From the NCBI GenBank assembly GCA_018384375.1, contig JAHAYJ010000049.1:1-48800 (forward strand): a stretch of 48,800 nucleotides of DNA, given 5' to 3'. Both the position numbers and the translations under genes were made by a program. Position 1 is the first letter of the stretch, and each line of letters begins with the position of its first letter. A model generated the notes under the pieces. That model was not told the DNA's origin. It saw nothing but the letters and a program-made list of their open reading frames with translations, and made no database searches. Positions 1 through 48,800 of this stretch are shown here, in pieces. The DNA comes from Lachnospiraceae bacterium (GTDB taxonomy: Bacteria > Bacillota > Clostridia > Lachnospirales > Lachnospiraceae).

Positions 1-371
1 TAACCAATCAGGACATTGCCTCCATTCAGGAGCTGGTAACCAAGGTCAAGCACAAAAAGGAAGTAGGTGTGAATTACATGAAATCCTGGGAAATCGAAGA
101 AATGATGCGCCATCAGGGATTCCGGGAGGGTTTTAATGATGGTTTTAACGACGGCTTTAGCGACGGCTTTAACGACGGCTTTAACGACGGCTTTAACGAC
201 GGCTTTAACGACGGGAACAGCAAAGGAATTGAACAGGGCAAGCAGGAAATGCAGGCAAAAATAAATCATCTGAACATTCTGCTAACAGAAGCCGGGCGCA
301 TGGATGACCTTGTTAAAGCGGCCCATGACACAAACTATCAGGAAGAATTATTGAAAGAATTCCTCATATAA
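1..371 (+). CDS. Rpn family recombination-promoting nuclease/putative transposase, C-terminal fragment
   Basis: The frame is open to the left window edge, so this is only the 3' end of a gene. It reads through a GTG at 69 that should not be taken as the start. The visible C-terminus has the layout usual for PD-(D/E)XK transposase-like proteins of the Rpn/PDDEXK_2 group in gut Clostridia: a helical stretch (V-K-H-K-K-E-V-G-V-N-Y-M), then a low-complexity run of glycine-containing tetrapeptides, then a charged coiled tail. The catalytic nuclease core would lie upstream and is not visible. Family members promote RecA-independent DNA exchange in Escherichia coli; activity here is inferred from family. 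A hairpin follows the stop codon. The family call rests on the tail only. Confidence 0.6.
   Translation, partial: TNQDIASIQELVTKVKHKKEVGVNYMKSWEIEEMMRHQGFREGFNDGFNDGFSDGFNDGFNDGFNDGFNDGNSKGIEQGKQEMQAKINHLNILLTEAGRMDDLVKAAHDTNYQEELLKEFLI
132..215 (+). repeat. In-frame 12-bp tandem repeat encoding Phe-Asn-Asp-Gly
   Basis: Seven consecutive 12-bp units encode F-N-D-G; the third reads F-S-D-G. The first unit uses different codons (ttt aat gat ggt), whereas the last four are nearly identical (ttt aac gac ggc). That pattern suggests recent expansion by replication slippage. Unit length is a multiple of three, so copy-number change would keep the frame. Confidence 0.9.
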
Positions 372-383
372 TACAAGCGCAAA

Positions 384-426
384 AGCCATGAAGTCTTCCC
401 AGTTATACAGCAAAGACTTCATGGCT
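384..426. terminator. Hairpin between convergent genes, probable bidirectional terminator
   Basis: A perfect 14-bp inverted repeat (agccatgaagtctt at 384-397, aagacttcatggct at 413-426) lies between the stop codons of the plus-strand Rpn fragment and the minus-strand mutS2-like gene. A short A run at 381-384 becomes a T run when read on the minus strand. It therefore best fits a terminator for the mutS2-like gene and may also serve the plus strand. Confidence 0.7.
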
Positions 427-456
427 TCAGTAAATTAACAGTTCCCAAAGCTTTAA

Positions 457-2412
457 TTATTCCTCATACCGAATCTCCAAATCCTCCACATACTTGCGCT
501 CCATCTGATGTCTTGCCTTCCGGTTCTCCACCGTTTCAAATATAATGGAAAAGTCATAATCCTCCGGATAAAGCTCCTGCGCTTTCACATGCAGCTTCAC
601 ACGTTTATGATTGATATAGATTTTCTTATTCGGAAGCTGTACCCGTAAAACACCCTTTTCATTTACCTTTTCACAGACAATTCCAAGTTTTTTGTCCGGG
701 TAGATCATCACGCTGTCCCCGATCTGAAACTTGTCTGTCAGTTCATTAGCACTCCCGGAGCTTTTTTGTCTGCTGATATGAGCTGTTCTTTCCTTTATTA
801 ATTCCTCCGGAATATCCTCGGAAAAATTATCCTCAAAAGCTTCTCCGGCATTTTTTGCTACGGTAATTTCCGTCCCGTAAGCAGCCTGGGCCGCTCTTTT
901 CAGCATGCCTCCCGGCATTCCCAGTTTTTTGGCGATATAGAGAGCGCAGCTCTCTCCTGCCTCACCAATTACCATCCGGTATAGGGGTTTTAAGCTCTCC
1001 TTATCAAAGGTCATTCTGGCGTTAACAACACTCTCCTCCCTTTCCGCATAGCTTTTCACTTCCGGATAATGAGTTGTGACCAGATAAAGGGCTCCGCTTT
1101 TTTTCAGTTCCTCCAAAATTGCAATCGCAATTCCCATTCCTTCCGTCGGATCTGTTCCCGAGCCAAGCTCATCCATAATCACCAGGCTTTCCCCATTCGC
1201 CTTCCGCAGAATATCGAGCACATTAGTAATATGTGCCGAAAACGTTGAAAGATTTTCCGACAGGTTTTGTCCATCTCCGATGTCACACAGGATCTGATTG
1301 TTCAGGCAGATTTCTGCTTTCTCACAGGAAACATGAAGTCCACACTGTGTCATCAGGCAGTTCAGCGCTACCGTCTTGATTGCCACTGTCTTTCCTCCTG
1401 TGTTGGGACCTGTGATAATAACACCGTTAATGCCATTACCCATCTTAAAATTGAGCGGCACACTCACCTCCCTGTCCATGAGAGGGTGCCTGCCGTTTGT
1501 AATTTGAATCCGGCGCCCTGTATTGATAACGGGCTCTGTCCCATCCATCAGCAGACTCAGCTTACCCTTTCCAAAAATAAAATCAAGCTTTTCCGTCACC
1601 CTGGTATTTTCCCGGATTATTTCTGCCTTATCAGAGAGCATTGCTGTCAGCGTGTAAAGAATTCTTCTCTCCTCATTTTCCTCGTCAATCTTCATCTCCT
1701 GTAGTTCTTCGTAGATCCTTGCTGCTGCCGCCGGTTCGATAAAAAGCGTATTGCCGGTAGACGATTTATCAATGACTGAACCACTGATCCGGAACTTGTA
1801 TTCTTTTTTTACCGGAACACAGATGCGTCCGTTTCTGATCGTACTGAAGCTGTCCGACATACATTCCTTGTTCGCCCTGATGACACTGTCAGCCTTTTCC
1901 CGCATTTTAGCCTCCTGGCGGTCAATCCCTTCCCGCAGGGATTTCAGCAGTTTAGAGGCATAATCGTCCACTCTGCCTCCCCGTATTTTATCATTCAGTT
2001 CTTCCCTCACCTCATCCAGTGCATCCAGATTTTCTTCATAATAGGGAAGGCTGAGCTCATAGCTTTTTCCCCGGCACAGATAATCCTTAAGCCGTCTCAC
2101 CGCCGTCAGGTTTATCGCAATCTTTTCCAGCTGCTCCGGTGAAAGGCATTCTCCCCGCTGCGCTGCCTCCATATACGATTCTATGCCTTCCTGATCTGTC
2201 AAAGGGGGATTTCCGCACTTTTCAATCAGTAATCTTGCCTCAGTGGTTTCCTTCAGCCTTGCCTTCACCTCAGTTTCCTTCAACATTGGGGCAAGATTTC
2301 TCACCTTTTCTTTCGCCCCTTCTGAATATACCGATTCTTCTAATTTCTGAATGATCTTTTCAAATTCCAGCATTCCTGCGGATGCTGTCTCATAATAATA
2401 TTTTTCTCTCAT
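457..2412 (-). CDS. MutS2-like DNA-binding ATPase lacking the Smr domain
   Basis: This 651-residue protein has the MutS family core: lever/clamp helices over roughly residues 1-310, then the ABC-type ATPase with Walker A G-P-N-T-G-G-K-T at 335-342, the signature region (L-S-T-F-S-A-H) and Walker B (V-I-M-D-E-L-G-S-G-T). Absence of the mismatch-binding N-terminal domain makes it MutS2-like rather than MutS1. Full MutS2 is near 780 residues and ends in a Smr nuclease domain. Here the protein stops after a KOW-like beta segment and a charged tail, with no Smr motif. MutS2 proteins act on branched DNA or collided ribosomes; which, if either, applies to this Smr-less form is unknown. A promoter, a folded RNA candidate and a terminator hairpin lie upstream. 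Confidence 0.85.
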   Translation of the reverse strand: MREKYYYETASAGMLEFEKIIQKLEESVYSEGAKEKVRNLAPMLKETEVKARLKETTEARLLIEKCGNPPLTDQEGIESYMEAAQRGECLSPEQLEKIAINLTAVRRLKDYLCRGKSYELSLPYYEENLDALDEVREELNDKIRGGRVDDYASKLLKSLREGIDRQEAKMREKADSVIRANKECMSDSFSTIRNGRICVPVKKEYKFRISGSVIDKSSTGNTLFIEPAAAARIYEELQEMKIDEENEERRILYTLTAMLSDKAEIIRENTRVTEKLDFIFGKGKLSLLMDGTEPVINTGRRIQITNGRHPLMDREVSVPLNFKMGNGINGVIITGPNTGGKTVAIKTVALNCLMTQCGLHVSCEKAEICLNNQILCDIGDGQNLSENLSTFSAHITNVLDILRKANGESLVIMDELGSGTDPTEGMGIAIAILEELKKSGALYLVTTHYPEVKSYAEREESVVNARMTFDKESLKPLYRMVIGEAGESCALYIAKKLGMPGGMLKRAAQAAYGTEITVAKNAGEAFEDNFSEDIPEELIKERTAHISRQKSSGSANELTDKFQIGDSVMIYPDKKLGIVCEKVNEKGVLRVQLPNKKIYINHKRVKLHVKAQELYPEDYDFSIIFETVENRKARHQMERKYVEDLEIRYEE

Positions 2413-2450
2413 TTCCTTTGTTTTTCCTCCAATAGGAATATTTTATGACG

Positions 2451-2479
2451 CAAAAAAGCATAACCATACGGTTATGCTT
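2451..2479 (-). terminator. Rho-independent terminator upstream of the mutS2-like gene
   Basis: On the minus strand a 9-bp stem (agcataacc/ggttatgct, arms 2457-2465 and 2470-2478) with a 4-nt loop is followed by a run of six T. It lies 39 bp before the mutS2-like start codon. It ends either the GH13 transcript or the shorter RNA predicted from the promoter at 2654-2682, and could act as an attenuator for mutS2. Confidence 0.75.
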
Positions 2480-2505
2480 CTTATCTTATCCAATCTATTT
2501 TAGGG

Positions 2506-2622
2506 TATGTTAAGCATTTCGCGTGGCAGAAAAAGGGTACACTACAAGCATAAGAATACCTGTGCTTCACCCTTGCAACTGTTTAGTTGTCCTGATTCTC
2601 CATTCTTACGACGCTTAACATA
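2506..2622 (-). ncRNA. Candidate structured RNA or leader, class unknown
   Basis: A perfect 10-bp inverted repeat (tatgttaagc at 2506-2515, gcttaacata at 2613-2622) encloses two further helices. One is caact/agttg at 2576-2580 and 2585-2589. The other is a two-part stem pairing 2533-2538 with 2569-2574 and 2546-2550 with 2563-2567. Together they form a closed multibranch fold of about 117 nt. A good minus-strand promoter lies about 30 bp before it and a terminator about 27 bp after it, so an RNA of roughly 200 nt is predicted. I do not recognise a known riboswitch or small-RNA class. Confidence 0.45.
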
Positions 2623-2653
2623 AACGACCTCTCTTTTCTGTCAATCTGTATTC

Positions 2654-2682
2654 ACTATAATTCATATGGATATTGATGTCAA
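2654..2682 (-). promoter_or_regulatory. Sigma-A type promoter for the RNA/mutS2 leader
   Basis: On the minus strand: -35 TTGACA (2677-2682), 17-bp spacer, -10 TATAGT (2654-2659). It sits directly after the GH13 stop codon and points toward the structured RNA candidate and the mutS2-like gene. Confidence 0.7.
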
Positions 2683-2690
2683 GAAATTTT

Positions 2691-4229
2691 TCACAGTCTG
2701 ATAAAGCTCACAGAGGCTGCCGGTGCACTCACAACGCCATCCTTAAGCTCTGCTTTCCTGCCAAGCACATAAATTGTCTCGCCGTTCTTCCCATCAAAGG
2801 AAAAACTCTCGTCCCTGCCGGACGGATTGATTACCACAAGAATTCTCTCACCCTCACAGCTTCTTACATAGGCGAAGGGATAAGCATTTTCCTTCACACA
2901 GACAAATTCGATTTCTCCCTTGCTCTGCAATGCCTTACAGGATTGTCTTACCCTGATCAGCTTCCTGACTTCATTGAAAAGGGAATTTTCATCCTGCATC
3001 TGCTTCTGTACCGTAGGTCGATCTTGGTCCTCATCCTGCCTGATATAAAGTTTTTCCGAAGGAGCCGCACTGAAGCCTGCATTGACGCTGTTATCCCACT
3101 GCATGGGGCTGCGGGAGCCGGTTCTGTTAAAGCCGCCCTCCACAGAGGTCAGGCCTTCCACATAACGCATACCGATTTCGTCGCCATAATAAATAAACGG
3201 TGCACCGGGCATAGACAGCAGGAAGGCAAAAGCCACCTTCATCTCCTCCTGATCCAGGGTTCTTGCCAGTCTGTCCATATCATGGTTACCGGAGGGAATG
3301 CAAATGAGACCTTTCTTCTCGGACTTCTCGTAGTTTTCCAGATATTTTGCAACAAACTGTGAAATATCTCCTTTTCCTTCTCTTGTAAAATAAGGGTACT
3401 CACAGCGGAACAGATCATTGTAGTGGGACGGGCCAAAGTGAAGCAGGAAATCCATATGAAAACCGCCCTGCAGAGACTTATCCGGCTCTCCCCACTCGGA
3501 AACCATCGCTGCATCCGGGAACTCCTCATCAAGGAAGCTTCTAACCTTCTTCCAAAGCCCGATCGTTCCTTTTCCGTCCTCATCATTTTTTACAAGAGAA
3601 CCTGCCATGTCTACACGGAAGCCGTCACATCCCATGGTCAGCCAGAAACGCATCACATTCTTCATTTCCTCCAGAGTTGCCTTCGGTCCCGGCGCATCAA
3701 CTGACTGTTGCCAGGATTTTTCCGGCTTATAGTAGCCATAATTGAGAGCGGGCTGCATGGAAAAGAAGTTTACCGCACAAGCCCCGTCCCTGTCGGATAT
3801 TCCTCTGATGCTTGCCATGTCTTCCGGGGATTCCCAGACACTGTCCGTCCACACATAGCGGTCTGTAAATTCATTTTTTTCCGCCTTCATGGATTCCTTA
3901 AACCACTTATGTTCTACCGAGGTATGTCCCGGAACCAGATCCAGAAGGATATGCATATCTCTTTTATGTACTTCTTCAAACAATCTCTTGGCATCCGCAT
4001 TGGTTCCGTATCTGGGCGCAATTGTATAATAGTCTGCCACATCATAGCCTGCATCACCAAAGGGTGATGTAAAGCAGGGATTCAGCCAAAGGGCATTGCA
4101 GCCCAGTTCCTTAATGTAATCCAGCTTCTCAATAATTCCCTGCAGATCACCGATTCCATCTGCATTGGTGTCATGAAAAGACTGGGGATAAATTTCATAA
4201 AAAACTGCATTGTCTAACCATTTTGCCAT
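2691..4229 (-). CDS. GH13 alpha-amylase family glycosidase (alpha-glucosidase type)
   Basis: This 512-residue protein has all four GH13 conserved regions: D-L-V-P-G-H near 97-102, G-F-R-V-D with the nucleophile Asp207, the acid/base Glu245 in V-S-E-W, and N-H-D at 315-317 with the transition-state stabiliser Asp317. The N-terminal W-L-D-N-A-V-F-Y-E-I-Y-P-Q-S-F is typical of cytoplasmic oligo-alpha-glucosidase and trehalose-synthase-like enzymes. No signal peptide is present, so it should act on imported oligosaccharides. Region I has Pro-Gly where many members have Val-Asn, so the exact substrate is open. It is transcribed divergently from the AraC gene at 4385, the likely local regulator. 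The start has a good RBS (AGAAGGAGAGAAG). Confidence 0.88.
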   Translation of the reverse strand: MAKWLDNAVFYEIYPQSFHDTNADGIGDLQGIIEKLDYIKELGCNALWLNPCFTSPFGDAGYDVADYYTIAPRYGTNADAKRLFEEVHKRDMHILLDLVPGHTSVEHKWFKESMKAEKNEFTDRYVWTDSVWESPEDMASIRGISDRDGACAVNFFSMQPALNYGYYKPEKSWQQSVDAPGPKATLEEMKNVMRFWLTMGCDGFRVDMAGSLVKNDEDGKGTIGLWKKVRSFLDEEFPDAAMVSEWGEPDKSLQGGFHMDFLLHFGPSHYNDLFRCEYPYFTREGKGDISQFVAKYLENYEKSEKKGLICIPSGNHDMDRLARTLDQEEMKVAFAFLLSMPGAPFIYYGDEIGMRYVEGLTSVEGGFNRTGSRSPMQWDNSVNAGFSAAPSEKLYIRQDEDQDRPTVQKQMQDENSLFNEVRKLIRVRQSCKALQSKGEIEFVCVKENAYPFAYVRSCEGERILVVINPSGRDESFSFDGKNGETIYVLGRKAELKDGVVSAPAASVSFIRL

Positions 4230-4384
4230 GATTCTTCTCTCCTTCTCTTTACCAGCACTGCGCTGTCTGCTATACTCTTTATAAATAGAATGATACTACA
4301 ATATTTTCAGGATAATCTTGCATTATTCTGTCAAAAAATAACACTATCCTTAGATATATTGATGTAAAGAGAGGTGAGACCGTC

Positions 4385-5272
4385 ATGACAAAGGAAAACC
4401 TGTATGAAAAGAAACTCCACGGGGATCTTCTTTTTCCCTTTCAGCATTACACCATGGTAACAGACAGCTGCAATATTTTTGTTCCTTACCACTGGCACAA
4501 GGAAATTGAAATCATCCTTGTCATGGAGGGGGAGGTCGAACTGCTCCTCGATGGAAATAAGCAGCTTCTCAAAAAGGGTGACATTATATTTGTCAATTCC
4601 GGACAGTTACATCAGTATACCAGTCTGACCAAGAGACTTATTTATTATGCCTACGTGTTTCCCATGGATTTCTTAAAATTTGAAGATGAGGATATTACAC
4701 AGACTACCATTATCGAGCCCCTGTGCCGACAGGAACTCTGCTTTCCGACTATGCTTCCCCGTACCAGTTCATGCTACGAAAGAGTGCATCAGTTGATCCG
4801 TTCCATCATTTGTTCCAATGAAAAGCAGGAGGAAAGCTTTCAGCTTCTTACCAAGGCTTATCTATATGAAATGATCGGACTTCTCTCTCAAAACGGCCTT
4901 CTTACAAGACAGCTGAACCCCTCCAGGGAGCTTACCACCTATCGAAAAATACTTCTCTATATTCAGGAGCATTATCAGGATCGGATCACAGTTGCAGATA
5001 TTTCCGGTCATCTATGTATGTCCGCAAACTATTTCAGCGCCTATTTTACCAAGCATTTCGGCAGGAATTTCGTGGACTTCCTGGTTCATTACCGTATCGA
5101 AAAAGCCTGCGTGCTTCTGGCAGCTGGTGACGACTGTTCTGTCACACAGGCTGCCTTGCAGACAGGCTTTGAAAATATCAGCTATTTTATCAAACGCTTT
5201 AAAGCCGTTACCGGCATGACACCGGCAGCATACCGGAAATCTCAGCGCTCCGGCAGCCACACCCTCATCTGA
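4385..5272 (+). CDS. AraC family transcriptional regulator with cupin sensor domain
   Basis: The protein has 295 residues. Residues 20-100 form an AraC-type cupin (H-W-H-K-E-I-E and G-D-I-I-F-V-N-S-G), the usual effector-binding fold. Residues 185-290 carry the paired helix-turn-helix of AraC/XylS proteins, with the characteristic second-HTH region (A-L-Q-T-G-F-E-N-I-S-Y-F-I-K-R-F-K) and terminal T-P-A-A-Y-R-K. The start follows a well-placed GAGGTGA. It is divergent from the GH13 glycosidase and its 3' end overlaps the convergent GH127 gene by 31 bp. Control of one or both glycosidases by a sugar effector is inferred from position. Confidence 0.9.
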   Translation: MTKENLYEKKLHGDLLFPFQHYTMVTDSCNIFVPYHWHKEIEIILVMEGEVELLLDGNKQLLKKGDIIFVNSGQLHQYTSLTKRLIYYAYVFPMDFLKFEDEDITQTTIIEPLCRQELCFPTMLPRTSSCYERVHQLIRSIICSNEKQEESFQLLTKAYLYEMIGLLSQNGLLTRQLNPSRELTTYRKILLYIQEHYQDRITVADISGHLCMSANYFSAYFTKHFGRNFVDFLVHYRIEKACVLLAAGDDCSVTQAALQTGFENISYFIKRFKAVTGMTPAAYRKSQRSGSHTLI

Positions 5273-7170
5273 TTCAGCCCCCGGTTTCCCCATGTATAGT
5301 AGGGAATTGCCGTAATCCGGCAGGGCATTTTCTCCGGCTTTATCATGGAATAATTCCCGGTCGAGGATAGGCTTTCGCCCTCACAGGTCCGATATCCATC
5401 TGCGGTGATTCTGACGGTTCCACCAAGAAATGCAGGCTCATACGCTTCCGCCTTCATACTGCCATTCTCAGCGTAGGACAAGGAAAGCACATCCATCTCA
5501 TTATCCGTTCCTTCCACACAATATACCAAAGGACCTCTTTGCAATGTCACATAACCGGTATCACTGGCAATTTTCGTGGAAGCATACAGCTTTTTGATCT
5601 CATCATCCAGGAATATTTCTACCTTGTCTCCCGCCTTCAGATCCTTCAGATAGTAGTAACCATTCTTTTCTTCAGCTGCTACCTTAGTTCCGTTTACCAG
5701 AATCCGGTAACTGCTGCTCCAGTCAGGCCTTCTGACTGCCATCTCTCCGCTGCCTTTTGTGACCTTATACTCCACTTTAAATTCATAAGGATACCCTGTC
5801 TTACACTCCAGCACCATTCCATTTTCAAAGGTAATCCTGCCCTCCACAAACAGATGTATAAAGGCAGTCCTCTCATTTTCACCGTAAGCATACTTGCCAA
5901 GAGAGGCAATGCACCTTGCCACATTGGGCGGACAGCAGGCACAGGCATACCAGCCCGGACGCTGGGGCAGATCATGTCTGTGTGTCTTGATCTCTCCGGA
6001 AATGCCGGGAAGAACTTCCAGCGGATTGACATAGAAAAACCGCTTTCCGTCCAGCTGCATTCCCGCCAGCACCGTATTATAAAAGGCTCTTTCCATCACA
6101 TCTGCGTATTTGGAATCCACTTCCGCCTCCAGCATTCTGGAGGCAAAGAACATTAGACCGATAGATGCACAGGTTTCCGCGTAAGCCGTATCATTCGGAA
6201 GATCATAATCCACCGTGAAGGCTTCCCCCTCAACGGTAGAACCGATTCCGCCCGTCACATACATTCTCCTGTCTGTAATACTCTCAAAAAGATGCCGACA
6301 GGCATCCAAAAGCTCCTGATCCTCCGTCTGCGCCGCCAGATCCGCCATCCCGGTATATAGATAAACTGCACGTACACTATGGCCTGTGGCATCGCGCTGC
6401 TCTCTTACCGGCTTTCCCGACTGCTGATAATCATAATCCGTTGCATCATTTCCCCACACGCTCCAGTCTCTTCTTGCCGCCTCTTCCTCATAAAAACGGT
6501 TGTTTACGCCACGCACATCGATGAAGTGCTTGGCAAGCGCAAGACATTTCTCGTCTCCTGTAGCATGGTAAAGCCGAAGCAACGCCAGTTCAACCTCAGG
6601 ATGTCCCGGATATCCCTCATGGCCTTCCGTTACAAAATGCTGGTAAATATGCGCTGCATTCTTCTGCATCACACGAAGAAGCTTGTCTTTCCCGGTGGCT
6701 TCATAGTAGGCAACCGCCGCCTCCATCATATGTCCGGCGCAGTACAGCTCATGTCCCTCCAGCAGATTTGTCCAACGCTTATCCTTATCCTTGATCGTAT
6801 AATAGGTATTCAGGTATCCGTCCGTATCCTGTGCAGCTTCGATCTTATCGATCAGGCTGTCAGCCTTTGCTTCCAGATCAGTATCCGGAAAATTGACAAG
6901 ACTGTAAGCCACAGCCTCAAGCCATTTGGCGGCATCACTGTCCTGAAAGACCATTCCATAAAAGCCGTCCCCTATATCCTCCCCGCGCACAGCCTTTGCT
7001 GCATTCTCGAAATTTGCCACAACATGACTCTTTTCAACACCCTCCACCTGATCATGAAGGACTGCATACTGGTAAGGGATAACAACCTCCTTAATGAGCT
7101 TCTGATATTGATAAATAAAACCTTCTGTACTTTCAAAGCGTTTCACATCTATCTGTCTTTGCTGTTTCAT
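5242..7170 (-). CDS. GH127 beta-L-arabinofuranosidase
   Basis: This 642-residue protein is of the former DUF1680 family, now GH127, represented by HypBA1 of Bifidobacterium longum. It shows G-E-A-F-T with the presumed acid/base Glu316, then A-E-T-C-A-S-I-G with zinc ligands Glu332 and Cys334. The C-x-C-C-P-P-N-V-A-R motif supplies Cys412 and Cys413, one being the catalytic cysteine. The family releases L-arabinofuranose from beta-linked arabino-oligosaccharides. No signal peptide is seen, so the enzyme should be cytoplasmic. I chose the ATG at 7170, which has AGAGGTG upstream; an in-frame ATG at 7203 has no convincing RBS. AraC genes flank it on the opposite strand. No arabinose transporter or araBAD gene lies nearby. 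Confidence 0.9.
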   Translation of the reverse strand: MKQQRQIDVKRFESTEGFIYQYQKLIKEVVIPYQYAVLHDQVEGVEKSHVVANFENAAKAVRGEDIGDGFYGMVFQDSDAAKWLEAVAYSLVNFPDTDLEAKADSLIDKIEAAQDTDGYLNTYYTIKDKDKRWTNLLEGHELYCAGHMMEAAVAYYEATGKDKLLRVMQKNAAHIYQHFVTEGHEGYPGHPEVELALLRLYHATGDEKCLALAKHFIDVRGVNNRFYEEEAARRDWSVWGNDATDYDYQQSGKPVREQRDATGHSVRAVYLYTGMADLAAQTEDQELLDACRHLFESITDRRMYVTGGIGSTVEGEAFTVDYDLPNDTAYAETCASIGLMFFASRMLEAEVDSKYADVMERAFYNTVLAGMQLDGKRFFYVNPLEVLPGISGEIKTHRHDLPQRPGWYACACCPPNVARCIASLGKYAYGENERTAFIHLFVEGRITFENGMVLECKTGYPYEFKVEYKVTKGSGEMAVRRPDWSSSYRILVNGTKVAAEEKNGYYYLKDLKAGDKVEIFLDDEIKKLYASTKIASDTGYVTLQRGPLVYCVEGTDNEMDVLSLSYAENGSMKAEAYEPAFLGGTVRITADGYRTCEGESLSSTGNYSMIKPEKMPCRITAIPYYTWGNRGLNQMRVWLPER

Positions 7171-7265
7171 ACGGCACCTCTTTCCTTTTTTCCTTATATG
7201 CATTATAATCCTTATATCGCATATAAAAAATAGATTTTATTCCTATAAATATGGAGAATTTTCTG

Positions 7266-8120
7266 ATGAACGAAATAATCATTGATACCTGTTCCCTTCC
7301 GGTCGTAATCTCCGGCGCCTATGAAGTTGCTTCCGTTCCCTTTATCCACGCAGACCGCACCACAGACTTTCATGTATTGATTTATGTCACTGAAGGCTAT
7401 ATCAGTGTAACAGAAGCGGAGCAGGATTATACCATACAAAAAGGAGAATTGTTTTTCTTAAAAAGCGGTCTTCATCATTATGGCAAAGTGGAGATTCCTC
7501 AGGGGACCGCATGGTACTATATTCATTTCCGCACCTCACAACCCTCAAATGACTGCGAACCCTTTCAAATAATAAATGAGCCGGGAAATCAAGGCTTTTT
7601 CCCGGCATCCTATACCTATACATTAACTTTACCCAAACACTCTTATGTTTCCTCCGACTCTTCTCTTACAGAAAAAATCCGTGGTTTTGTTCATTATCTG
7701 AACTCTACAGACCCTCTTCGTCGATGGAATCTAAATCAGAAGCTGTTTGAATTGCTTTCAGAGGCTGCTTTTACTTCCTTTGCGGATATTCCGAAGGAGG
7801 CATCCCTTGCCGACCAGATCTGCCACTTCTTAGCGGATCACACACAAGAGCCTTTTAGGGCCTCTGATCTGGAAAATCATTTCCATCTGAGCTACAAGCA
7901 TCTCGCCGCCTGCTTTAAAAAGGCCACAGGGACAACGATTCAGGCTTATCATACGCAACTGAAAATGAACCTGGCCTGCACACTGCTCCGCTCTACCCTT
8001 TTGTCCATTAAGGAAATCAGTTTGAGGCTGGGCTATCAGGATATGCTTTACTTTAGCAGGGTATTTCACGCAAAACTGGGGGTAAGCCCCAGTGCTTATC
8101 GGAAGCGGATCTGGCTCTGA
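7266..8120 (+). CDS. AraC family transcriptional regulator
   Basis: The protein has about 284 residues: an N-terminal cupin-like sensor (roughly 1-130, with G-E-L-F-F-L-K-S-G-L-H-H) and a C-terminal AraC DNA-binding domain (roughly 185-284, second HTH L-R-L-G-Y-Q-D-M-L-Y-F-S-R-V-F and end S-P-S-A-Y-R-K-R). The start at 7266 is preferred because GGAG lies nine bases upstream; the in-frame ATG at 7251 has no RBS. It is divergent from the GH127 gene across about 95 bp, so GH127 is its most likely target. It is not closely similar to the AraC protein at 4385, which suggests a different effector. Confidence 0.9.
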   Translation: MNEIIIDTCSLPVVISGAYEVASVPFIHADRTTDFHVLIYVTEGYISVTEAEQDYTIQKGELFFLKSGLHHYGKVEIPQGTAWYYIHFRTSQPSNDCEPFQIINEPGNQGFFPASYTYTLTLPKHSYVSSDSSLTEKIRGFVHYLNSTDPLRRWNLNQKLFELLSEAAFTSFADIPKEASLADQICHFLADHTQEPFRASDLENHFHLSYKHLAACFKKATGTTIQAYHTQLKMNLACTLLRSTLLSIKEISLRLGYQDMLYFSRVFHAKLGVSPSAYRKRIWL

Positions 8121-8125
8121 TCTTC

Positions 8126-9061
8126 CTATAGCGCTTCACCGGCTATCAGCTTGATCACTGCCGTGTCCGCATAGGTGAGGGGATCATTATGCTCAAAAAA
8201 GACTACCCCGTCTATCGGAGCAGTTAGAATTTCCGTCACCTCTCCCTCATAGGGATCGATCACTCTTGCCAGCTGCTGTCCCTTAGTCACTTCATCTCCT
8301 ACCTTCACGTCACTCTCAAAGATTCCTGCAACCTTCGTCCTGACAGCTACAAGCTCTGTATCCTCTATCACTCTGGAACAATACCCTTCATGACCGCAAT
8401 ATTCCACAATATCCTGTTTGGCAAGAAAGGTCAGAATGCTTCGGATTGCCATTCCTGCACTTTCCTTGTTCACCTGTGCTGTTGTCGTTGTGTAAATACT
8501 AAAGGCACGGGTTTCCCAGATCTGCCAGTTATAGTTGAGCGTGGTGGTATCATAAGGTCTGGTGTTTCTGAGCACCACGTAGGGCATCCCAAATTTCCTG
8601 GCAAGCTCCACACTTTCATAGCCTGCTTTCATCATCCGCACATGAGGCGTAAATTCCCCCGGCATATAGAAGGAGGCAAACTGCATTCCATACTCATAAT
8701 CCTTGATGGCCTCAAAAACCCCCGCTGCGATCCGCTGTGTCGTCTCCCCCAGATGATAGCCCGGAAACATACGGTTGATATCCGTATTATCTGTCGGCCA
8801 GAACCGTTTCTTAATATTCATGGAGTAGGGATTGATAGATGGGATCACCAGAATTTTGTGACCTTTTATAAGCTTCCCCTCCGCCTCCATCCTTTTCAGA
8901 CGCCTGATCAGCTGGGAGCAGGTATACAGCTGCTGAATCTCATTTCCTCGAATACTGCCGACGACACAGACCGATTTTTTCCCATTTCCAAATTCATAAC
9001 CTGTCACACGGAAATTATCCCGGTACAGGGAGTTGATTTCATAGATTGTTTTCTTTTTCAT
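8126..9061 (-). CDS. AstE/AspA-like (M14-type) protein lacking catalytic residues
   Basis: This 311-residue protein aligns over its whole length with its upstream neighbour at 9093-10043, a succinylglutamate desuccinylase/aspartoacylase-type metallohydrolase. The neighbour's H-G-D-E is R-G-N-E here (Arg38, Glu41). Its D-I-H-A-S is M-Q-F-A-S, with Phe128 in place of the zinc-binding His. The segment with the neighbour's catalytic Glu reads I-Y-T-T-T-T. The D-I-N-R-M-F-P-G loop and the C-terminal barrel-sandwich region (about 225-300) remain. It is probably a pseudoenzyme: a partner, binding or regulatory subunit of the active paralog. I start at ATG 9061 because the codon three bases upstream is TTG. 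It is the last gene of the five-gene operon. Confidence 0.75.
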   Translation of the reverse strand: MKKKTIYEINSLYRDNFRVTGYEFGNGKKSVCVVGSIRGNEIQQLYTCSQLIRRLKRMEAEGKLIKGHKILVIPSINPYSMNIKKRFWPTDNTDINRMFPGYHLGETTQRIAAGVFEAIKDYEYGMQFASFYMPGEFTPHVRMMKAGYESVELARKFGMPYVVLRNTRPYDTTTLNYNWQIWETRAFSIYTTTTAQVNKESAGMAIRSILTFLAKQDIVEYCGHEGYCSRVIEDTELVAVRTKVAGIFESDVKVGDEVTKGQQLARVIDPYEGEVTEILTAPIDGVVFFEHNDPLTYADTAVIKLIAGEAL

Positions 9062-9092
9062 CAAACCATAAGCCTTCCTGTCTTACTATCCT

Positions 9093-10043
9093 TCATTCCG
9101 GCAGTGCTTCCGCGCGAAGCAGCCTTCCCACCAGGGAACCCTCATCCACGATCGGATACTCTCTGATGGTAAAAAGAATTCCATCTACCGGAGATAAAAT
9201 CGTGTCGAGCACCTTTCCCCTAAGAGGGTCAATAATCCTTCCGATCTCCTCTCCTTTTTTCAGATGTTCCCAATGCTTCACACTGGGGACAAATACGCCG
9301 GATGTGCTTGCATTCAAATAACTCACGTCTTCCGGATTTCCCGACACAATAGGCTTTCTTGGCGTAATTGTCTCCCCCTGCCAGATACCGAGGGAATGCA
9401 TCAAATGAAAGATCCCATCCACCAGCTGGTTGCAGTATGCCTTGGTGATCCGCATACCCACTCCCATTTCTACTACCAGTGTCGGAACCCCTCTGCTGTT
9501 CAGGCTGTGGGCAAAGGTTGCTTCCAGCACAGTATTTGCTCCATGAATCCAGATAAAATCCACATTCAGTTTCTCCGCCAGAGGAACCAGCATTTCCTTA
9601 TGAAGCTCATTGATACGGATCTGCGGGATCTCCGTCAGATAAATATTGCTTGCGTGAATATCAATACAGACATCAGAGCCGGCAACATCCTCAACAATTT
9701 CAGATGCCAGATATTCCGTCATGTCCCCGTCACTGCTCCCGGGAAACAGACGGTTCATATCAAGGTCAAACCCCGGGATCCCCCTGGTGATCGAATCGAT
9801 TCCCAACGGATTCATGGCAGGATAAACATCCACAATCCCAGTCAGCTTTTCCTTTTCTTCTTCAATGCGTCTGATCAGTTCAAAACAGACATACTGCCCT
9901 TCCAGTTCATCCCCATGAATCCCGGTGACAATACTGATCCTCTTCTTTTTTCCCTTCACCTGATTTACAGGTGTGATATGATTTTTCTTTATCTCCAACA
10001 CTTCATCCACGGGAAGACCCACAGATGCAACTGTTTTAACCAT
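9093..10043 (-). CDS. Succinylglutamate desuccinylase/aspartoacylase family (M14-type) metallohydrolase
   Basis: This 316-residue protein has the zinc motif H-G-D-E (His43, Glu46), the third ligand in D-I-H-A-S (His130), the D-M-N-R-L-F-P-G substrate loop near 95-102, and the catalytic V-E-M-G-V-G (Glu192). Residues about 235-310 form a barrel-sandwich domain common in this family. Family members hydrolyse an amide bond that releases a small acid or amino acid. The substrate here is unknown; linkage to an ATP-grasp ligase suggests a peptide-like product of that enzyme. It lies 57 bp after the transglutaminase-like gene and 31 bp before the inactive paralog, all on the minus strand. Confidence 0.85.
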   Translation of the reverse strand: MVKTVASVGLPVDEVLEIKKNHITPVNQVKGKKKRISIVTGIHGDELEGQYVCFELIRRIEEEKEKLTGIVDVYPAMNPLGIDSITRGIPGFDLDMNRLFPGSSDGDMTEYLASEIVEDVAGSDVCIDIHASNIYLTEIPQIRINELHKEMLVPLAEKLNVDFIWIHGANTVLEATFAHSLNSRGVPTLVVEMGVGMRITKAYCNQLVDGIFHLMHSLGIWQGETITPRKPIVSGNPEDVSYLNASTSGVFVPSVKHWEHLKKGEEIGRIIDPLRGKVLDTILSPVDGILFTIREYPIVDEGSLVGRLLRAEALPE

Positions 10044-10100
10044 CCTGCCTTTTCTGCTCCTTTCCGTACCCAGCCCTGTCCTTATCCAAAGCCCGGATTC

Positions 10101-10886
10101 TCAGTCTTCTTTCACAACGACTCTGACCTGTTGTTGCTGCTTTCCGCCTCCGGTGACAATTCCTCTGTTGATCGAACAATCCGCCGCATCTCTGCCGACA
10201 CCAAGCTTAATATGGGAATCCGACACTACCAGATCATTGGTCGGATCTAGTGCATACCATCTGTTTCCATGCAGGATTTCTACCCAGGCATGACTGTAGC
10301 CCTCCGCAATCAGCATACCGGCAACGTATCTGGCCGGAATCCCCTGCATTCTGCACAGAGTTACCAGAATATGCGCATAATCCTGGCAAACCCCTTTTCC
10401 AAGCCGCCATGCCTCCTCTGCACCGGTATTCACATTTGTCACATTTTTTTCATATGTAAAGTCCCGATACAGACTATGCATCAGGAAAATTCCTTTTTCT
10501 AAAGCAGAACCTAGGGCTTCCGGTGCAAGCTGCTTCAGATAAGCCTTCAGGCTCTCACCCGGCACCGTCAGCCCATGAGGGTAGCGGTACGCTCCCAGCA
10601 TATTTTCCCTTTCTGAGGTTTCAGCATCTGAAAGTCCCGTCAGAACGCTTCCGGTAATATGAAAGCCAAACCGGTCATGCTCCCTGTTTACATTTCCAAA
10701 AATAAGTCGGTTTCCAAAGGAATCCCTTCCTTCCTCCATACTGTCCGCCGGTTCTATCCTGATGTCCAGAGCTTCCACCCGTTGTCTATCCGTACTTTGC
10801 GGCATACACTTAATGGTAAAGTGACTGGTCTTCGCCGGTTCGGAATATGTAAGATGCATATCGTATTCAAAATGCAGCCTTTTCAC
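10101..10886 (-). CDS. Transglutaminase-like superfamily protein
   Basis: The protein has 261 residues. The N-terminal half (about 1-110) is the beta-rich domain usual in bacterial COG1305 proteins (H-F-E-Y-D-M-H-L-T-Y-S-E-P). The papain-like core has all three catalytic elements: Cys in G-V-C-Q-D-Y-A-H, His in S-H-A-W-V-E-I, and Asp in A-L-D-P-T-N-D. Such proteins are usually peptidases or amidases, not protein cross-linkers. No signal peptide is seen. The start is GTG with AAAGGAG seven bases upstream. It lies 12 bp after the alpha-E gene; this pair with circularly permuted ATP-grasp is a recurrent bacterial set, so it may process the ligase product. Confidence 0.88.
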   Translation of the reverse strand: MKRLHFEYDMHLTYSEPAKTSHFTIKCMPQSTDRQRVEALDIRIEPADSMEEGRDSFGNRLIFGNVNREHDRFGFHITGSVLTGLSDAETSERENMLGAYRYPHGLTVPGESLKAYLKQLAPEALGSALEKGIFLMHSLYRDFTYEKNVTNVNTGAEEAWRLGKGVCQDYAHILVTLCRMQGIPARYVAGMLIAEGYSHAWVEILHGNRWYALDPTNDLVVSDSHIKLGVGRDAADCSINRGIVTGGGKQQQQVRVVVKED

Positions 10887-10898
10887 CCTGTTACTCCT

Positions 10899-11561
10899 TT
10901 ATAAGATCGATTCTACCTCATATACAATCTTATAATAGTCGATTTCCGGTTCTGCCACAAGTTCTTTTAGCTTATCCAGTTTGTCCTTGCGATATTCCAT
11001 TCCGCTTCTTTCAATCCTCGGTATCAGTCTGTGGATCTCCCGCACCAGCTCTTTTCGTTCAATTCCCAACCTGGCATACAGATCAATTCTCTCTATCCTT
11101 TTTCCCGTCTTGATGATATTCCGAACCTGTTCCGAGTCAATACTGTCATCCACAATTCCCCAGAAAGCCAGGATATTGTCAATCACCCGCTGCATCTCGA
11201 TCAGTGGGGCCCGGCTGATCTTAGCCTTATTCATATCATAAATGGCAAGCTGGATATAGGATAAGGCCTCCGAACCAATTTCCTCTCTGAGCACGATAGC
11301 ATTGTCATATGCCCTGTTCAGGTTACTGAAAATAGAATCCGGATTGTCCTCATCAAAAGGATAATTCTCTTTAAATACCTCCTTGGAACCATAAACATCC
11401 GGAATATCCACCATCCGGCAGAATTCCGTATAGCTGTCCGTAATCTCATCGATCATCATATCAAAGCTGTTGTAGTATAACCGAAGTGTGGTGTAAACTC
11501 TCTCCGAATACCTTCCCAGCCAAAAAAGTCTGTTTGTCTGTTCTACTGAGATAATACCCAT
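10899..11561 (-). CDS. Alpha-E domain-containing protein (COG2307/DUF403), short form
   Basis: This 220-residue, almost entirely helical protein opens with N-R-L-F-W-L-G-R-Y-S-E-R, the signature of alpha-E proteins. Members commonly have around 300 residues, so this one is short by about a quarter. The helix containing F-W-G-I-V-D-D-S-I and the acidic/basic C-terminal helices are retained. No catalytic residues are known for the family; it is regarded as a partner of the circularly permuted ATP-grasp. Its start overlaps the ATP-grasp gene by 19 bp, which points to translational coupling and a complex of the two. Confidence 0.85.
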   Translation of the reverse strand: MGIISVEQTNRLFWLGRYSERVYTTLRLYYNSFDMMIDEITDSYTEFCRMVDIPDVYGSKEVFKENYPFDEDNPDSIFSNLNRAYDNAIVLREEIGSEALSYIQLAIYDMNKAKISRAPLIEMQRVIDNILAFWGIVDDSIDSEQVRNIIKTGKRIERIDLYARLGIERKELVREIHRLIPRIERSGMEYRKDKLDKLKELVAEPEIDYYKIVYEVESIL

Positions 11562-12862
11562 GTGTCCTTAAATCCTCCTCCCTGAGATGAATTCACAATA
11601 AAGGAATCCGGATTCCGTGAGAATCTGGTCAAACCGCTTTTCCAGACCAAAGGCTCGTCTGCCATAAGCACAAATGCACGCAGATCCGCTTTTCTCGGAA
11701 GCATCTCACTTCCTTCCAGAATATCAAGATCAAGAAAATCAATGACCTCCTGTGCGATAAATCTTCTCGGCTCCTTCTTCAACAGCTCTATAAAGGCTTC
11801 CTTCTGCGTCCTGCTCATACTGCTGCCAAATACCACACCGTATCCTCCGGCCTCTGCCACATCCTTCAGCACCAGCTGTTCAAAATGCTCCAGAACATAT
11901 TTCATGTCCTCTTCATAAAAAGGAAGATAGGTAGGCGCATTATTTAAAATCGGTTCCTCACCCAGATAGTAGCGGATCATCTTCGGCACAAAATAGTAAA
12001 TTCCCTTGTCATCCGCTATTCCATTTCCGGGTGCATTCAAAAGAGCCACATTTCCCTTCCGGTAAACATCATAAATGTGCGGAATTCCAATCACAGATTC
12101 AGGATTAAAGTTCATAGGATCCAGATACTCATCGGAAATCCTCCGATAGACGGCTCCTACCCGTTCCAGCTTTCCGTCATAGGTCACATAGTACAACTTG
12201 TCATCCTTTACCCGCAGCTCTGAGCCGTTTACCAGATGCGCCCCCGTCTTTTCTGCCAGATAGGAATGCTCAAAATAAGCAGCATTATATCTTCCCGGCG
12301 TGAGGATCACGGTGTGCCCTCCCGCGTTCACATTATCCATGGTACGCCTTAACAGCTTTGCATAATTCCGGTTATCCTCCAGTCTGGTATTCTGAAAGGT
12401 CAGCGGACTGCTTCTCCTGCAAAGCTCCCTTGCGATCATGGGATAGGATGCCCCGGACGGAACACGAAGATTGTCCTCCAGAACATACCAGTTTCTGTCC
12501 TTTCCCTGAACCAGGTCAATGCCGGATATGTGAGAATAAATATCCTTGATCGGGGTAACCCCTTCACACTCTGCCATATAGCCGCTGGATGCAAAAATGA
12601 AATCCTCCGGCACCACATTGTCCTTCACGATCTTCTTTTCCGAATAGATATCCTTCAAGAACAGATTGAGCGCCACTACCCTCTGTTTCAGGCCCTTTTC
12701 CAGATAATCAAATTCTTCCTTTTCAATGACACGTGGAATCGCATCAAACGGGAAAAGTTGCTCTTTAAAGGTATTATTTTTATAGATTCCGAATTTTACC
12801 CCATATCGGGCAAGCAGTTCATTGACGGTATCCGTGTGTTCCAACAAGTCCAGATCATACAT
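11543..12862 (-). CDS. Circularly permuted ATP-grasp protein (COG2308), predicted amidoligase
   Basis: This 439-residue protein has the hallmark motifs of circularly permuted ATP-grasp proteins. These are D-L-V-Q-G-K-D-R-N-W-Y-V-L-E-D-N with R-V-P-S-G-A-S-Y-P-M in the first half, then L-K-D-V-A-E-A-G-G-Y-G, R-K-A-D-L-R-A-F-V, and a terminal S-S-Q-G-G-G-F-K-D-T-W-V-L. ATP-grasp enzymes join a carboxylate to an amine through an acyl-phosphate. For COG2308 a role in making peptides or modifying proteins has been predicted from gene neighbourhoods; the reaction is not established. I use ATG 12862, six bases from AGGGAGG; the longer frame back to 12928 would run through a terminator-like hairpin. 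First gene of the operon ending at 8126. Confidence 0.88.
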   Translation of the reverse strand: MYDLDLLEHTDTVNELLARYGVKFGIYKNNTFKEQLFPFDAIPRVIEKEEFDYLEKGLKQRVVALNLFLKDIYSEKKIVKDNVVPEDFIFASSGYMAECEGVTPIKDIYSHISGIDLVQGKDRNWYVLEDNLRVPSGASYPMIARELCRRSSPLTFQNTRLEDNRNYAKLLRRTMDNVNAGGHTVILTPGRYNAAYFEHSYLAEKTGAHLVNGSELRVKDDKLYYVTYDGKLERVGAVYRRISDEYLDPMNFNPESVIGIPHIYDVYRKGNVALLNAPGNGIADDKGIYYFVPKMIRYYLGEEPILNNAPTYLPFYEEDMKYVLEHFEQLVLKDVAEAGGYGVVFGSSMSRTQKEAFIELLKKEPRRFIAQEVIDFLDLDILEGSEMLPRKADLRAFVLMADEPLVWKSGLTRFSRNPDSFIVNSSQGGGFKDTWVLSQ

Positions 12863-12905
12863 ATTCATCCCTCCCTGTGCACATAAAGAGTTCCGTGTAA
12901 CGTAA

Positions 12906-12934
12906 CAAAAAGACGCTCCGTGATGCACGGAACG
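12906..12934 (-). terminator. Terminator-like hairpin upstream of the ATP-grasp operon
   Basis: On the minus strand cgttccgtg pairs with cacggagcg (arms 12926-12934 and 12914-12922, one G-U pair, 3-nt loop) and a T run follows at 12906-12910. It can end the SDR transcript. The predicted promoter at 12970-12999 lies before it, however, so it would also sit in the leader of the ATP-grasp operon. Confidence 0.65.
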
Positions 12935-12969
12935 CCTTTGTCCACTTTCTTACTGTTTCTTTGTATACA

Positions 12970-12999
12970 ATAATACAATCTAACAAAGTAATTTGTCAA
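12970..12999 (-). promoter_or_regulatory. Predicted promoter of the ATP-grasp/alpha-E/transglutaminase/M14 operon
   Basis: On the minus strand: -35 TTGACA (12994-12999), 18-bp spacer, -10 TATTAT (12970-12975). The region between the SDR stop codon and the hairpin at 12906-12934 is AT-rich. Predicted RNA start is near 12963, giving a leader of about 100 nt. Confidence 0.55.
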
Positions 13000-13061
13000 T
13001 CCTTAGTGATGAATATTTATTGTGTATTCAATAAAGTACATGAATATCAGCACTGCCTTCC

Positions 13062-13865
13062 CTACCATGTTCTTGAGTTCAGCTGTCTGAACTGAGCAAC
13101 TGTGGAAACATGGGAATTCAGTCCGCCATCCACATTGATGATCTGTCCGCTGACATAACTGCTCTCATCTGAGGCAAGGTAAACACACATATTTCCGATA
13201 TCCTCAGGGCACCCATAACGATTGACCATAATATTGCTCAGGAAAATATCCTTAAGTGCCTGCGGTACATTCGCCTCATTCTGCGGTGTGACAATCAAAC
13301 CGGGGCGTACACAATTGCAACGGATATTCTGCTTTCCGTACTGGGTTGCAGTGGACTGAGTCAGCATATCCACACCCGCCTTAGCGCAAGCATAGGCAGT
13401 CGAGCCCAGATCGCCTCCACAGGATGCCATAGAACCGATATTGACAATGGAACCGCCTGCTTCATTTTTCTGCATATACGGGAGCACGCATTTAGTCGTA
13501 TAAAAGGTTCCTCGCAGATCGCTCTGGAGCACATGATCCCACATTTCGAGGGTTAGCTCATCCACGCGGCCGTCCTTCAACCCTACATTTGCTGCATTAT
13601 TGACAAGCACATCAATTTTTCCGTATTTTTCCGCCGTATCAGCAAAAAGCTTCTCAACACTTTCCGGAACGGTGATATCCATAAAGTGGTAGAATGCTTC
13701 TCCACCTTCTTTTGTAATACTTTCGACAACTGCCTGGCCCTTTTCTTCTCTTCGTCCGCAGATGACTACCTTAGCACCTTCTGATGCAAACAATCTGGCA
13801 ATTCCGATGCCGATTCCGCTGGTAGAACCTGTAACGACTGCAACCTTGTCTTTCAATCTGTCCAT
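13062..13865 (-). CDS. Short-chain dehydrogenase/reductase (classical SDR)
   Basis: The protein has 267 residues with a full classical SDR pattern: T-G-S-T-S-G-I-G (12-19) for the dinucleotide, N-N-A-A (89-92), catalytic Ser145, Tyr158 and Lys162 (Y-A-C-A-K), and the terminal G-Q-I-I-N-V-D-G-G. Arg38-Arg39 after the second beta strand favours NADP(H), though this is weak evidence. The family oxidises or reduces alcohols, sugars, steroids or fatty-acid intermediates; nothing nearby fixes the substrate. Bile-acid hydroxysteroid dehydrogenases share this architecture but cannot be distinguished here. The start has AAGGAGG nine bases upstream. It appears monocistronic, with its own promoter. Confidence 0.9.
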   Translation of the reverse strand: MDRLKDKVAVVTGSTSGIGIGIARLFASEGAKVVICGRREEKGQAVVESITKEGGEAFYHFMDITVPESVEKLFADTAEKYGKIDVLVNNAANVGLKDGRVDELTLEMWDHVLQSDLRGTFYTTKCVLPYMQKNEAGGSIVNIGSMASCGGDLGSTAYACAKAGVDMLTQSTATQYGKQNIRCNCVRPGLIVTPQNEANVPQALKDIFLSNIMVNRYGCPEDIGNMCVYLASDESSYVSGQIINVDGGLNSHVSTVAQFRQLNSRTW

Positions 13866-13926
13866 AATGTAAGCCCTCCTTGTTTTCGTTCCTATGATGC
13901 TCTATGAGAAAATTCCTGTTAATCTA

Positions 13927-13955
13927 AATATAACGCTTTGAAGGAAATAATTCAA
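13927..13955 (-). promoter_or_regulatory. Predicted promoter of the SDR gene
   Basis: On the minus strand: -35 TTGAAT (13950-13955), 17-bp spacer, -10 TATATT (13927-13932), about 60 bp before the SDR start codon. Confidence 0.5.
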
Positions 13956-13982
13956 TATTTGCTTTTCTCTTTGTTAACTCTT

Positions 13983-14105
13983 GACGTTACTTGCGAATAC
14001 AAGAAACAACTCATAAATGCTTCGCATTTATTTCGTCATTTCTCTCTGACGTTATCTGCGAACACAAGAAGAACCTCGATTCCGCTTCGCTTCATCTCGG
14101 TCATT
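13983..14105. repeat. Two diverged 58-bp tandem repeat units in a 334-bp gene-free stretch
   Basis: Units at 13983-14040 and 14048-14105 have equal length and share gacgtta, tgcgaa, acaagaa, gcttcgc and gtcatt in register, with scattered substitutions. The first contains its own small hairpin (aaatg cttcg cattt). The second is linked to the terminator region by an inverted repeat: gttatctgcgaac at 14051-14063 and gttcgcagataac at 14184-14196. No gene was found between 13866 and 14199. Confidence 0.8.
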
Positions 14106-14118
14106 CTTGCGTTCCAAT

Positions 14119-14187
14119 GAACAAAAACGTATAACAAAAGCCCCATGAACGCAAGCATTCCGGGGCTTTGTATATACGTTTTTGTTC
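14119..14187. terminator. Nested long hairpin terminator after rpsI
   Basis: An outer 15-bp perfect inverted repeat (gaacaaaaacgtata at 14119-14133, tatacgtttttgttc at 14173-14187) encloses an inner perfect stem (aaagcccc at 14137-14144, ggggcttt at 14162-14169). Read on the minus strand the inner stem is followed by TTTTGTT, giving a terminator for rplM-rpsI. The symmetric layout suggests it works in both directions. Confidence 0.8.
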
Positions 14188-14199
14188 GCAGATAACTGC

Positions 14200-14595
14200 T
14201 TATCTCTTTGAAAACTGGGGTGCTCTTCTTGCGGCCTTGAGACCGTATTTCTTTCTTTCTTTCATACGAGGGTCTCTTGTTAAGTAGCCTGCTTTCTTCA
14301 GAACCGGTCTGAAATCTGCATCTACCTGAAGCAGTGCTCTTGCAATGCCGTGTCTGATTGCACCTGCCTGACCTGTGTATCCACCGCCGTGAACGTTAAC
14401 CAGTACATCGTACTTGTCAACAGTATCGGTAGCTACCAGAGGCTGACGAACGATAACCTTAAGTGTCTCTAATCCAAAATATTCATCGATAGATCTCTTG
14501 TTGATCTTAATCTCACCTTTACCGGGTACTAAATATACTCTGGCAATTGATTTTTTTCTTCTACCAGTACCATAAAATCTTGCTGCTTTAGCCAT
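14200..14595 (-). CDS. rpsI: Ribosomal protein S9 (uS9)
   Basis: The 131-residue protein is of normal length. It starts with the typical [14 protein letters not shown] and ends with the conserved basic tail S-K-R, which reaches the P site of the 30S subunit. [15 protein letters not shown] is the central signature. It lies 23 bp after rplM and forms the universal rplM-rpsI pair, with a strong hairpin terminator right after the stop codon. Confidence 0.98.
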
Positions 14596-14618
14596 TTTAT
14601 TCTTCTCCTTTCAGTCCC

Positions 14619-15047
14619 TTAAAATGTCAATACTTCGGGCTTCTGAGCTGCATGCTGATGCTCAGGACCTGCGTAAACATGAAGCTTTGTGTACATCTGT
14701 CTTCCTAAAGGTCCTTTGGGAAGCATGCCCTTAACAGCAAGCTCAACAACCTTCTCAGGCTTCTTTGCCATCATTTCACGTAAAGTAGCTTCCTTTAAGC
14801 CGCCTACGTAGTCTGAGTGATGGTAATAAATCTTCTGATCCAGTTTCTTACCTGTTACTTTAACCTTGTCAGCATTTACAACGATTACATAATCGCCTGT
14901 ATCAATATGAGGGGTAAAGATTGCTTTATTCTTACCTCTTAAAACTTTAGCAACTTCTGAAGCTAAACGACCAAGTGTCATATTTGTAGCATCAACTACA
15001 TACCATTTTCTTTCGATGGTAGCAGGACTAGCCATAAATGTTTTCAT
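14619..15047 (-). CDS. rplM: Ribosomal protein L13 (uL13)
   Basis: The 142-residue protein has the L13 landmarks [23 protein letters not shown] and [10 protein letters not shown]. It binds 23S rRNA early in 50S assembly. The start at 15047 follows GGAGG closely; the M-K-T-F-M beginning matches other clostridial L13 proteins. A leader of about 170 nt with its own promoter lies upstream, so the pair is transcribed separately from truA. Confidence 0.98.
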
Positions 15048-15071
15048 TTCATTACCTCCGTAAAATTAAGC

Positions 15072-15156
15072 ATGTGTTAGACACATTATTTCTTCCGATA
15101 ACCGCTTTCCTCCGTCGGATGTCCGGGCCGCCGGGCTCTGTTGATCATCCGGAAGA
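15072..15156 (-). promoter_or_regulatory. Candidate L13 autoregulatory leader
   Basis: The rplM leader on the minus strand contains a GC-rich stem-loop closed by TCTTCCG/CGGAAGA (plus-strand arms 15150-15156 and 15091-15097). An alternative inner helix, CGGATG/CATCCG, shares one closing pair with it. A second 6-bp hairpin (15072-15077 with 15081-15086) lies just before the RBS. Firmicutes rplM genes are known to have conserved L13-responsive leaders. Position and structure fit, but I could not compare it with the family model. Confidence 0.5.
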
Positions 15157-15221
15157 TACTCTATTTATAACACTTCAACTAGGGATTGATGAAGCGTTAC
15201 CAAACGTCGCCACATTGAATA

Positions 15222-15250
15222 ATTATATTATACGCTCCCACGTGTGTCAA
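15222..15250 (-). promoter_or_regulatory. Promoter of rplM-rpsI
   Basis: On the minus strand: TTGACA (15245-15250), 17-bp spacer, TATAAT (15222-15227), both boxes matching consensus. It starts immediately after the truA stop codon. Confidence 0.85.
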
Positions 15251-15259
15251 CCATCTTTT

Positions 15260-15997
15260 TCACAAAAATTCATAATTTACAAGGGTAAGTCCACATGCCG
15301 GTGCTGTCGGTCCTGCCGCCGCACGATCCTTTGCCTCAAGAATCTCCTTCATCCTCTCCGGCTCCAGATTGCCGCGTCCGACCTCCATCAGAGTTCCCGC
15401 AATGATTCTTACCATATTATAGAGAAAACCGTTACCACATACCCGTATCACGATCTCATCCGTTTCTCTTATTACAGACGTTTCATACAGGGTCCGGACT
15501 GTCGATTCCACCACTGCCGCCGTCGCACAGAAGCTTTTAAAATCATGTTCTCCTATTAGATATGATGCCGCCTTTTTCATTCTGCTTACATCAAGGGGAA
15601 CATAGGTAAAATAGGAATATAGCCTCCTTGTGGGAAGAGGAAACTCCCTGTTCAGAATTCTGTATTCGTAGGTTTTTCTACTATCACAATGTCTGGGATG
15701 AAAATCAGTCTCTACCTCACAGGAGCTTTGAATTCTGATATCCTCCGGCAATCTCTGGTTAAGCGCATAAGAAAGCTTTTCTGCCGGGATCCTGGTATCG
15801 GTATCAAACACTGCCACATTACACAGCGCATGCACGCCGGAATCCGTCCTGCTGGCACCGATGACCTGTATCTCCTCCTGTAAAAGCTCCGATAACGTCC
15901 TGTTCAGTTCCCCTTCAATGGTCTTTGCCCCGGGCTGGATCTGCCATCCATGATAAGCTGTTCCATCGTAAGCAACAACCAGCTTTACTCTCTTCAT
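15260..15997 (-). CDS. truA: tRNA pseudouridine(38-40) synthase TruA
   Basis: The 245-residue enzyme isomerises uridines 38-40 in the tRNA anticodon arm. Catalytic Asp52 sits in G-A-S-R-T-D-S-G-V-H-A; other family marks are Y-D-G-T-A-Y-H-G-W-Q and G-N-G-F-L-Y-N-M-V-R-I. I take ATG 15997, with GGAG six bases upstream, over an in-frame ATG at 16015. It follows ecfT by 36 bp, the usual Firmicutes order ecfA1-ecfA2-ecfT-truA. Confidence 0.97.
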   Translation of the reverse strand: MKRVKLVVAYDGTAYHGWQIQPGAKTIEGELNRTLSELLQEEIQVIGASRTDSGVHALCNVAVFDTDTRIPAEKLSYALNQRLPEDIRIQSSCEVETDFHPRHCDSRKTYEYRILNREFPLPTRRLYSYFTYVPLDVSRMKKAASYLIGEHDFKSFCATAAVVESTVRTLYETSVIRETDEIVIRVCGNGFLYNMVRIIAGTLMEVGRGNLEPERMKEILEAKDRAAAGPTAPACGLTLVNYEFL

Positions 15998-16033
15998 TTT
16001 TTCTCCACATATCAAGATTTAAATATAATATTT

Positions 16034-16837
16034 CTACAACAGAATCTTCCCAAATGTGATACAGATCACAAGGTAGCACGCAACGGTACCATATGCCAAT
16101 ACATCTGCCTTGTGATAGATCAACGGTTTCATTTTTGTCCTTTGTTCACCGCCCCTGTAGCATCTTGCTTCCATTGCCATTGCAAGATCGTTGGCACGCC
16201 GAAAGGCCGAAATAAACAGAGGTACCAGAAGGGGAACCAGACTCTTGGCCTTTCTGATCAGATTGCCGCTTTCAAAATCAGCACCTCTTGCAATCTGCGC
16301 CTTCATGATCTTATCTGTTTCTTCCAATAGTATCGGGATGAAACGAAGTGCAATGGACATCATCATAGCGATTTCATGCACCGGTACCTTCAGCACCTTA
16401 AGTGGCCCCAAAAGCTTTTCCAACCCATCTGTAAGGTTATTGGGCGTCGTGGTAAGTGTCATTACCGATGAACCCATGATCAGAAAGATCAGCCTTACTG
16501 CCATAAAGGCCGCAAATCTGATACCCTCTCTGGTGATCTTCAGTTTCCAGAAAGAAACCACCACTTCACCCGGCGTTAAAAACAAATTAAATACCGCTGC
16601 AAAGATCAAAAGAAATAAAATGGATTTCATTCCTCTAACCATAAATTTAAAGGGTACCTTGGAAAACCTGATGATCATCAGCAGGAACAGACCTGCTATC
16701 AGATAGCCTGCCCAATTATCCACAAGAAACAGGGAAATAATGAAACAGATCGTGGTCACAAGCTTGACCCGCGGGTCCAGCCTGTGTATCACGGAATCTG
16801 CCTGATAATATTGTCCCAGTGTAATATCTCTTAACAT
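16034..16837 (-). CDS. ecfT: ECF transporter transmembrane component EcfT
   Basis: The 267-residue membrane protein has about five to six hydrophobic segments. Its two cytoplasmic coupling motifs, A-R-G-A-D-F and A-R-C-Y-R-G, contact the ATPase pair. It is the shared T component of group II energy-coupling-factor importers, which pair with separately encoded S proteins for vitamins or metals; no S component lies in the window. The gene is 43 bp downstream of ecfA2. Confidence 0.95.
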   Translation of the reverse strand: MLRDITLGQYYQADSVIHRLDPRVKLVTTICFIISLFLVDNWAGYLIAGLFLLMIIRFSKVPFKFMVRGMKSILFLLIFAAVFNLFLTPGEVVVSFWKLKITREGIRFAAFMAVRLIFLIMGSSVMTLTTTPNNLTDGLEKLLGPLKVLKVPVHEIAMMMSIALRFIPILLEETDKIMKAQIARGADFESGNLIRKAKSLVPLLVPLFISAFRRANDLAMAMEARCYRGGEQRTKMKPLIYHKADVLAYGTVACYLVICITFGKILL

Positions 16838-16880
16838 CCTTCTACCTCTGCTGCCTGAATAATGTCCTTTTCCATCAGAT

Positions 16881-17729
16881 TCATCTTCGAAGCGCCTTCA
16901 ATATTGCGGTCTTCGCTTCTTCAATGGTGGTAATGTCCGTATCCACCTCAAGCCCTTTTTCCTTTAACGCCTGCATAATATACGTAACCTGTGGTGCTGC
17001 AAGTCCTACTGCTTCCAGCTCTTTGTAATGCCTGAAAACTACCTTGGGTGCATCATCAAACATAATCTGCCCCTGGTTCATGACAATGATCCGGTCCACA
17101 TACTTTGCCACATCCTCCATACTGTGTGACACCAGAATCACGGTGATGCCGGTCTCCTTGCGCAGTCTGGCAATCTGATCCAGGATCTCGTCCCTGCCTT
17201 TGGGATCAAGTCCTGCCGTAGGCTCATCCAAGATCAGTACCTCCGGCTTCATAGCCAGGACACCGGCTATTGCTACTCTTCTCTTCTGACCGCCGGACAG
17301 ATCAAAGGGTGACTGATAAAAGTATTCGTCCTCAATCCCCACCTGCTTCAAAGCCGCATAAGCTCGAAGCTCTACTTCCTTTTTATCCAGCCCGAGATTC
17401 TTCGGGCCAAAGCAGACATCCGAAAAAACATCGATCTCAAACAACTGATGCTCCGGATACTGAAATACCAATCCTACTTTACTGCGAAGCTGTTTTTTAT
17501 CAAAATCCTTTTCATGAATATCAGCACCGTTATAGTAAACATTGCCGCTTGTAGGAGCAAGCAGACCATTTAAATGCTGCACCAGTGTGGACTTTCCGGA
17601 ACCGGTATGCCCGATCAGTCCGATGAACTGGCCATCCGGAATAACCAGATTAATGTCCTTCAGTGCTGCATGTTCCATCGCCATGCCTTCTTCATAAATA
17701 TGACTTACATGATCTAAGATAATCGACAT
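16881..17729 (-). CDS. ecfA2: ECF transporter ATPase EcfA2
   Basis: The 282-residue ABC ATPase has Walker A G-H-T-G-S-G-K-S, Q-loop F-Q-Y-P-E-H-Q, signature L-S-G-G-Q-K-R-R and Walker B V-L-I-L-D-E-P. The G-L-V-F-Q-Y-P-E-H-Q-L-F-E form and its second position after ecfA1 support the EcfA2 assignment. It forms a heterodimer with EcfA1 that powers vitamin import through EcfT. The gap to ecfA1 is 24 bp. Confidence 0.95.
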   Translation of the reverse strand: MSIILDHVSHIYEEGMAMEHAALKDINLVIPDGQFIGLIGHTGSGKSTLVQHLNGLLAPTSGNVYYNGADIHEKDFDKKQLRSKVGLVFQYPEHQLFEIDVFSDVCFGPKNLGLDKKEVELRAYAALKQVGIEDEYFYQSPFDLSGGQKRRVAIAGVLAMKPEVLILDEPTAGLDPKGRDEILDQIARLRKETGITVILVSHSMEDVAKYVDRIIVMNQGQIMFDDAPKVVFRHYKELEAVGLAAPQVTYIMQALKEKGLEVDTDITTIEEAKTAILKALRR

Positions 17730-17753
17730 ATTTTACCCTTTGCCTTTTCATAA

Positions 17754-18599
17754 TTAAAGCCCAAGCGCCTTGATTAACTCTTCCTTTGTCAAAATTCCTT
17801 CCGGTATCGGAAGCCCGCTTTCCCTGAGTTCATGTGCCAGCAACGTTACCTGCGGCACATCCAGCCGGAGCTTCTTGAGCTTGTCCACCTGGCTGAAGAT
17901 CTCTCTGGGCGTTCCCTCCATGGCAATTTTCCCTTTATCCATCACAAATACCTTGTTCGCATGGATGATTTCTTCCATATAATGAGTGATTAAAATCACT
18001 GTAATGCCTTCCACATCATTCAGTGCGCGCACGGCCCGGATGACTTCCTTGCGACCGTTGGGATCCAGCATAGCCGTCGGTTCATCCAAAATGATACACT
18101 TGGGATGCATGGCAATGACACCGGCAATGGAAACCCGCTGTTTTTGCCCGCCGGACAGCTTATTCGGAGAATACTTCCTGAACTCATACATCCCGACAGC
18201 CTTCAGGCTCTCCTCCACACGCTCCCAGATTTCCTTTGTGGGAACGCCCAGATTTTCAGGGCCAAAGCCCACGTCCTCCTCAACGACCTGACCGATAATC
18301 TGATTATCAGGGTTCTGGAAAACCATACCGGCCTCCTGGCGGATATCCCACAGATTGCTTTCATCAGAGGTGTTCTTGCCATCTACAAAAACCGTTCCTT
18401 CCGTCGGATAAAGAATTGCATTGATATGCTTGGCAAGTGTGGACTTGCCGGAGCCATTATGCCCCAGAATTGCCACGAAGTCACCCTGCTTTACATCCAG
18501 GCTGACCTCATCCACCGCCCTCGTAATACCCTCTACATTGCCTTCCTCATCTCTTCTGATGTATTCAAAAACAAGCTTGTCTGTCTTTACAATTCCCAT
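17754..18599 (-). CDS. ecfA1: ECF transporter ATPase EcfA1
   Basis: The 281-residue ABC ATPase has Walker [10 protein letters not shown]-loop F-Q-N-P-D-N-Q, signature L-S-G-G-Q-K-Q-R and Walker B C-I-I-L-D-E-P. The start at 18599 follows GAAGGAAG; an ATG at 18620 is in frame but less well supported. It is the first gene of ecfA1-ecfA2-ecfT-truA with its own promoter, whereas in many Firmicutes this group is joined to rplQ. Confidence 0.95.
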
Positions 18600-18647
18600 C
18601 TGTCTTCCTTCATTAATCACTGTATTTCCCGTTTTTGCCTGTCATTT

Positions 18648-18676
18648 ATTGTACAAGATATTGTTTCCATTTGCAA
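18648..18676 (-). promoter_or_regulatory. Promoter of ecfA1-ecfA2-ecfT-truA
   Basis: On the minus strand: TTGCAA (18671-18676), 17-bp spacer, TACAAT (18648-18653), about 50 bp before the ecfA1 start. It lies in the intergenic region shared with the divergent VanY-like gene. Confidence 0.6.
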
Positions 18677-18752
18677 TAGATAGTGATTTATCGTATCATA
18701 GTCACAAAAGCCTTTTTATCCTATTTCTATGAATCAATGAGGTGACAAGCGA

Positions 18753-19655
18753 ATGAATAAATGGTTGAAGCCCCTCTTGGGACTTGTATTCCTTATCTTA
18801 ATATGTGCTGTCAGTGTCAGACTTCTGACCGGTGGCGAAACCCTGGATCAGTATGCAGCTGCCAATCCGGAGATTGCCTATGCAACGCCGGACAAAACAG
18901 AGACACCGTCAGCTTCACCTTCCGTTTCACCTACAGCATCACCAACATCTTCACCTGATTTTCATATTACCGACACGGAATCCACTGAAAGTACGCATTT
19001 TGCAGACGGATTTTTCTATCAACCGCTTACGGATGCCGTTGTAGCCAGAATTACCGGAATTTCCTATCCGGTTTCTGAAACAATTGCCCCGGCACTTTCC
19101 CTGCAGGCAACCAACATCGTTTCAGATGAAGAGGAAATTGCCATTTCCTACGAAGAGCTTAGCTATATGAATGTACTTTATTATGATTTTAACGGTGAGG
19201 TTCAAACCGGGGAACTGATTTGCAATCAAAAAATTGCCCAGGATCTGATAGAAATCTTCTATGAGTTGTACCAGAATGAATATCAGATTGAAAAGATCAG
19301 ATTGATTGACGAATATGGCGGTGATGACACAGCCTCCATGCTGGATAACAATACCTCCTGCTTTAATTACAGAGCCGTAGACGGTACCAGCAGTCTCTCC
19401 AAGCATGCCATCGGATGTGCCATTGACATCAATCCCTTTTATAATCCCTATGTTGTCTTTAATAAAAATGGAAGCGGTGAAACCTACATCTCCCCCGAAG
19501 GCAGTGAGATCTACGCTGACCGCTCCCAAAATTTCCCTTATAAAATTGACGAAAACGATTTGTGCTACAAATTGTTTAAAGAGCATGGCTTTGTCTGGGG
19601 CGGTGACTGGAATTCCTGTAAGGATTACCAGCACTTCCAGAAGGTGGTGGAATAA
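18753..19655 (+). CDS. M15 family D-Ala-D-Ala carboxypeptidase/VanY-like, membrane anchored
   Basis: The 300-residue protein has an N-terminal hydrophobic anchor (about 7-26) and a Thr/Ser/Pro-rich linker (about 45-70) that suits passage through the wall. The C-terminal peptidase domain has S-K-H-A-I-G-C-A-I-D with zinc ligands His218 and Asp225, and D-Y-Q-H-F with His294. This M15C-type pattern is shared by VanY-like carboxypeptidases and L-Ala-D-Glu endopeptidases, so the exact peptide bond is unsure. It should trim peptidoglycan stem peptides outside the cell. It is the only plus-strand gene between 8120 and 47185. GAGGTG precedes the start and a repeat-derived terminator follows the stop. 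Confidence 0.88.
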   Translation: MNKWLKPLLGLVFLILICAVSVRLLTGGETLDQYAAANPEIAYATPDKTETPSASPSVSPTASPTSSPDFHITDTESTESTHFADGFFYQPLTDAVVARITGISYPVSETIAPALSLQATNIVSDEEEIAISYEELSYMNVLYYDFNGEVQTGELICNQKIAQDLIEIFYELYQNEYQIEKIRLIDEYGGDDTASMLDNNTSCFNYRAVDGTSSLSKHAIGCAIDINPFYNPYVVFNKNGSGETYISPEGSEIYADRSQNFPYKIDENDLCYKLFKEHGFVWGGDWNSCKDYQHFQKVVE

Positions 19656-19671
19656 GTACAAAGCAAAATAA

Positions 19672-19728
19672 AGCTCTCAGACTTTACCTGTTCGAAGCGA
19701 AGCAAGTTTAAAGTCTGAGAGCTGTTTT
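19672..19728 (+). terminator. Terminator after the VanY-like gene
   Basis: A 14-bp perfect stem (agctctcagacttt at 19672-19685, aaagtctgagagct at 19710-19723) is followed by a T-rich stretch. It is the hairpin part of the repeat at 19672-19796 and lies between convergent genes. Confidence 0.85.
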
Positions 19729-19796
19729 TATTTTTCATGTGCGGATTAGATTTTTCTTGCCCCGCTTCCGTGTGACGAGCACATCGATTTCACCAC
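19672..19796 (-). repeat. Partial copy of a dispersed palindromic (MITE-like) repeat
   Basis: From the hairpin to cacatcgatttcaccac (19780-19796), this stretch matches the reverse complement of the left arm of the element at 48575-48772: ttcatg, gcgga, tagatttttcttgcc, gtgacga and cacat appear in the same order and spacing. The hairpin loop is also the exact reverse complement of the loop there, so this copy is inverted. The arm on the side of the VanY-like gene is not recognisable, so the copy looks truncated. Confidence 0.75.
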
Positions 19797-19809
19797 GTTT
19801 TAAGAAAAA

Positions 19810-20445
19810 TTAACCTATTTCCTCTCTGTTTACTTCTGAGATGGGATGTATCTTTGCACCGGAAGCATCCCCGGCTCCATCCTCTGTCTCTGCCTTTTCC
19901 TTATTCCACTGATCCTTAAATTCTTCTTCCAGTATCAGCTTCATAAGATGTCTGCGCGCAACCTTCTTTCGGTAGTTAGCAATTGTAACACATGCCACTG
20001 CACAAAGTACTGCCATTATAAATGCTGCCAGAATTCTTGTGGCATTGGAAGAACCTACACTATAAAGCATAGTAGAACCAAATAATGCAAACACAAGGAT
20101 AGACAAAACGATAAAATAAAAACCGTCTCCATTCTCTTCCGCCAATGTGCGAAGATAATAATATCTTTCCTTGCTGGTAATCTTTTCCTTCAGCTCATTT
20201 CTGATTTCGGAAACCAATTCCTCTTCCCTGCCAGAAAAATGAATATTAGCTTTCATACCCTGATGTTTCGTTGTCACTTCAGTATCATCTCCAATCGCAT
20301 GAAGTTTTTCAGAGATATTAGGCCTAAGCTTACCAAGCACATAAGCCACACCATTGAGTAATCCGGAAAGCAAATCAACGAGCGCAATGAATATGTTGAC
20401 AAATGCTTTCACTAAGTTCTTAATTGCCTGATAAATTGCATCCAT
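19810..20445 (-). CDS. Uncharacterised membrane protein, chemoreceptor neighbour
   Basis: I do not recognise this 211-residue protein. It has a hydrophobic or amphipathic N-terminal helix region (about 10-40), a charged stretch (about 50-105), two clear transmembrane helices (about 109-130 and 137-157), and a basic then acidic cytoplasmic-type tail (K-K-V-A-R-R-H, then E/K/D-rich residues). Its start is 17 bp after the chemoreceptor stop codon, so the two are almost certainly co-transcribed. The RBS AGGAGAGG is well placed. A structural or accessory link to the receptor is possible but rests on position only. Confidence 0.75.
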   Translation of the reverse strand: MDAIYQAIKNLVKAFVNIFIALVDLLSGLLNGVAYVLGKLRPNISEKLHAIGDDTEVTTKHQGMKANIHFSGREEELVSEIRNELKEKITSKERYYYLRTLAEENGDGFYFIVLSILVFALFGSTMLYSVGSSNATRILAAFIMAVLCAVACVTIANYRKKVARRHLMKLILEEEFKDQWNKEKAETEDGAGDASGAKIHPISEVNREEIG

Positions 20446-20462
20446 GAAATGATGTTCCTCTC

Positions 20463-22154
20463 CTAAATCTCAAATATCTGCATGCTTTCATTCAGCTTTT
20501 CTGCAATATTCTTAAGACTATTGGCATCTCCGGCAATTGTTTGGATAATCTCACTTACCTGATTTACAGATGCTGCAGATTCCTGTGTGCTTGCCGCATT
20601 TTCCTGTGCTACTGCTGTCAGATTCTGTACGGTATCCGTTACACTGATTCTGGCATCATTAATCTTATCCGTTTTCTCTGCCACTCTTCCAATTGCCTCA
20701 ATAGACTGCTCTACCTGTTGAAGCACCTGATTTACCTGATCATCCGTCTTCTTCATATTTTCATTCTGTGTGCCGATGATTTCCTTTACTTCTTCCATGG
20801 TTTCAACAGCCTTGGCAGAATCGTTCAAAAGAGAAGTAATAATTTCTTCAATCTGCCTTGCAGACTCGTTTGACTGCTCTGCAAGCTTCTGAATCTGAGC
20901 TGCCACAACAGCAAAGCCTCTTCCCTGCTCCCCGGCTCTTGCAGCCTCAATGGAGGCATTCAGGGACAGCAGGTTCGTTTCCTCTGCGATATCAGTGATA
21001 AGCTCTGTGGCTTCCTTAATCTTTTGTGCAGATGTATTGGTCGTATTCGTCTGCTCATAAATGATATCAATAGAATCCTTGGTTTTCTGATTGATCTCCT
21101 GGAGTTCCTTAAGTGAATGAATGGCTGTCTGTCCAAGCTGCTTAATCTGTTGGGCATTCTCATTCATCGTGTTAATTTCATTTGTGGTCTCCTCAATCAT
21201 ATTGCCCATGACTATAATATTTTCTGTTGCCTTCTGTGTCTCCTCAGCCTGACCTCCGGCTCCCTGGGCAATTTCCTCAACAGCGCGTTCCACCTGCATA
21301 ATATGCTCAGAGCTTTCCGCTGCACCCTCATTTAATCGATCGGAGGATTCATGCAATTCCCCGCTCTGCTGCATGATATTGGAAATAATGTTGAGGAGTT
21401 CCTGCTTCAGAGACTGAATTGCACGATTAATATTTCCGATTTCATCCTTGCGCTTTAATGCCTTCTCGCTCAATTCTATATTGAGCTTTCCTTTGGATAC
21501 CTGTTCAAGCGCATCAGCACCGACCTTGAGGCCATTAACCATATTATTTACTGCAAAGACGATACAGACAATACAGAGCAATGTTACAACACCCGCTACA
21601 GCTCCTAACATGTATGTAATACTCTTAATCTGGGCCTTCGCATCTGCCTGAGGCATTCCTGTAAAGATCATCCCCACAACATTGCCTGCATCATAAATAG
21701 GCACATAATACCCAAAATAAGGATGTCCTTCTACATTGACATCTGTGGAAAAATACTCATTTCCACCTTTCAGTACGGTATTGATAACTGTCTCACCTGC
21801 CTGTGTTCCAATCACACGGTTTCCCTGTGCATCAAGAACAGATGTCATATAACGGGTATCCCCGTAAAAAACAGTTACATCCATATCGGAAGCTGCCTTG
21901 ATATTGTCTGCGATCTGTGTCGCATCGCTGATATTGAATTCACCCTTATACAGCTTATCTTCTACGAGCTGATAGCTTCCCTCATCAGCACAGCCAAGTG
22001 TATCGCTCACTGAAAATGCTGCACCCCTCAGACCGTTTTCGATACTTCCGGTCACCACTTCATTGATCCTGACCTTCCCAAGGAGAATCGTAAACAATCC
22101 CAGAAAAAATAAAGGTACGACCGCCATTGAAAGAAGCTTAGGTTTCATCTTCAT
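20463..22154 (-). CDS. Methyl-accepting chemotaxis protein with extracellular Cache-type sensor
   Basis: The 563-residue protein has TM1 at about 8-25, an extracellular single-Cache-like domain at about 30-178 ([10 protein letters not shown] and G-M-I-F-T-G-M-P), TM2 at about 181-205 and HAMP at about 206-260. A long signalling helical hairpin follows, with the receptor tip [21 protein letters not shown]. Cache sensors bind small ligands such as organic acids or amino acids; the ligand here is unknown. The tip would contact CheA/CheW, which are not in the window. There is no C-terminal CheR-tethering pentapeptide. The gene has a promoter and leads a two-gene operon with the membrane protein at 19810. 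Confidence 0.93.
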
Positions 22155-22197
22155 AGTATCAATCCCCTTTTGTATATTTTGCTAAAATATTTATTAA

Positions 22198-22228
22198 TTT
22201 ATACTACCATATTGGAGAAAATTGTCAA
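22198..22228 (-). promoter_or_regulatory. Predicted promoter of the chemoreceptor operon
   Basis: On the minus strand TTGACA (22223-22228) is followed after 16-19 bp by AT-rich -10 candidates (TAGTAT or TATAAA). The -35 is perfect; the -10 choice is uncertain. No sigma-D flagellar-type promoter was evident. Confidence 0.45.
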
Positions 22229-22278
22229 TGATTTGTGGTGAGAAACAGCTTTTTTAACAAAAAATATATAAAGGACTG

Positions 22279-23490
22279 TTACTGTATTACCAGTTCGCCC
22301 CATGTGTCCGAAGGGACAAGAACAATGTAGGTCTTTCCGGTATTCAGTTCTATTTCTTCCCCGGTAGCCCTATTCCTATAAACAGTAACCGCAGTTTCGT
22401 CTTCCTTGCTCCATGTAATGGGAATTGCCTGTCCGTTTGTCAGATAATAGCCCTCGTCACCGCTTCCTACCACATGATAGATGAGATAACCATTTTCGTC
22501 ATACTGGGTAAAGGAACAGCTCTGGATGATAACATTCTTAAAGCCGGTGACGGCATCGCCGTCAAGAGGATCCGTATGTGCCTTCCCGTATTCATAGTAT
22601 TCATACTCCCCGGCTGATGCGTTATAGGAAAGCTTAGAACTGTTATGAGGAAACGGGAATGCGATTTCTGTTGCCGGTTGTGCATCTGCCTCCTCCGACA
22701 AATCAAGCTCACCTGCTGCAAACTGAAAATGGGTTCCCGGGTAATACTCATTGTAGGTCTTGCTGTATCCCGATTCTTCTATCCTCTGTACCAGACCCGG
22801 GTAGGTCTTTCCCTTGGTGGGATTGGTATAGCTCTGTGCAGTAATGTATTCCGTGAACTCTGTTGCCTTACCATTGGAAAATCTGGCAAAACCGCCGCTT
22901 AAATTGTTGGTGTAAGGCTTTGCAATATATTCATCATTATAGAAGGGGCCGCCGTCATGACACAGGATAGCGTTCCACTCCGCTGCCAGAAGGAAATTGG
23001 TGGGACGGGTGCTTCTCACACTGCCAAGCTGCTCAATGTTTGCCCAGTCCTTAACAATTACCATAAGACGGGTGATTCTTCCGTTGGCTGTACTGTTCAT
23101 CAGTTCATATACTACATCCGCGCTGTTTACGCCATAATGGGGAAGTGCCGTACTTTCATTATCCACCATGACCGCAATAGGGCGCTGGTCCCTAAGGCTC
23201 TCGTCAATCCACTCATTGGTCAGCTCACTGCGGTACATTCCATCCCTAATCTCTTCCTCCGGGGTTGCTTCTTCCCCGCTTTCTTCCAAAGGCTCAGAAG
23301 TGGGAATCGGTTCCCAGCCAAGAGCCTCTCCGGCATCCTGTGTTGTACCATCTGTCTCCAAGCCTTCCGTGTCGGTGATCCCGGCTGCGTTTTCCGGTAT
23401 ATCCTCTTTACTGCAGCCGGTCAGCATAGTTGCCGTAATCAGGATTCCGAGCAGTAGAACCGAAACAAATTTCTTCTTGATTCTTTTCAT
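22279..23490 (-). CDS. DUF3048 domain-containing lipoprotein (YerB-like)
   Basis: The 403-residue protein has a lipoprotein signal peptide (positive start, hydrophobic core, lipobox ending at Cys26 in L-T-G-C), followed by an acidic, Glu/Thr/Pro-rich spacer to about residue 95. The remainder is DUF3048: the N-domain includes R-P-I-A-V-M-V-D-N, R-L-M-V-I and G-S-V-R-S-T-R, and the C-terminal domain has N-V-I-I-Q. The function of this extracellular family is not established. It starts 24 bp after the permease, so it probably shares the apt-permease transcript, although a role in purine uptake is not implied. Confidence 0.9.
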   Translation of the reverse strand: MKRIKKKFVSVLLLGILITATMLTGCSKEDIPENAAGITDTEGLETDGTTQDAGEALGWEPIPTSEPLEESGEEATPEEEIRDGMYRSELTNEWIDESLRDQRPIAVMVDNESTALPHYGVNSADVVYELMNSTANGRITRLMVIVKDWANIEQLGSVRSTRPTNFLLAAEWNAILCHDGGPFYNDEYIAKPYTNNLSGGFARFSNGKATEFTEYITAQSYTNPTKGKTYPGLVQRIEESGYSKTYNEYYPGTHFQFAAGELDLSEEADAQPATEIAFPFPHNSSKLSYNASAGEYEYYEYGKAHTDPLDGDAVTGFKNVIIQSCSFTQYDENGYLIYHVVGSGDEGYYLTNGQAIPITWSKEDETAVTVYRNRATGEEIELNTGKTYIVLVPSDTWGELVIQ

Positions 23491-23514
23491 TGGTTATTCC
23501 TCTTTTTATAAAGC

Positions 23515-24873
23515 TTATAAGAAAATATATTTGCAGACAAATAGTACTGCCAATACATACATGAGGGGTGTAATCTTCTTTGCTTTGCCACAAACCAGAT
23601 TCAGGATCACGTAGGAAATCACGCCGATGGCAATTCCTTCGGAAATACTGTACATAAGTGGCATGCAGAGCAGGCAGAGATAAGCGGGAATTGCTTCTGT
23701 CAGATCCCGGAAGTCAATATCTGTCACAGATGACATCATGAGAAAGCCCACAAAAATCAGTGCCGGAGCCGTTGCAAAAGCGGGAATTGCACAAAAAATC
23801 GGTGCCAGGAAAACAGATAGCAGGAACAAAAATCCGGTAACTACGGAAGCCAGACCTGTTCTTGCCCCTGCAGCCACACCGGCAGAGCTTTCCACAAACG
23901 TTGTGGTGGTGGAAGTACCCAGCACCGCACCTGCACTTGTGGCAACTGCATCTGCAAGGAGAGCCTGCTTGATCCGCGGAAGCTTTCCGTTTTCATCCAG
24001 CATGTCCGCTTTGGTTGCAACACCGATCAGTGTTCCCAAGGTATCAAACATATCCACAAAAAGAAATGCAAACAATACCACGATAAAATTGAGAATACTT
24101 ACACTCGAAAAGTCTGCTTTTGCCACCTGTCCGAAGGTCAACGAAAGCGCCGAAAAATCAGTCATTGTAAAAACCGGATAAAGGGAATAAAACCCATTTT
24201 CCGCATCCACCGTATAAAGTCCGGTTGCCTGACAGATCATACCGAGCACCCAGGTTACGACAATACCCACCAGGATGGAGCCTTTCTTATTTTTAATATA
24301 TAAGATAGCTGTGACAAACAAGCCAATCAGTGCAAGGATCGCACAGATCCCTTTGGTATGAAATTCTCCCGAAAAATCCACATAGCTTACCAGGGTAGAA
24401 GAATTGCCCACTACAAGATATGCCCCCTGCAGACCGATAAACGCAATGAAAAGACCGATACCGGCACTTACCCCCTTTTTCAGGGTAAGAGGAATGGCAT
24501 TGAAGATTGCTTCACGCACATTGGTCAATGATAACACTATAAAGATCAGGCCTTCCACAAAAACTGCTGCCAGAGCCACCTGCCAGGAATAGCCCATAGC
24601 GCCGCATACGGTATAAGCAAAATAGGCATTCAGTCCCATGCCCGGTGCCAGTGCAAAGGGATAGTTGGCAAGCAGTGCCATCAGCAGAGTACCTACGAAG
24701 GATGCCAATGCCGTGGCTAAAAGGACCGCAGTCTTGTCCATTCCTGCCGCAGACAGCATGGTTGGATTAACGGCCAATATATATGCCATCGTCATAAATG
24801 TGGTAATTCCACCGATTACCTCCGTTTTTACAGTTGTGTTGTTTTCCTTCAGCTTAAACAGTTTTTCTAACAT
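23515..24873 (-). CDS. NCS2 family purine permease (AzgA-type adenine/guanine/hypoxanthine)
   Basis: The 452-residue protein has about twelve hydrophobic segments. The AzgA-subfamily signatures are G-G-I-T-T-F-M-T-M-A-Y-I near residue 20, T-A-L-A-S-F-V-G-T, P-G-M-G-L-N-A-Y-F-A-Y, F-V-D-M-F-D-T-L-G-T and S-S-A-G-V-A-A-G-A-R-T-G. These proton symporters import adenine, guanine or hypoxanthine. The gene lies 30 bp downstream of apt; the pair makes a simple purine salvage unit. No purine riboswitch was seen upstream of apt, where only about 85 bp is available. Confidence 0.93.
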   Translation of the reverse strand: MLEKLFKLKENNTTVKTEVIGGITTFMTMAYILAVNPTMLSAAGMDKTAVLLATALASFVGTLLMALLANYPFALAPGMGLNAYFAYTVCGAMGYSWQVALAAVFVEGLIFIVLSLTNVREAIFNAIPLTLKKGVSAGIGLFIAFIGLQGAYLVVGNSSTLVSYVDFSGEFHTKGICAILALIGLFVTAILYIKNKKGSILVGIVVTWVLGMICQATGLYTVDAENGFYSLYPVFTMTDFSALSLTFGQVAKADFSSVSILNFIVVLFAFLFVDMFDTLGTLIGVATKADMLDENGKLPRIKQALLADAVATSAGAVLGTSTTTTFVESSAGVAAGARTGLASVVTGFLFLLSVFLAPIFCAIPAFATAPALIFVGFLMMSSVTDIDFRDLTEAIPAYLCLLCMPLMYSISEGIAIGVISYVILNLVCGKAKKITPLMYVLAVLFVCKYIFL

Positions 24874-24903
24874 ATTCGCTGATACCTCCTCATCATAAGT
24901 TTT

Positions 24904-25428
24904 CTATTTTCCTTCATAAACAATAACACTGTCGACATCATATCCCTTCAGACGTTCTCTTCCCTTTAATCCAGCAAGCTCCATCAAAAAAACGATCTTT
25001 ACCACTTTTCCTCCGAGTGCTTCTATCATTCGGATGCTGGCCTCCATCGTTCCTCCTGTAGCGATCAGATCATCAATCAGTACTACTCTGTCCCCGGGCT
25101 TAATTGCATCCTTATGCATTTCAATCGTTGCGCTTCCATACTCAAGATCATAGCTTTCCGATATGGTCTCACAGGGCAACTTCCCCTTTTTGCGGACCGG
25201 AACAAACGCTTTGTGGAGCGTATAGGCGATGGGCACTCCAAAAATAAAGCCTCTGGATTCCGTTCCTGCCACCACATCAAAATCTACACCGTCAAGCTTT
25301 TCCTTCATGGAGTCAATGGCCAGCGCAAGTCCGTCCGGATCCTGCAACACACTTGTCACATCCCGGAATATAATGCCTTTTTCCGGGAAATCCGGAATAC
25401 TTCGTACATATTCTTCCAATCTTTTCAT
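24904..25428 (-). CDS. apt: Adenine phosphoribosyltransferase
   Basis: The 174-residue protein is close to bacterial Apt length. The PRPP-binding loop is V-V-L-I-D-D-L-I-A-T-G-G-T (about 115-127); other marks are P-D-F-P-E-K-G-I-I-F-R-D and A-G-T-E-S-R-G-F-I-F-G. It converts adenine and PRPP to AMP. I take ATG 25428, with GGAG upstream; an in-frame ATG at 25470 would add 14 atypical residues. The adjacent permease probably supplies the substrate. Confidence 0.96.
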   Translation of the reverse strand: MKRLEEYVRSIPDFPEKGIIFRDVTSVLQDPDGLALAIDSMKEKLDGVDFDVVAGTESRGFIFGVPIAYTLHKAFVPVRKKGKLPCETISESYDLEYGSATIEMHKDAIKPGDRVVLIDDLIATGGTMEASIRMIEALGGKVVKIVFLMELAGLKGRERLKGYDVDSVIVYEGK

Positions 25429-25513
25429 TAGCAGTGTCTCCATTCCTAAACATATTGTAAACATCCACAATTTTATTATATTGGTTTATTGCCAAAAAAA
25501 CAACTTTAATTGA

Positions 25514-25541
25514 AAAGGGACTGTATTAAAACAGTCCCTTT
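25514..25541 (-). terminator. Terminator of the ribosomal protein cluster after rplQ
   Basis: An 11-bp perfect stem (aaagggactgt at 25514-25524, acagtcccttt at 25531-25541) lies 19 bp past the rplQ stop. On the minus strand it is followed by a short T run (TTTTCAATT). It separates the S10-spc-alpha cluster from apt. Confidence 0.85.
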
Positions 25542-25559
25542 CAATCATATGAATATTTA

Positions 25560-26096
25560 CTATACTAATTCAAGAACTACTTCCATAGCTCCGTCACCCT
25601 TACGCTGGCCAATTTTGATGATTCTTGTATAGCCACCGTTACGGCTCGCATACTTAACACCATACTCATCAAACAGCTTGGCAACCAGATCAATTTCCTT
25701 GGTGCCTTTCTTTCTTCCTGCCAGTGTTGCCGGAACCTCTGTTACCGGATACAAAACCTTGAGCATCTGACGTCTTGCATGTAATCTGGAGGGAAGATCC
25801 TTCTTGATTTCCTTATCAACGGTTTCGAACTTGGTAACCTTCTTACCGTCAATAACCTCCTTAACTCTCTTTCCGTCTTTGTCCTTAACGGGAACCTTAA
25901 CGGAAACCTTAACAGTTTCGTAGTTATCCTTTTCCTTTACAGCAAGTGCAATCAGTCCGTCAACGATCTTCTGAACTTCCTTTGCTCTGGCCTGTGTCGT
26001 AACAATCTTTCCCTTATAAATAAGGCTTGTTACCTGACTTCTAAGTAACGCTTTTCTCTGGTCTGATGTTCTTCCCAGTTTTCTGTATTTTGCCAT
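25560..26096 (-). CDS. rplQ: Ribosomal protein L17 (bL17) with a long internal insertion
   Basis: The 178-residue protein is far longer than the usual 115-130. The N-terminal part (Y-R-K-L-G-R-T-S-D-Q-R) and C-terminal part (G-G-Y-T-R-I-I-K-I-G-Q-R-K-G-D-G-A) are normal. Between the helix ending near Lys56 and the conserved L-H-A-R-R at 105-109 lies a charged, Lys/Val/Asp-rich insert of about 45 residues. L17 sits near the peptide exit tunnel. I start at ATG 26096, with AAAGGAG upstream, not at 26114. It is the last gene of the cluster. Confidence 0.96.
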   Translation of the reverse strand: MAKYRKLGRTSDQRKALLRSQVTSLIYKGKIVTTQARAKEVQKIVDGLIALAVKEKDNYETVKVSVKVPVKDKDGKRVKEVIDGKKVTKFETVDKEIKKDLPSRLHARRQMLKVLYPVTEVPATLAGRKKGTKEIDLVAKLFDEYGVKYASRNGGYTRIIKIGQRKGDGAMEVVLELV

Positions 26097-26248
26097 TTTC
26101 GGCTCCTTTCTCAACGGGTCCTTTGCCCTTCATGGTACATCCGGCAACGCTCTTTGGCCTTACTTGCCGAACGCAATTACATTCCATTCATGAGAACGCA
26201 GCGTGCGCGCTTTGGACTTACCACACCGTGTTTCACAATACAATTGAT

Positions 26249-27208
26249 TTAAGCTTCATCGCTGGGATTCAGCTGTAATCCTAATTCTTTTAATTTAGCC
26301 AAAACTTCTTCCAGAGACTTGCGGCCCAAATTACGAACCTTCATCATATCTTCAGAAGTTTTATTGGTTAATTCTTCCACTGTGTTGATACCAGCTCTCT
26401 TTAAGCAGTTATAGGAACGAACCGACAACTCTAATTCGTCAATGCTCATTTCCAATACTTTTTCCTTCTCATCCTCTTCCTTCTCTACCATAACCTCTGC
26501 AGTTTTGGCATTTTCGGATAAATCAATGAAAAGGCTTAAATGTTCGCTGAGTACTTTTGCAGCTAAGCTAACCGCCTCATCAGGTACCAGTGTTCCGTTC
26601 GTGTAAACATCCAGTGTCAGCTTATCAAAGTCAGTAATCTGACCAACACGCGTATTTTCAACGGTTACATTAACTCTCTCTACAGGTGTATAGATAGAAT
26701 CCACTGCAATGACACCGATCGGCAGGTCATCACTCTTATTCCTGTCTGCGCTCACATAACCTCTGCCCTTTGTAATAGTCAGCTCCATGTAAAGCTTGGT
26801 ATTCTTCCCACTCAAAGTTGCAATGGTAAGATCAGGATTTAAGATTTCAATATCCTGATCACACTGAATATCGGAAGCCTTAACTATGCCTTCCCCTTCA
26901 TATTCGATATATGCGGTCTTAGGCTCGTTTGTATCACTGTTATTTCTGATAGCAAGGCTCTTGATATTCATGATAATTTCAGTTACATCTTCCTTAACAC
27001 CTTCGATCGAACTGAACTCATGAAGAACACCCTCAATCTTAACCTGGCTCACAGCGGCGCCCGGAAGTGAAGAAAGCATGATTCTTCTGAGTGAATTACC
27101 AAGTGTAATGCCATAGCCTCTCTCAAGCGGTTCTACGACAAATCTGCCATACTTTTTATCCTCAGAGATTTCTGCCACCTCAATATTTGGTCTTTCAAAA
27201 TCAAACAC
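26249..27208 (-). CDS. rpoA: RNA polymerase alpha subunit
   Basis: The 319-residue protein has an N-terminal assembly domain ([21 protein letters not shown]) and a C-terminal domain ([23 protein letters not shown]) that binds UP elements and activators. Length and domains are normal. It lies between rpsD and rplQ as in other Firmicutes; the 152-bp gap to rplQ holds nothing I recognise. Confidence 0.98.
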
Positions 27209-27247
27209 TGCAAATACCCTCCTTTACGAACAATACAATTCGTGGAA

Positions 27248-27841
27248 TTACTTAGAATACAATTCGACGATAAGCATCTCATTTACAGGAACATCAATCA
27301 TTTCTCTTGTAGGAAGGTTTTTAACTGTCCCCTTTAATGCTTCCTGATCCACATCAATCCATTCAGGCACCAGTCTTCCTGCTGTTACTTCAAGGATATC
27401 TTTGTATCTCTGTAAGGATTTGGATTTTTCTCTGATTTCAATTACGTCACCGGCTTTAACAAGATATGAAGGAATATTCACCTGCTTGCCGTTAACCAGC
27501 ACATGCTTATGACCAACGATCTGTCTAGCTTCTCTTCTGGTTCTTGCAAATCCCATTCTGAAAACAACGCTGTCCAGTCTGCTCTCAAGCATGGTCATCA
27601 GGTTTTCACCTGTCATGCCTTTCATTCTGTCAGCCTTTTCATAATAATTTCTGAAGGGTTTCTCAAGTACACCGTAAATGAATTTTGCTTTCTGCTTTTC
27701 TCTCAGCTGAAGACCATATTCACTTACTTTTTTGCCTGCTCTGGTATTCGTTCTGTTAGACTTCTTGTCATATCCCAAAAATACGGGATCAAGACCGAGA
27801 GATCTGCATCTCTTTAATACCGGGGTTTTATTTACTGCCAT
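27248..27841 (-). CDS. rpsD: Ribosomal protein S4 (uS4)
   Basis: The 197-residue protein has the S4 RNA-binding core [20 protein letters not shown]. The N-terminal part has no four-cysteine zinc motif, only Cys12, so it is the zinc-free form. It nucleates 30S assembly. Here S4 lies inside the alpha operon (rpsM-rpsK-rpsD-rpoA-rplQ), as in Escherichia coli and clostridia, and unlike the separate rpsD of Bacillus subtilis. Confidence 0.97.
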
Positions 27842-27910
27842 TTTATTTTCCTCCTGATTATTGTTTACAGCGCCTTGCGCCTTCTTCCAACTTTATTTTA
27901 GTTTATTACA

Positions 27911-28309
27911 TTATACACGACGACGCTTGGGCGGACGACATCCATTATGAGGAACAGGAGTTACGTCTCTGATGCTGGTAACTTCAATTCCGCATGCGGA
28001 AAGAGCACGGATTGCTGCCTCACGACCTGATCCGGGTCCCTTAACCATAACATCAACTGTCTTTAAACCGTGTACCAGTGCAGCCTTTGCAGCTGTCTCT
28101 GCTGCCATCTGCGCTGCGTACGGAGTAGATTTCCTTGAACCTCTAAATCCAAGACCACCGGCACTTGCCCAGCTAAGAGCATTTCCTTCGCTGTCTGTCA
28201 ATGTAACGATTGTATTGTTAAATGAAGACTGGATATGTGCCTGTCCATGTTCAACGTTTTTCTTGACACGTTTCTTTGTCACTTTTTTTGTAACTTTCTT
28301 TGCTGCCAT
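27911..28309 (-). CDS. rpsK: Ribosomal protein S11 (uS11)
   Basis: The 132-residue protein has a basic N-terminal extension ([12 protein letters not shown]) followed by the S11 core: [26 protein letters not shown] and the end [12 protein letters not shown]. It forms part of the 30S platform near the 3' end of 16S rRNA. The gap to rpsM is 85 bp. Confidence 0.98.
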
Positions 28310-28394
28310 TTAAACTAACCTACTTTCTCATTCAATCATTTTTTTGTAACAACTTGCTTTTTGCAACTTTCTTTAGGAAGCCCACCTAAACTGC

Positions 28395-28763
28395 TTACTT
28401 CTTCTTGTTAGCAACAGTTCTCTTCGGACCCTTTCTTGTTCTTGCATTTGTTTTTGTCTTCTGTCCACGCACGGGAAGACCCTTCCTGTGACGGATACCT
28501 CTGTAGCATCCGATTTCCTGAAGTCTCTTGATGTTCATGGCAACTTCTCTACGAAGATCACCTTCTACCATGTAACCGGCATCAATCACTTCGCTGATTC
28601 TCTTAACTTCATCGTCTGTTAACTCTCTTACACGAGTATCCGGATTGACCTTTGCTGCCTCCAGAATCTTGTTGGCACTTGCTCTTCCAATTCCATACAC
28701 ATAAGTCAAACCAATTTCAACACGTTTTTCTCTCGGTAAGTCAACACCTGCAATACGAGCCAT
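28395..28763 (-). CDS. rpsM: Ribosomal protein S13 (uS13)
   Basis: The 122-residue protein begins A-R-I-A-G-V-D-L-P and contains [15 protein letters not shown] and a lysine-rich tail that touches tRNA. It sits in the 30S head. A 254-bp gap with several hairpins separates it from rpmJ, unusually wide for this cluster. Confidence 0.98.
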
Positions 28764-29017
28764 TTACATTTCCTCCATTTTCCTTATGCACATCCTGTGT
28801 GCTGATACTAGTTGATTGGGGCACTTTCATTTGCCCAATCGGATTTTCCGATCTTACGCGAAATCATTCACGAATCAAGAAGTAATCACTAAGGCTCCGT
28901 CGTACAATTATATAAATCAGTACAGTTTACTTATGCTATCAAACTGCACTGCAGCCGCTTCATACTAATTGGACAAGAACCCTCCTGCTTCTACATAAGT
29001 AGTGCTAACGCAGTGGA
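28764..29017 (-). promoter_or_regulatory. Structured intercistronic region, candidate alpha-operon leader
   Basis: The rpmJ-rpsM gap is 254 bp, while most junctions in this cluster are under 30 bp. The minus strand folds into at least one strong hairpin, GATTGGGC with GCCCCAATC (10-nt loop) near 28814-28840, and a small cggaaaatccg hairpin next to it. In Escherichia coli the leader before rpsM is bound by S4, which is also encoded in this operon. Equivalent control here is an inference; no promoter was convincing. Confidence 0.35.
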
Positions 29018-29131
29018 TTATCCTTGTCTCTGTTTGTGCTTCGGATTCTCACAGATAACTCTGATACGTCCTTTTCTCTTGATGATTTTGCACTTTTCGC
29101 AAATCGGTTTTACTGATGATCTAACCTTCAT
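29018..29131 (-). CDS. rpmJ: Ribosomal protein L36 (bL36), zinc-binding form
   Basis: The 37-residue protein translates as [14 protein letters not shown] and ends K-H-K-Q-R-Q-G. Cys11, Cys14, Cys27 and His32 form the zinc site of the C+ type. It is a small 50S protein. A well-placed GGAGGG precedes the start. It lies between infA and rpsM as usual. Confidence 0.97.
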
Positions 29132-29213
29132 GTTAAACCCTCCTTTCAAAAAAGACCGTTTTACATTATAACATGGTGTATTCATAAATGCAAGACCATT
29201 CTTACATCTATTT

Positions 29214-29432
29214 TTACTTATCTCTCCAGATGATTCTCCCTTTACTCAGGTCATACGGCGATAACTCTAATGTAACCTTATCACCGGGAAGGATACGGAT
29301 AAAATTCTGTCTCAGCTTTCCGCTGATATGTGCCAATACTCTGTGGCCATTTTCCAATTCTACCTGAAACATGGTATTGGGAAGCTTTTCTACTACAGTT
29401 CCTTCGATTTCAATTACATCTGCTTTAGACAT
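29214..29432 (-). CDS. infA: Translation initiation factor IF-1
   Basis: The 72-residue protein is a single S1-like OB fold: [21 protein letters not shown]-type strand, A-H-I-S-G-K-L-R and the end G-R-I-I-W-R. It binds the 30S A site during initiation. Its start overlaps the KOW-domain gene by 8 bp. Confidence 0.98.
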
Positions 29433-29721
29433 GTGTTACCTCCTCTTTTTTTCTGATCTTAATGGCTAATTTGATTTCTTCATTATATACAGTCTGCTTT
29501 TTCTTAAGCTTTTCTGTCAGAACAGCATCCGCATTCTTCTTTATAATCTGCAAATGCTTTTTCTTTTTCTTTTTGGGATGATCAATTTTTCTGTTATTAC
29601 CGTCGGCAAGAAAAAGAATATCCTTTTCCTCCCCGACGATCAGATACATCTGTCCCTTATCATGTCCTGCCAGTGATATGGCAAAATATCCTATCATACC
29701 CGCTTCCTGCCTTTTTCGCAA
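29425..29721 (-). CDS. KOW domain-containing RNA-binding protein
   Basis: The 98-residue protein has an N-terminal KOW-like beta segment ([10 protein letters not shown] and L-F-L-A-D-G) and a very basic middle (H-P-K-K-K-K-K-K-H). It belongs to the small L14e-like family found between map and infA in many Clostridia. Ribosome or RNA binding is inferred from the fold and location. The start is uncertain: TTG 29721 has AAGGA seven bases upstream, and ATG 29697 is a possible shorter start. It overlaps infA by 8 bp. Confidence 0.85.
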
Positions 29722-29735
29722 AGTGTATTCCTTTT

Positions 29736-30491
29736 TCAGTCAGACAAAGTGAGAATTTCCGGTTCACCCTGCGTAATCAGCACGGTATTTTCATAGTGTG
29801 CCGAAAGAGAACCATCCGCCGTAACTACTGTCCAGTCATCATCGAGCCACTCCACACCGTAGGATCCCATATTTATCATAGGCTCAATTGCAAGTGTCAT
29901 GCCTGCCTTCAGTCTGATTCCCCTCTTCCACTGTCTGAAATTGGGAATCTGCGGATCCTCATGAAGACTGGTTCCGATTCCGTGCCCTACCAGATCCCTG
30001 ACAACACCATACCCGAACTTTTTACAATATGCATCGATGGCGTTGGATATGTCATAAAGATGACAGCCCTCCTTTGCATATTTTATTCCCTCAAAAAAGC
30101 TCTGCCTTGTAACTTCAATCAGCTGTGCTGCTTCTTCACTGATCTTCCCCACAGGATAGGTTCTTGCCGCATCAGAATGATAACCCTTATAGATAAGTCC
30201 TGCATCCAGACTGACAATATCTCCTTCCTCCAGAATTCTGTCTTTGGAAGGAATTCCATGAACAACCTCATTATTGACAGAGACGCAAATGGATGCAGGA
30301 TAGCCATTATAGTGAAGAAAGTTAGGCACACATCCATAGCTACGTATCAGTTTCTCACCAAGTGCATCAATCTCCCAGGTTGATATCCCCGGTCTGATTG
30401 CCTCCCCTAGCTTTGCGTGGACTTCTGCAAGAATTTTGCAGGATTCACGCATCAGTCCAATTTCCCGTTCCGATTTGATCGATACAGCCAT
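29736..30491 (-). CDS. map: Methionine aminopeptidase, type I
   Basis: The 251-residue enzyme removes the initiator methionine. Metal-binding residues appear in S-L-D-A-G and H-S-D-A-A-R-T, G-H-G-I-G-T-S-L-H-E and the E-P-M-I-N and Y-E-N-T-V regions. There is no N-terminal zinc-finger extension. It lies 15 bp after adk, the standard Firmicutes order. Confidence 0.97.
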   Translation of the reverse strand: MAVSIKSEREIGLMRESCKILAEVHAKLGEAIRPGISTWEIDALGEKLIRSYGCVPNFLHYNGYPASICVSVNNEVVHGIPSKDRILEEGDIVSLDAGLIYKGYHSDAARTYPVGKISEEAAQLIEVTRQSFFEGIKYAKEGCHLYDISNAIDAYCKKFGYGVVRDLVGHGIGTSLHEDPQIPNFRQWKRGIRLKAGMTLAIEPMINMGSYGVEWLDDDWTVVTADGSLSAHYENTVLITQGEPEILTLSD

Positions 30492-30506
30492 TTAAACCCC
30501 TGCCTT

Positions 30507-31148
30507 TTAGCCCAAAATTGCAACAATCGCTGCAAATACATCCTTCATATCCACAGTGCCATCTACACTTCTCAGGATTCCCTTTGCCTCATAGAAGTCA
30601 ATCAGAGGCTGTGTCTGCTTATGATAAACATCCAGGCGGTTCTTTACTGTCTCTGGCTTGTCATCATCGCGAAGTACCAGTTCCTTGCCACAGACATCAC
30701 AGATTCCCTCCTGCTTCGGCGGAATATGTTCAATATGATAAGTAGCTCCGCAGCTTAAGCAGGCACGTCTGCCTCCCATTCTCTTGATGATATTTTCATC
30801 CGGTACATCCACATTGATCGCATAATCAATTTTGTCATTAATTTCCGTAAGCGCCTTGTCAAGTACCTCTGCCTGAGGAATGGTTCTCGGGAAACCATCA
30901 AGGACATAACCGTTTTTGCAATCTTCCTTTGCCACTCTGTCAAGCAGGATCTTTACTGTGAGCTCATCGGGCACCAGAAGACCCTGATCCATATATTTTT
31001 TAGCTTCCATTCCCAGCTGTGTTCCGTTTTTAATATTAGCCCTGAAAATGTCGCCTGTCGAAACATGAGGTACACCATATTTTTCTGCGATCATCTTTGC
31101 CTGCGTACCTTTCCCGGCACCGGGTGCACCTAACATAATAATCTTCAT
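30507..31148 (-). CDS. adk: Adenylate kinase with zinc-binding LID
   Basis: The 213-residue protein has P-loop G-A-P-G-A-G-K-G (7-14), D-G-F-P-R-T in the core and a long LID with four cysteines (130, 133, 150, 153) that bind zinc, typical of Gram-positive enzymes. It interconverts AMP, ADP and ATP. The gap to secY, 107 bp, holds a long hairpin. Confidence 0.98.
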   Translation of the reverse strand: MKIIMLGAPGAGKGTQAKMIAEKYGVPHVSTGDIFRANIKNGTQLGMEAKKYMDQGLLVPDELTVKILLDRVAKEDCKNGYVLDGFPRTIPQAEVLDKALTEINDKIDYAINVDVPDENIIKRMGGRRACLSCGATYHIEHIPPKQEGICDVCGKELVLRDDDKPETVKNRLDVYHKQTQPLIDFYEAKGILRSVDGTVDMKDVFAAIVAILG

Positions 31149-31177
31149 AATTAATTTCCTCTTTCCAAACGTAATAT

Positions 31178-31228
31178 AGAGGCAAAGGAAAAGGCAAAGC
31201 CCCAGGACTCCGCTTTCCTTTTACCTCT
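31178..31228 (-). other. Intercistronic hairpin between secY and adk
   Basis: agaggcaaaggaaa (31178-31191) pairs with tttccttttacctct (31214-31228) with one bulge and G-U pairing, around a GC-rich loop. On the minus strand no proper T run follows, so a processing or stability element is more likely than a full terminator. Confidence 0.5.
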
Positions 31229-31255
31229 AATATATTTTAATGAATAAGTAATTCT

Positions 31256-32566
31256 TTAATCATTTAAAAAACCTTTATAGTTTCTTACCAGCATCTGAGA
31301 TTCAATCTGCTTCAGTGTCTCAAGCACTACGCTGACAATAATGATCAGGCTGGTTCCACCAAAGGATACCTGTGCACCAAATACGCCATTGAATATGAAA
31401 GGAATGACACATACAATGGTAAGGCCGACTGCACCGATGAAAATAATGTAGTTCAGAATCTTTGTCAGATACTCACAGGTAGGCTTTCCGGGTCTGATTC
31501 CCGGGATAAATCCGCCCTGCTTCTTCATATTTTCTGATATTTCCAGCGGGTTAAAGGTAAGTGATGTGTAGAAGTAGGCAAAAAAGATGACCAATACAAT
31601 GTACACAACCAAACCAATGGAATAAATAGGTTCGCTGGGCTTACACCAGTTGCTGGAATTCAGTCCCTTTAAGATCTGTGACCACACGCCGGTTCCCTTG
31701 TAGAAAAAGCTGCTGATTACGATAGGCAGCTGGAACAGGGATGAAGCAAAGATAATCGGAATAACACCGGCTGTATTTACCTTTAAGGGAAGTGAGGAGG
31801 TCTGACCTCCAACCATTTTTCTCCCCTGAACCTTCTTTGCATACTGAACAGGGATCTTACGGACACCATCATTTAAGATAATGACCAGAATTACCATAGC
31901 AAGAATAATTGCAATGATAATAATTGCTGCGACAACACCGATCGCAATCGCTTTTCCAAAGACAAACTGTTCAAACAGCATTGAAATATCCTGAGGAATA
32001 CTTGAAATGATATTAATTACCAGTACGATAGAAATACCATTTCCGACACCATTTTCTGTAATCCGCTCACCTACCCACATAAGGAAAGCACTTCCTGCTG
32101 TGAGCGCTGTAATTACTGTTATCACATTGAGTGCATTGAAGTTTTCAAGCAACCCGTTATTTCCAAATGCAAGTGCCATCGCGGTGGATTCGATCAATGC
32201 CAGCCCAACCGTCACATAACGGGTGATAGCTGCAATCTTCTTTCTTCCATCCTCGCCTTCCTTCTGCATCTCTTCCAGCTTCGGAATAGCGATCGTAAGC
32301 AGCTGCATGATAATGGATGATGTGATGTACGGTGTAATATTCAGTGCCAGGATGGACATGTTGATAAAGGAGCCACCCGTAAAGGCATTAAAAAAGTTGA
32401 ACGCATCTCCTGTCTGCTGTGCAAACCAGTTAGAAAAATAATGTCTGTCTACACCGGGCACCGGCAGCTGTGATCCAAGACGGATCACAACAAGCATGCC
32501 AAGCGTAAATAATAATTTATTTCTGATTTCTTTGATTTTAAATGCGTTTTTCAAGGTTGTAAGCAT
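31256..32566 (-). CDS. secY: Preprotein translocase subunit SecY
   Basis: The 436-residue protein has about ten transmembrane helices. SecY marks include R-L-G-S-Q-L-P-V-P-G-V-D, M-Q-L-L-T-I-A-I-P-K-L-E-E and the cytoplasmic G-G-F-I-P-G-I-R-P-G-K-P-T segment. It forms the protein-conducting channel in the membrane. It starts one base after the rplO stop codon, so translation is probably coupled. Confidence 0.98.
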   Translation of the reverse strand: MLTTLKNAFKIKEIRNKLLFTLGMLVVIRLGSQLPVPGVDRHYFSNWFAQQTGDAFNFFNAFTGGSFINMSILALNITPYITSSIIMQLLTIAIPKLEEMQKEGEDGRKKIAAITRYVTVGLALIESTAMALAFGNNGLLENFNALNVITVITALTAGSAFLMWVGERITENGVGNGISIVLVINIISSIPQDISMLFEQFVFGKAIAIGVVAAIIIIAIILAMVILVIILNDGVRKIPVQYAKKVQGRKMVGGQTSSLPLKVNTAGVIPIIFASSLFQLPIVISSFFYKGTGVWSQILKGLNSSNWCKPSEPIYSIGLVVYIVLVIFFAYFYTSLTFNPLEISENMKKQGGFIPGIRPGKPTCEYLTKILNYIIFIGAVGLTIVCVIPFIFNGVFGAQVSFGGTSLIIIVSVVLETLKQIESQMLVRNYKGFLND

Positions 32567-32567
32567 A

Positions 32568-33029
32568 TTACATCACCTCTGCAGTTCCACCAACAGCTTC
32601 AATTTTTTCTTTTGCGGATGCACTGAAAGCATTTGCTTTTACTGTAAGCTTCTTGGTAATTTCTCCATTTCCGAGGATCTTAACGCCATCTTTAGGATTC
32701 TTAACGATACCTGTCTCAAGTAATGCATCAATATCTACAACAGCACCGTCTTCAAATCTGTCATTCAGTACTCCCAAATTAATTCCTACGATTTCCTTAG
32801 AGCTGGGGCATGTAAAACCTCTCTTAGGAATTCTTCTGTATAAAGGCATCTGACCACCTTCAAAGCCCGGTCTGGGTGCTCCTGAACGAGCCTTCTGACC
32901 TTTGTGACCTTTACCGGCTGTCTTACCGTTCCCTGAACCGTGTCCACGACCTCTTCTAAAATTATCATTCTGGGTAGAACCTTCTGCAGGTCTTAAATTT
33001 GATAATTCTAATGAGCGTTCTTTACTCAT
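32568..33029 (-). CDS. rplO: Ribosomal protein L15 (uL15)
   Basis: The 153-residue protein has [10 protein letters not shown], the glycine-rich [17 protein letters not shown] and [19 protein letters not shown] start at ATG 33029, eight bases after AAGGAGG; the GTG at 33038 falls against the RBS. It is a late-assembling 50S protein. Confidence 0.97.
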
Positions 33030-33049
33030 TGCTGACACCTCCTTATCTT

Positions 33050-33238
33050 TTAAACTTCTTCTACTTTAACTAAATGTCTGATCTGCTGAATCTGACCTCT
33101 TGTAGCTGCATTGTCAGGCAGTACAATTGACTTATTCAGCTTTCTAAGTCCCATGGATTGTACAGTAGCTTTCTGTTTGGGAACTGCACCGATAGTAGAC
33201 TTAACTAAAGTGATTTTTAACATTTTCTGCTCTGCCAT
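33050..33238 (-). CDS. rpmD: Ribosomal protein L30 (uL30)
   Basis: The 62-residue protein is the normal short bacterial form: [25 protein letters not shown] and [10 protein letters not shown]. It is a 50S protein and lies 14 bp after rpsE. Confidence 0.98.
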
Positions 33239-33252
33239 CTTATCGTTCCCTC

Positions 33253-33759
33253 CTATGCCATAATTTCTTCTAATGATTTTCCACGTCTCTTAGCCACTTC
33301 TTCAGGTGTCTTAAGTTCGCTTAAACCTGCAATTGTTGCAAGAACAACGTTCTGTTTATTGTTGGAGCCCAATGATTTCGTACGGATATTCTTGATACCT
33401 GCAAGCTCGCAGACGATACGCGCAGGACCACCTGCGATGATACCGGTACCTTCGGGAGCCTTCTTTAAAAGAACGTTTGCAGAACCGTATTTTCCGATAA
33501 AATCATGTGTGATTGATCTGTTATCATCAAGTGCGATGCTTACAATATGCTTCATAGCATCTTCTTTTCCCTTGCGGATTGCTTCGGGAATTTCTACAGC
33601 CTTGCCAAGCCCTGCACCAACATGGCCATTCCCGTCACCTACAACAACAAGTGCAGTAAATCTCATGTTACGGCCACCCTTTACAGTCTTTGTTACACGC
33701 TTGATCGCAACGACCTTATCAGTTAACTCTAACTGGCTTACATCTATGATATTCTTCAT
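33253..33759 (-). CDS. rpsE: Ribosomal protein S5 (uS5)
   Basis: The 168-residue protein has [19 protein letters not shown] in the N-terminal domain, [15 protein letters not shown], and the C-terminal [11 protein letters not shown]. It contributes to mRNA entry and decoding accuracy. Confidence 0.98.
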
Positions 33760-33777
33760 GATCTATGTCTTCCTTTC

Positions 33778-34146
33778 CTAGAATTTTAAGCCAGCTTCTC
33801 TGGCTGCATCAGCTAATGCTTCGATCTTACCCTGGTATATAAAGCCGCCTCTGTCAAAAACAACGGTATCAATACCTTTTTCAATTGCTCTCTTTGCAAT
33901 AACTGTTCCCAAGTATGCTGCTGCATCAACGTTATTGGTCTTTTCCAGCTGCTCCTTTACTTCCTTTTCAACAGTAGAAGCTGCAACTAAAGTATTTCCA
34001 ACTGTATCGTCAATAATTTGAGCATACATATGATTATTACTTCTGAATACTGCAAGACGAGGTCTTTCAGCTGTGCCGCTAAAGCGGTTACGTATTTTCA
34101 TGTGCTTTTTAACACGTACTTTTTGTCTTGACTCTTTACTAACCAT
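33778..34146 (-). CDS. rplR: Ribosomal protein L18 (uL18)
   Basis: The 122-residue protein has [31 protein letters not shown] and [10 protein letters not shown]. It binds 5S rRNA with L5 in the central protuberance. Length and position are normal. Confidence 0.98.
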
Positions 34147-34163
34147 CTTTACACTCTCCTTAT

Positions 34164-34706
34164 CTATTTCTTACCAGTCTTACCAACTTTACGTCTGATC
34201 ACTTCATCAGCATACTTGATACCTTTACCCTTGTAAGGCTCAGGTCTTCTCTTGTCTCTGATTTCAGCTGCGAATTGGCCAACTTTTTCTTTATCGATAC
34301 CCTTTACAATAATGATGTTCTGACCATCCAGTACCGTTTCAATACCTTCAGGGTCTGTCATCTCAACAGGGTGAGAATATCCTAAAGATAAGGTTAACTT
34401 ATTGCCGGACTTAGCTGCTCTGTAACCAACACCATTTACTTCCAGTTTCTTCTCAAAGCCATTGGTAACACCGACTACCATGTTGTTGATCAGTGTTCTT
34501 GTAAGACCATGTAAAGATTTCATTTTCTTTAAATCATTCGGTCTTGAAACGATAACCTCTGCTCCTTCAACCTTGATTTCCATTTCAGCCGGAAGCACTC
34601 TTTCCAGTGTTCCTTTAGGACCTTTTACAGTCACTTTGTTATTTTCTGCAACCTCTACAGTTACGCCTGCAGGAATTGCGATTGGCATTCTTCCTATACG
34701 TGACAT
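34164..34706 (-). CDS. rplF: Ribosomal protein L6 (uL6)
   Basis: The 180-residue protein begins [11 protein letters not shown] and has [17 protein letters not shown] and the C-terminal [13 protein letters not shown]. It lies near the GTPase-associated centre of the 50S subunit. Confidence 0.98.
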
Positions 34707-34732
34707 GCCCGTACCTCCTATAATTTATTAAA

Positions 34733-35134
34733 TTACCAAACGTAAGCCAGAACTTCGCCGCCTACCTGCAGCTCTCTTGCTTTCTTGTCTGTGATAACAC
34801 CCTGGTTTGTGGAAATGATAGCAATACCAAGTCCTCCGAGTACTCTGGGAAGATCTTCCTTGCCGGCATAAATACGAAGACCGGGTTTGGAAATTCTCTT
34901 AAGACCGCTGATGATCTTTTCATTTCTGTCAGCGCCATACTTTAAAGTAATGCGGATGGTCTTGAAGTTGCCTTCATCGATCAGGTCATATTTCTTGATA
35001 TAACCTTCTTCCAGAAGAATATCAGCGATAGCTAACTTCATTTTGGAAGAGGGAACGTCTACTGTATCATGCTTTGCAGTGTTTGCATTACGAATTCTTG
35101 TAAGCATATCTGCAATAGGATCACTCATTGTCAT
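34733..35134 (-). CDS. rpsH: Ribosomal protein S8 (uS8)
   Basis: The 133-residue protein has [14 protein letters not shown] and the C-terminal [12 protein letters not shown] take ATG 35134, seven bases after AGGAGG; an upstream in-frame start at 35179 would overlap rpsN and add atypical sequence. S8 organises the central domain of 16S rRNA and is the spc-operon repressor in Escherichia coli. Confidence 0.97.
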
Positions 35135-35172
35135 TTTATTTCCTCCTGTATGATTTTCAATGCAATATCCTT

Positions 35173-35358
35173 TTACCAACTAGCTTTCTTCACGCCGGGA
35201 ATCTGTCCCTTGTAAGCTAATTCACGGAAGCAAATTCTGCAAATTCCGTATTTTCTTAAAACAGAATGTGGACGTCCACAAACCTTGCAACGAGTATATT
35301 CTCTTGTGGAGAATTTCGGTTTACGCTGCTGCTTAATCTTCATTGATGTTTTAGCCAT
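35173..35358 (-). CDS. rpsN: Ribosomal protein S14 type Z (uS14)
   Basis: The 61-residue protein is the short zinc-binding form, with Cys24, Cys27, Cys40 and Cys43. It sits in the 30S head. No zinc-free S14 paralog is present in this window. Confidence 0.98.
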
Positions 35359-35372
35359 GAATTTACCTCCTC

Positions 35373-35912
35373 CTATTTTGCAAATGGCATATTAAATAAT
35401 CTTAATAATTCACGTGCTTCTTCATCTGTCTTTGCTGTTGTAACAAAGATAACGTCCATTCCTCTTACTTTGTCCACCTTATCGTATTCGATTTCAGGGA
35501 AAATAAGCTGTTCTTTGATACCCAATGAGTAATTGCCTCTTCCGTCAAATGCATTGGGGTTTACACCTCTGAAGTCACGTACACGGGGCAGTGCAAGATT
35601 TACAAGACGATCCAGGAAATCGTACATCTTCTCCCCACGCAAGGTAACTTTACATCCGATAGCCATACCTTCTCTGATTTTGAAGTTAGCAACGGACTTC
35701 TTCGCTTTTGTAAGTACAGCCTTCTGACCTGTGATTGTCTCTAGGTCCTTGACAGCAGATTCCAATACCTTTGCATTGTCCTTCGCTTCGCCAACACCCA
35801 TGTTGATAACAATCTTGTCGAGCTTCGGTACTTCCATGATATTCTTATATCCGAACTTCTTGATCATAGCATCTACGATCTCGTCATTATACATAGTTTT
35901 AAGTCTGCTCAC
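35373..35912 (-). CDS. rplE: Ribosomal protein L5 (uL5)
   Basis: The 179-residue protein has [26 protein letters not shown] and [15 protein letters not shown]. It binds 5S rRNA and contacts P-site tRNA. It lies 14 bp before rpsN. Confidence 0.98.
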
Positions 35913-35936
35913 GCTTCCAGTTCTCCTTTCCTAGAA

Positions 35937-36248
35937 TTAATCAATCACATCACCTGTTGATTTTGCGAAACGTACTTTCTTACCGCCTTCTACCTTAAAT
36001 CCAACTCTTGTAGCCTGACCCTTGTGAACGTACATAACGTTTGACAAATCAATAGGAGCTTCTTTTTGAATAATTCCACCATTCTGGTTAGCTGCAGAAG
36101 GTTTTGTGTGCTTCGTAACCATGTTAACGCCTTCAACGACAACCTTGTTGCTTTTAGCATCAACAGAAACTACTTTTCCTTCTGTTCCTTTATCTTTACC
36201 GGCGATGATCTTAACGGTATCGCCTTTCTTAATCTTTAATGTTGCCAT
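35937..36248 (-). CDS. rplX: Ribosomal protein L24 (uL24)
   Basis: The 103-residue protein has the KOW motif I-K-K-G-D-T-V-K-I-I-A-G-K-D-K-G-T-E-G-K near its start. L24 begins 50S assembly. It lies 11 bp after rplN. Confidence 0.98.
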   Translation of the reverse strand: MATLKIKKGDTVKIIAGKDKGTEGKVVSVDAKSNKVVVEGVNMVTKHTKPSAANQNGGIIQKEAPIDLSNVMYVHKGQATRVGFKVEGGKKVRFAKSTGDVID

Positions 36249-36259
36249 TCCTGCACCTC

Positions 36260-36628
36260 CTATAATACTTCGGGAGCCAGGGAAACAATTTTCATAAACT
36301 GTTTTTCACGAAGCTCTCTTGCTACCGGTCCAAAAATACGTGTTCCTCTGGGAGTCTTATCATCTTTAATGATAACAGCAGCATTTTCATCAAATTTAAT
36401 ATAAGAACCATCTTTACGACGTGCGCCCTTAACGGAACGAACAACTACAGCCTTAACAACGTCACCTTTTTTGACAACGCCGCCTGGTGTTGCATCTTTG
36501 ACCGTAGCAACAATCACATCGCCGATATTTGCATATCTTCTTGTAGATCCACCCATAACTCTGATGCAAAGGATTTCTTTTGCACCTGTATTGTCAGCGA
36601 CTTTCAGTCTGCTTTCCTGTTGAATCAT
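36260..36628 (-). CDS. rplN: Ribosomal protein L14 (uL14)
   Basis: The 122-residue protein begins [17 protein letters not shown] and has [14 protein letters not shown] and [11 protein letters not shown]. It forms an intersubunit bridge at the 50S face. Confidence 0.98.
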
Positions 36629-36652
36629 GCCAATTCTCCTTCCAATGTTTAA

Positions 36653-36907
36653 TTATTTAGCCTTTTCAACGATTTCAACAAGTCTCCATCTCTTATCCTT
36701 GGATAAAGGTCTTGTTTCCATCACTTTAACAGTATCACCGATATGGCATTCATTGTTCTCGTCATGTGCTTTCAGCTTGTAGGTGCTCTTTACGACTTTC
36801 TTGTAAAGGGGATGCTTAACATGCTCTTCAATTGCAACAACGATTGTCTTATCCATCTTATCACTGATGACCTTACCGGTACGTGTTTTTCTTAAATTTC
36901 TTTCCAC
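36653..36907 (-). CDS. rpsQ: Ribosomal protein S17 (uS17)
   Basis: The 84-residue protein has [19 protein letters not shown] and [13 protein letters not shown]. It has the OB fold of S17, with normal length and position between rpmC and rplN. Confidence 0.98.
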
Positions 36908-36957
36908 GATGTTATGTCTCCTTTCTTTGACATTCCTGCAACATGATTATCTGATCC

Positions 36958-37164
36958 TTAAGCTTCTTTCTGCTTCTGTGTGATCACAGTCTGAATTCTT
37001 GCAATGTTTTTTCTGACTTCTTTGATTCTTGCAGTATTGTCCAGCTGGTTTGTTGCATTCTGGAATCTCAAATTGAAAAGTTCTTTCTTAGCAGCTACTA
37101 AGTCTTCTGCCAGTGCTGCAGCTGATTTTGCCTGTAAATCTTCTACATACTTGTTAGTCTTCAT
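36958..37164 (-). CDS. rpmC: Ribosomal protein L29 (uL29)
   Basis: The 68-residue, all-helical protein has E-L-F-N-L-R-F-Q and [14 protein letters not shown] take ATG 37164; the longer frame back to 37290 lies inside rplP and has no ribosomal similarity. Its start overlaps the end of rplP by 11 bp, implying translational coupling. L29 sits at the exit tunnel. Confidence 0.97.
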
Positions 37165-37591
37165 TTGATGCACCACCTTCCAAGTCTGCCTTAGAAACGA
37201 TCTTGCATTTGCAAGGAAGCTTATGTGTTGCAAGACGCAAAGCTTCTTTCGCGATTTCCTCGGGAACTCCTGCGATTTCAAACATAACACGACCGGGTTT
37301 TACAACTGCTACCCAGTATTCAAGAGTACCTTTACCGGAACCCATACGTGTTTCTGCTGGTTTAGCTGTTACTGGTTTATCAGGGAAAATCTTAATCCAA
37401 ACCTTACCACCACGCTTGATGTAACGTGTCATAGCGATACGGGCAGCTTCAATCTGGTTTGATTTGATCCAACATGGTTCTGTTGCAACAATACCGTAAT
37501 CACCGTAGGTAATGGTATTACCACGTGTAGCTTTTCCTCTCATGGTGCCACGGAACTGTTTACGACGCTTAACTCTCTTCGGCATTAACAT
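37154..37591 (-). CDS. rplP: Ribosomal protein L16 (uL16)
   Basis: The 145-residue protein has [22 protein letters not shown]-type RNA-binding residues, and [17 protein letters not shown]. The start codon overlaps the rpsC stop (taATG), so reinitiation is likely. A second ATG six bases later is possible. L16 lies near the A site. Confidence 0.97.
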
Positions 37592-38262
37592 TATTTATCG
37601 CTCCCTTCCTGCACTGTCTTTTCTTCATTCTTCTTGGTAGGAAGTACTTCACCCTTATAGATCCATACCTTAACACCTACTTTACCATAGGTTGTGTCAG
37701 CCTCTGCGAAGCCATATTCAATATCTGCACGCAGTGTCTGAAGGGGAATAGTACCTTCGCTGTAAAACTCTGTACGAGCCATATCTGCACCGCCGAGACG
37801 TCCGGAAACGGAGGTCTTGATACCCTGTGCACCAGCCTTCATGGTTCTGCCCATGCAGGACTTCATGGCACGTCTGAAGGAAACACGGTTTTCAAGCTGC
37901 TGAGCAATGTTTTCTGCAACAAGCTGTGCATCCTTATCAGGTCTCTTGATTTCCTTGATGTCAACCAGAACCTTCTTTCCTGTCATCTTGGAAAGTTCTT
38001 TCTTGGTTACTTCAATTTCAGCACCGCCCTTACCGATTACAACACCGGGCTTAGCGGTATAAATGATAACCTTTACTCTTCCTGCCGCTCTTTCGATTTC
38101 AATTTTGGAAATCCCGGCACTGTATAATTTCTTCTTAAGGAATTTTCTGATGTTGTAGTCCTCTACCAGGAAATCAGAAAATTCTGCATCTGCATACCAT
38201 TTAGAATCCCAATCCTTAATAATACCGACTCTTAAGCCGTGAGGATTAACTTTCTGTCCCAT
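37591..38262 (-). CDS. rpsC: Ribosomal protein S3 (uS3)
   Basis: The 223-residue protein begins [13 protein letters not shown], has the KH motif [11 protein letters not shown] and the C-terminal [13 protein letters not shown]. It lines the mRNA entry channel. Confidence 0.98.
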
Positions 38263-38274
38263 TCAATCTTCCTC

Positions 38275-38679
38275 CTATCTTTCATCAAGCACAATTGTGA
38301 TGTGGCTCATTCTCTTCTCGATTCTGTAAGCCCTGCCCTGTGCTCTCGGTCTAACTCTCTTCATTGTAGGTCCCTTATCTGCATAACATTCTGCAACATA
38401 AAGGTGTTCCGGATTCGGGTACTTTGTGGGATCCTGGCTGTACAAATACTCAGCATTTGCACGAGCAGACTCCAGTAACTTCTTGATGATGCTGGAAGCA
38501 TATCTGGGATTGTACTCTAAAATTCCCAATGCTGTTTCCACATCCTTGCCTCTGATGGCATCTAATACGAAACATGCTTTCTGAACAGACACTCTTGCGT
38601 AAGATAACTTAGCTGAAGGTCTTATATCTTTCTGCGCATTTCTTTCTCTTTTTATTTGGGATCTATGTCCTTTTGCCAT
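38275..38679 (-). CDS. rplV: Ribosomal protein L22 (uL22)
   Basis: The 134-residue protein has A-K-L-S-Y-A-R-V-S-V-Q-K-A and the tunnel-hairpin region P-T-M-K-R-V-R-P-R-A-Q-G-R-A. Its N-terminal extension is about 15-20 residues longer than in Bacillus, basic and Lys/Arg-rich. The hairpin lines the nascent peptide tunnel. Confidence 0.97.
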   Translation of the reverse strand: MAKGHRSQIKRERNAQKDIRPSAKLSYARVSVQKACFVLDAIRGKDVETALGILEYNPRYASSIIKKLLESARANAEYLYSQDPTKYPNPEHLYVAECYADKGPTMKRVRPRAQGRAYRIEKRMSHITIVLDER

Positions 38680-38695
38680 GATGAAACCTCCTATC

Positions 38696-38977
38696 TTATC
38701 TTACTTTAGACTTCTTTTCGTCTTTGCCGTGTCCTCTGTAGGTTCTGGTCGCAACAAACTCACCTAACTTATGTCCGACCATATCCTCTGTTACATATAC
38801 AGGCACATGCTTTCTTCCGTCGTGTACTGCAAATGTGTGTCCCACAAAAGAGGGGAAGATTGTAGAACGACGGGACCAGGTCTTAATAACCTGCTTCTGT
38901 CCTGCTGCATTCATTGCATCTACTTTTTTCAGCAAACTTGCATCTGCAAAAGGTCCTTTTTTCAGTGATCTAGCCAT
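38696..38977 (-). CDS. rpsS: Ribosomal protein S19 (uS19)
   Basis: The 93-residue protein begins [11 protein letters not shown] and has [15 protein letters not shown] and M-V-G-H-K-L-G-E-F. It is in the 30S head, partner of S13. Confidence 0.98.
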
Positions 38978-38996
38978 TTTCTTCTCTCCTCCTTAA

Positions 38997-39839
38997 TTAT
39001 TTGATGGCCTTGCCGTCTCTTCTTCTTACAATCAACTTGTCAGAAGCTTTTTTCTTCTTACGGGTCTTAAGTCCAAGAGCAGGCTTGCCCCAAGGTGTAC
39101 AAGGGCCGGGACGTCCGATACCGGTTTTTCCTTCACCACCACCATGAGGATGGTCATTCGGGTTCATAACAGAACCACGTACTGTAGGGCGGATACCCAT
39201 GTGACGCTTACGTCCTGCCTTACCGATCTTAACCAGGCTGTGATCAACGTTACCAACAATACCGACTGTTGCTCTGCAGACAACCGGCACCATTCTCATT
39301 TCACCGGAAGGAAGACGAAGTGTTGCATACTTTCCTTCCTTAGCCATTAACTGTGCACTGTTTCCGGCAGAACGTACCAGCTGGCCGCCCTTTCCGGGAT
39401 ATAATTCAATGTTGTGTACCTGAGTACCAACAGGAATGTTAGCTAAAGGCAAGCAGTTACCTACTCTCACTTCGGCTTCAGGTCCGTTCATGACCTTCAT
39501 ACCATCCTTCAAGCCTTCAGGAGCAAGGATATAAGCCTTTTCTCCGTCTGCATAGCAGATCAGCGCAATGTTTGCCGTTCTGTTAGGATCGTACTCAATT
39601 CCGATTACGGTTGCAGGAACTCCTTCTTTATTTCTCTTGAAATCTACAAGTCTGTATTTTCTCTTGGAACCGCCTCCGCGGTGTCTTACTGTAATTTTAC
39701 CCTGATTGTTACGACCAGAGTTCTTCTTTAAAGAAACAACGAGTGACTTCTCAGGTGTTGTCTTTGTGATTTCTGAGAAATCAGAACCGGTCATATTTCT
39801 TCTGGAAGGTGTATATGGGTTATATGTCTTAATTCCCAT
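38997..39839 (-). CDS. rplB: Ribosomal protein L2 (uL2)
   Basis: The 280-residue protein has the N-terminal T-P-S-R-R-N-M-T and the C-terminal motif [14 protein letters not shown], with the histidine near the peptidyl transferase centre, and T-R-K-K-K-K-A-S-D. Full length. It lies 87 bp after rplW. Confidence 0.98.
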
Positions 39840-39926
39840 GACTCTTTCTCCTTTCGAGTTCTACATTTATTATCGCACTTGTCTGTGCATATCTACATTT
39901 TCAATCCTTCAAAGACTCTTTTGATC

Positions 39927-40226
39927 TTAGAGGCCTGCAAAGATTTCGATTTCCTTGCTGTCCTCTGTCAGCCATACGATTGCCTTCTTGGTCTTTGCAG
40001 TCTTGCCGACTGTCATGCCGCGTCTCTTATTCTTTCCATCCATGTTGATGGTATTGACTCTGGCAACCTTTGTTCCTTCGAACATCTTTTCAACAGCTTC
40101 TTTGATCATTGTCTTATTCGCTTCGGGATGAACAAGGAAGGTATACTTCTTGTCTCCCATACCAGCCATACTCTTCTCTGTAATAACCGGTTTAAGGATC
40201 ACGTCATAATAATGAATTGCTGCCAT
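39927..40226 (-). CDS. rplW: Ribosomal protein L23 (uL23)
   Basis: The 99-residue protein has [20 protein letters not shown] and R-R-G-M-T-V-G-K-T. It lies at the tunnel exit, where trigger factor and SRP dock. It overlaps rplD by one base. Confidence 0.98.
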
Positions 40227-40846
40227 TATGCATACACCTCCTCAATCTTGGCTACTGCATCCTTTGTCAGAACCAGTGTGTCGCCCTTCAGGATATCGTA
40301 AACATTGATCGTGTTAACCAATGCCGTCTTAACTGTAGGAATGTTTCTGGCGGACTTAACAACCTTTTCATCATTCTCACTAAGCACTACCAGTGCCTTG
40401 TTTACCTTTAAGTTGTCCATAACCGCCTTGAATTTCTTTGTCTTGATCTCGTCAAACTTAAGTTCGTCAACAACGATCAGCTTTCCATCCTGTACTCTGC
40501 TTGTAAGAGCGGACTTAAGAGCTGCTCTCTTTTCCTTTTTGTTTAACTTGAAAGAATAATCTCTCGGTACGGGAGCAAATACCACTCCACCTCCTGTCCA
40601 CTGGGGAGCTCTTGTTGAACCCTGCCTTGCATGACCGGTTCCTTTCTGTCTCCAGGGCTTTCTACCACCACCGGAAACCTCAGAACGTGTTTTAGCCTTC
40701 TGTGTTCCCTGACGATTGTTTGCAAGCTGCTGTACAACTGCCATGTGTACCAGGTGTTCATTAACCGTAACACCAAATACCGCATCGTTTAATTCAATTG
40801 TGCCAACTTCCTTGCCTTCCATATTATAAACAGATACGTTTGCCAT
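40226..40846 (-). CDS. rplD: Ribosomal protein L4 (uL4)
   Basis: The 206-residue protein has [20 protein letters not shown] and [15 protein letters not shown]. Its loop reaches the exit tunnel. In Escherichia coli L4 represses this operon through the S10 leader; whether it acts on the leader upstream of rpsJ here is unknown. Confidence 0.98.
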
Positions 40847-40874
40847 CTGAATGGTCCTCCTTTCATCTATCAGC

Positions 40875-41558
40875 TTAAGCCATAGTCTTTACAGTTTCTT
40901 TAATAGTAACTAAGGCTTTCTTGGGTCCGGGTACGGCACCCTTTACAAGAAGCAGATTCTTTTCAGCATCCACTCTTACAACTTCCAGGTTCTGTACGGT
41001 AACCTTTACGCAACCCATGTGACCGGGCATTCCTTTTCCCTTGAATACACGGCTCGGTGAGGAGCAGGCACCGTTGGAACCCTGATGACGATGGAATTTA
41101 GAACCATGAGCCATGGGGCCTCTGTGCTGTCCGTGTCTCTTGATCGCACCCTGGAATCCTTTACCCTTGGAAATAGCAGATGCATCAACCTTATCGCCAA
41201 CTGCGAAGATGTCAGCCTTGATCTCGCTTCCAAGTGTGTATTCCTCTGCGTTTTCAAACTTGAACTCTCTGACATATCTCTTGCTGGATACGCCAGCCTT
41301 GTCAAAATGTCCCTTCATAGCCTTATTAACGCCATGTCTGTGGACAATTTCCTTTTTACCGCTCTTGTCCTTGTTGACGATTTTCTCTTTCTTGTCAACA
41401 AAGCCAACCTGTACTGCACTGTAACCGTCATTCTCAACTGTCTTAATCTGTGTCACTGCACAGGGTCCGGCCTGAAGTACAGTTACAGGAACCAACGTTC
41501 CGTCTTCGTTGAAGATTTGAGTCATTCCGACTTTGGTAGCTAAAATAGCTTTTTTCAT
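40875..41558 (-). CDS. rplC: Ribosomal protein L3 (uL3)
   Basis: The 227-residue protein is somewhat longer than the usual 205-210. It has [21 protein letters not shown] and H-R-H-Q-G-S-N-G-A. The extra length lies in a lysine-rich stretch around residues 52-75 ([13 protein letters not shown]). L3 helps start 50S assembly. Confidence 0.98.
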
Positions 41559-41627
41559 TTCTTTACCTCCGTTTGTTTCTACAGCGGGCCCCTATCGGGC
41601 CATTCTAGTGTAAGGGGTCATGAAAAA

Positions 41628-41945
41628 CTACTTGTTTTTCATTTTGATATCAATGTACACACCGGCAGGCATTTCCAGTCTCTGCAGAGCATCAACTGTC
41701 TTGGGTGTAGGTGTGATGATATCGATCAGTCTCTTGTGCGTTCTCTGTTCGAACTGCTCTCTGGAATCCTTGTACTTGTGAACCGCTCTTAAGATTGTAA
41801 CAACTTCCTTCTTGGTAGGAAGAGGTACCGGTCCGCTTACCTGTGATCCATTCTTCTTGACTGTTTCGATGATTTTTTTGGCAGATGCATCAACCAACTG
41901 ATGATCGTAAGCCTTGAGTGTGATTCTCATTACTTGACTTGCCAT
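41628..41945 (-). CDS. rpsJ: Ribosomal protein S10 (uS10)
   Basis: The 105-residue protein has I-R-type start ([10 protein letters not shown]), [23 protein letters not shown] and the terminal P-A-G-V-Y-I-D-I-K. It is the first gene of the cluster and follows a perfect AAAAGGAGGCGAC RBS. A structured leader of about 300 nt precedes it. Confidence 0.98.
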
Positions 41946-42254
41946 AAAAAAAGTCGCCTCCTTTTCGCACTTTTAATAAGAAATAAGTACGACAAGCGGT
42001 GACTGTACACTCTGCCGTGCGTGTCCTGCTCCTTCATAAAGTTATGTGCAGAATTCTGCACACTTCACCTGAGCACGCTTAACGCCCGTGTTTCTGCCTC
42101 TCTTGGCAGACGATATGTTTGTACAGTGACTTGCCGTCAGGTTCTTAGGTCCGGCATTGCCGGCCTCTTGACATTCGCTCCACGGAAAACCTGCAAAGCC
42201 TCTCAGCCATGCAGCAACCTCACGCTTCATCGCTATCATGCCACAGCAATAGTT
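41946..42254 (-). promoter_or_regulatory. Long structured leader of the S10 operon
   Basis: The stretch between rpsJ and its promoter has no gene. On the minus strand it contains several helices: ccggc/gccgg (42151-42163), tctgcc/ggcaga (42093-42110) and the 18-bp perfect palindrome tgtgcagaattctgcaca (42045-42062). A leader of about 300 nt before rpsJ fits r-protein feedback control. I cannot assign it to a described leader family from sequence alone. Confidence 0.5.
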
Positions 42255-42283
42255 AGTATACATGATGTTTTCTAATCATGCAA
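42255..42283 (-). promoter_or_regulatory. Promoter of the S10-spc-alpha cluster
   Basis: On the minus strand: TTGCAT (42278-42283), 17-bp spacer, TATACT (42255-42260). Very A/T-rich tracts lie just upstream (42284-42312 on the plus strand), as expected of an UP element at a strongly transcribed operon. Confidence 0.7.
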
Positions 42284-42403
42284 GTAATTTTTTCAATTTT
42301 TTTCACAATTTTTTGTATTCATTTCTGTGCAATATATACATAGTGGATTTTCATCATCCGGGCACTAAATATTGTGGGAAACATTTCACACCACTCTGCT
42401 AAA

Positions 42404-42432
42404 CAGCAGCTCTCATCAATAGAGCTGCTGTA
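42404..42432 (-). terminator. Hairpin overlapping the end of the cytidylate-kinase-like gene
   Basis: An 11-bp perfect stem (acagcagctct at 42404-42414, agagctgctgt at 42422-42432) spans the stop codon of the minus-strand gene. Only three T follow, so termination may be partial. The remaining 42284-42403 holds A/T-rich promoter sequence and nothing else recognised. Confidence 0.6.
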
Positions 42433-42994
42433 TTATTTCTGCGCATTTTTCAATTCCCAGCTCTCCGCTGTCGAGGCAGACGTGATAATTTCTCGCATCC
42501 CCCCACTTCATATCCGTATAGAATCGATGATAAGCCGCCCGGCGCTTATCCTTATCTCGAAGACGCTGCTCCGGAGACTCCTCTCTTTCTCCGTACACCT
42601 TCACGATCCGTTCGGATCGGTACTCCATGCTTGCATGGATAAAGACTCTGAGGCAGTCCGCTTTTTCCCTGAGAATGTAATCCGCACATCTCCCCACAAT
42701 AACACAGGATTCCTTTTCAGCCAGATCTGTGATGATCTTATACTGGATTTTCCAGAGATAATCCTCATTGGTCGGGCCAAAAGCGCGGTTTGACAGGGCA
42801 GAGGTCAGGAAACCGCCCGGCGCATATTCACCGGCATCCTTGATATAGTTTTCTGTAAAGCCGCTTTCGGAAGCAATTTTATGGATCAATTCACTGTCAT
42901 AACAGGGAATGCCTAGCTGCGTAGCCACACTCTTGCCGATCGTGCGGCCGCCGCTTCCAAATTCACGACTGATGGTAATCACTCTGTTTTTCAT
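42416..42994 (-). CDS. Cytidylate kinase-like family protein
   Basis: The 192-residue protein has the family start V-I-T-I-S-R-E-F-G-S-G-G-R-T-I-G, a modified P-loop, then C-Y-D-S-E-L-I, V-I-V-G-R-C-A-D-Y-I-L and a C-terminal helical lid. These proteins resemble Cmk but lack its full length and are common in Lachnospiraceae; the substrate is not established. The start codon overlaps the MATE stop codon (ATGA), so the two are translationally coupled. A functional link with the exporter is possible but unproven. Confidence 0.85.
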   Translation of the reverse strand: MKNRVITISREFGSGGRTIGKSVATQLGIPCYDSELIHKIASESGFTENYIKDAGEYAPGGFLTSALSNRAFGPTNEDYLWKIQYKIITDLAEKESCVIVGRCADYILREKADCLRVFIHASMEYRSERIVKVYGEREESPEQRLRDKDKRRAAYHRFYTDMKWGDARNYHVCLDSGELGIEKCAEIIQQLY

Positions 42995-44400
42995 AATTTC
43001 TTCTCTCCTTTCTCGGTAAGCTCCCTATAGGTTCTTTGAATCAAAAAGACTGCAATCAGAAATGTCAGTATATCCGATACCGGCATGGAATACAGAACCC
43101 CATTAAGGCCATAAAACACAGGCAGGATCAATGCAAAGCCCACACCAAATACAACCTCACGGATCATAGAAAGCGCCGTAGAGGCAGCTGCTTTTCCCAT
43201 CGCTTGAAGGAAAATAAAGCAGGCCTTATTAATACAGGCTAAAATGATCATGCACAGATAGGTACGAAATGCTTTTACAGCAAACTCTGTATAGTAAACG
43301 CTCTCATTTGCAGCTCCAAAAATTGCAATCAACTGGCGGGGGAGGAACTCAACCAGAATAAAGGCAATGGCACCGACAGTTGCTTCGGAAATCAAAAGCT
43401 TCGTGAATAATTCCTTCACACGCTTTTTTAAGCCTGCTCCCATATTAAAGCCCACAATAGGAATACAGCCGGCAGCCATACCGACGACGATGGAAATTAC
43501 GATCTGGAAGAACTTCATAACAATTCCAACGACCGCCATAGGAATCTGAGCAAGCTCTTCCTGTCCAAAGACAGGATCGGCAGCACCATATTTGCGGAGC
43601 ATGTTATTGATTGCTGCCATGGCCGCCACAAGGCTGATCTGGGAGAGAAAGCTTGTAATACCAAGCAGCAGTGTTCTTCCACAGACAAAGCCGTCCAGAC
43701 CGTAATCTGCTTTGGAAGGTCTGATCACCTTCATATTCAAAAGATACCAGACAGCAAGAATTGCCGTGAATATCTGACCGAGCACTGTTGCTACGGCTGC
43801 CCCCATCATACCCCATTTGAATACAAAGATAAACACAGGGTCCAGGACAATATTGATGGCAGCTCCGGCAAGTGTTGAGATCATCGCAAACTTGGGATTC
43901 CCGTCTGCACGAATGACAGGGTTCATTGCCTGTCCAAACATATAGAATGGAATTCCCAGAGAAATATAAAAGAAATATTCCTTCGAATGATAGAAGGTCT
44001 GTTCATTGACTGTTCCCCCGAACATTGCAATAATCTGATTCGAAAAAACAAGATAGATCACTGTTAAGACCAAACTGCTGGCTATGATCATAATGACAGA
44101 ATTACCCACACTCTTTTGTGCGACCTGTTTTTCTCCCTTTCCGAGACTGATGCTCACAAAAGCGCAACACCCATCACCGATCATGACAGCGATCGCAAGT
44201 GCTACAACGGTCAGTGGGAACACGACCGTATTGGCAGCATTACCGTAAGAGCCCAGATAGCTGGCATTTGCAATGAAGATCTGATCAACAATATTGTAAA
44301 GAGCACCGACCAGAAGAGAAATGATACAGGGAACTGCGTATTGCTTCATCAACTTGCCGATCTGTTCAGTCCCCAGATATTGATTTTCGTTTTTTTCCAT
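42991..44400 (-). CDS. MATE family multidrug/metabolite exporter
   Basis: The 469-residue membrane protein has about twelve hydrophobic helices in two related halves. MATE landmarks are A-V-P-C-I-I-S-L-L-V-G-A-L-Y-N-I-V-D-Q-I-F-I-A and the middle P-V-I-R-A-D-G-N-P region. It is expected to use a cation gradient for efflux. I start at ATG 44400; an in-frame GTG at 44409 lies on the RBS. It is coupled to the cytidylate-kinase-like gene by a 4-bp overlap. Confidence 0.93.
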   Translation of the reverse strand: MEKNENQYLGTEQIGKLMKQYAVPCIISLLVGALYNIVDQIFIANASYLGSYGNAANTVVFPLTVVALAIAVMIGDGCCAFVSISLGKGEKQVAQKSVGNSVIMIIASSLVLTVIYLVFSNQIIAMFGGTVNEQTFYHSKEYFFYISLGIPFYMFGQAMNPVIRADGNPKFAMISTLAGAAINIVLDPVFIFVFKWGMMGAAVATVLGQIFTAILAVWYLLNMKVIRPSKADYGLDGFVCGRTLLLGITSFLSQISLVAAMAAINNMLRKYGAADPVFGQEELAQIPMAVVGIVMKFFQIVISIVVGMAAGCIPIVGFNMGAGLKKRVKELFTKLLISEATVGAIAFILVEFLPRQLIAIFGAANESVYYTEFAVKAFRTYLCMIILACINKACFIFLQAMGKAAASTALSMIREVVFGVGFALILPVFYGLNGVLYSMPVSDILTFLIAVFLIQRTYRELTEKGEKKL

Positions 44401-44424
44401 AGGTTTCACCTTTCCTTTGCTCGC

Positions 44425-44480
44425 AAAAAAAGCGTGTCGCCAAACGTCGCTGGATTTACGCCGTAGGCTACACGCTTTCT
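44425..44480 (-). terminator. Terminator after the EamA exporter gene
   Basis: On the minus strand aaagcgtgt (44470-44478) pairs with acacgcttt (44429-44437), with further inner pairing (agcc/ggcg-like), followed by a run of seven T. It lies about 70 bp past the EamA stop codon and before the MATE gene. Confidence 0.85.
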
Positions 44481-44544
44481 TGTATTTTCCCCAATATTAT
44501 AATAATTTTTTAGTTCTCTTTGCAAAGGACATTTTGCACAAAAA

Positions 44545-45453
44545 TTATTTCTGTTTGTTCTTCCAGTTTATCAAAACGATTGATCCCAGCACCAGACAAA
44601 TGCCGATCACATTCTGCAGCGACATTTCTTCCTTATAAATCAGAATGCCGACAAGGGTAGCCACCACCGGCTCAATAGATGCCAGCACAGAGGCAGTTCC
44701 GTTTTCCATGCCCTTAAGTCCTCTGGTATAACTTAAATAAGGAAGTAATGTTACCAGCAGCACTAACAGAACCGTTTTCGCAGTCAACTGCGGACTGCTT
44801 CCGATCGTAGCAAAAACCTCCCCTGCATCTACAAAAAAGAGGGTGGATAGGGACGCAAACAGGAAGGTATAAAAGGAAATCGTCACGGAGCTGTAATTTT
44901 TTTCCAGGGCATATCTTCCGAAAATACTGTACAGTGCATAACCAAAACCGGCACCCAGACCAAACAGGATTCCCGAAGCAGATAACGTCTCCGCTCCTCC
45001 CACAATACCTGAGACAAAAGCGCAGCCCACAAATGCAAGTCCAAGTGCTGCCAGCTTTCTCGCAGAAAGACTTTCGTGGAACAAAACCGCCGACATAAGC
45101 ATCACAAATGCCGGTGCCGTATAAAGGAGCACTGCCGCTACCGACAGAGAAGTAAGCGTCATTGTCTTAAAATAACAATAATTAAAAAAGGAAACACTGA
45201 AAGCGCCTGTCCCGATAAAACACCACACATCTCTGATTTTCATTTTAAGCGCCTTCCGGTCAAAAATGAGAAGGCCAAAAAACATCGTTATCAGAGTTAT
45301 GACCGCCCGCACAAAGCAAATATCCATGGATGCAAGTCCTACACGGTTGAGCGTTCGTACAAGCAATCCCATGAACCCCCAAAGACTTCCGGCCGCCAAA
45401 ACAAACAGGGCAGAAGGATTCAGATCCTTATGCCCTTCTTTCTTATTCTTCAT
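44545..45453 (-). CDS. EamA/DMT family transporter
   Basis: The protein has about 302 residues and ten hydrophobic helices in two EamA repeats: G-S-L-W-G-F-M-G-L-L-V-R near the start, and the end of the second repeat with A-S-I-E-P-V-V-A-T-L-V-G-I-L. Members of the drug/metabolite superfamily export amino acids or other small metabolites. The start is uncertain: ATG 45453 overlaps the putP end by 11 bp, and further in-frame ATGs lie at 45480-45486. Overlap with the sodium symporter gene means one transcript. Confidence 0.9.
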   Translation of the reverse strand: MKNKKEGHKDLNPSALFVLAAGSLWGFMGLLVRTLNRVGLASMDICFVRAVITLITMFFGLLIFDRKALKMKIRDVWCFIGTGAFSVSFFNYCYFKTMTLTSLSVAAVLLYTAPAFVMLMSAVLFHESLSARKLAALGLAFVGCAFVSGIVGGAETLSASGILFGLGAGFGYALYSIFGRYALEKNYSSVTISFYTFLFASLSTLFFVDAGEVFATIGSSPQLTAKTVLLVLLVTLLPYLSYTRGLKGMENGTASVLASIEPVVATLVGILIYKEEMSLQNVIGICLVLGSIVLINWKNKQK

Positions 45454-46993
45454 CAAAATTGATTCTTCCAAGGCTGACATCATCAAATTCTTCTATCATC
45501 TCTGCAGTAGGTGCAGGCGTCACCAGGCTGACGATCACGATTGCAACAAGGCTGATCACAAAACCAACAGCCAATGAATAAAGACCGGTCACGCTTCCCA
45601 GTGTCTGACCACCGACAAGTGGGATGTAGTCCCACAGAATGACGGTAAGCGCACCGGAAGCAATTCCGGCAACAGCTCCCTGGAAGTTTGTGCGCTTCCA
45701 ATAAAGGGAAAGTAATACTGTAGGTCCAAATGCTGCGCCAAGTCCTGCCCATGCATTGGAAACCAGTCCCATGATCGAACTGGAAGGATCCAGCGCGATC
45801 AGATAAGCCAGGATTGCAATTACCACAACAGTGATCTTACTGATTTTAAATATGGTTTCTTCCTTGGCATCCTTCTTTACGATTCCCTTCACAATATCCT
45901 CTGCCACGCTGGAAGCACTGACAAGAAGCTGGGAATCTGCTGTAGACATGATCGCTGCAAGCACACCGCACAGGAAAAGCCCTGCAATGATCGGTGCCTT
46001 CATATCCGTTGTAAACACCTTAATGATCATATTGATAAAGACCTTTTCCTCTTCACCACCGCTTAAAACCTCCGGCATCAGATAAGCACGTCCCACAATT
46101 CCGATCACCCATGCCAGAATCAGGGAAAGAAATACCCATACGATTGCAACACCCTTGGATTTATTTAATTCCTTCTCATTCTTTACAGCCATGAAGCGAA
46201 CCAGGATGTGAGGCATACCGCAATAGCCAAGTCCCCATGCAAGACCGGATATGATATCCACGGCGCGATAAGGCTCACCTCCGTTTGAGAAAAGACTCAT
46301 AAATGCTTCCGATCCTCCTGCCACGCCGCTCTGCTCAATTGCCGGCATGACATTGGCAGGACCCATAATGGCAAGTGCTGCGATCGGCACTGCCAGAAGC
46401 GCCACCAGCATCAGCATACCCTGAATAAAATCGGTGGTACACACTGCAAGAAAGCCTCCCAGAAAGGTATATGCGAGAATAACGATCGCACCAATCGTCA
46501 GGGCAATTCGATAATCGATTCCGAACACGGATGTAAAAAGCTTTCCGCCGGCTGCCAGTGCAGATGCGGTATATACCAGGAAAAATACCACAATTGTTAC
46601 AGAAGAGATAAAAAGAAGAACTCTCTTCTTATCATGAAATCTATTTTCAAAATAGGTAGGAAGTGTCAGCGCATTGTTAGCACGAATCGTATATCTGCGA
46701 AGACGCCCTGCAATGAATATCCAGTTCAAAACCGTACCGATAAAAAGTCCGATAGCGATCCATGCCTGACCGGTTCCCAATGCATAAATGGAACCCGGAA
46801 GTCCCATCAAAAGCCAGCCGCTCATATCGGATGCCTGAGCTGACAGTGCAGCCACCCAGCCGCCAAGCTTTCTTCCTCCCAAAAAATAATCCTCTGTACT
46901 GTTATTTGACTTTGCACATATTGCACCAATCACAATCATCAGCAGAAGATATAATCCAAATGCTACGATGATCCATCCAATTGAATTGCTCAT
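45443..46993 (-). CDS. putP: Sodium/proline symporter family protein (SSS family)
   Basis: The 516-residue protein has about thirteen membrane helices. It closely follows PutP motifs: S-T-E-D-Y-F-L-G-G-R-K-L-G-G-W, A-S-D-M-S-G-W-L-L-M-G-L-P-G and the sodium-site region T-A-D-S-Q-L-L-V-S-A-S. It should import proline, or a related substrate, with sodium. It is the first gene of a pair with the EamA exporter. The RBS GGAGGAG is strong and a good promoter lies upstream. Confidence 0.9.
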   Translation of the reverse strand: MSNSIGWIIVAFGLYLLLMIVIGAICAKSNNSTEDYFLGGRKLGGWVAALSAQASDMSGWLLMGLPGSIYALGTGQAWIAIGLFIGTVLNWIFIAGRLRRYTIRANNALTLPTYFENRFHDKKRVLLFISSVTIVVFFLVYTASALAAGGKLFTSVFGIDYRIALTIGAIVILAYTFLGGFLAVCTTDFIQGMLMLVALLAVPIAALAIMGPANVMPAIEQSGVAGGSEAFMSLFSNGGEPYRAVDIISGLAWGLGYCGMPHILVRFMAVKNEKELNKSKGVAIVWVFLSLILAWVIGIVGRAYLMPEVLSGGEEEKVFINMIIKVFTTDMKAPIIAGLFLCGVLAAIMSTADSQLLVSASSVAEDIVKGIVKKDAKEETIFKISKITVVVIAILAYLIALDPSSSIMGLVSNAWAGLGAAFGPTVLLSLYWKRTNFQGAVAGIASGALTVILWDYIPLVGGQTLGSVTGLYSLAVGFVISLVAIVIVSLVTPAPTAEMIEEFDDVSLGRINFDEE

Positions 46994-47030
46994 TTTTCTC
47001 CTCCCGTATCTTCATTACCATTTTCTATAT

Positions 47031-47060
47031 ACTATATATGACTTCCCCCCGGTGAGTCAA
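47031..47060 (-). promoter_or_regulatory. Promoter of the putP-like operon
   Basis: On the minus strand: TTGACT (47055-47060), 18-bp spacer, TATAGT (47031-47036), with the start codon about 40 bp downstream. Confidence 0.65.
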
Positions 47061-47098
47061 TAAAAATTTATCAGAGTATTGCGATAAAGTGAGAAGCA

Positions 47099-47128
47099 TT
47101 GACACCCACCCCAGAGTCAACGTATAAT
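47099..47128 (+). promoter_or_regulatory. Promoter of the DUF1015 gene
   Basis: TTGACA (47099-47104), 18-bp spacer, TATAAT (47123-47128), both consensus. It is divergent from the putP promoter and their -35 boxes are about 40 bp apart, so one regulator could affect both. Confidence 0.75.
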
Positions 47129-47184
47129 CAACTACAGAAAAGCTGCCGCTTTTTATCATATAATAAATTAACGGAGGAATCACT

Positions 47185-48435
47185 ATGCCTAAAGTCACAC
47201 CATTTCGAAGCATTCGTCCCAATCCGGCGCTGGCGCACCGCATTGCCGCCCTTCCCTATGATGTATATAACCGCAAGGAAGCCCTGGCAGAGGTGCAAAA
47301 GGAACCCCTTTCTTTCCTAAAGATAGATCGGGCTGAAACCCAGTTTCCCGATCATGTAGACACCTACGACCCAAGAGTTTATGAGAAAGCGAAAGAAACT
47401 CTGGATTCCATGATTGCAGACGGTTCCTTTATTATAGAAGAAACTCCCTGCTACTATATCTACGAGCTGACGATGAATGGACGTTCCCAGTCCGGTATTG
47501 TGGCCTGCTCTTCCATTGATGATTACCAAAATCAGATCATAAAGAAACATGAAAACACCCGGGAAGATAAAGAATTAGACCGCATCCGTCATGTGGATGT
47601 GACAGATACACACACCGGTCCTATTTTCCTTGTTTACCGCTCCAAGCAGGAAATCAACAAGATTGTGGAGGCTGCCAAGCAGAAGACTCCCGTCTATGAT
47701 TTCACTTCTTCTGACGGCATCACTCATCGGGCTTGGTGTATCTCGGACAACAATCAAATTTCTGAAATTCAGGCTGCTTTCGACCGAATTCCGTGCACCT
47801 ACATAGCCGATGGCCACCACCGCTGTGCTTCTGCAGTAAAGGTTGGCTTAAAGCGCCGCGCGAAACATCCCGATTATACTGGTGAGGAGGAATTCAACCG
47901 CTTTTTATCTGTTCTTTTCCCGGATGATCAGCTTGAAATCATGCCATACAACCGAGTTGTCAGGGATTTAAACGGCTTGTCCGTGGATGCTTTCCTGAAG
48001 GCCCTTTCGGACGCCGGCTTCTCTGTTACCTGTAACGGAAACATGCCTGTTTCCCCCGATAAAAAGGGAACCTTCGGTATGTATCTTAATGAGAACTGGT
48101 ATCTTCTGACCGCAGATAGAAAGATGCTCTCCCAAGATCCCGTAAAAGGTCTGGATGTTTCCATCCTTCAGGATTATCTTTTAAAACCCATCCTGAATAT
48201 CCAGGATCCCCGTATCGATAAACGGATCGATTTCGTTGGCGGTATCCGGGGACTTGGTGAACTGGAGCGCCGGGTCCGCGAGGATATGACAGTTGCCTTT
48301 TCCATGTACCCTACTTCCATCGAAGAGCTTCTGTCAGTTGCTGATGCCGGTCTTCTGATGCCTCCAAAATCCACGTGGTTTGAGCCCAAGTTAAGAAGCG
48401 GGCTGTTTCTTCACAGCTTAAGTAAATTTCAATAA
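47185..48435 (+). CDS. DUF1015 family protein
   Basis: The 416-residue protein matches the DUF1015 pattern: P-F-R-S-I-R-P near the start, A-A-L-P-Y-D-V, P-L-S-F-L-K-I-D-R-A-E, Y-I-A-D-G-H-H-R-C-A-S-A (a conserved His-rich motif near 210-220) and V-G-G-I-R-G-L-G-E-L near the end. The biochemical function is not established; in many Clostridia it is encoded next to serine biosynthesis genes, none of which are visible here. GGAGG lies seven bases before the start. Confidence 0.92.
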   Translation: MPKVTPFRSIRPNPALAHRIAALPYDVYNRKEALAEVQKEPLSFLKIDRAETQFPDHVDTYDPRVYEKAKETLDSMIADGSFIIEETPCYYIYELTMNGRSQSGIVACSSIDDYQNQIIKKHENTREDKELDRIRHVDVTDTHTGPIFLVYRSKQEINKIVEAAKQKTPVYDFTSSDGITHRAWCISDNNQISEIQAAFDRIPCTYIADGHHRCASAVKVGLKRRAKHPDYTGEEEFNRFLSVLFPDDQLEIMPYNRVVRDLNGLSVDAFLKALSDAGFSVTCNGNMPVSPDKKGTFGMYLNENWYLLTADRKMLSQDPVKGLDVSILQDYLLKPILNIQDPRIDKRIDFVGGIRGLGELERRVREDMTVAFSMYPTSIEELLSVADAGLLMPPKSTWFEPKLRSGLFLHSLSKFQ

Positions 48436-48574
48436 AGAGAAACTGTTACATAAATCAATTTTCTAGATCAAGGACATGTAACCTTTCACAGTAAGCTGAT
48501 AAATGATTTCGATGGATTGGGCAGAAATAACCAGTACAATAATAACACTGTCCGGATGACTATTCGAGAAGCCG

Positions 48575-48772
48575 GTGGTAGTATCTATGTGGTCGTCACT
48601 CGTAAGACAGGGCAAGAAAAATCTACTCCGCACCATGAAAAAGAAGACACCCCTCAGACTTTAAACTTGCTTCGCTTCGAACAGGTAAAGTCTGAGGGGG
48701 TTCTTTTTCATGGCGCAGAGTGATTTTTTACGCCCCGCTTCCGAATTGTTCCTTGCACATAGATACTACCAC
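48575..48772 (+). repeat. MITE-like palindromic element, about 198 bp
   Basis: It ends in perfect 17-bp inverted repeats, gtggtagtatctatgtg (48575-48591) and cacatagatactaccac (48756-48772). The arms continue as imperfect inverted copies (ccatgaaaaagaa and ctcagac near the centre; caagaaaaatc/gattttt further out), so the whole element is one long palindrome around a hairpin at 48650-48699. No open frame inside is credible, so a transposase would have to act in trans. An inverted partial copy lies at 19672-19796. The flanking stretches 48436-48574 and 48773-48800 hold no recognised gene. Confidence 0.8.
48650..48709 (+). terminator. Terminator inside the palindromic element, downstream of the DUF1015 gene
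   Basis: A 13-bp stem (cccctcagacttt at 48650-48662, aaagtctgagggg at 48687-48699) is followed by a T-rich run. It lies 214 bp after the DUF1015 stop codon and is the first strong terminator for that transcript. Confidence 0.8.
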
Positions 48773-48800
48773 TGGTTCTGCATTTCATTAGGATAAGCTG

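Follow-up and report, generated by a model that had tools for sequence, protein, structure and literature searches.

The window, a 48,800-nucleotide (nt) stretch of DNA from a Lachnospiraceae bacterium, contains one minus-strand operon (12862–8126) of five open reading frames, which encode an ATP-grasp protein, an alpha-E protein, a transglutaminase-like enzyme (TGL) and two AstE/AspA-type proteins, E1 and E2. Pfam identifies an AraC-type regulator and an SDR protein in the flanks of the operon inside the window. The leader elements and genes are as follows:

12970..12999, minus strand: predicted operon promoter, TTGACA-18-TATTAT, 11 of 12 positions matching
12930..12943, minus strand: mini-hairpin GGAC[AAAGGC]GTTC with a six-base loop carrying A1 and G4, candidate site for an ANTAR protein
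12909..12939, minus strand: hairpin resembling an intrinsic terminator, with TTTTTG behind it; it and the mini-hairpin cannot form together
11543..12862, minus strand: circularly permuted ATP-grasp, probable amidoligase of the COG2308 type (CP_ATPgrasp_2, PF14403, 5.3e-135)
10899..11561, minus strand: alpha-E protein, short form of 220 amino acids (aa) (Alpha-E, PF04168, 5e-22, model positions 7–164 of 294)
10101..10886, minus strand: TGL, a transglutaminase-like cysteine enzyme (Transglut_core, PF01841, 1.2e-19, plus Bact_transglu_N)
9093..10043, minus strand: E1, AstE/AspA-type zinc amidohydrolase with a complete metal site (AstE_AspA_cat, PF24827, 2.5e-23)
8126..9061, minus strand: E2, a homologue of E1 without the metal site (AstE_AspA_cat, 3.6e-12)

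Open reading frame calls and Pfam matches agree with a preliminary description of this DNA, which had placed five minus-strand genes with an overlap or short gaps at 8126..12862. Its start for the ATP-grasp gene, the ATG at 12862, is kept as the best by eye, and the ATG at 9061 is similarly preferred over the TTG at 9064 for E2. The 19-bp overlap that it noted, which lies between the ATP-grasp and alpha-E genes (11543–11561), recurs in 61 of the 69 measurable neighbour pairs from 80 loci, and the single upstream promoter that it described corresponds to one promoter-like site, 12999–12970, ahead of the set. The −10 region, TTGTATTATTGTATACAA, also precedes the ATP-grasp gene in close relatives: in L032, L170, L171 and L174 and, slightly changed, in L172, L177 and L033. 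Scanning the region yielded 11 promoter-like sites against 7.8 expected, so the scan is no proof on its own. GntR-type control, suggested by the palindrome TTGTATACAA at the −10 position, was rejected, the palindrome being limited to some close relatives among the leaders compared.

The first three genes together make up a trio of families whose prediction from genome context reportedly comes from Iyer et al. 2009. The ATP-grasp protein is strongly conserved in sequence comparisons, and its sole solved relative found is 3n6x (E 5.6e-109), titled a putative glutathionylspermidine synthase. TGL keeps the catalytic residues Cys167–His199–Asp214, and these three columns are invariant in 16 of 16 sequences. 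The alpha-E protein is short: its 220 aa are about two thirds of the 330–336 aa found in trio-only loci, and its partial domain match differs from those of the trio-only loci L309 and L311, which cover model positions 1–294 and 1–293. This short form accompanies the E1–E2 pair in the loci compared. Its predicted structure is all-helical (pLDDT 91), with no solved PDB match at E<=0.001.

The preliminary description had proposed one active and one inactive AstE-type protein, and this stands as a prediction from the metal-site residues. E1 keeps H43-x-x-E46 (as HGDE), H130 and E192; across 20 sequences H43, H130 and E192 are invariant and E46 is present in at least 90%. E2, which shares 24% identity with E1, has instead an invariant R39-G-N-E42, carries Q128 and lacks a Glu to match E192. 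It retains N97–R98 and R143, and with them the arginines by which AstE/AspA-type proteins bind substrate carboxylates; E2 is probably a non-catalytic substrate-binding or scaffold subunit. The solved sequences nearest to E1 are 3cdx, 2qj8 and DoeB (6twm), and E1 also has a partial sequence match to CphZ (residues 237–293, E 7e-6); the E2 model (pLDDT 87) matches the folds of 3cdx, DoeB and CphZ. The best NCBIfam score against DoeB, AstE and other named equivalogs was 48.8 bits, far below the cut-off of 402.7.

All five genes occur together in 23 genera of the Lachnospiraceae sample and, beyond the family, in two further genomes; 66 of the 80 best genome matches have them in one uninterrupted row. 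Among 200 Lachnospiraceae genomes, E2 is present in 26 of the 26 that carry the ATP-grasp gene (at least 360 bits) and in 25 of the 174 others (p 8e-19); a genome with a broken ATP-grasp gene (286 bits; G058) lacks E2. A single five-gene system, as first proposed, is supported. The arrangement of pair beside trio is found in more than one genome, and separate promoters with unrelated phyletic patterns were not observed. The associated idea of a closed make-and-cleave cycle stays conjectural. E2 occurs without a full ATP-grasp gene in 25 of the 200 family genomes (about 22 if one cut contig, one broken trio and one solitary E2 are discounted), the pair-only E2 sequences form a separate clade in the tree, and the trio lacks the pair in three of the six phylum-sample genomes that have a full ATP-grasp gene. 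The pair thus serves some purpose apart from the trio, the trio can do without the pair in some genomes and a cycle is not obligatory. The source genome itself has a second E1–E2 copy, behind a TetR gene. Presence in the Lachnospiraceae sample is patchy, with repeated loss, and several genera have a broken operon or one with an internal deletion, as in L185 and L214, so that the operon is dispensable. Plasmid carriage of E2 was considered and rejected: all 54 records fall below 60% identity, the 20 listed among them at 28% or less. Some loci represent the same genome from two sources (for example, L036/L224, L114/L203 and L118/L239), and locus counts are accordingly not independent.

The leader of the operon, whose conserved hairpin is not mentioned in the preliminary description, links it to nitrogen genes. 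Its mini-hairpin, of general form NNNC[AAAGGC]GNNN, overlaps the 5′ arm of the terminator-like hairpin. Hairpins were found by rule in 70 of 95 leaders, the 25 without them including extended operons with an internal ATP-grasp gene; after removal of 8 atypical leaders and exact duplicates, 59 remained and 49 were aligned. The mini-hairpin stem covaries, with 13 double-change cells against 4.4 in one set and 37 against 12.8 in another, and the terminator-like stem is changed on both sides in 9 of its 13 pairs. Rfam returned nothing at gathering score for the window leader and nothing at E<=1 for nine loci.

A model of the 49 operon leaders (R1), run on 40 genera, has matches in 36 of them. Nitrogen genes predominate behind these matches: they make up 38 to 42 of the 58 read, and 20 encode glutamine synthetase. 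The 58 comprise glutamine synthetase (GS) type III (17), Amt or PII (10), gltB (4), glnA (3), asnB (3), purF (3), carA (1), pyrG (1), the five-gene operon (4) and others (12). These are roughly the best-scoring matches, with weaker ones left out and one dropped at a contig end downstream; genes were named by clustering and by reading translated starts, and ten representatives were checked and confirmed. A second model (R2), built from 39 nitrogen-gene leaders and no operon leader, has a match in the 450 nt before the ATP-grasp gene at 48 of 61 loci and misses 13, with 9 sense matches elsewhere in 934 kb. The 61 are those of 80 loci that have ATP-grasp at or near the operon head; the other 19 have extended operons or no ATP-grasp gene in hand, and 18 of them were included in an R1 run. 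On the window, R2 recognizes the terminator-like hairpin at 40.2 bits (E 3.2e-6), and in the source genome the window leader ranks second after that of amt (E 1.1e-5). Because the R2 rows were found with R1 or with the window pattern, R2 serves as a cross-check without being independent; the principal evidence comes from the genes that follow R1 matches and does not depend on R2. Both hairpins are thus common to the leaders of the operon and of glnA, glnN, amt, PII, gltB, asnB, purF, carA and pyrG in Lachnospiraceae. Judged from these sequences, the operon is very likely a member of a nitrogen regulon, and since its leader is also the RNA switch of genes for ammonia uptake and fixation, it probably serves the response to nitrogen shortage. 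No leader match was found at the second E1–E2 copy of the source genome, and at most 4 of 34 pair-only loci have a leader-like match before E1, two of them weak.

Which protein might act on this switch is suggested by the loop: 54 of 66 distinct operon leaders have A at its position 1, and 65 of 66 have G at its position 4. In the excerpt consulted, PMC3369931 defines ANTAR sites as dual hairpins with a six-base loop, A1 and G4, and overlap with a terminator. The leaders described here resemble those of the EutV, NasR and AmiR type in the loop, in the overlap with an intrinsic terminator, in the nitrogen genes that they precede and in the presence of an ANTAR gene in the genome; they differ in having a single hairpin, which lies near the point where transcription presumably starts. 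A classical dual-hairpin site was sought, but a second upstream hairpin with the same loop was not found (4 of 64 leaders, where chance predicts 8.4, and 11 of 58, where it predicts 6.8). They also gave no Rfam match at E<=1 in the nine loci, and the candidate list that accompanies PMC3369931 may include related clostridial sites. The source genome has one ANTAR gene, which lies 35 nt downstream of glnA, whose leader itself carries the motif. ANTAR genes are present in 37 of the 40 genomes, and the three genomes without one (67, 86 and 87% complete) are among the four without leader matches (p 4e-4); the fourth, G043, has an ANTAR gene and no leader match. From these patterns of sequence and occurrence, we favour control of the operon leader by the ANTAR protein.

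Our main reading, to which we assign a probability of roughly 60%, is that the locus is a nitrogen-limitation operon with an ANTAR-type leader switch and a chemistry that both forms and cleaves amides. When nitrogen is short, the glnA-linked ANTAR protein would bind the six-base loop and block the terminator, so that RNA polymerase reads through and the five proteins are made alongside the ammonium-assimilation enzymes. The ATP-grasp and alpha-E proteins would then use ATP to activate a carboxylate and couple it with an amine or with an amino acid, the TGL thiol enzyme might transfer or trim the ligase product, and E1, paired with the dead E2, could cut an N-acyl-amino-acid or isopeptide bond and return the amino-acid nitrogen. 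Amide chemistry is suggested by the conserved catalytic residues of TGL and E1, by the strong conservation of the ATP-grasp protein and by a homologue of the latter that frees phosphate from ATP, its acceptor not being known in the excerpt of PMC6376114. Recurrent neighbours of the operon, among them amino-acid importer, Cytidylate_kin2, FUSC-HAD and C26-type genes, count on the same side as context. The likeliest overall use would be to scavenge or recycle the nitrogen of amines, amino acids or isodipeptides by way of an amide intermediate, and this route as proposed in full is possible, with the odds somewhat against it. More tentative still is a wider picture in which the Lachnospiraceae nitrogen regulon, with the operon as a regular member, is run by a single ANTAR protein linked to glnA and by a compact antiterminator of one hairpin at the transcription start, a class of ANTAR site absent from Rfam. 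The operon would then handle an isopeptide or N-acyl-amino-acid bond in both directions: ATP-grasp and alpha-E would build, and a live/dead AstE heterodimer would break, a nitrogen-carrying amide, and pair-only species would use the amide of others. Amide synthesis consumes ATP and locks nitrogen away, an odd thing to do when nitrogen is limiting unless the purpose is breakdown or turnover.

Known systems offer partial parallels. The gamma-glutamyl-putrescine (Puu) and arginine succinyltransferase (Ast) pathways pass through amide or acyl intermediates in nitrogen scavenging and end with a C26 or AstE hydrolase. The present operon likewise contains an AstE-type hydrolase, and a C26 gamma-glutamyl-hydrolase-like gene lies beside 5 loci from 4 genomes; unlike those pathways it has another ligase and no oxidase, aminotransferase or succinyltransferase. 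With AstE, aspartoacylase, DoeB and the cyanophycin dipeptide hydrolase CphZ it shares the whole metal site in E1 and the fold of the E2 model, and it differs in the tandem with a metal-site-dead partner and in scores far below the NCBIfam equivalog cut-offs. The COG2308/COG2307/COG1305 operons, which in proteobacteria include Anbu, have the same three families in the same order; here no Anbu gene adjoins, an active/inactive AstE-type pair is present instead, alpha-E is cut to about 220 aa and the leader hairpin is common to nitrogen genes. Nitrogen control would be a further likeness according to the excerpts seen: in Pseudomonas putida PP_2685 and PP_2688 are up on nitrate versus ammonium (PMC8050072), and the Burkholderia cenocepacia cluster I35_5080-83 is NtrC- and sigma54-dependent (PMC5491218). 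Expression of Anbu and its operon partners is described as constant under various conditions in the excerpt of PMC5666114. Both nitrogen reports in which Anbu or PP_2688 is named deal with one and the same species.

Other explanations were weighed against the same evidence. That the leader hairpin is an ordinary terminator of favoured sequence, with no regulatory role, is very improbable: some model matches do follow genes and could be nothing more than terminators (L334 is one example), but the operon hairpin sits between promoter and start codon, nitrogen genes come next far beyond chance and the exclusive small stem covaries in two sets. Gene content bears on a different possibility, in which the trio is one system and E1–E2 a general N-acyl-amino-acid scavenger that shares its transcript. 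Such independence would suit the E2 genes without a full ATP-grasp gene, the separate pair-only clade and the 18 of 34 pair-only loci that lie directly before a purL-cluster gene; it is hard to square with E2 in every ATP-grasp carrier of the family, a fixed gene order and a short alpha-E that goes with the pair, and we consider it quite unlikely.

Two further proposals accept the five genes as a unit and differ in the product. In one, the trio labels proteins with a small amino-acid tag during nitrogen starvation, itself a setting for protein turnover, and E1–E2 removes the tag in place of Anbu, the proteasome-like protein with which the trio forms operons for which tagging has been proposed (excerpts of PMC5666114 and PMC6376114). 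No Anbu gene was found in the window flanks or among recurrent neighbours (the latter partly named by eye), nor any peptidase gene besides the C26 type among the recurrent neighbours. The solved relatives of E1 include DoeB, a small-molecule deacetylase, the E1–E2 pair also occurs alone and, in the excerpt of PMC6376114, specific interaction of the operon proteins was not detected in Yersinia; together these make tagging unlikely. The alternative of an N-acylated or peptide-like metabolite, exported through FUSC-HAD to act outside, with E1–E2 for self-protection or reuse and pair-only species as consumers or resistant neighbours, seems scarcely more probable. Co-directional neighbours at 100 loci, some from one genome, include FUSC-HAD (9), amino-acid ABC importers (12) and Cytidylate_kin2 (13); E2 is fused to a SAM methyltransferase, a tailoring-type domain, in G530 (L308), and patchy presence with repeated loss would fit such a product. 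However, 88 to 91 of the 100 loci lack FUSC-HAD or importer neighbours, no other biosynthetic genes were found among the recurrent neighbours of these loci, and a leader in common with housekeeping nitrogen genes would be unusual for a secreted metabolite.

What is new here is the nitrogen-gene leader hairpin on the operon, the trio families being already known from genome context; literature searches, one of which matched loosely, returned no description of the five-gene form or its leader. The trio has been known since 2009, and the literature excerpts consulted still give no product for it. Under the nitrogen-limitation reading, the five-gene form would give the trio a physiological condition in culturable gut anaerobes, and the substrate of the paired hydrolase should be the ligase product or its precursor. 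The leader is a candidate regulatory switch that could be transferred to a reporter, and its motif offers a means to read the nitrogen regulons of a major gut family. Eubacterium plexicaudatum ASF492 (L223) has all five genes together with a leader match.

The five-gene operon and the leader that precedes it were followed across genomes. The operon consists of a trio (ATP-grasp, alpha-E and transglutaminase-like genes) and a pair (the AstE-type hydrolase E1 and its homologue E2); the features concerned are:

12862-8126, minus strand: five-gene operon, in the order ATP-grasp, alpha-E, transglutaminase-like, E1, E2
12939-12909, minus strand: leader hairpin with T run, between the promoter and the ATP-grasp gene
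42157-42238: S10-Clostridia ribosomal protein leader (Rfam RF03136, 72.5 bits)

An E2 profile search of named genome contigs gave at least 598 stretches, at least 577 of them related. Among the best 80 loci, which were retained, 66 carry all five genes in the same order and on the same strand; the remaining 14, two of them internally deleted copies (L185, L214), stand at contig ends, have split or doubled frames, or hold partial sets. The 19-bp overlap is found again in 61 of 69 measurable cases within these 80. In a sample of 200 Lachnospiraceae genomes, one per genus, ATP-grasp reaches our threshold of 360 bits in 26, and E2 is present in all 26, compared with 25 of the 174 genomes below threshold (Fisher p 8e-19). 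In 24 of the 26, one of them (G163) internally deleted, E2 and ATP-grasp share a contig and lie no more than about 4 kb apart; the exceptions are G153, with trio and pair on separate contigs, and G115, with a break inside the transglutaminase-like gene. The 25 include a contig that begins inside the trio (G168), a broken trio beside the pair (G076) and a lone E2 (G100). Weaker ATP-grasp matches in this sample are remote homologues or broken copies (G076, G122, G064, G133 and G058, the last without E2). The preliminary description was right to single out the five genes, which make up one conserved system, contiguous in 66 of the best 80 loci and with E2 in all 26 genomes that have the ATP-grasp.

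The check it proposed, whether the pair always accompanies the trio, gives E2 in every family-sample genome with ATP-grasp at 360 bits or more, but not in every trio-bearing genome of the phylum sample. In a phylum sample of 299 genomes, full ATP-grasp occurs in six: the genome of the window (G000), G484 and G530 from other families, which have all five genes, and G260, G456 and G407, in which the trio is present with no E2 match. These last three have a long alpha-E, which in G407 forms one protein with the transglutaminase. Several genera have operons that are broken or internally deleted (L135, L137, L138, L139, L140, L185, L214). In G133 and G064 the remnant is little beyond the ATP-grasp gene start and the E2 end, and in G133 a single frame spans the remnant, preceded by a very strong leader (L140, 57.7 bits).

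The pair also exists without the trio. A second E1-E2 pair in G000 (L038, G000:C120:35001-36814) has a TetR gene and an unknown gene (153 aa) on its 5′ side and a standalone purL gene on its 3′ side. Loci L039-L051 are alike: the pair follows a TetR regulator and an unknown gene that is about 150 aa long, and in most cases adjoins purL, an arrangement conserved in the genus. Such pairs fall in a well-supported clade that takes up 36 of the 94 rows in the E2 tree; the trio is absent from 34 of these 36 and present in 2. The only trio-less rows outside the clade are L037 (a cut contig), L185 (a deleted copy) and L144 (a lone E2).

The operon's ATP-grasp is of the circularly permuted type, the Cys-His-Asp triad of the transglutaminase-like protein is intact and invariant in 16 of 16 sequences, and E1 has an intact zinc site. 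Aligned to E1, E2 has one of three metal ligands left and no general base, with Arg39 aligning to E1 His43 and Gln128 to E1 His130. Because R39-G-N-E42, D95-I-N-R98, R143 and D172-T-x-T-L-N-Y-N-W are invariant in 46 E2 sequences, E2 is not a decaying copy. The residues aligning with E1 N97-R98 and R143, positions that we take to bind the substrate carboxylate in this hydrolase family, are kept, and we read E2 as a putative non-catalytic partner that would hold substrate or shape. The E2 of G530 carries a fused SAM-dependent methyltransferase domain (L308 5669-7204; 511 aa; Methyltransf_11, 4e-22).

Hairpins like that of the window leader were found by a simple rule in 70 of 95 leaders. In 49 aligned leaders the terminator stem covaries, with 9 of 13 pairs changed on both sides and 56 double-change cells against 9.3 in shuffles. 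The terminator 5′ arm can alternatively form a smaller hairpin, NNNC[AAAGGC]GNNN, the stem of which also covaries (13 double-change cells against 4.4 in shuffles for operon leaders, 37 against 12.8 for leaders of other genes), with two other measures, pairs and pair types, not clearly above shuffles. Within 12965-12862 of the window, the same arm can also pair with the downstream sequence ACACGGAAC (-27.8 kcal/mol predicted, z -2.6), a possible second antiterminator. No description of this leader type was found in the literature searched.

A covariance model of the 49 operon leaders (R1) gives 16 matches in G000, some being both strands of one hairpin. The stronger ones precede the operon, a cytidylate-kinase-like gene, amt, glnN (type III glutamine synthetase, GS-III), a class IV aminotransferase gene, glnA and an amino-acid binding protein gene; one strong match sits 3′ of a binding-protein gene, whose terminator it may be. 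Weaker matches include the leaders of fhs, recJ and pyrG. Across 40 genera, the next gene was read for 58 matches: GS-III (17), Amt/PII (10), glutamate synthase (4), the five-gene operon (4), glnA (3), asparagine synthase (3), PurF (3), CarA (1), PyrG (1) and 12 others (ABC transporter 4, cytidylate-kinase-like 1, aminotransferase 1 and 6 more, including transposase and unknown genes). Genes for nitrogen assimilation, for enzymes that use glutamine or for regulators of these account for 42 of 58, or 38 excluding PurF and PyrG. A second model (R2), built from 39 nitrogen-gene leaders and no operon leader, serves as a cross-check, not an independent one, its rows having been found via R1. In 48 of 61 loci it matches within 450 nt 5′ of the ATP-grasp gene; it gives 9 sense matches elsewhere in those loci, and 8 antisense matches (6 being mirror images). 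Of the 13 missed loci, three are without usable upstream DNA and one (L249) has a match just before the upstream C26 gene. In G000 the window leader ranks second for R2 (E 1.1e-5). R1 also matches before the five-gene operon of G484 (L307, 30.8 bits) and, in extended operons, 5′ of the importer ATPase gene at the head (L112, L124, L182, L184, L186, L190; 23.2-33.7 bits); no R1 match was found at the operon head in L188, L192 and L221, and in L036 and L224 none precedes the importer. Judged from its leader, the five-gene operon is very probably a member of a nitrogen regulon, which is the new finding. One cytidylate-kinase-like (PF13189) gene of G000 shares the leader (G000:C58:9646-9699, L333), and sequence adjoining the similar hairpin 5′ of fhs (G000:C63:2198-2244, L340) resembles a glycine riboswitch by eye.

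ANTAR proteins are reported to bind hairpins whose six-base loop has A at position 1 and G at position 4, located beside terminators and mostly 5′ of nitrogen genes (PMC3369931). Our mini-hairpin shares the six-base loop and the adjoining terminator, with A at position 1 in 54 and G at position 4 in 65 of 66 distinct leaders. However, the leaders were searched for the dual hairpin by which known ANTAR sites are defined and it was not found, so the leader is not classed as a standard ANTAR site. The single ANTAR gene of G000 (182 aa) follows glnA at a distance of 35 nt. At least nine genomes have a leader about 1.9 kb 5′ of ANTAR and in the same orientation (in G000 at E 0.015). ANTAR is present in 37 of 40 genomes; the three without it are among the four without leader matches (p 4e-4), an absence to be read with caution at completeness of 87% (G055), 67% (G059) and 86% (G069). 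From these sequence features, the leader looks to act like an ANTAR site, with the ANTAR protein as likely regulator.

Published work places the proteobacterial trio under nitrogen control too, by means other than the Lachnospiraceae leader: Pseudomonas putida PP_2685 and PP_2688 are higher on nitrate than on ammonium (PMC8050072), the Burkholderia cenocepacia trio cluster is NtrC/sigma54-dependent (PMC5491218), and high Anbu expression under nitrogen starvation is stated with citation of P. putida (PMC6376114), although another report has expression unchanged under various conditions (PMC5666114). Control of the same enzymes by one and the same condition in two lineages whose regulators are unrelated gives the strongest hint to the operon's role. 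The hydrolase has DoeB and 3cdx as sequence relatives, and the predicted model of E2 matches the fold of CphZ; candidate substrates suggested by this family are small N-acyl-amino acids or isodipeptides. The closed make-and-cleave cycle proposed earlier is a plausible proposal; the trio lacks E2 in three of six phylum-sample genomes and a second pair stands apart from the trio in G000.

Neighbours in 100 operon loci, namely an importer (12), cytidylate-kinase-like PF13189 genes (13) and FUSC-HAD (9), fit amino-acid uptake, and a C26 hydrolase adjoins the operon in five loci from four genomes. In FUSC-HAD, an aromatic-acid-exporter-like (FUSC) N-terminus is fused to a HAD-type hydrolase domain (L112 14373-15680, L114 4603-5895).
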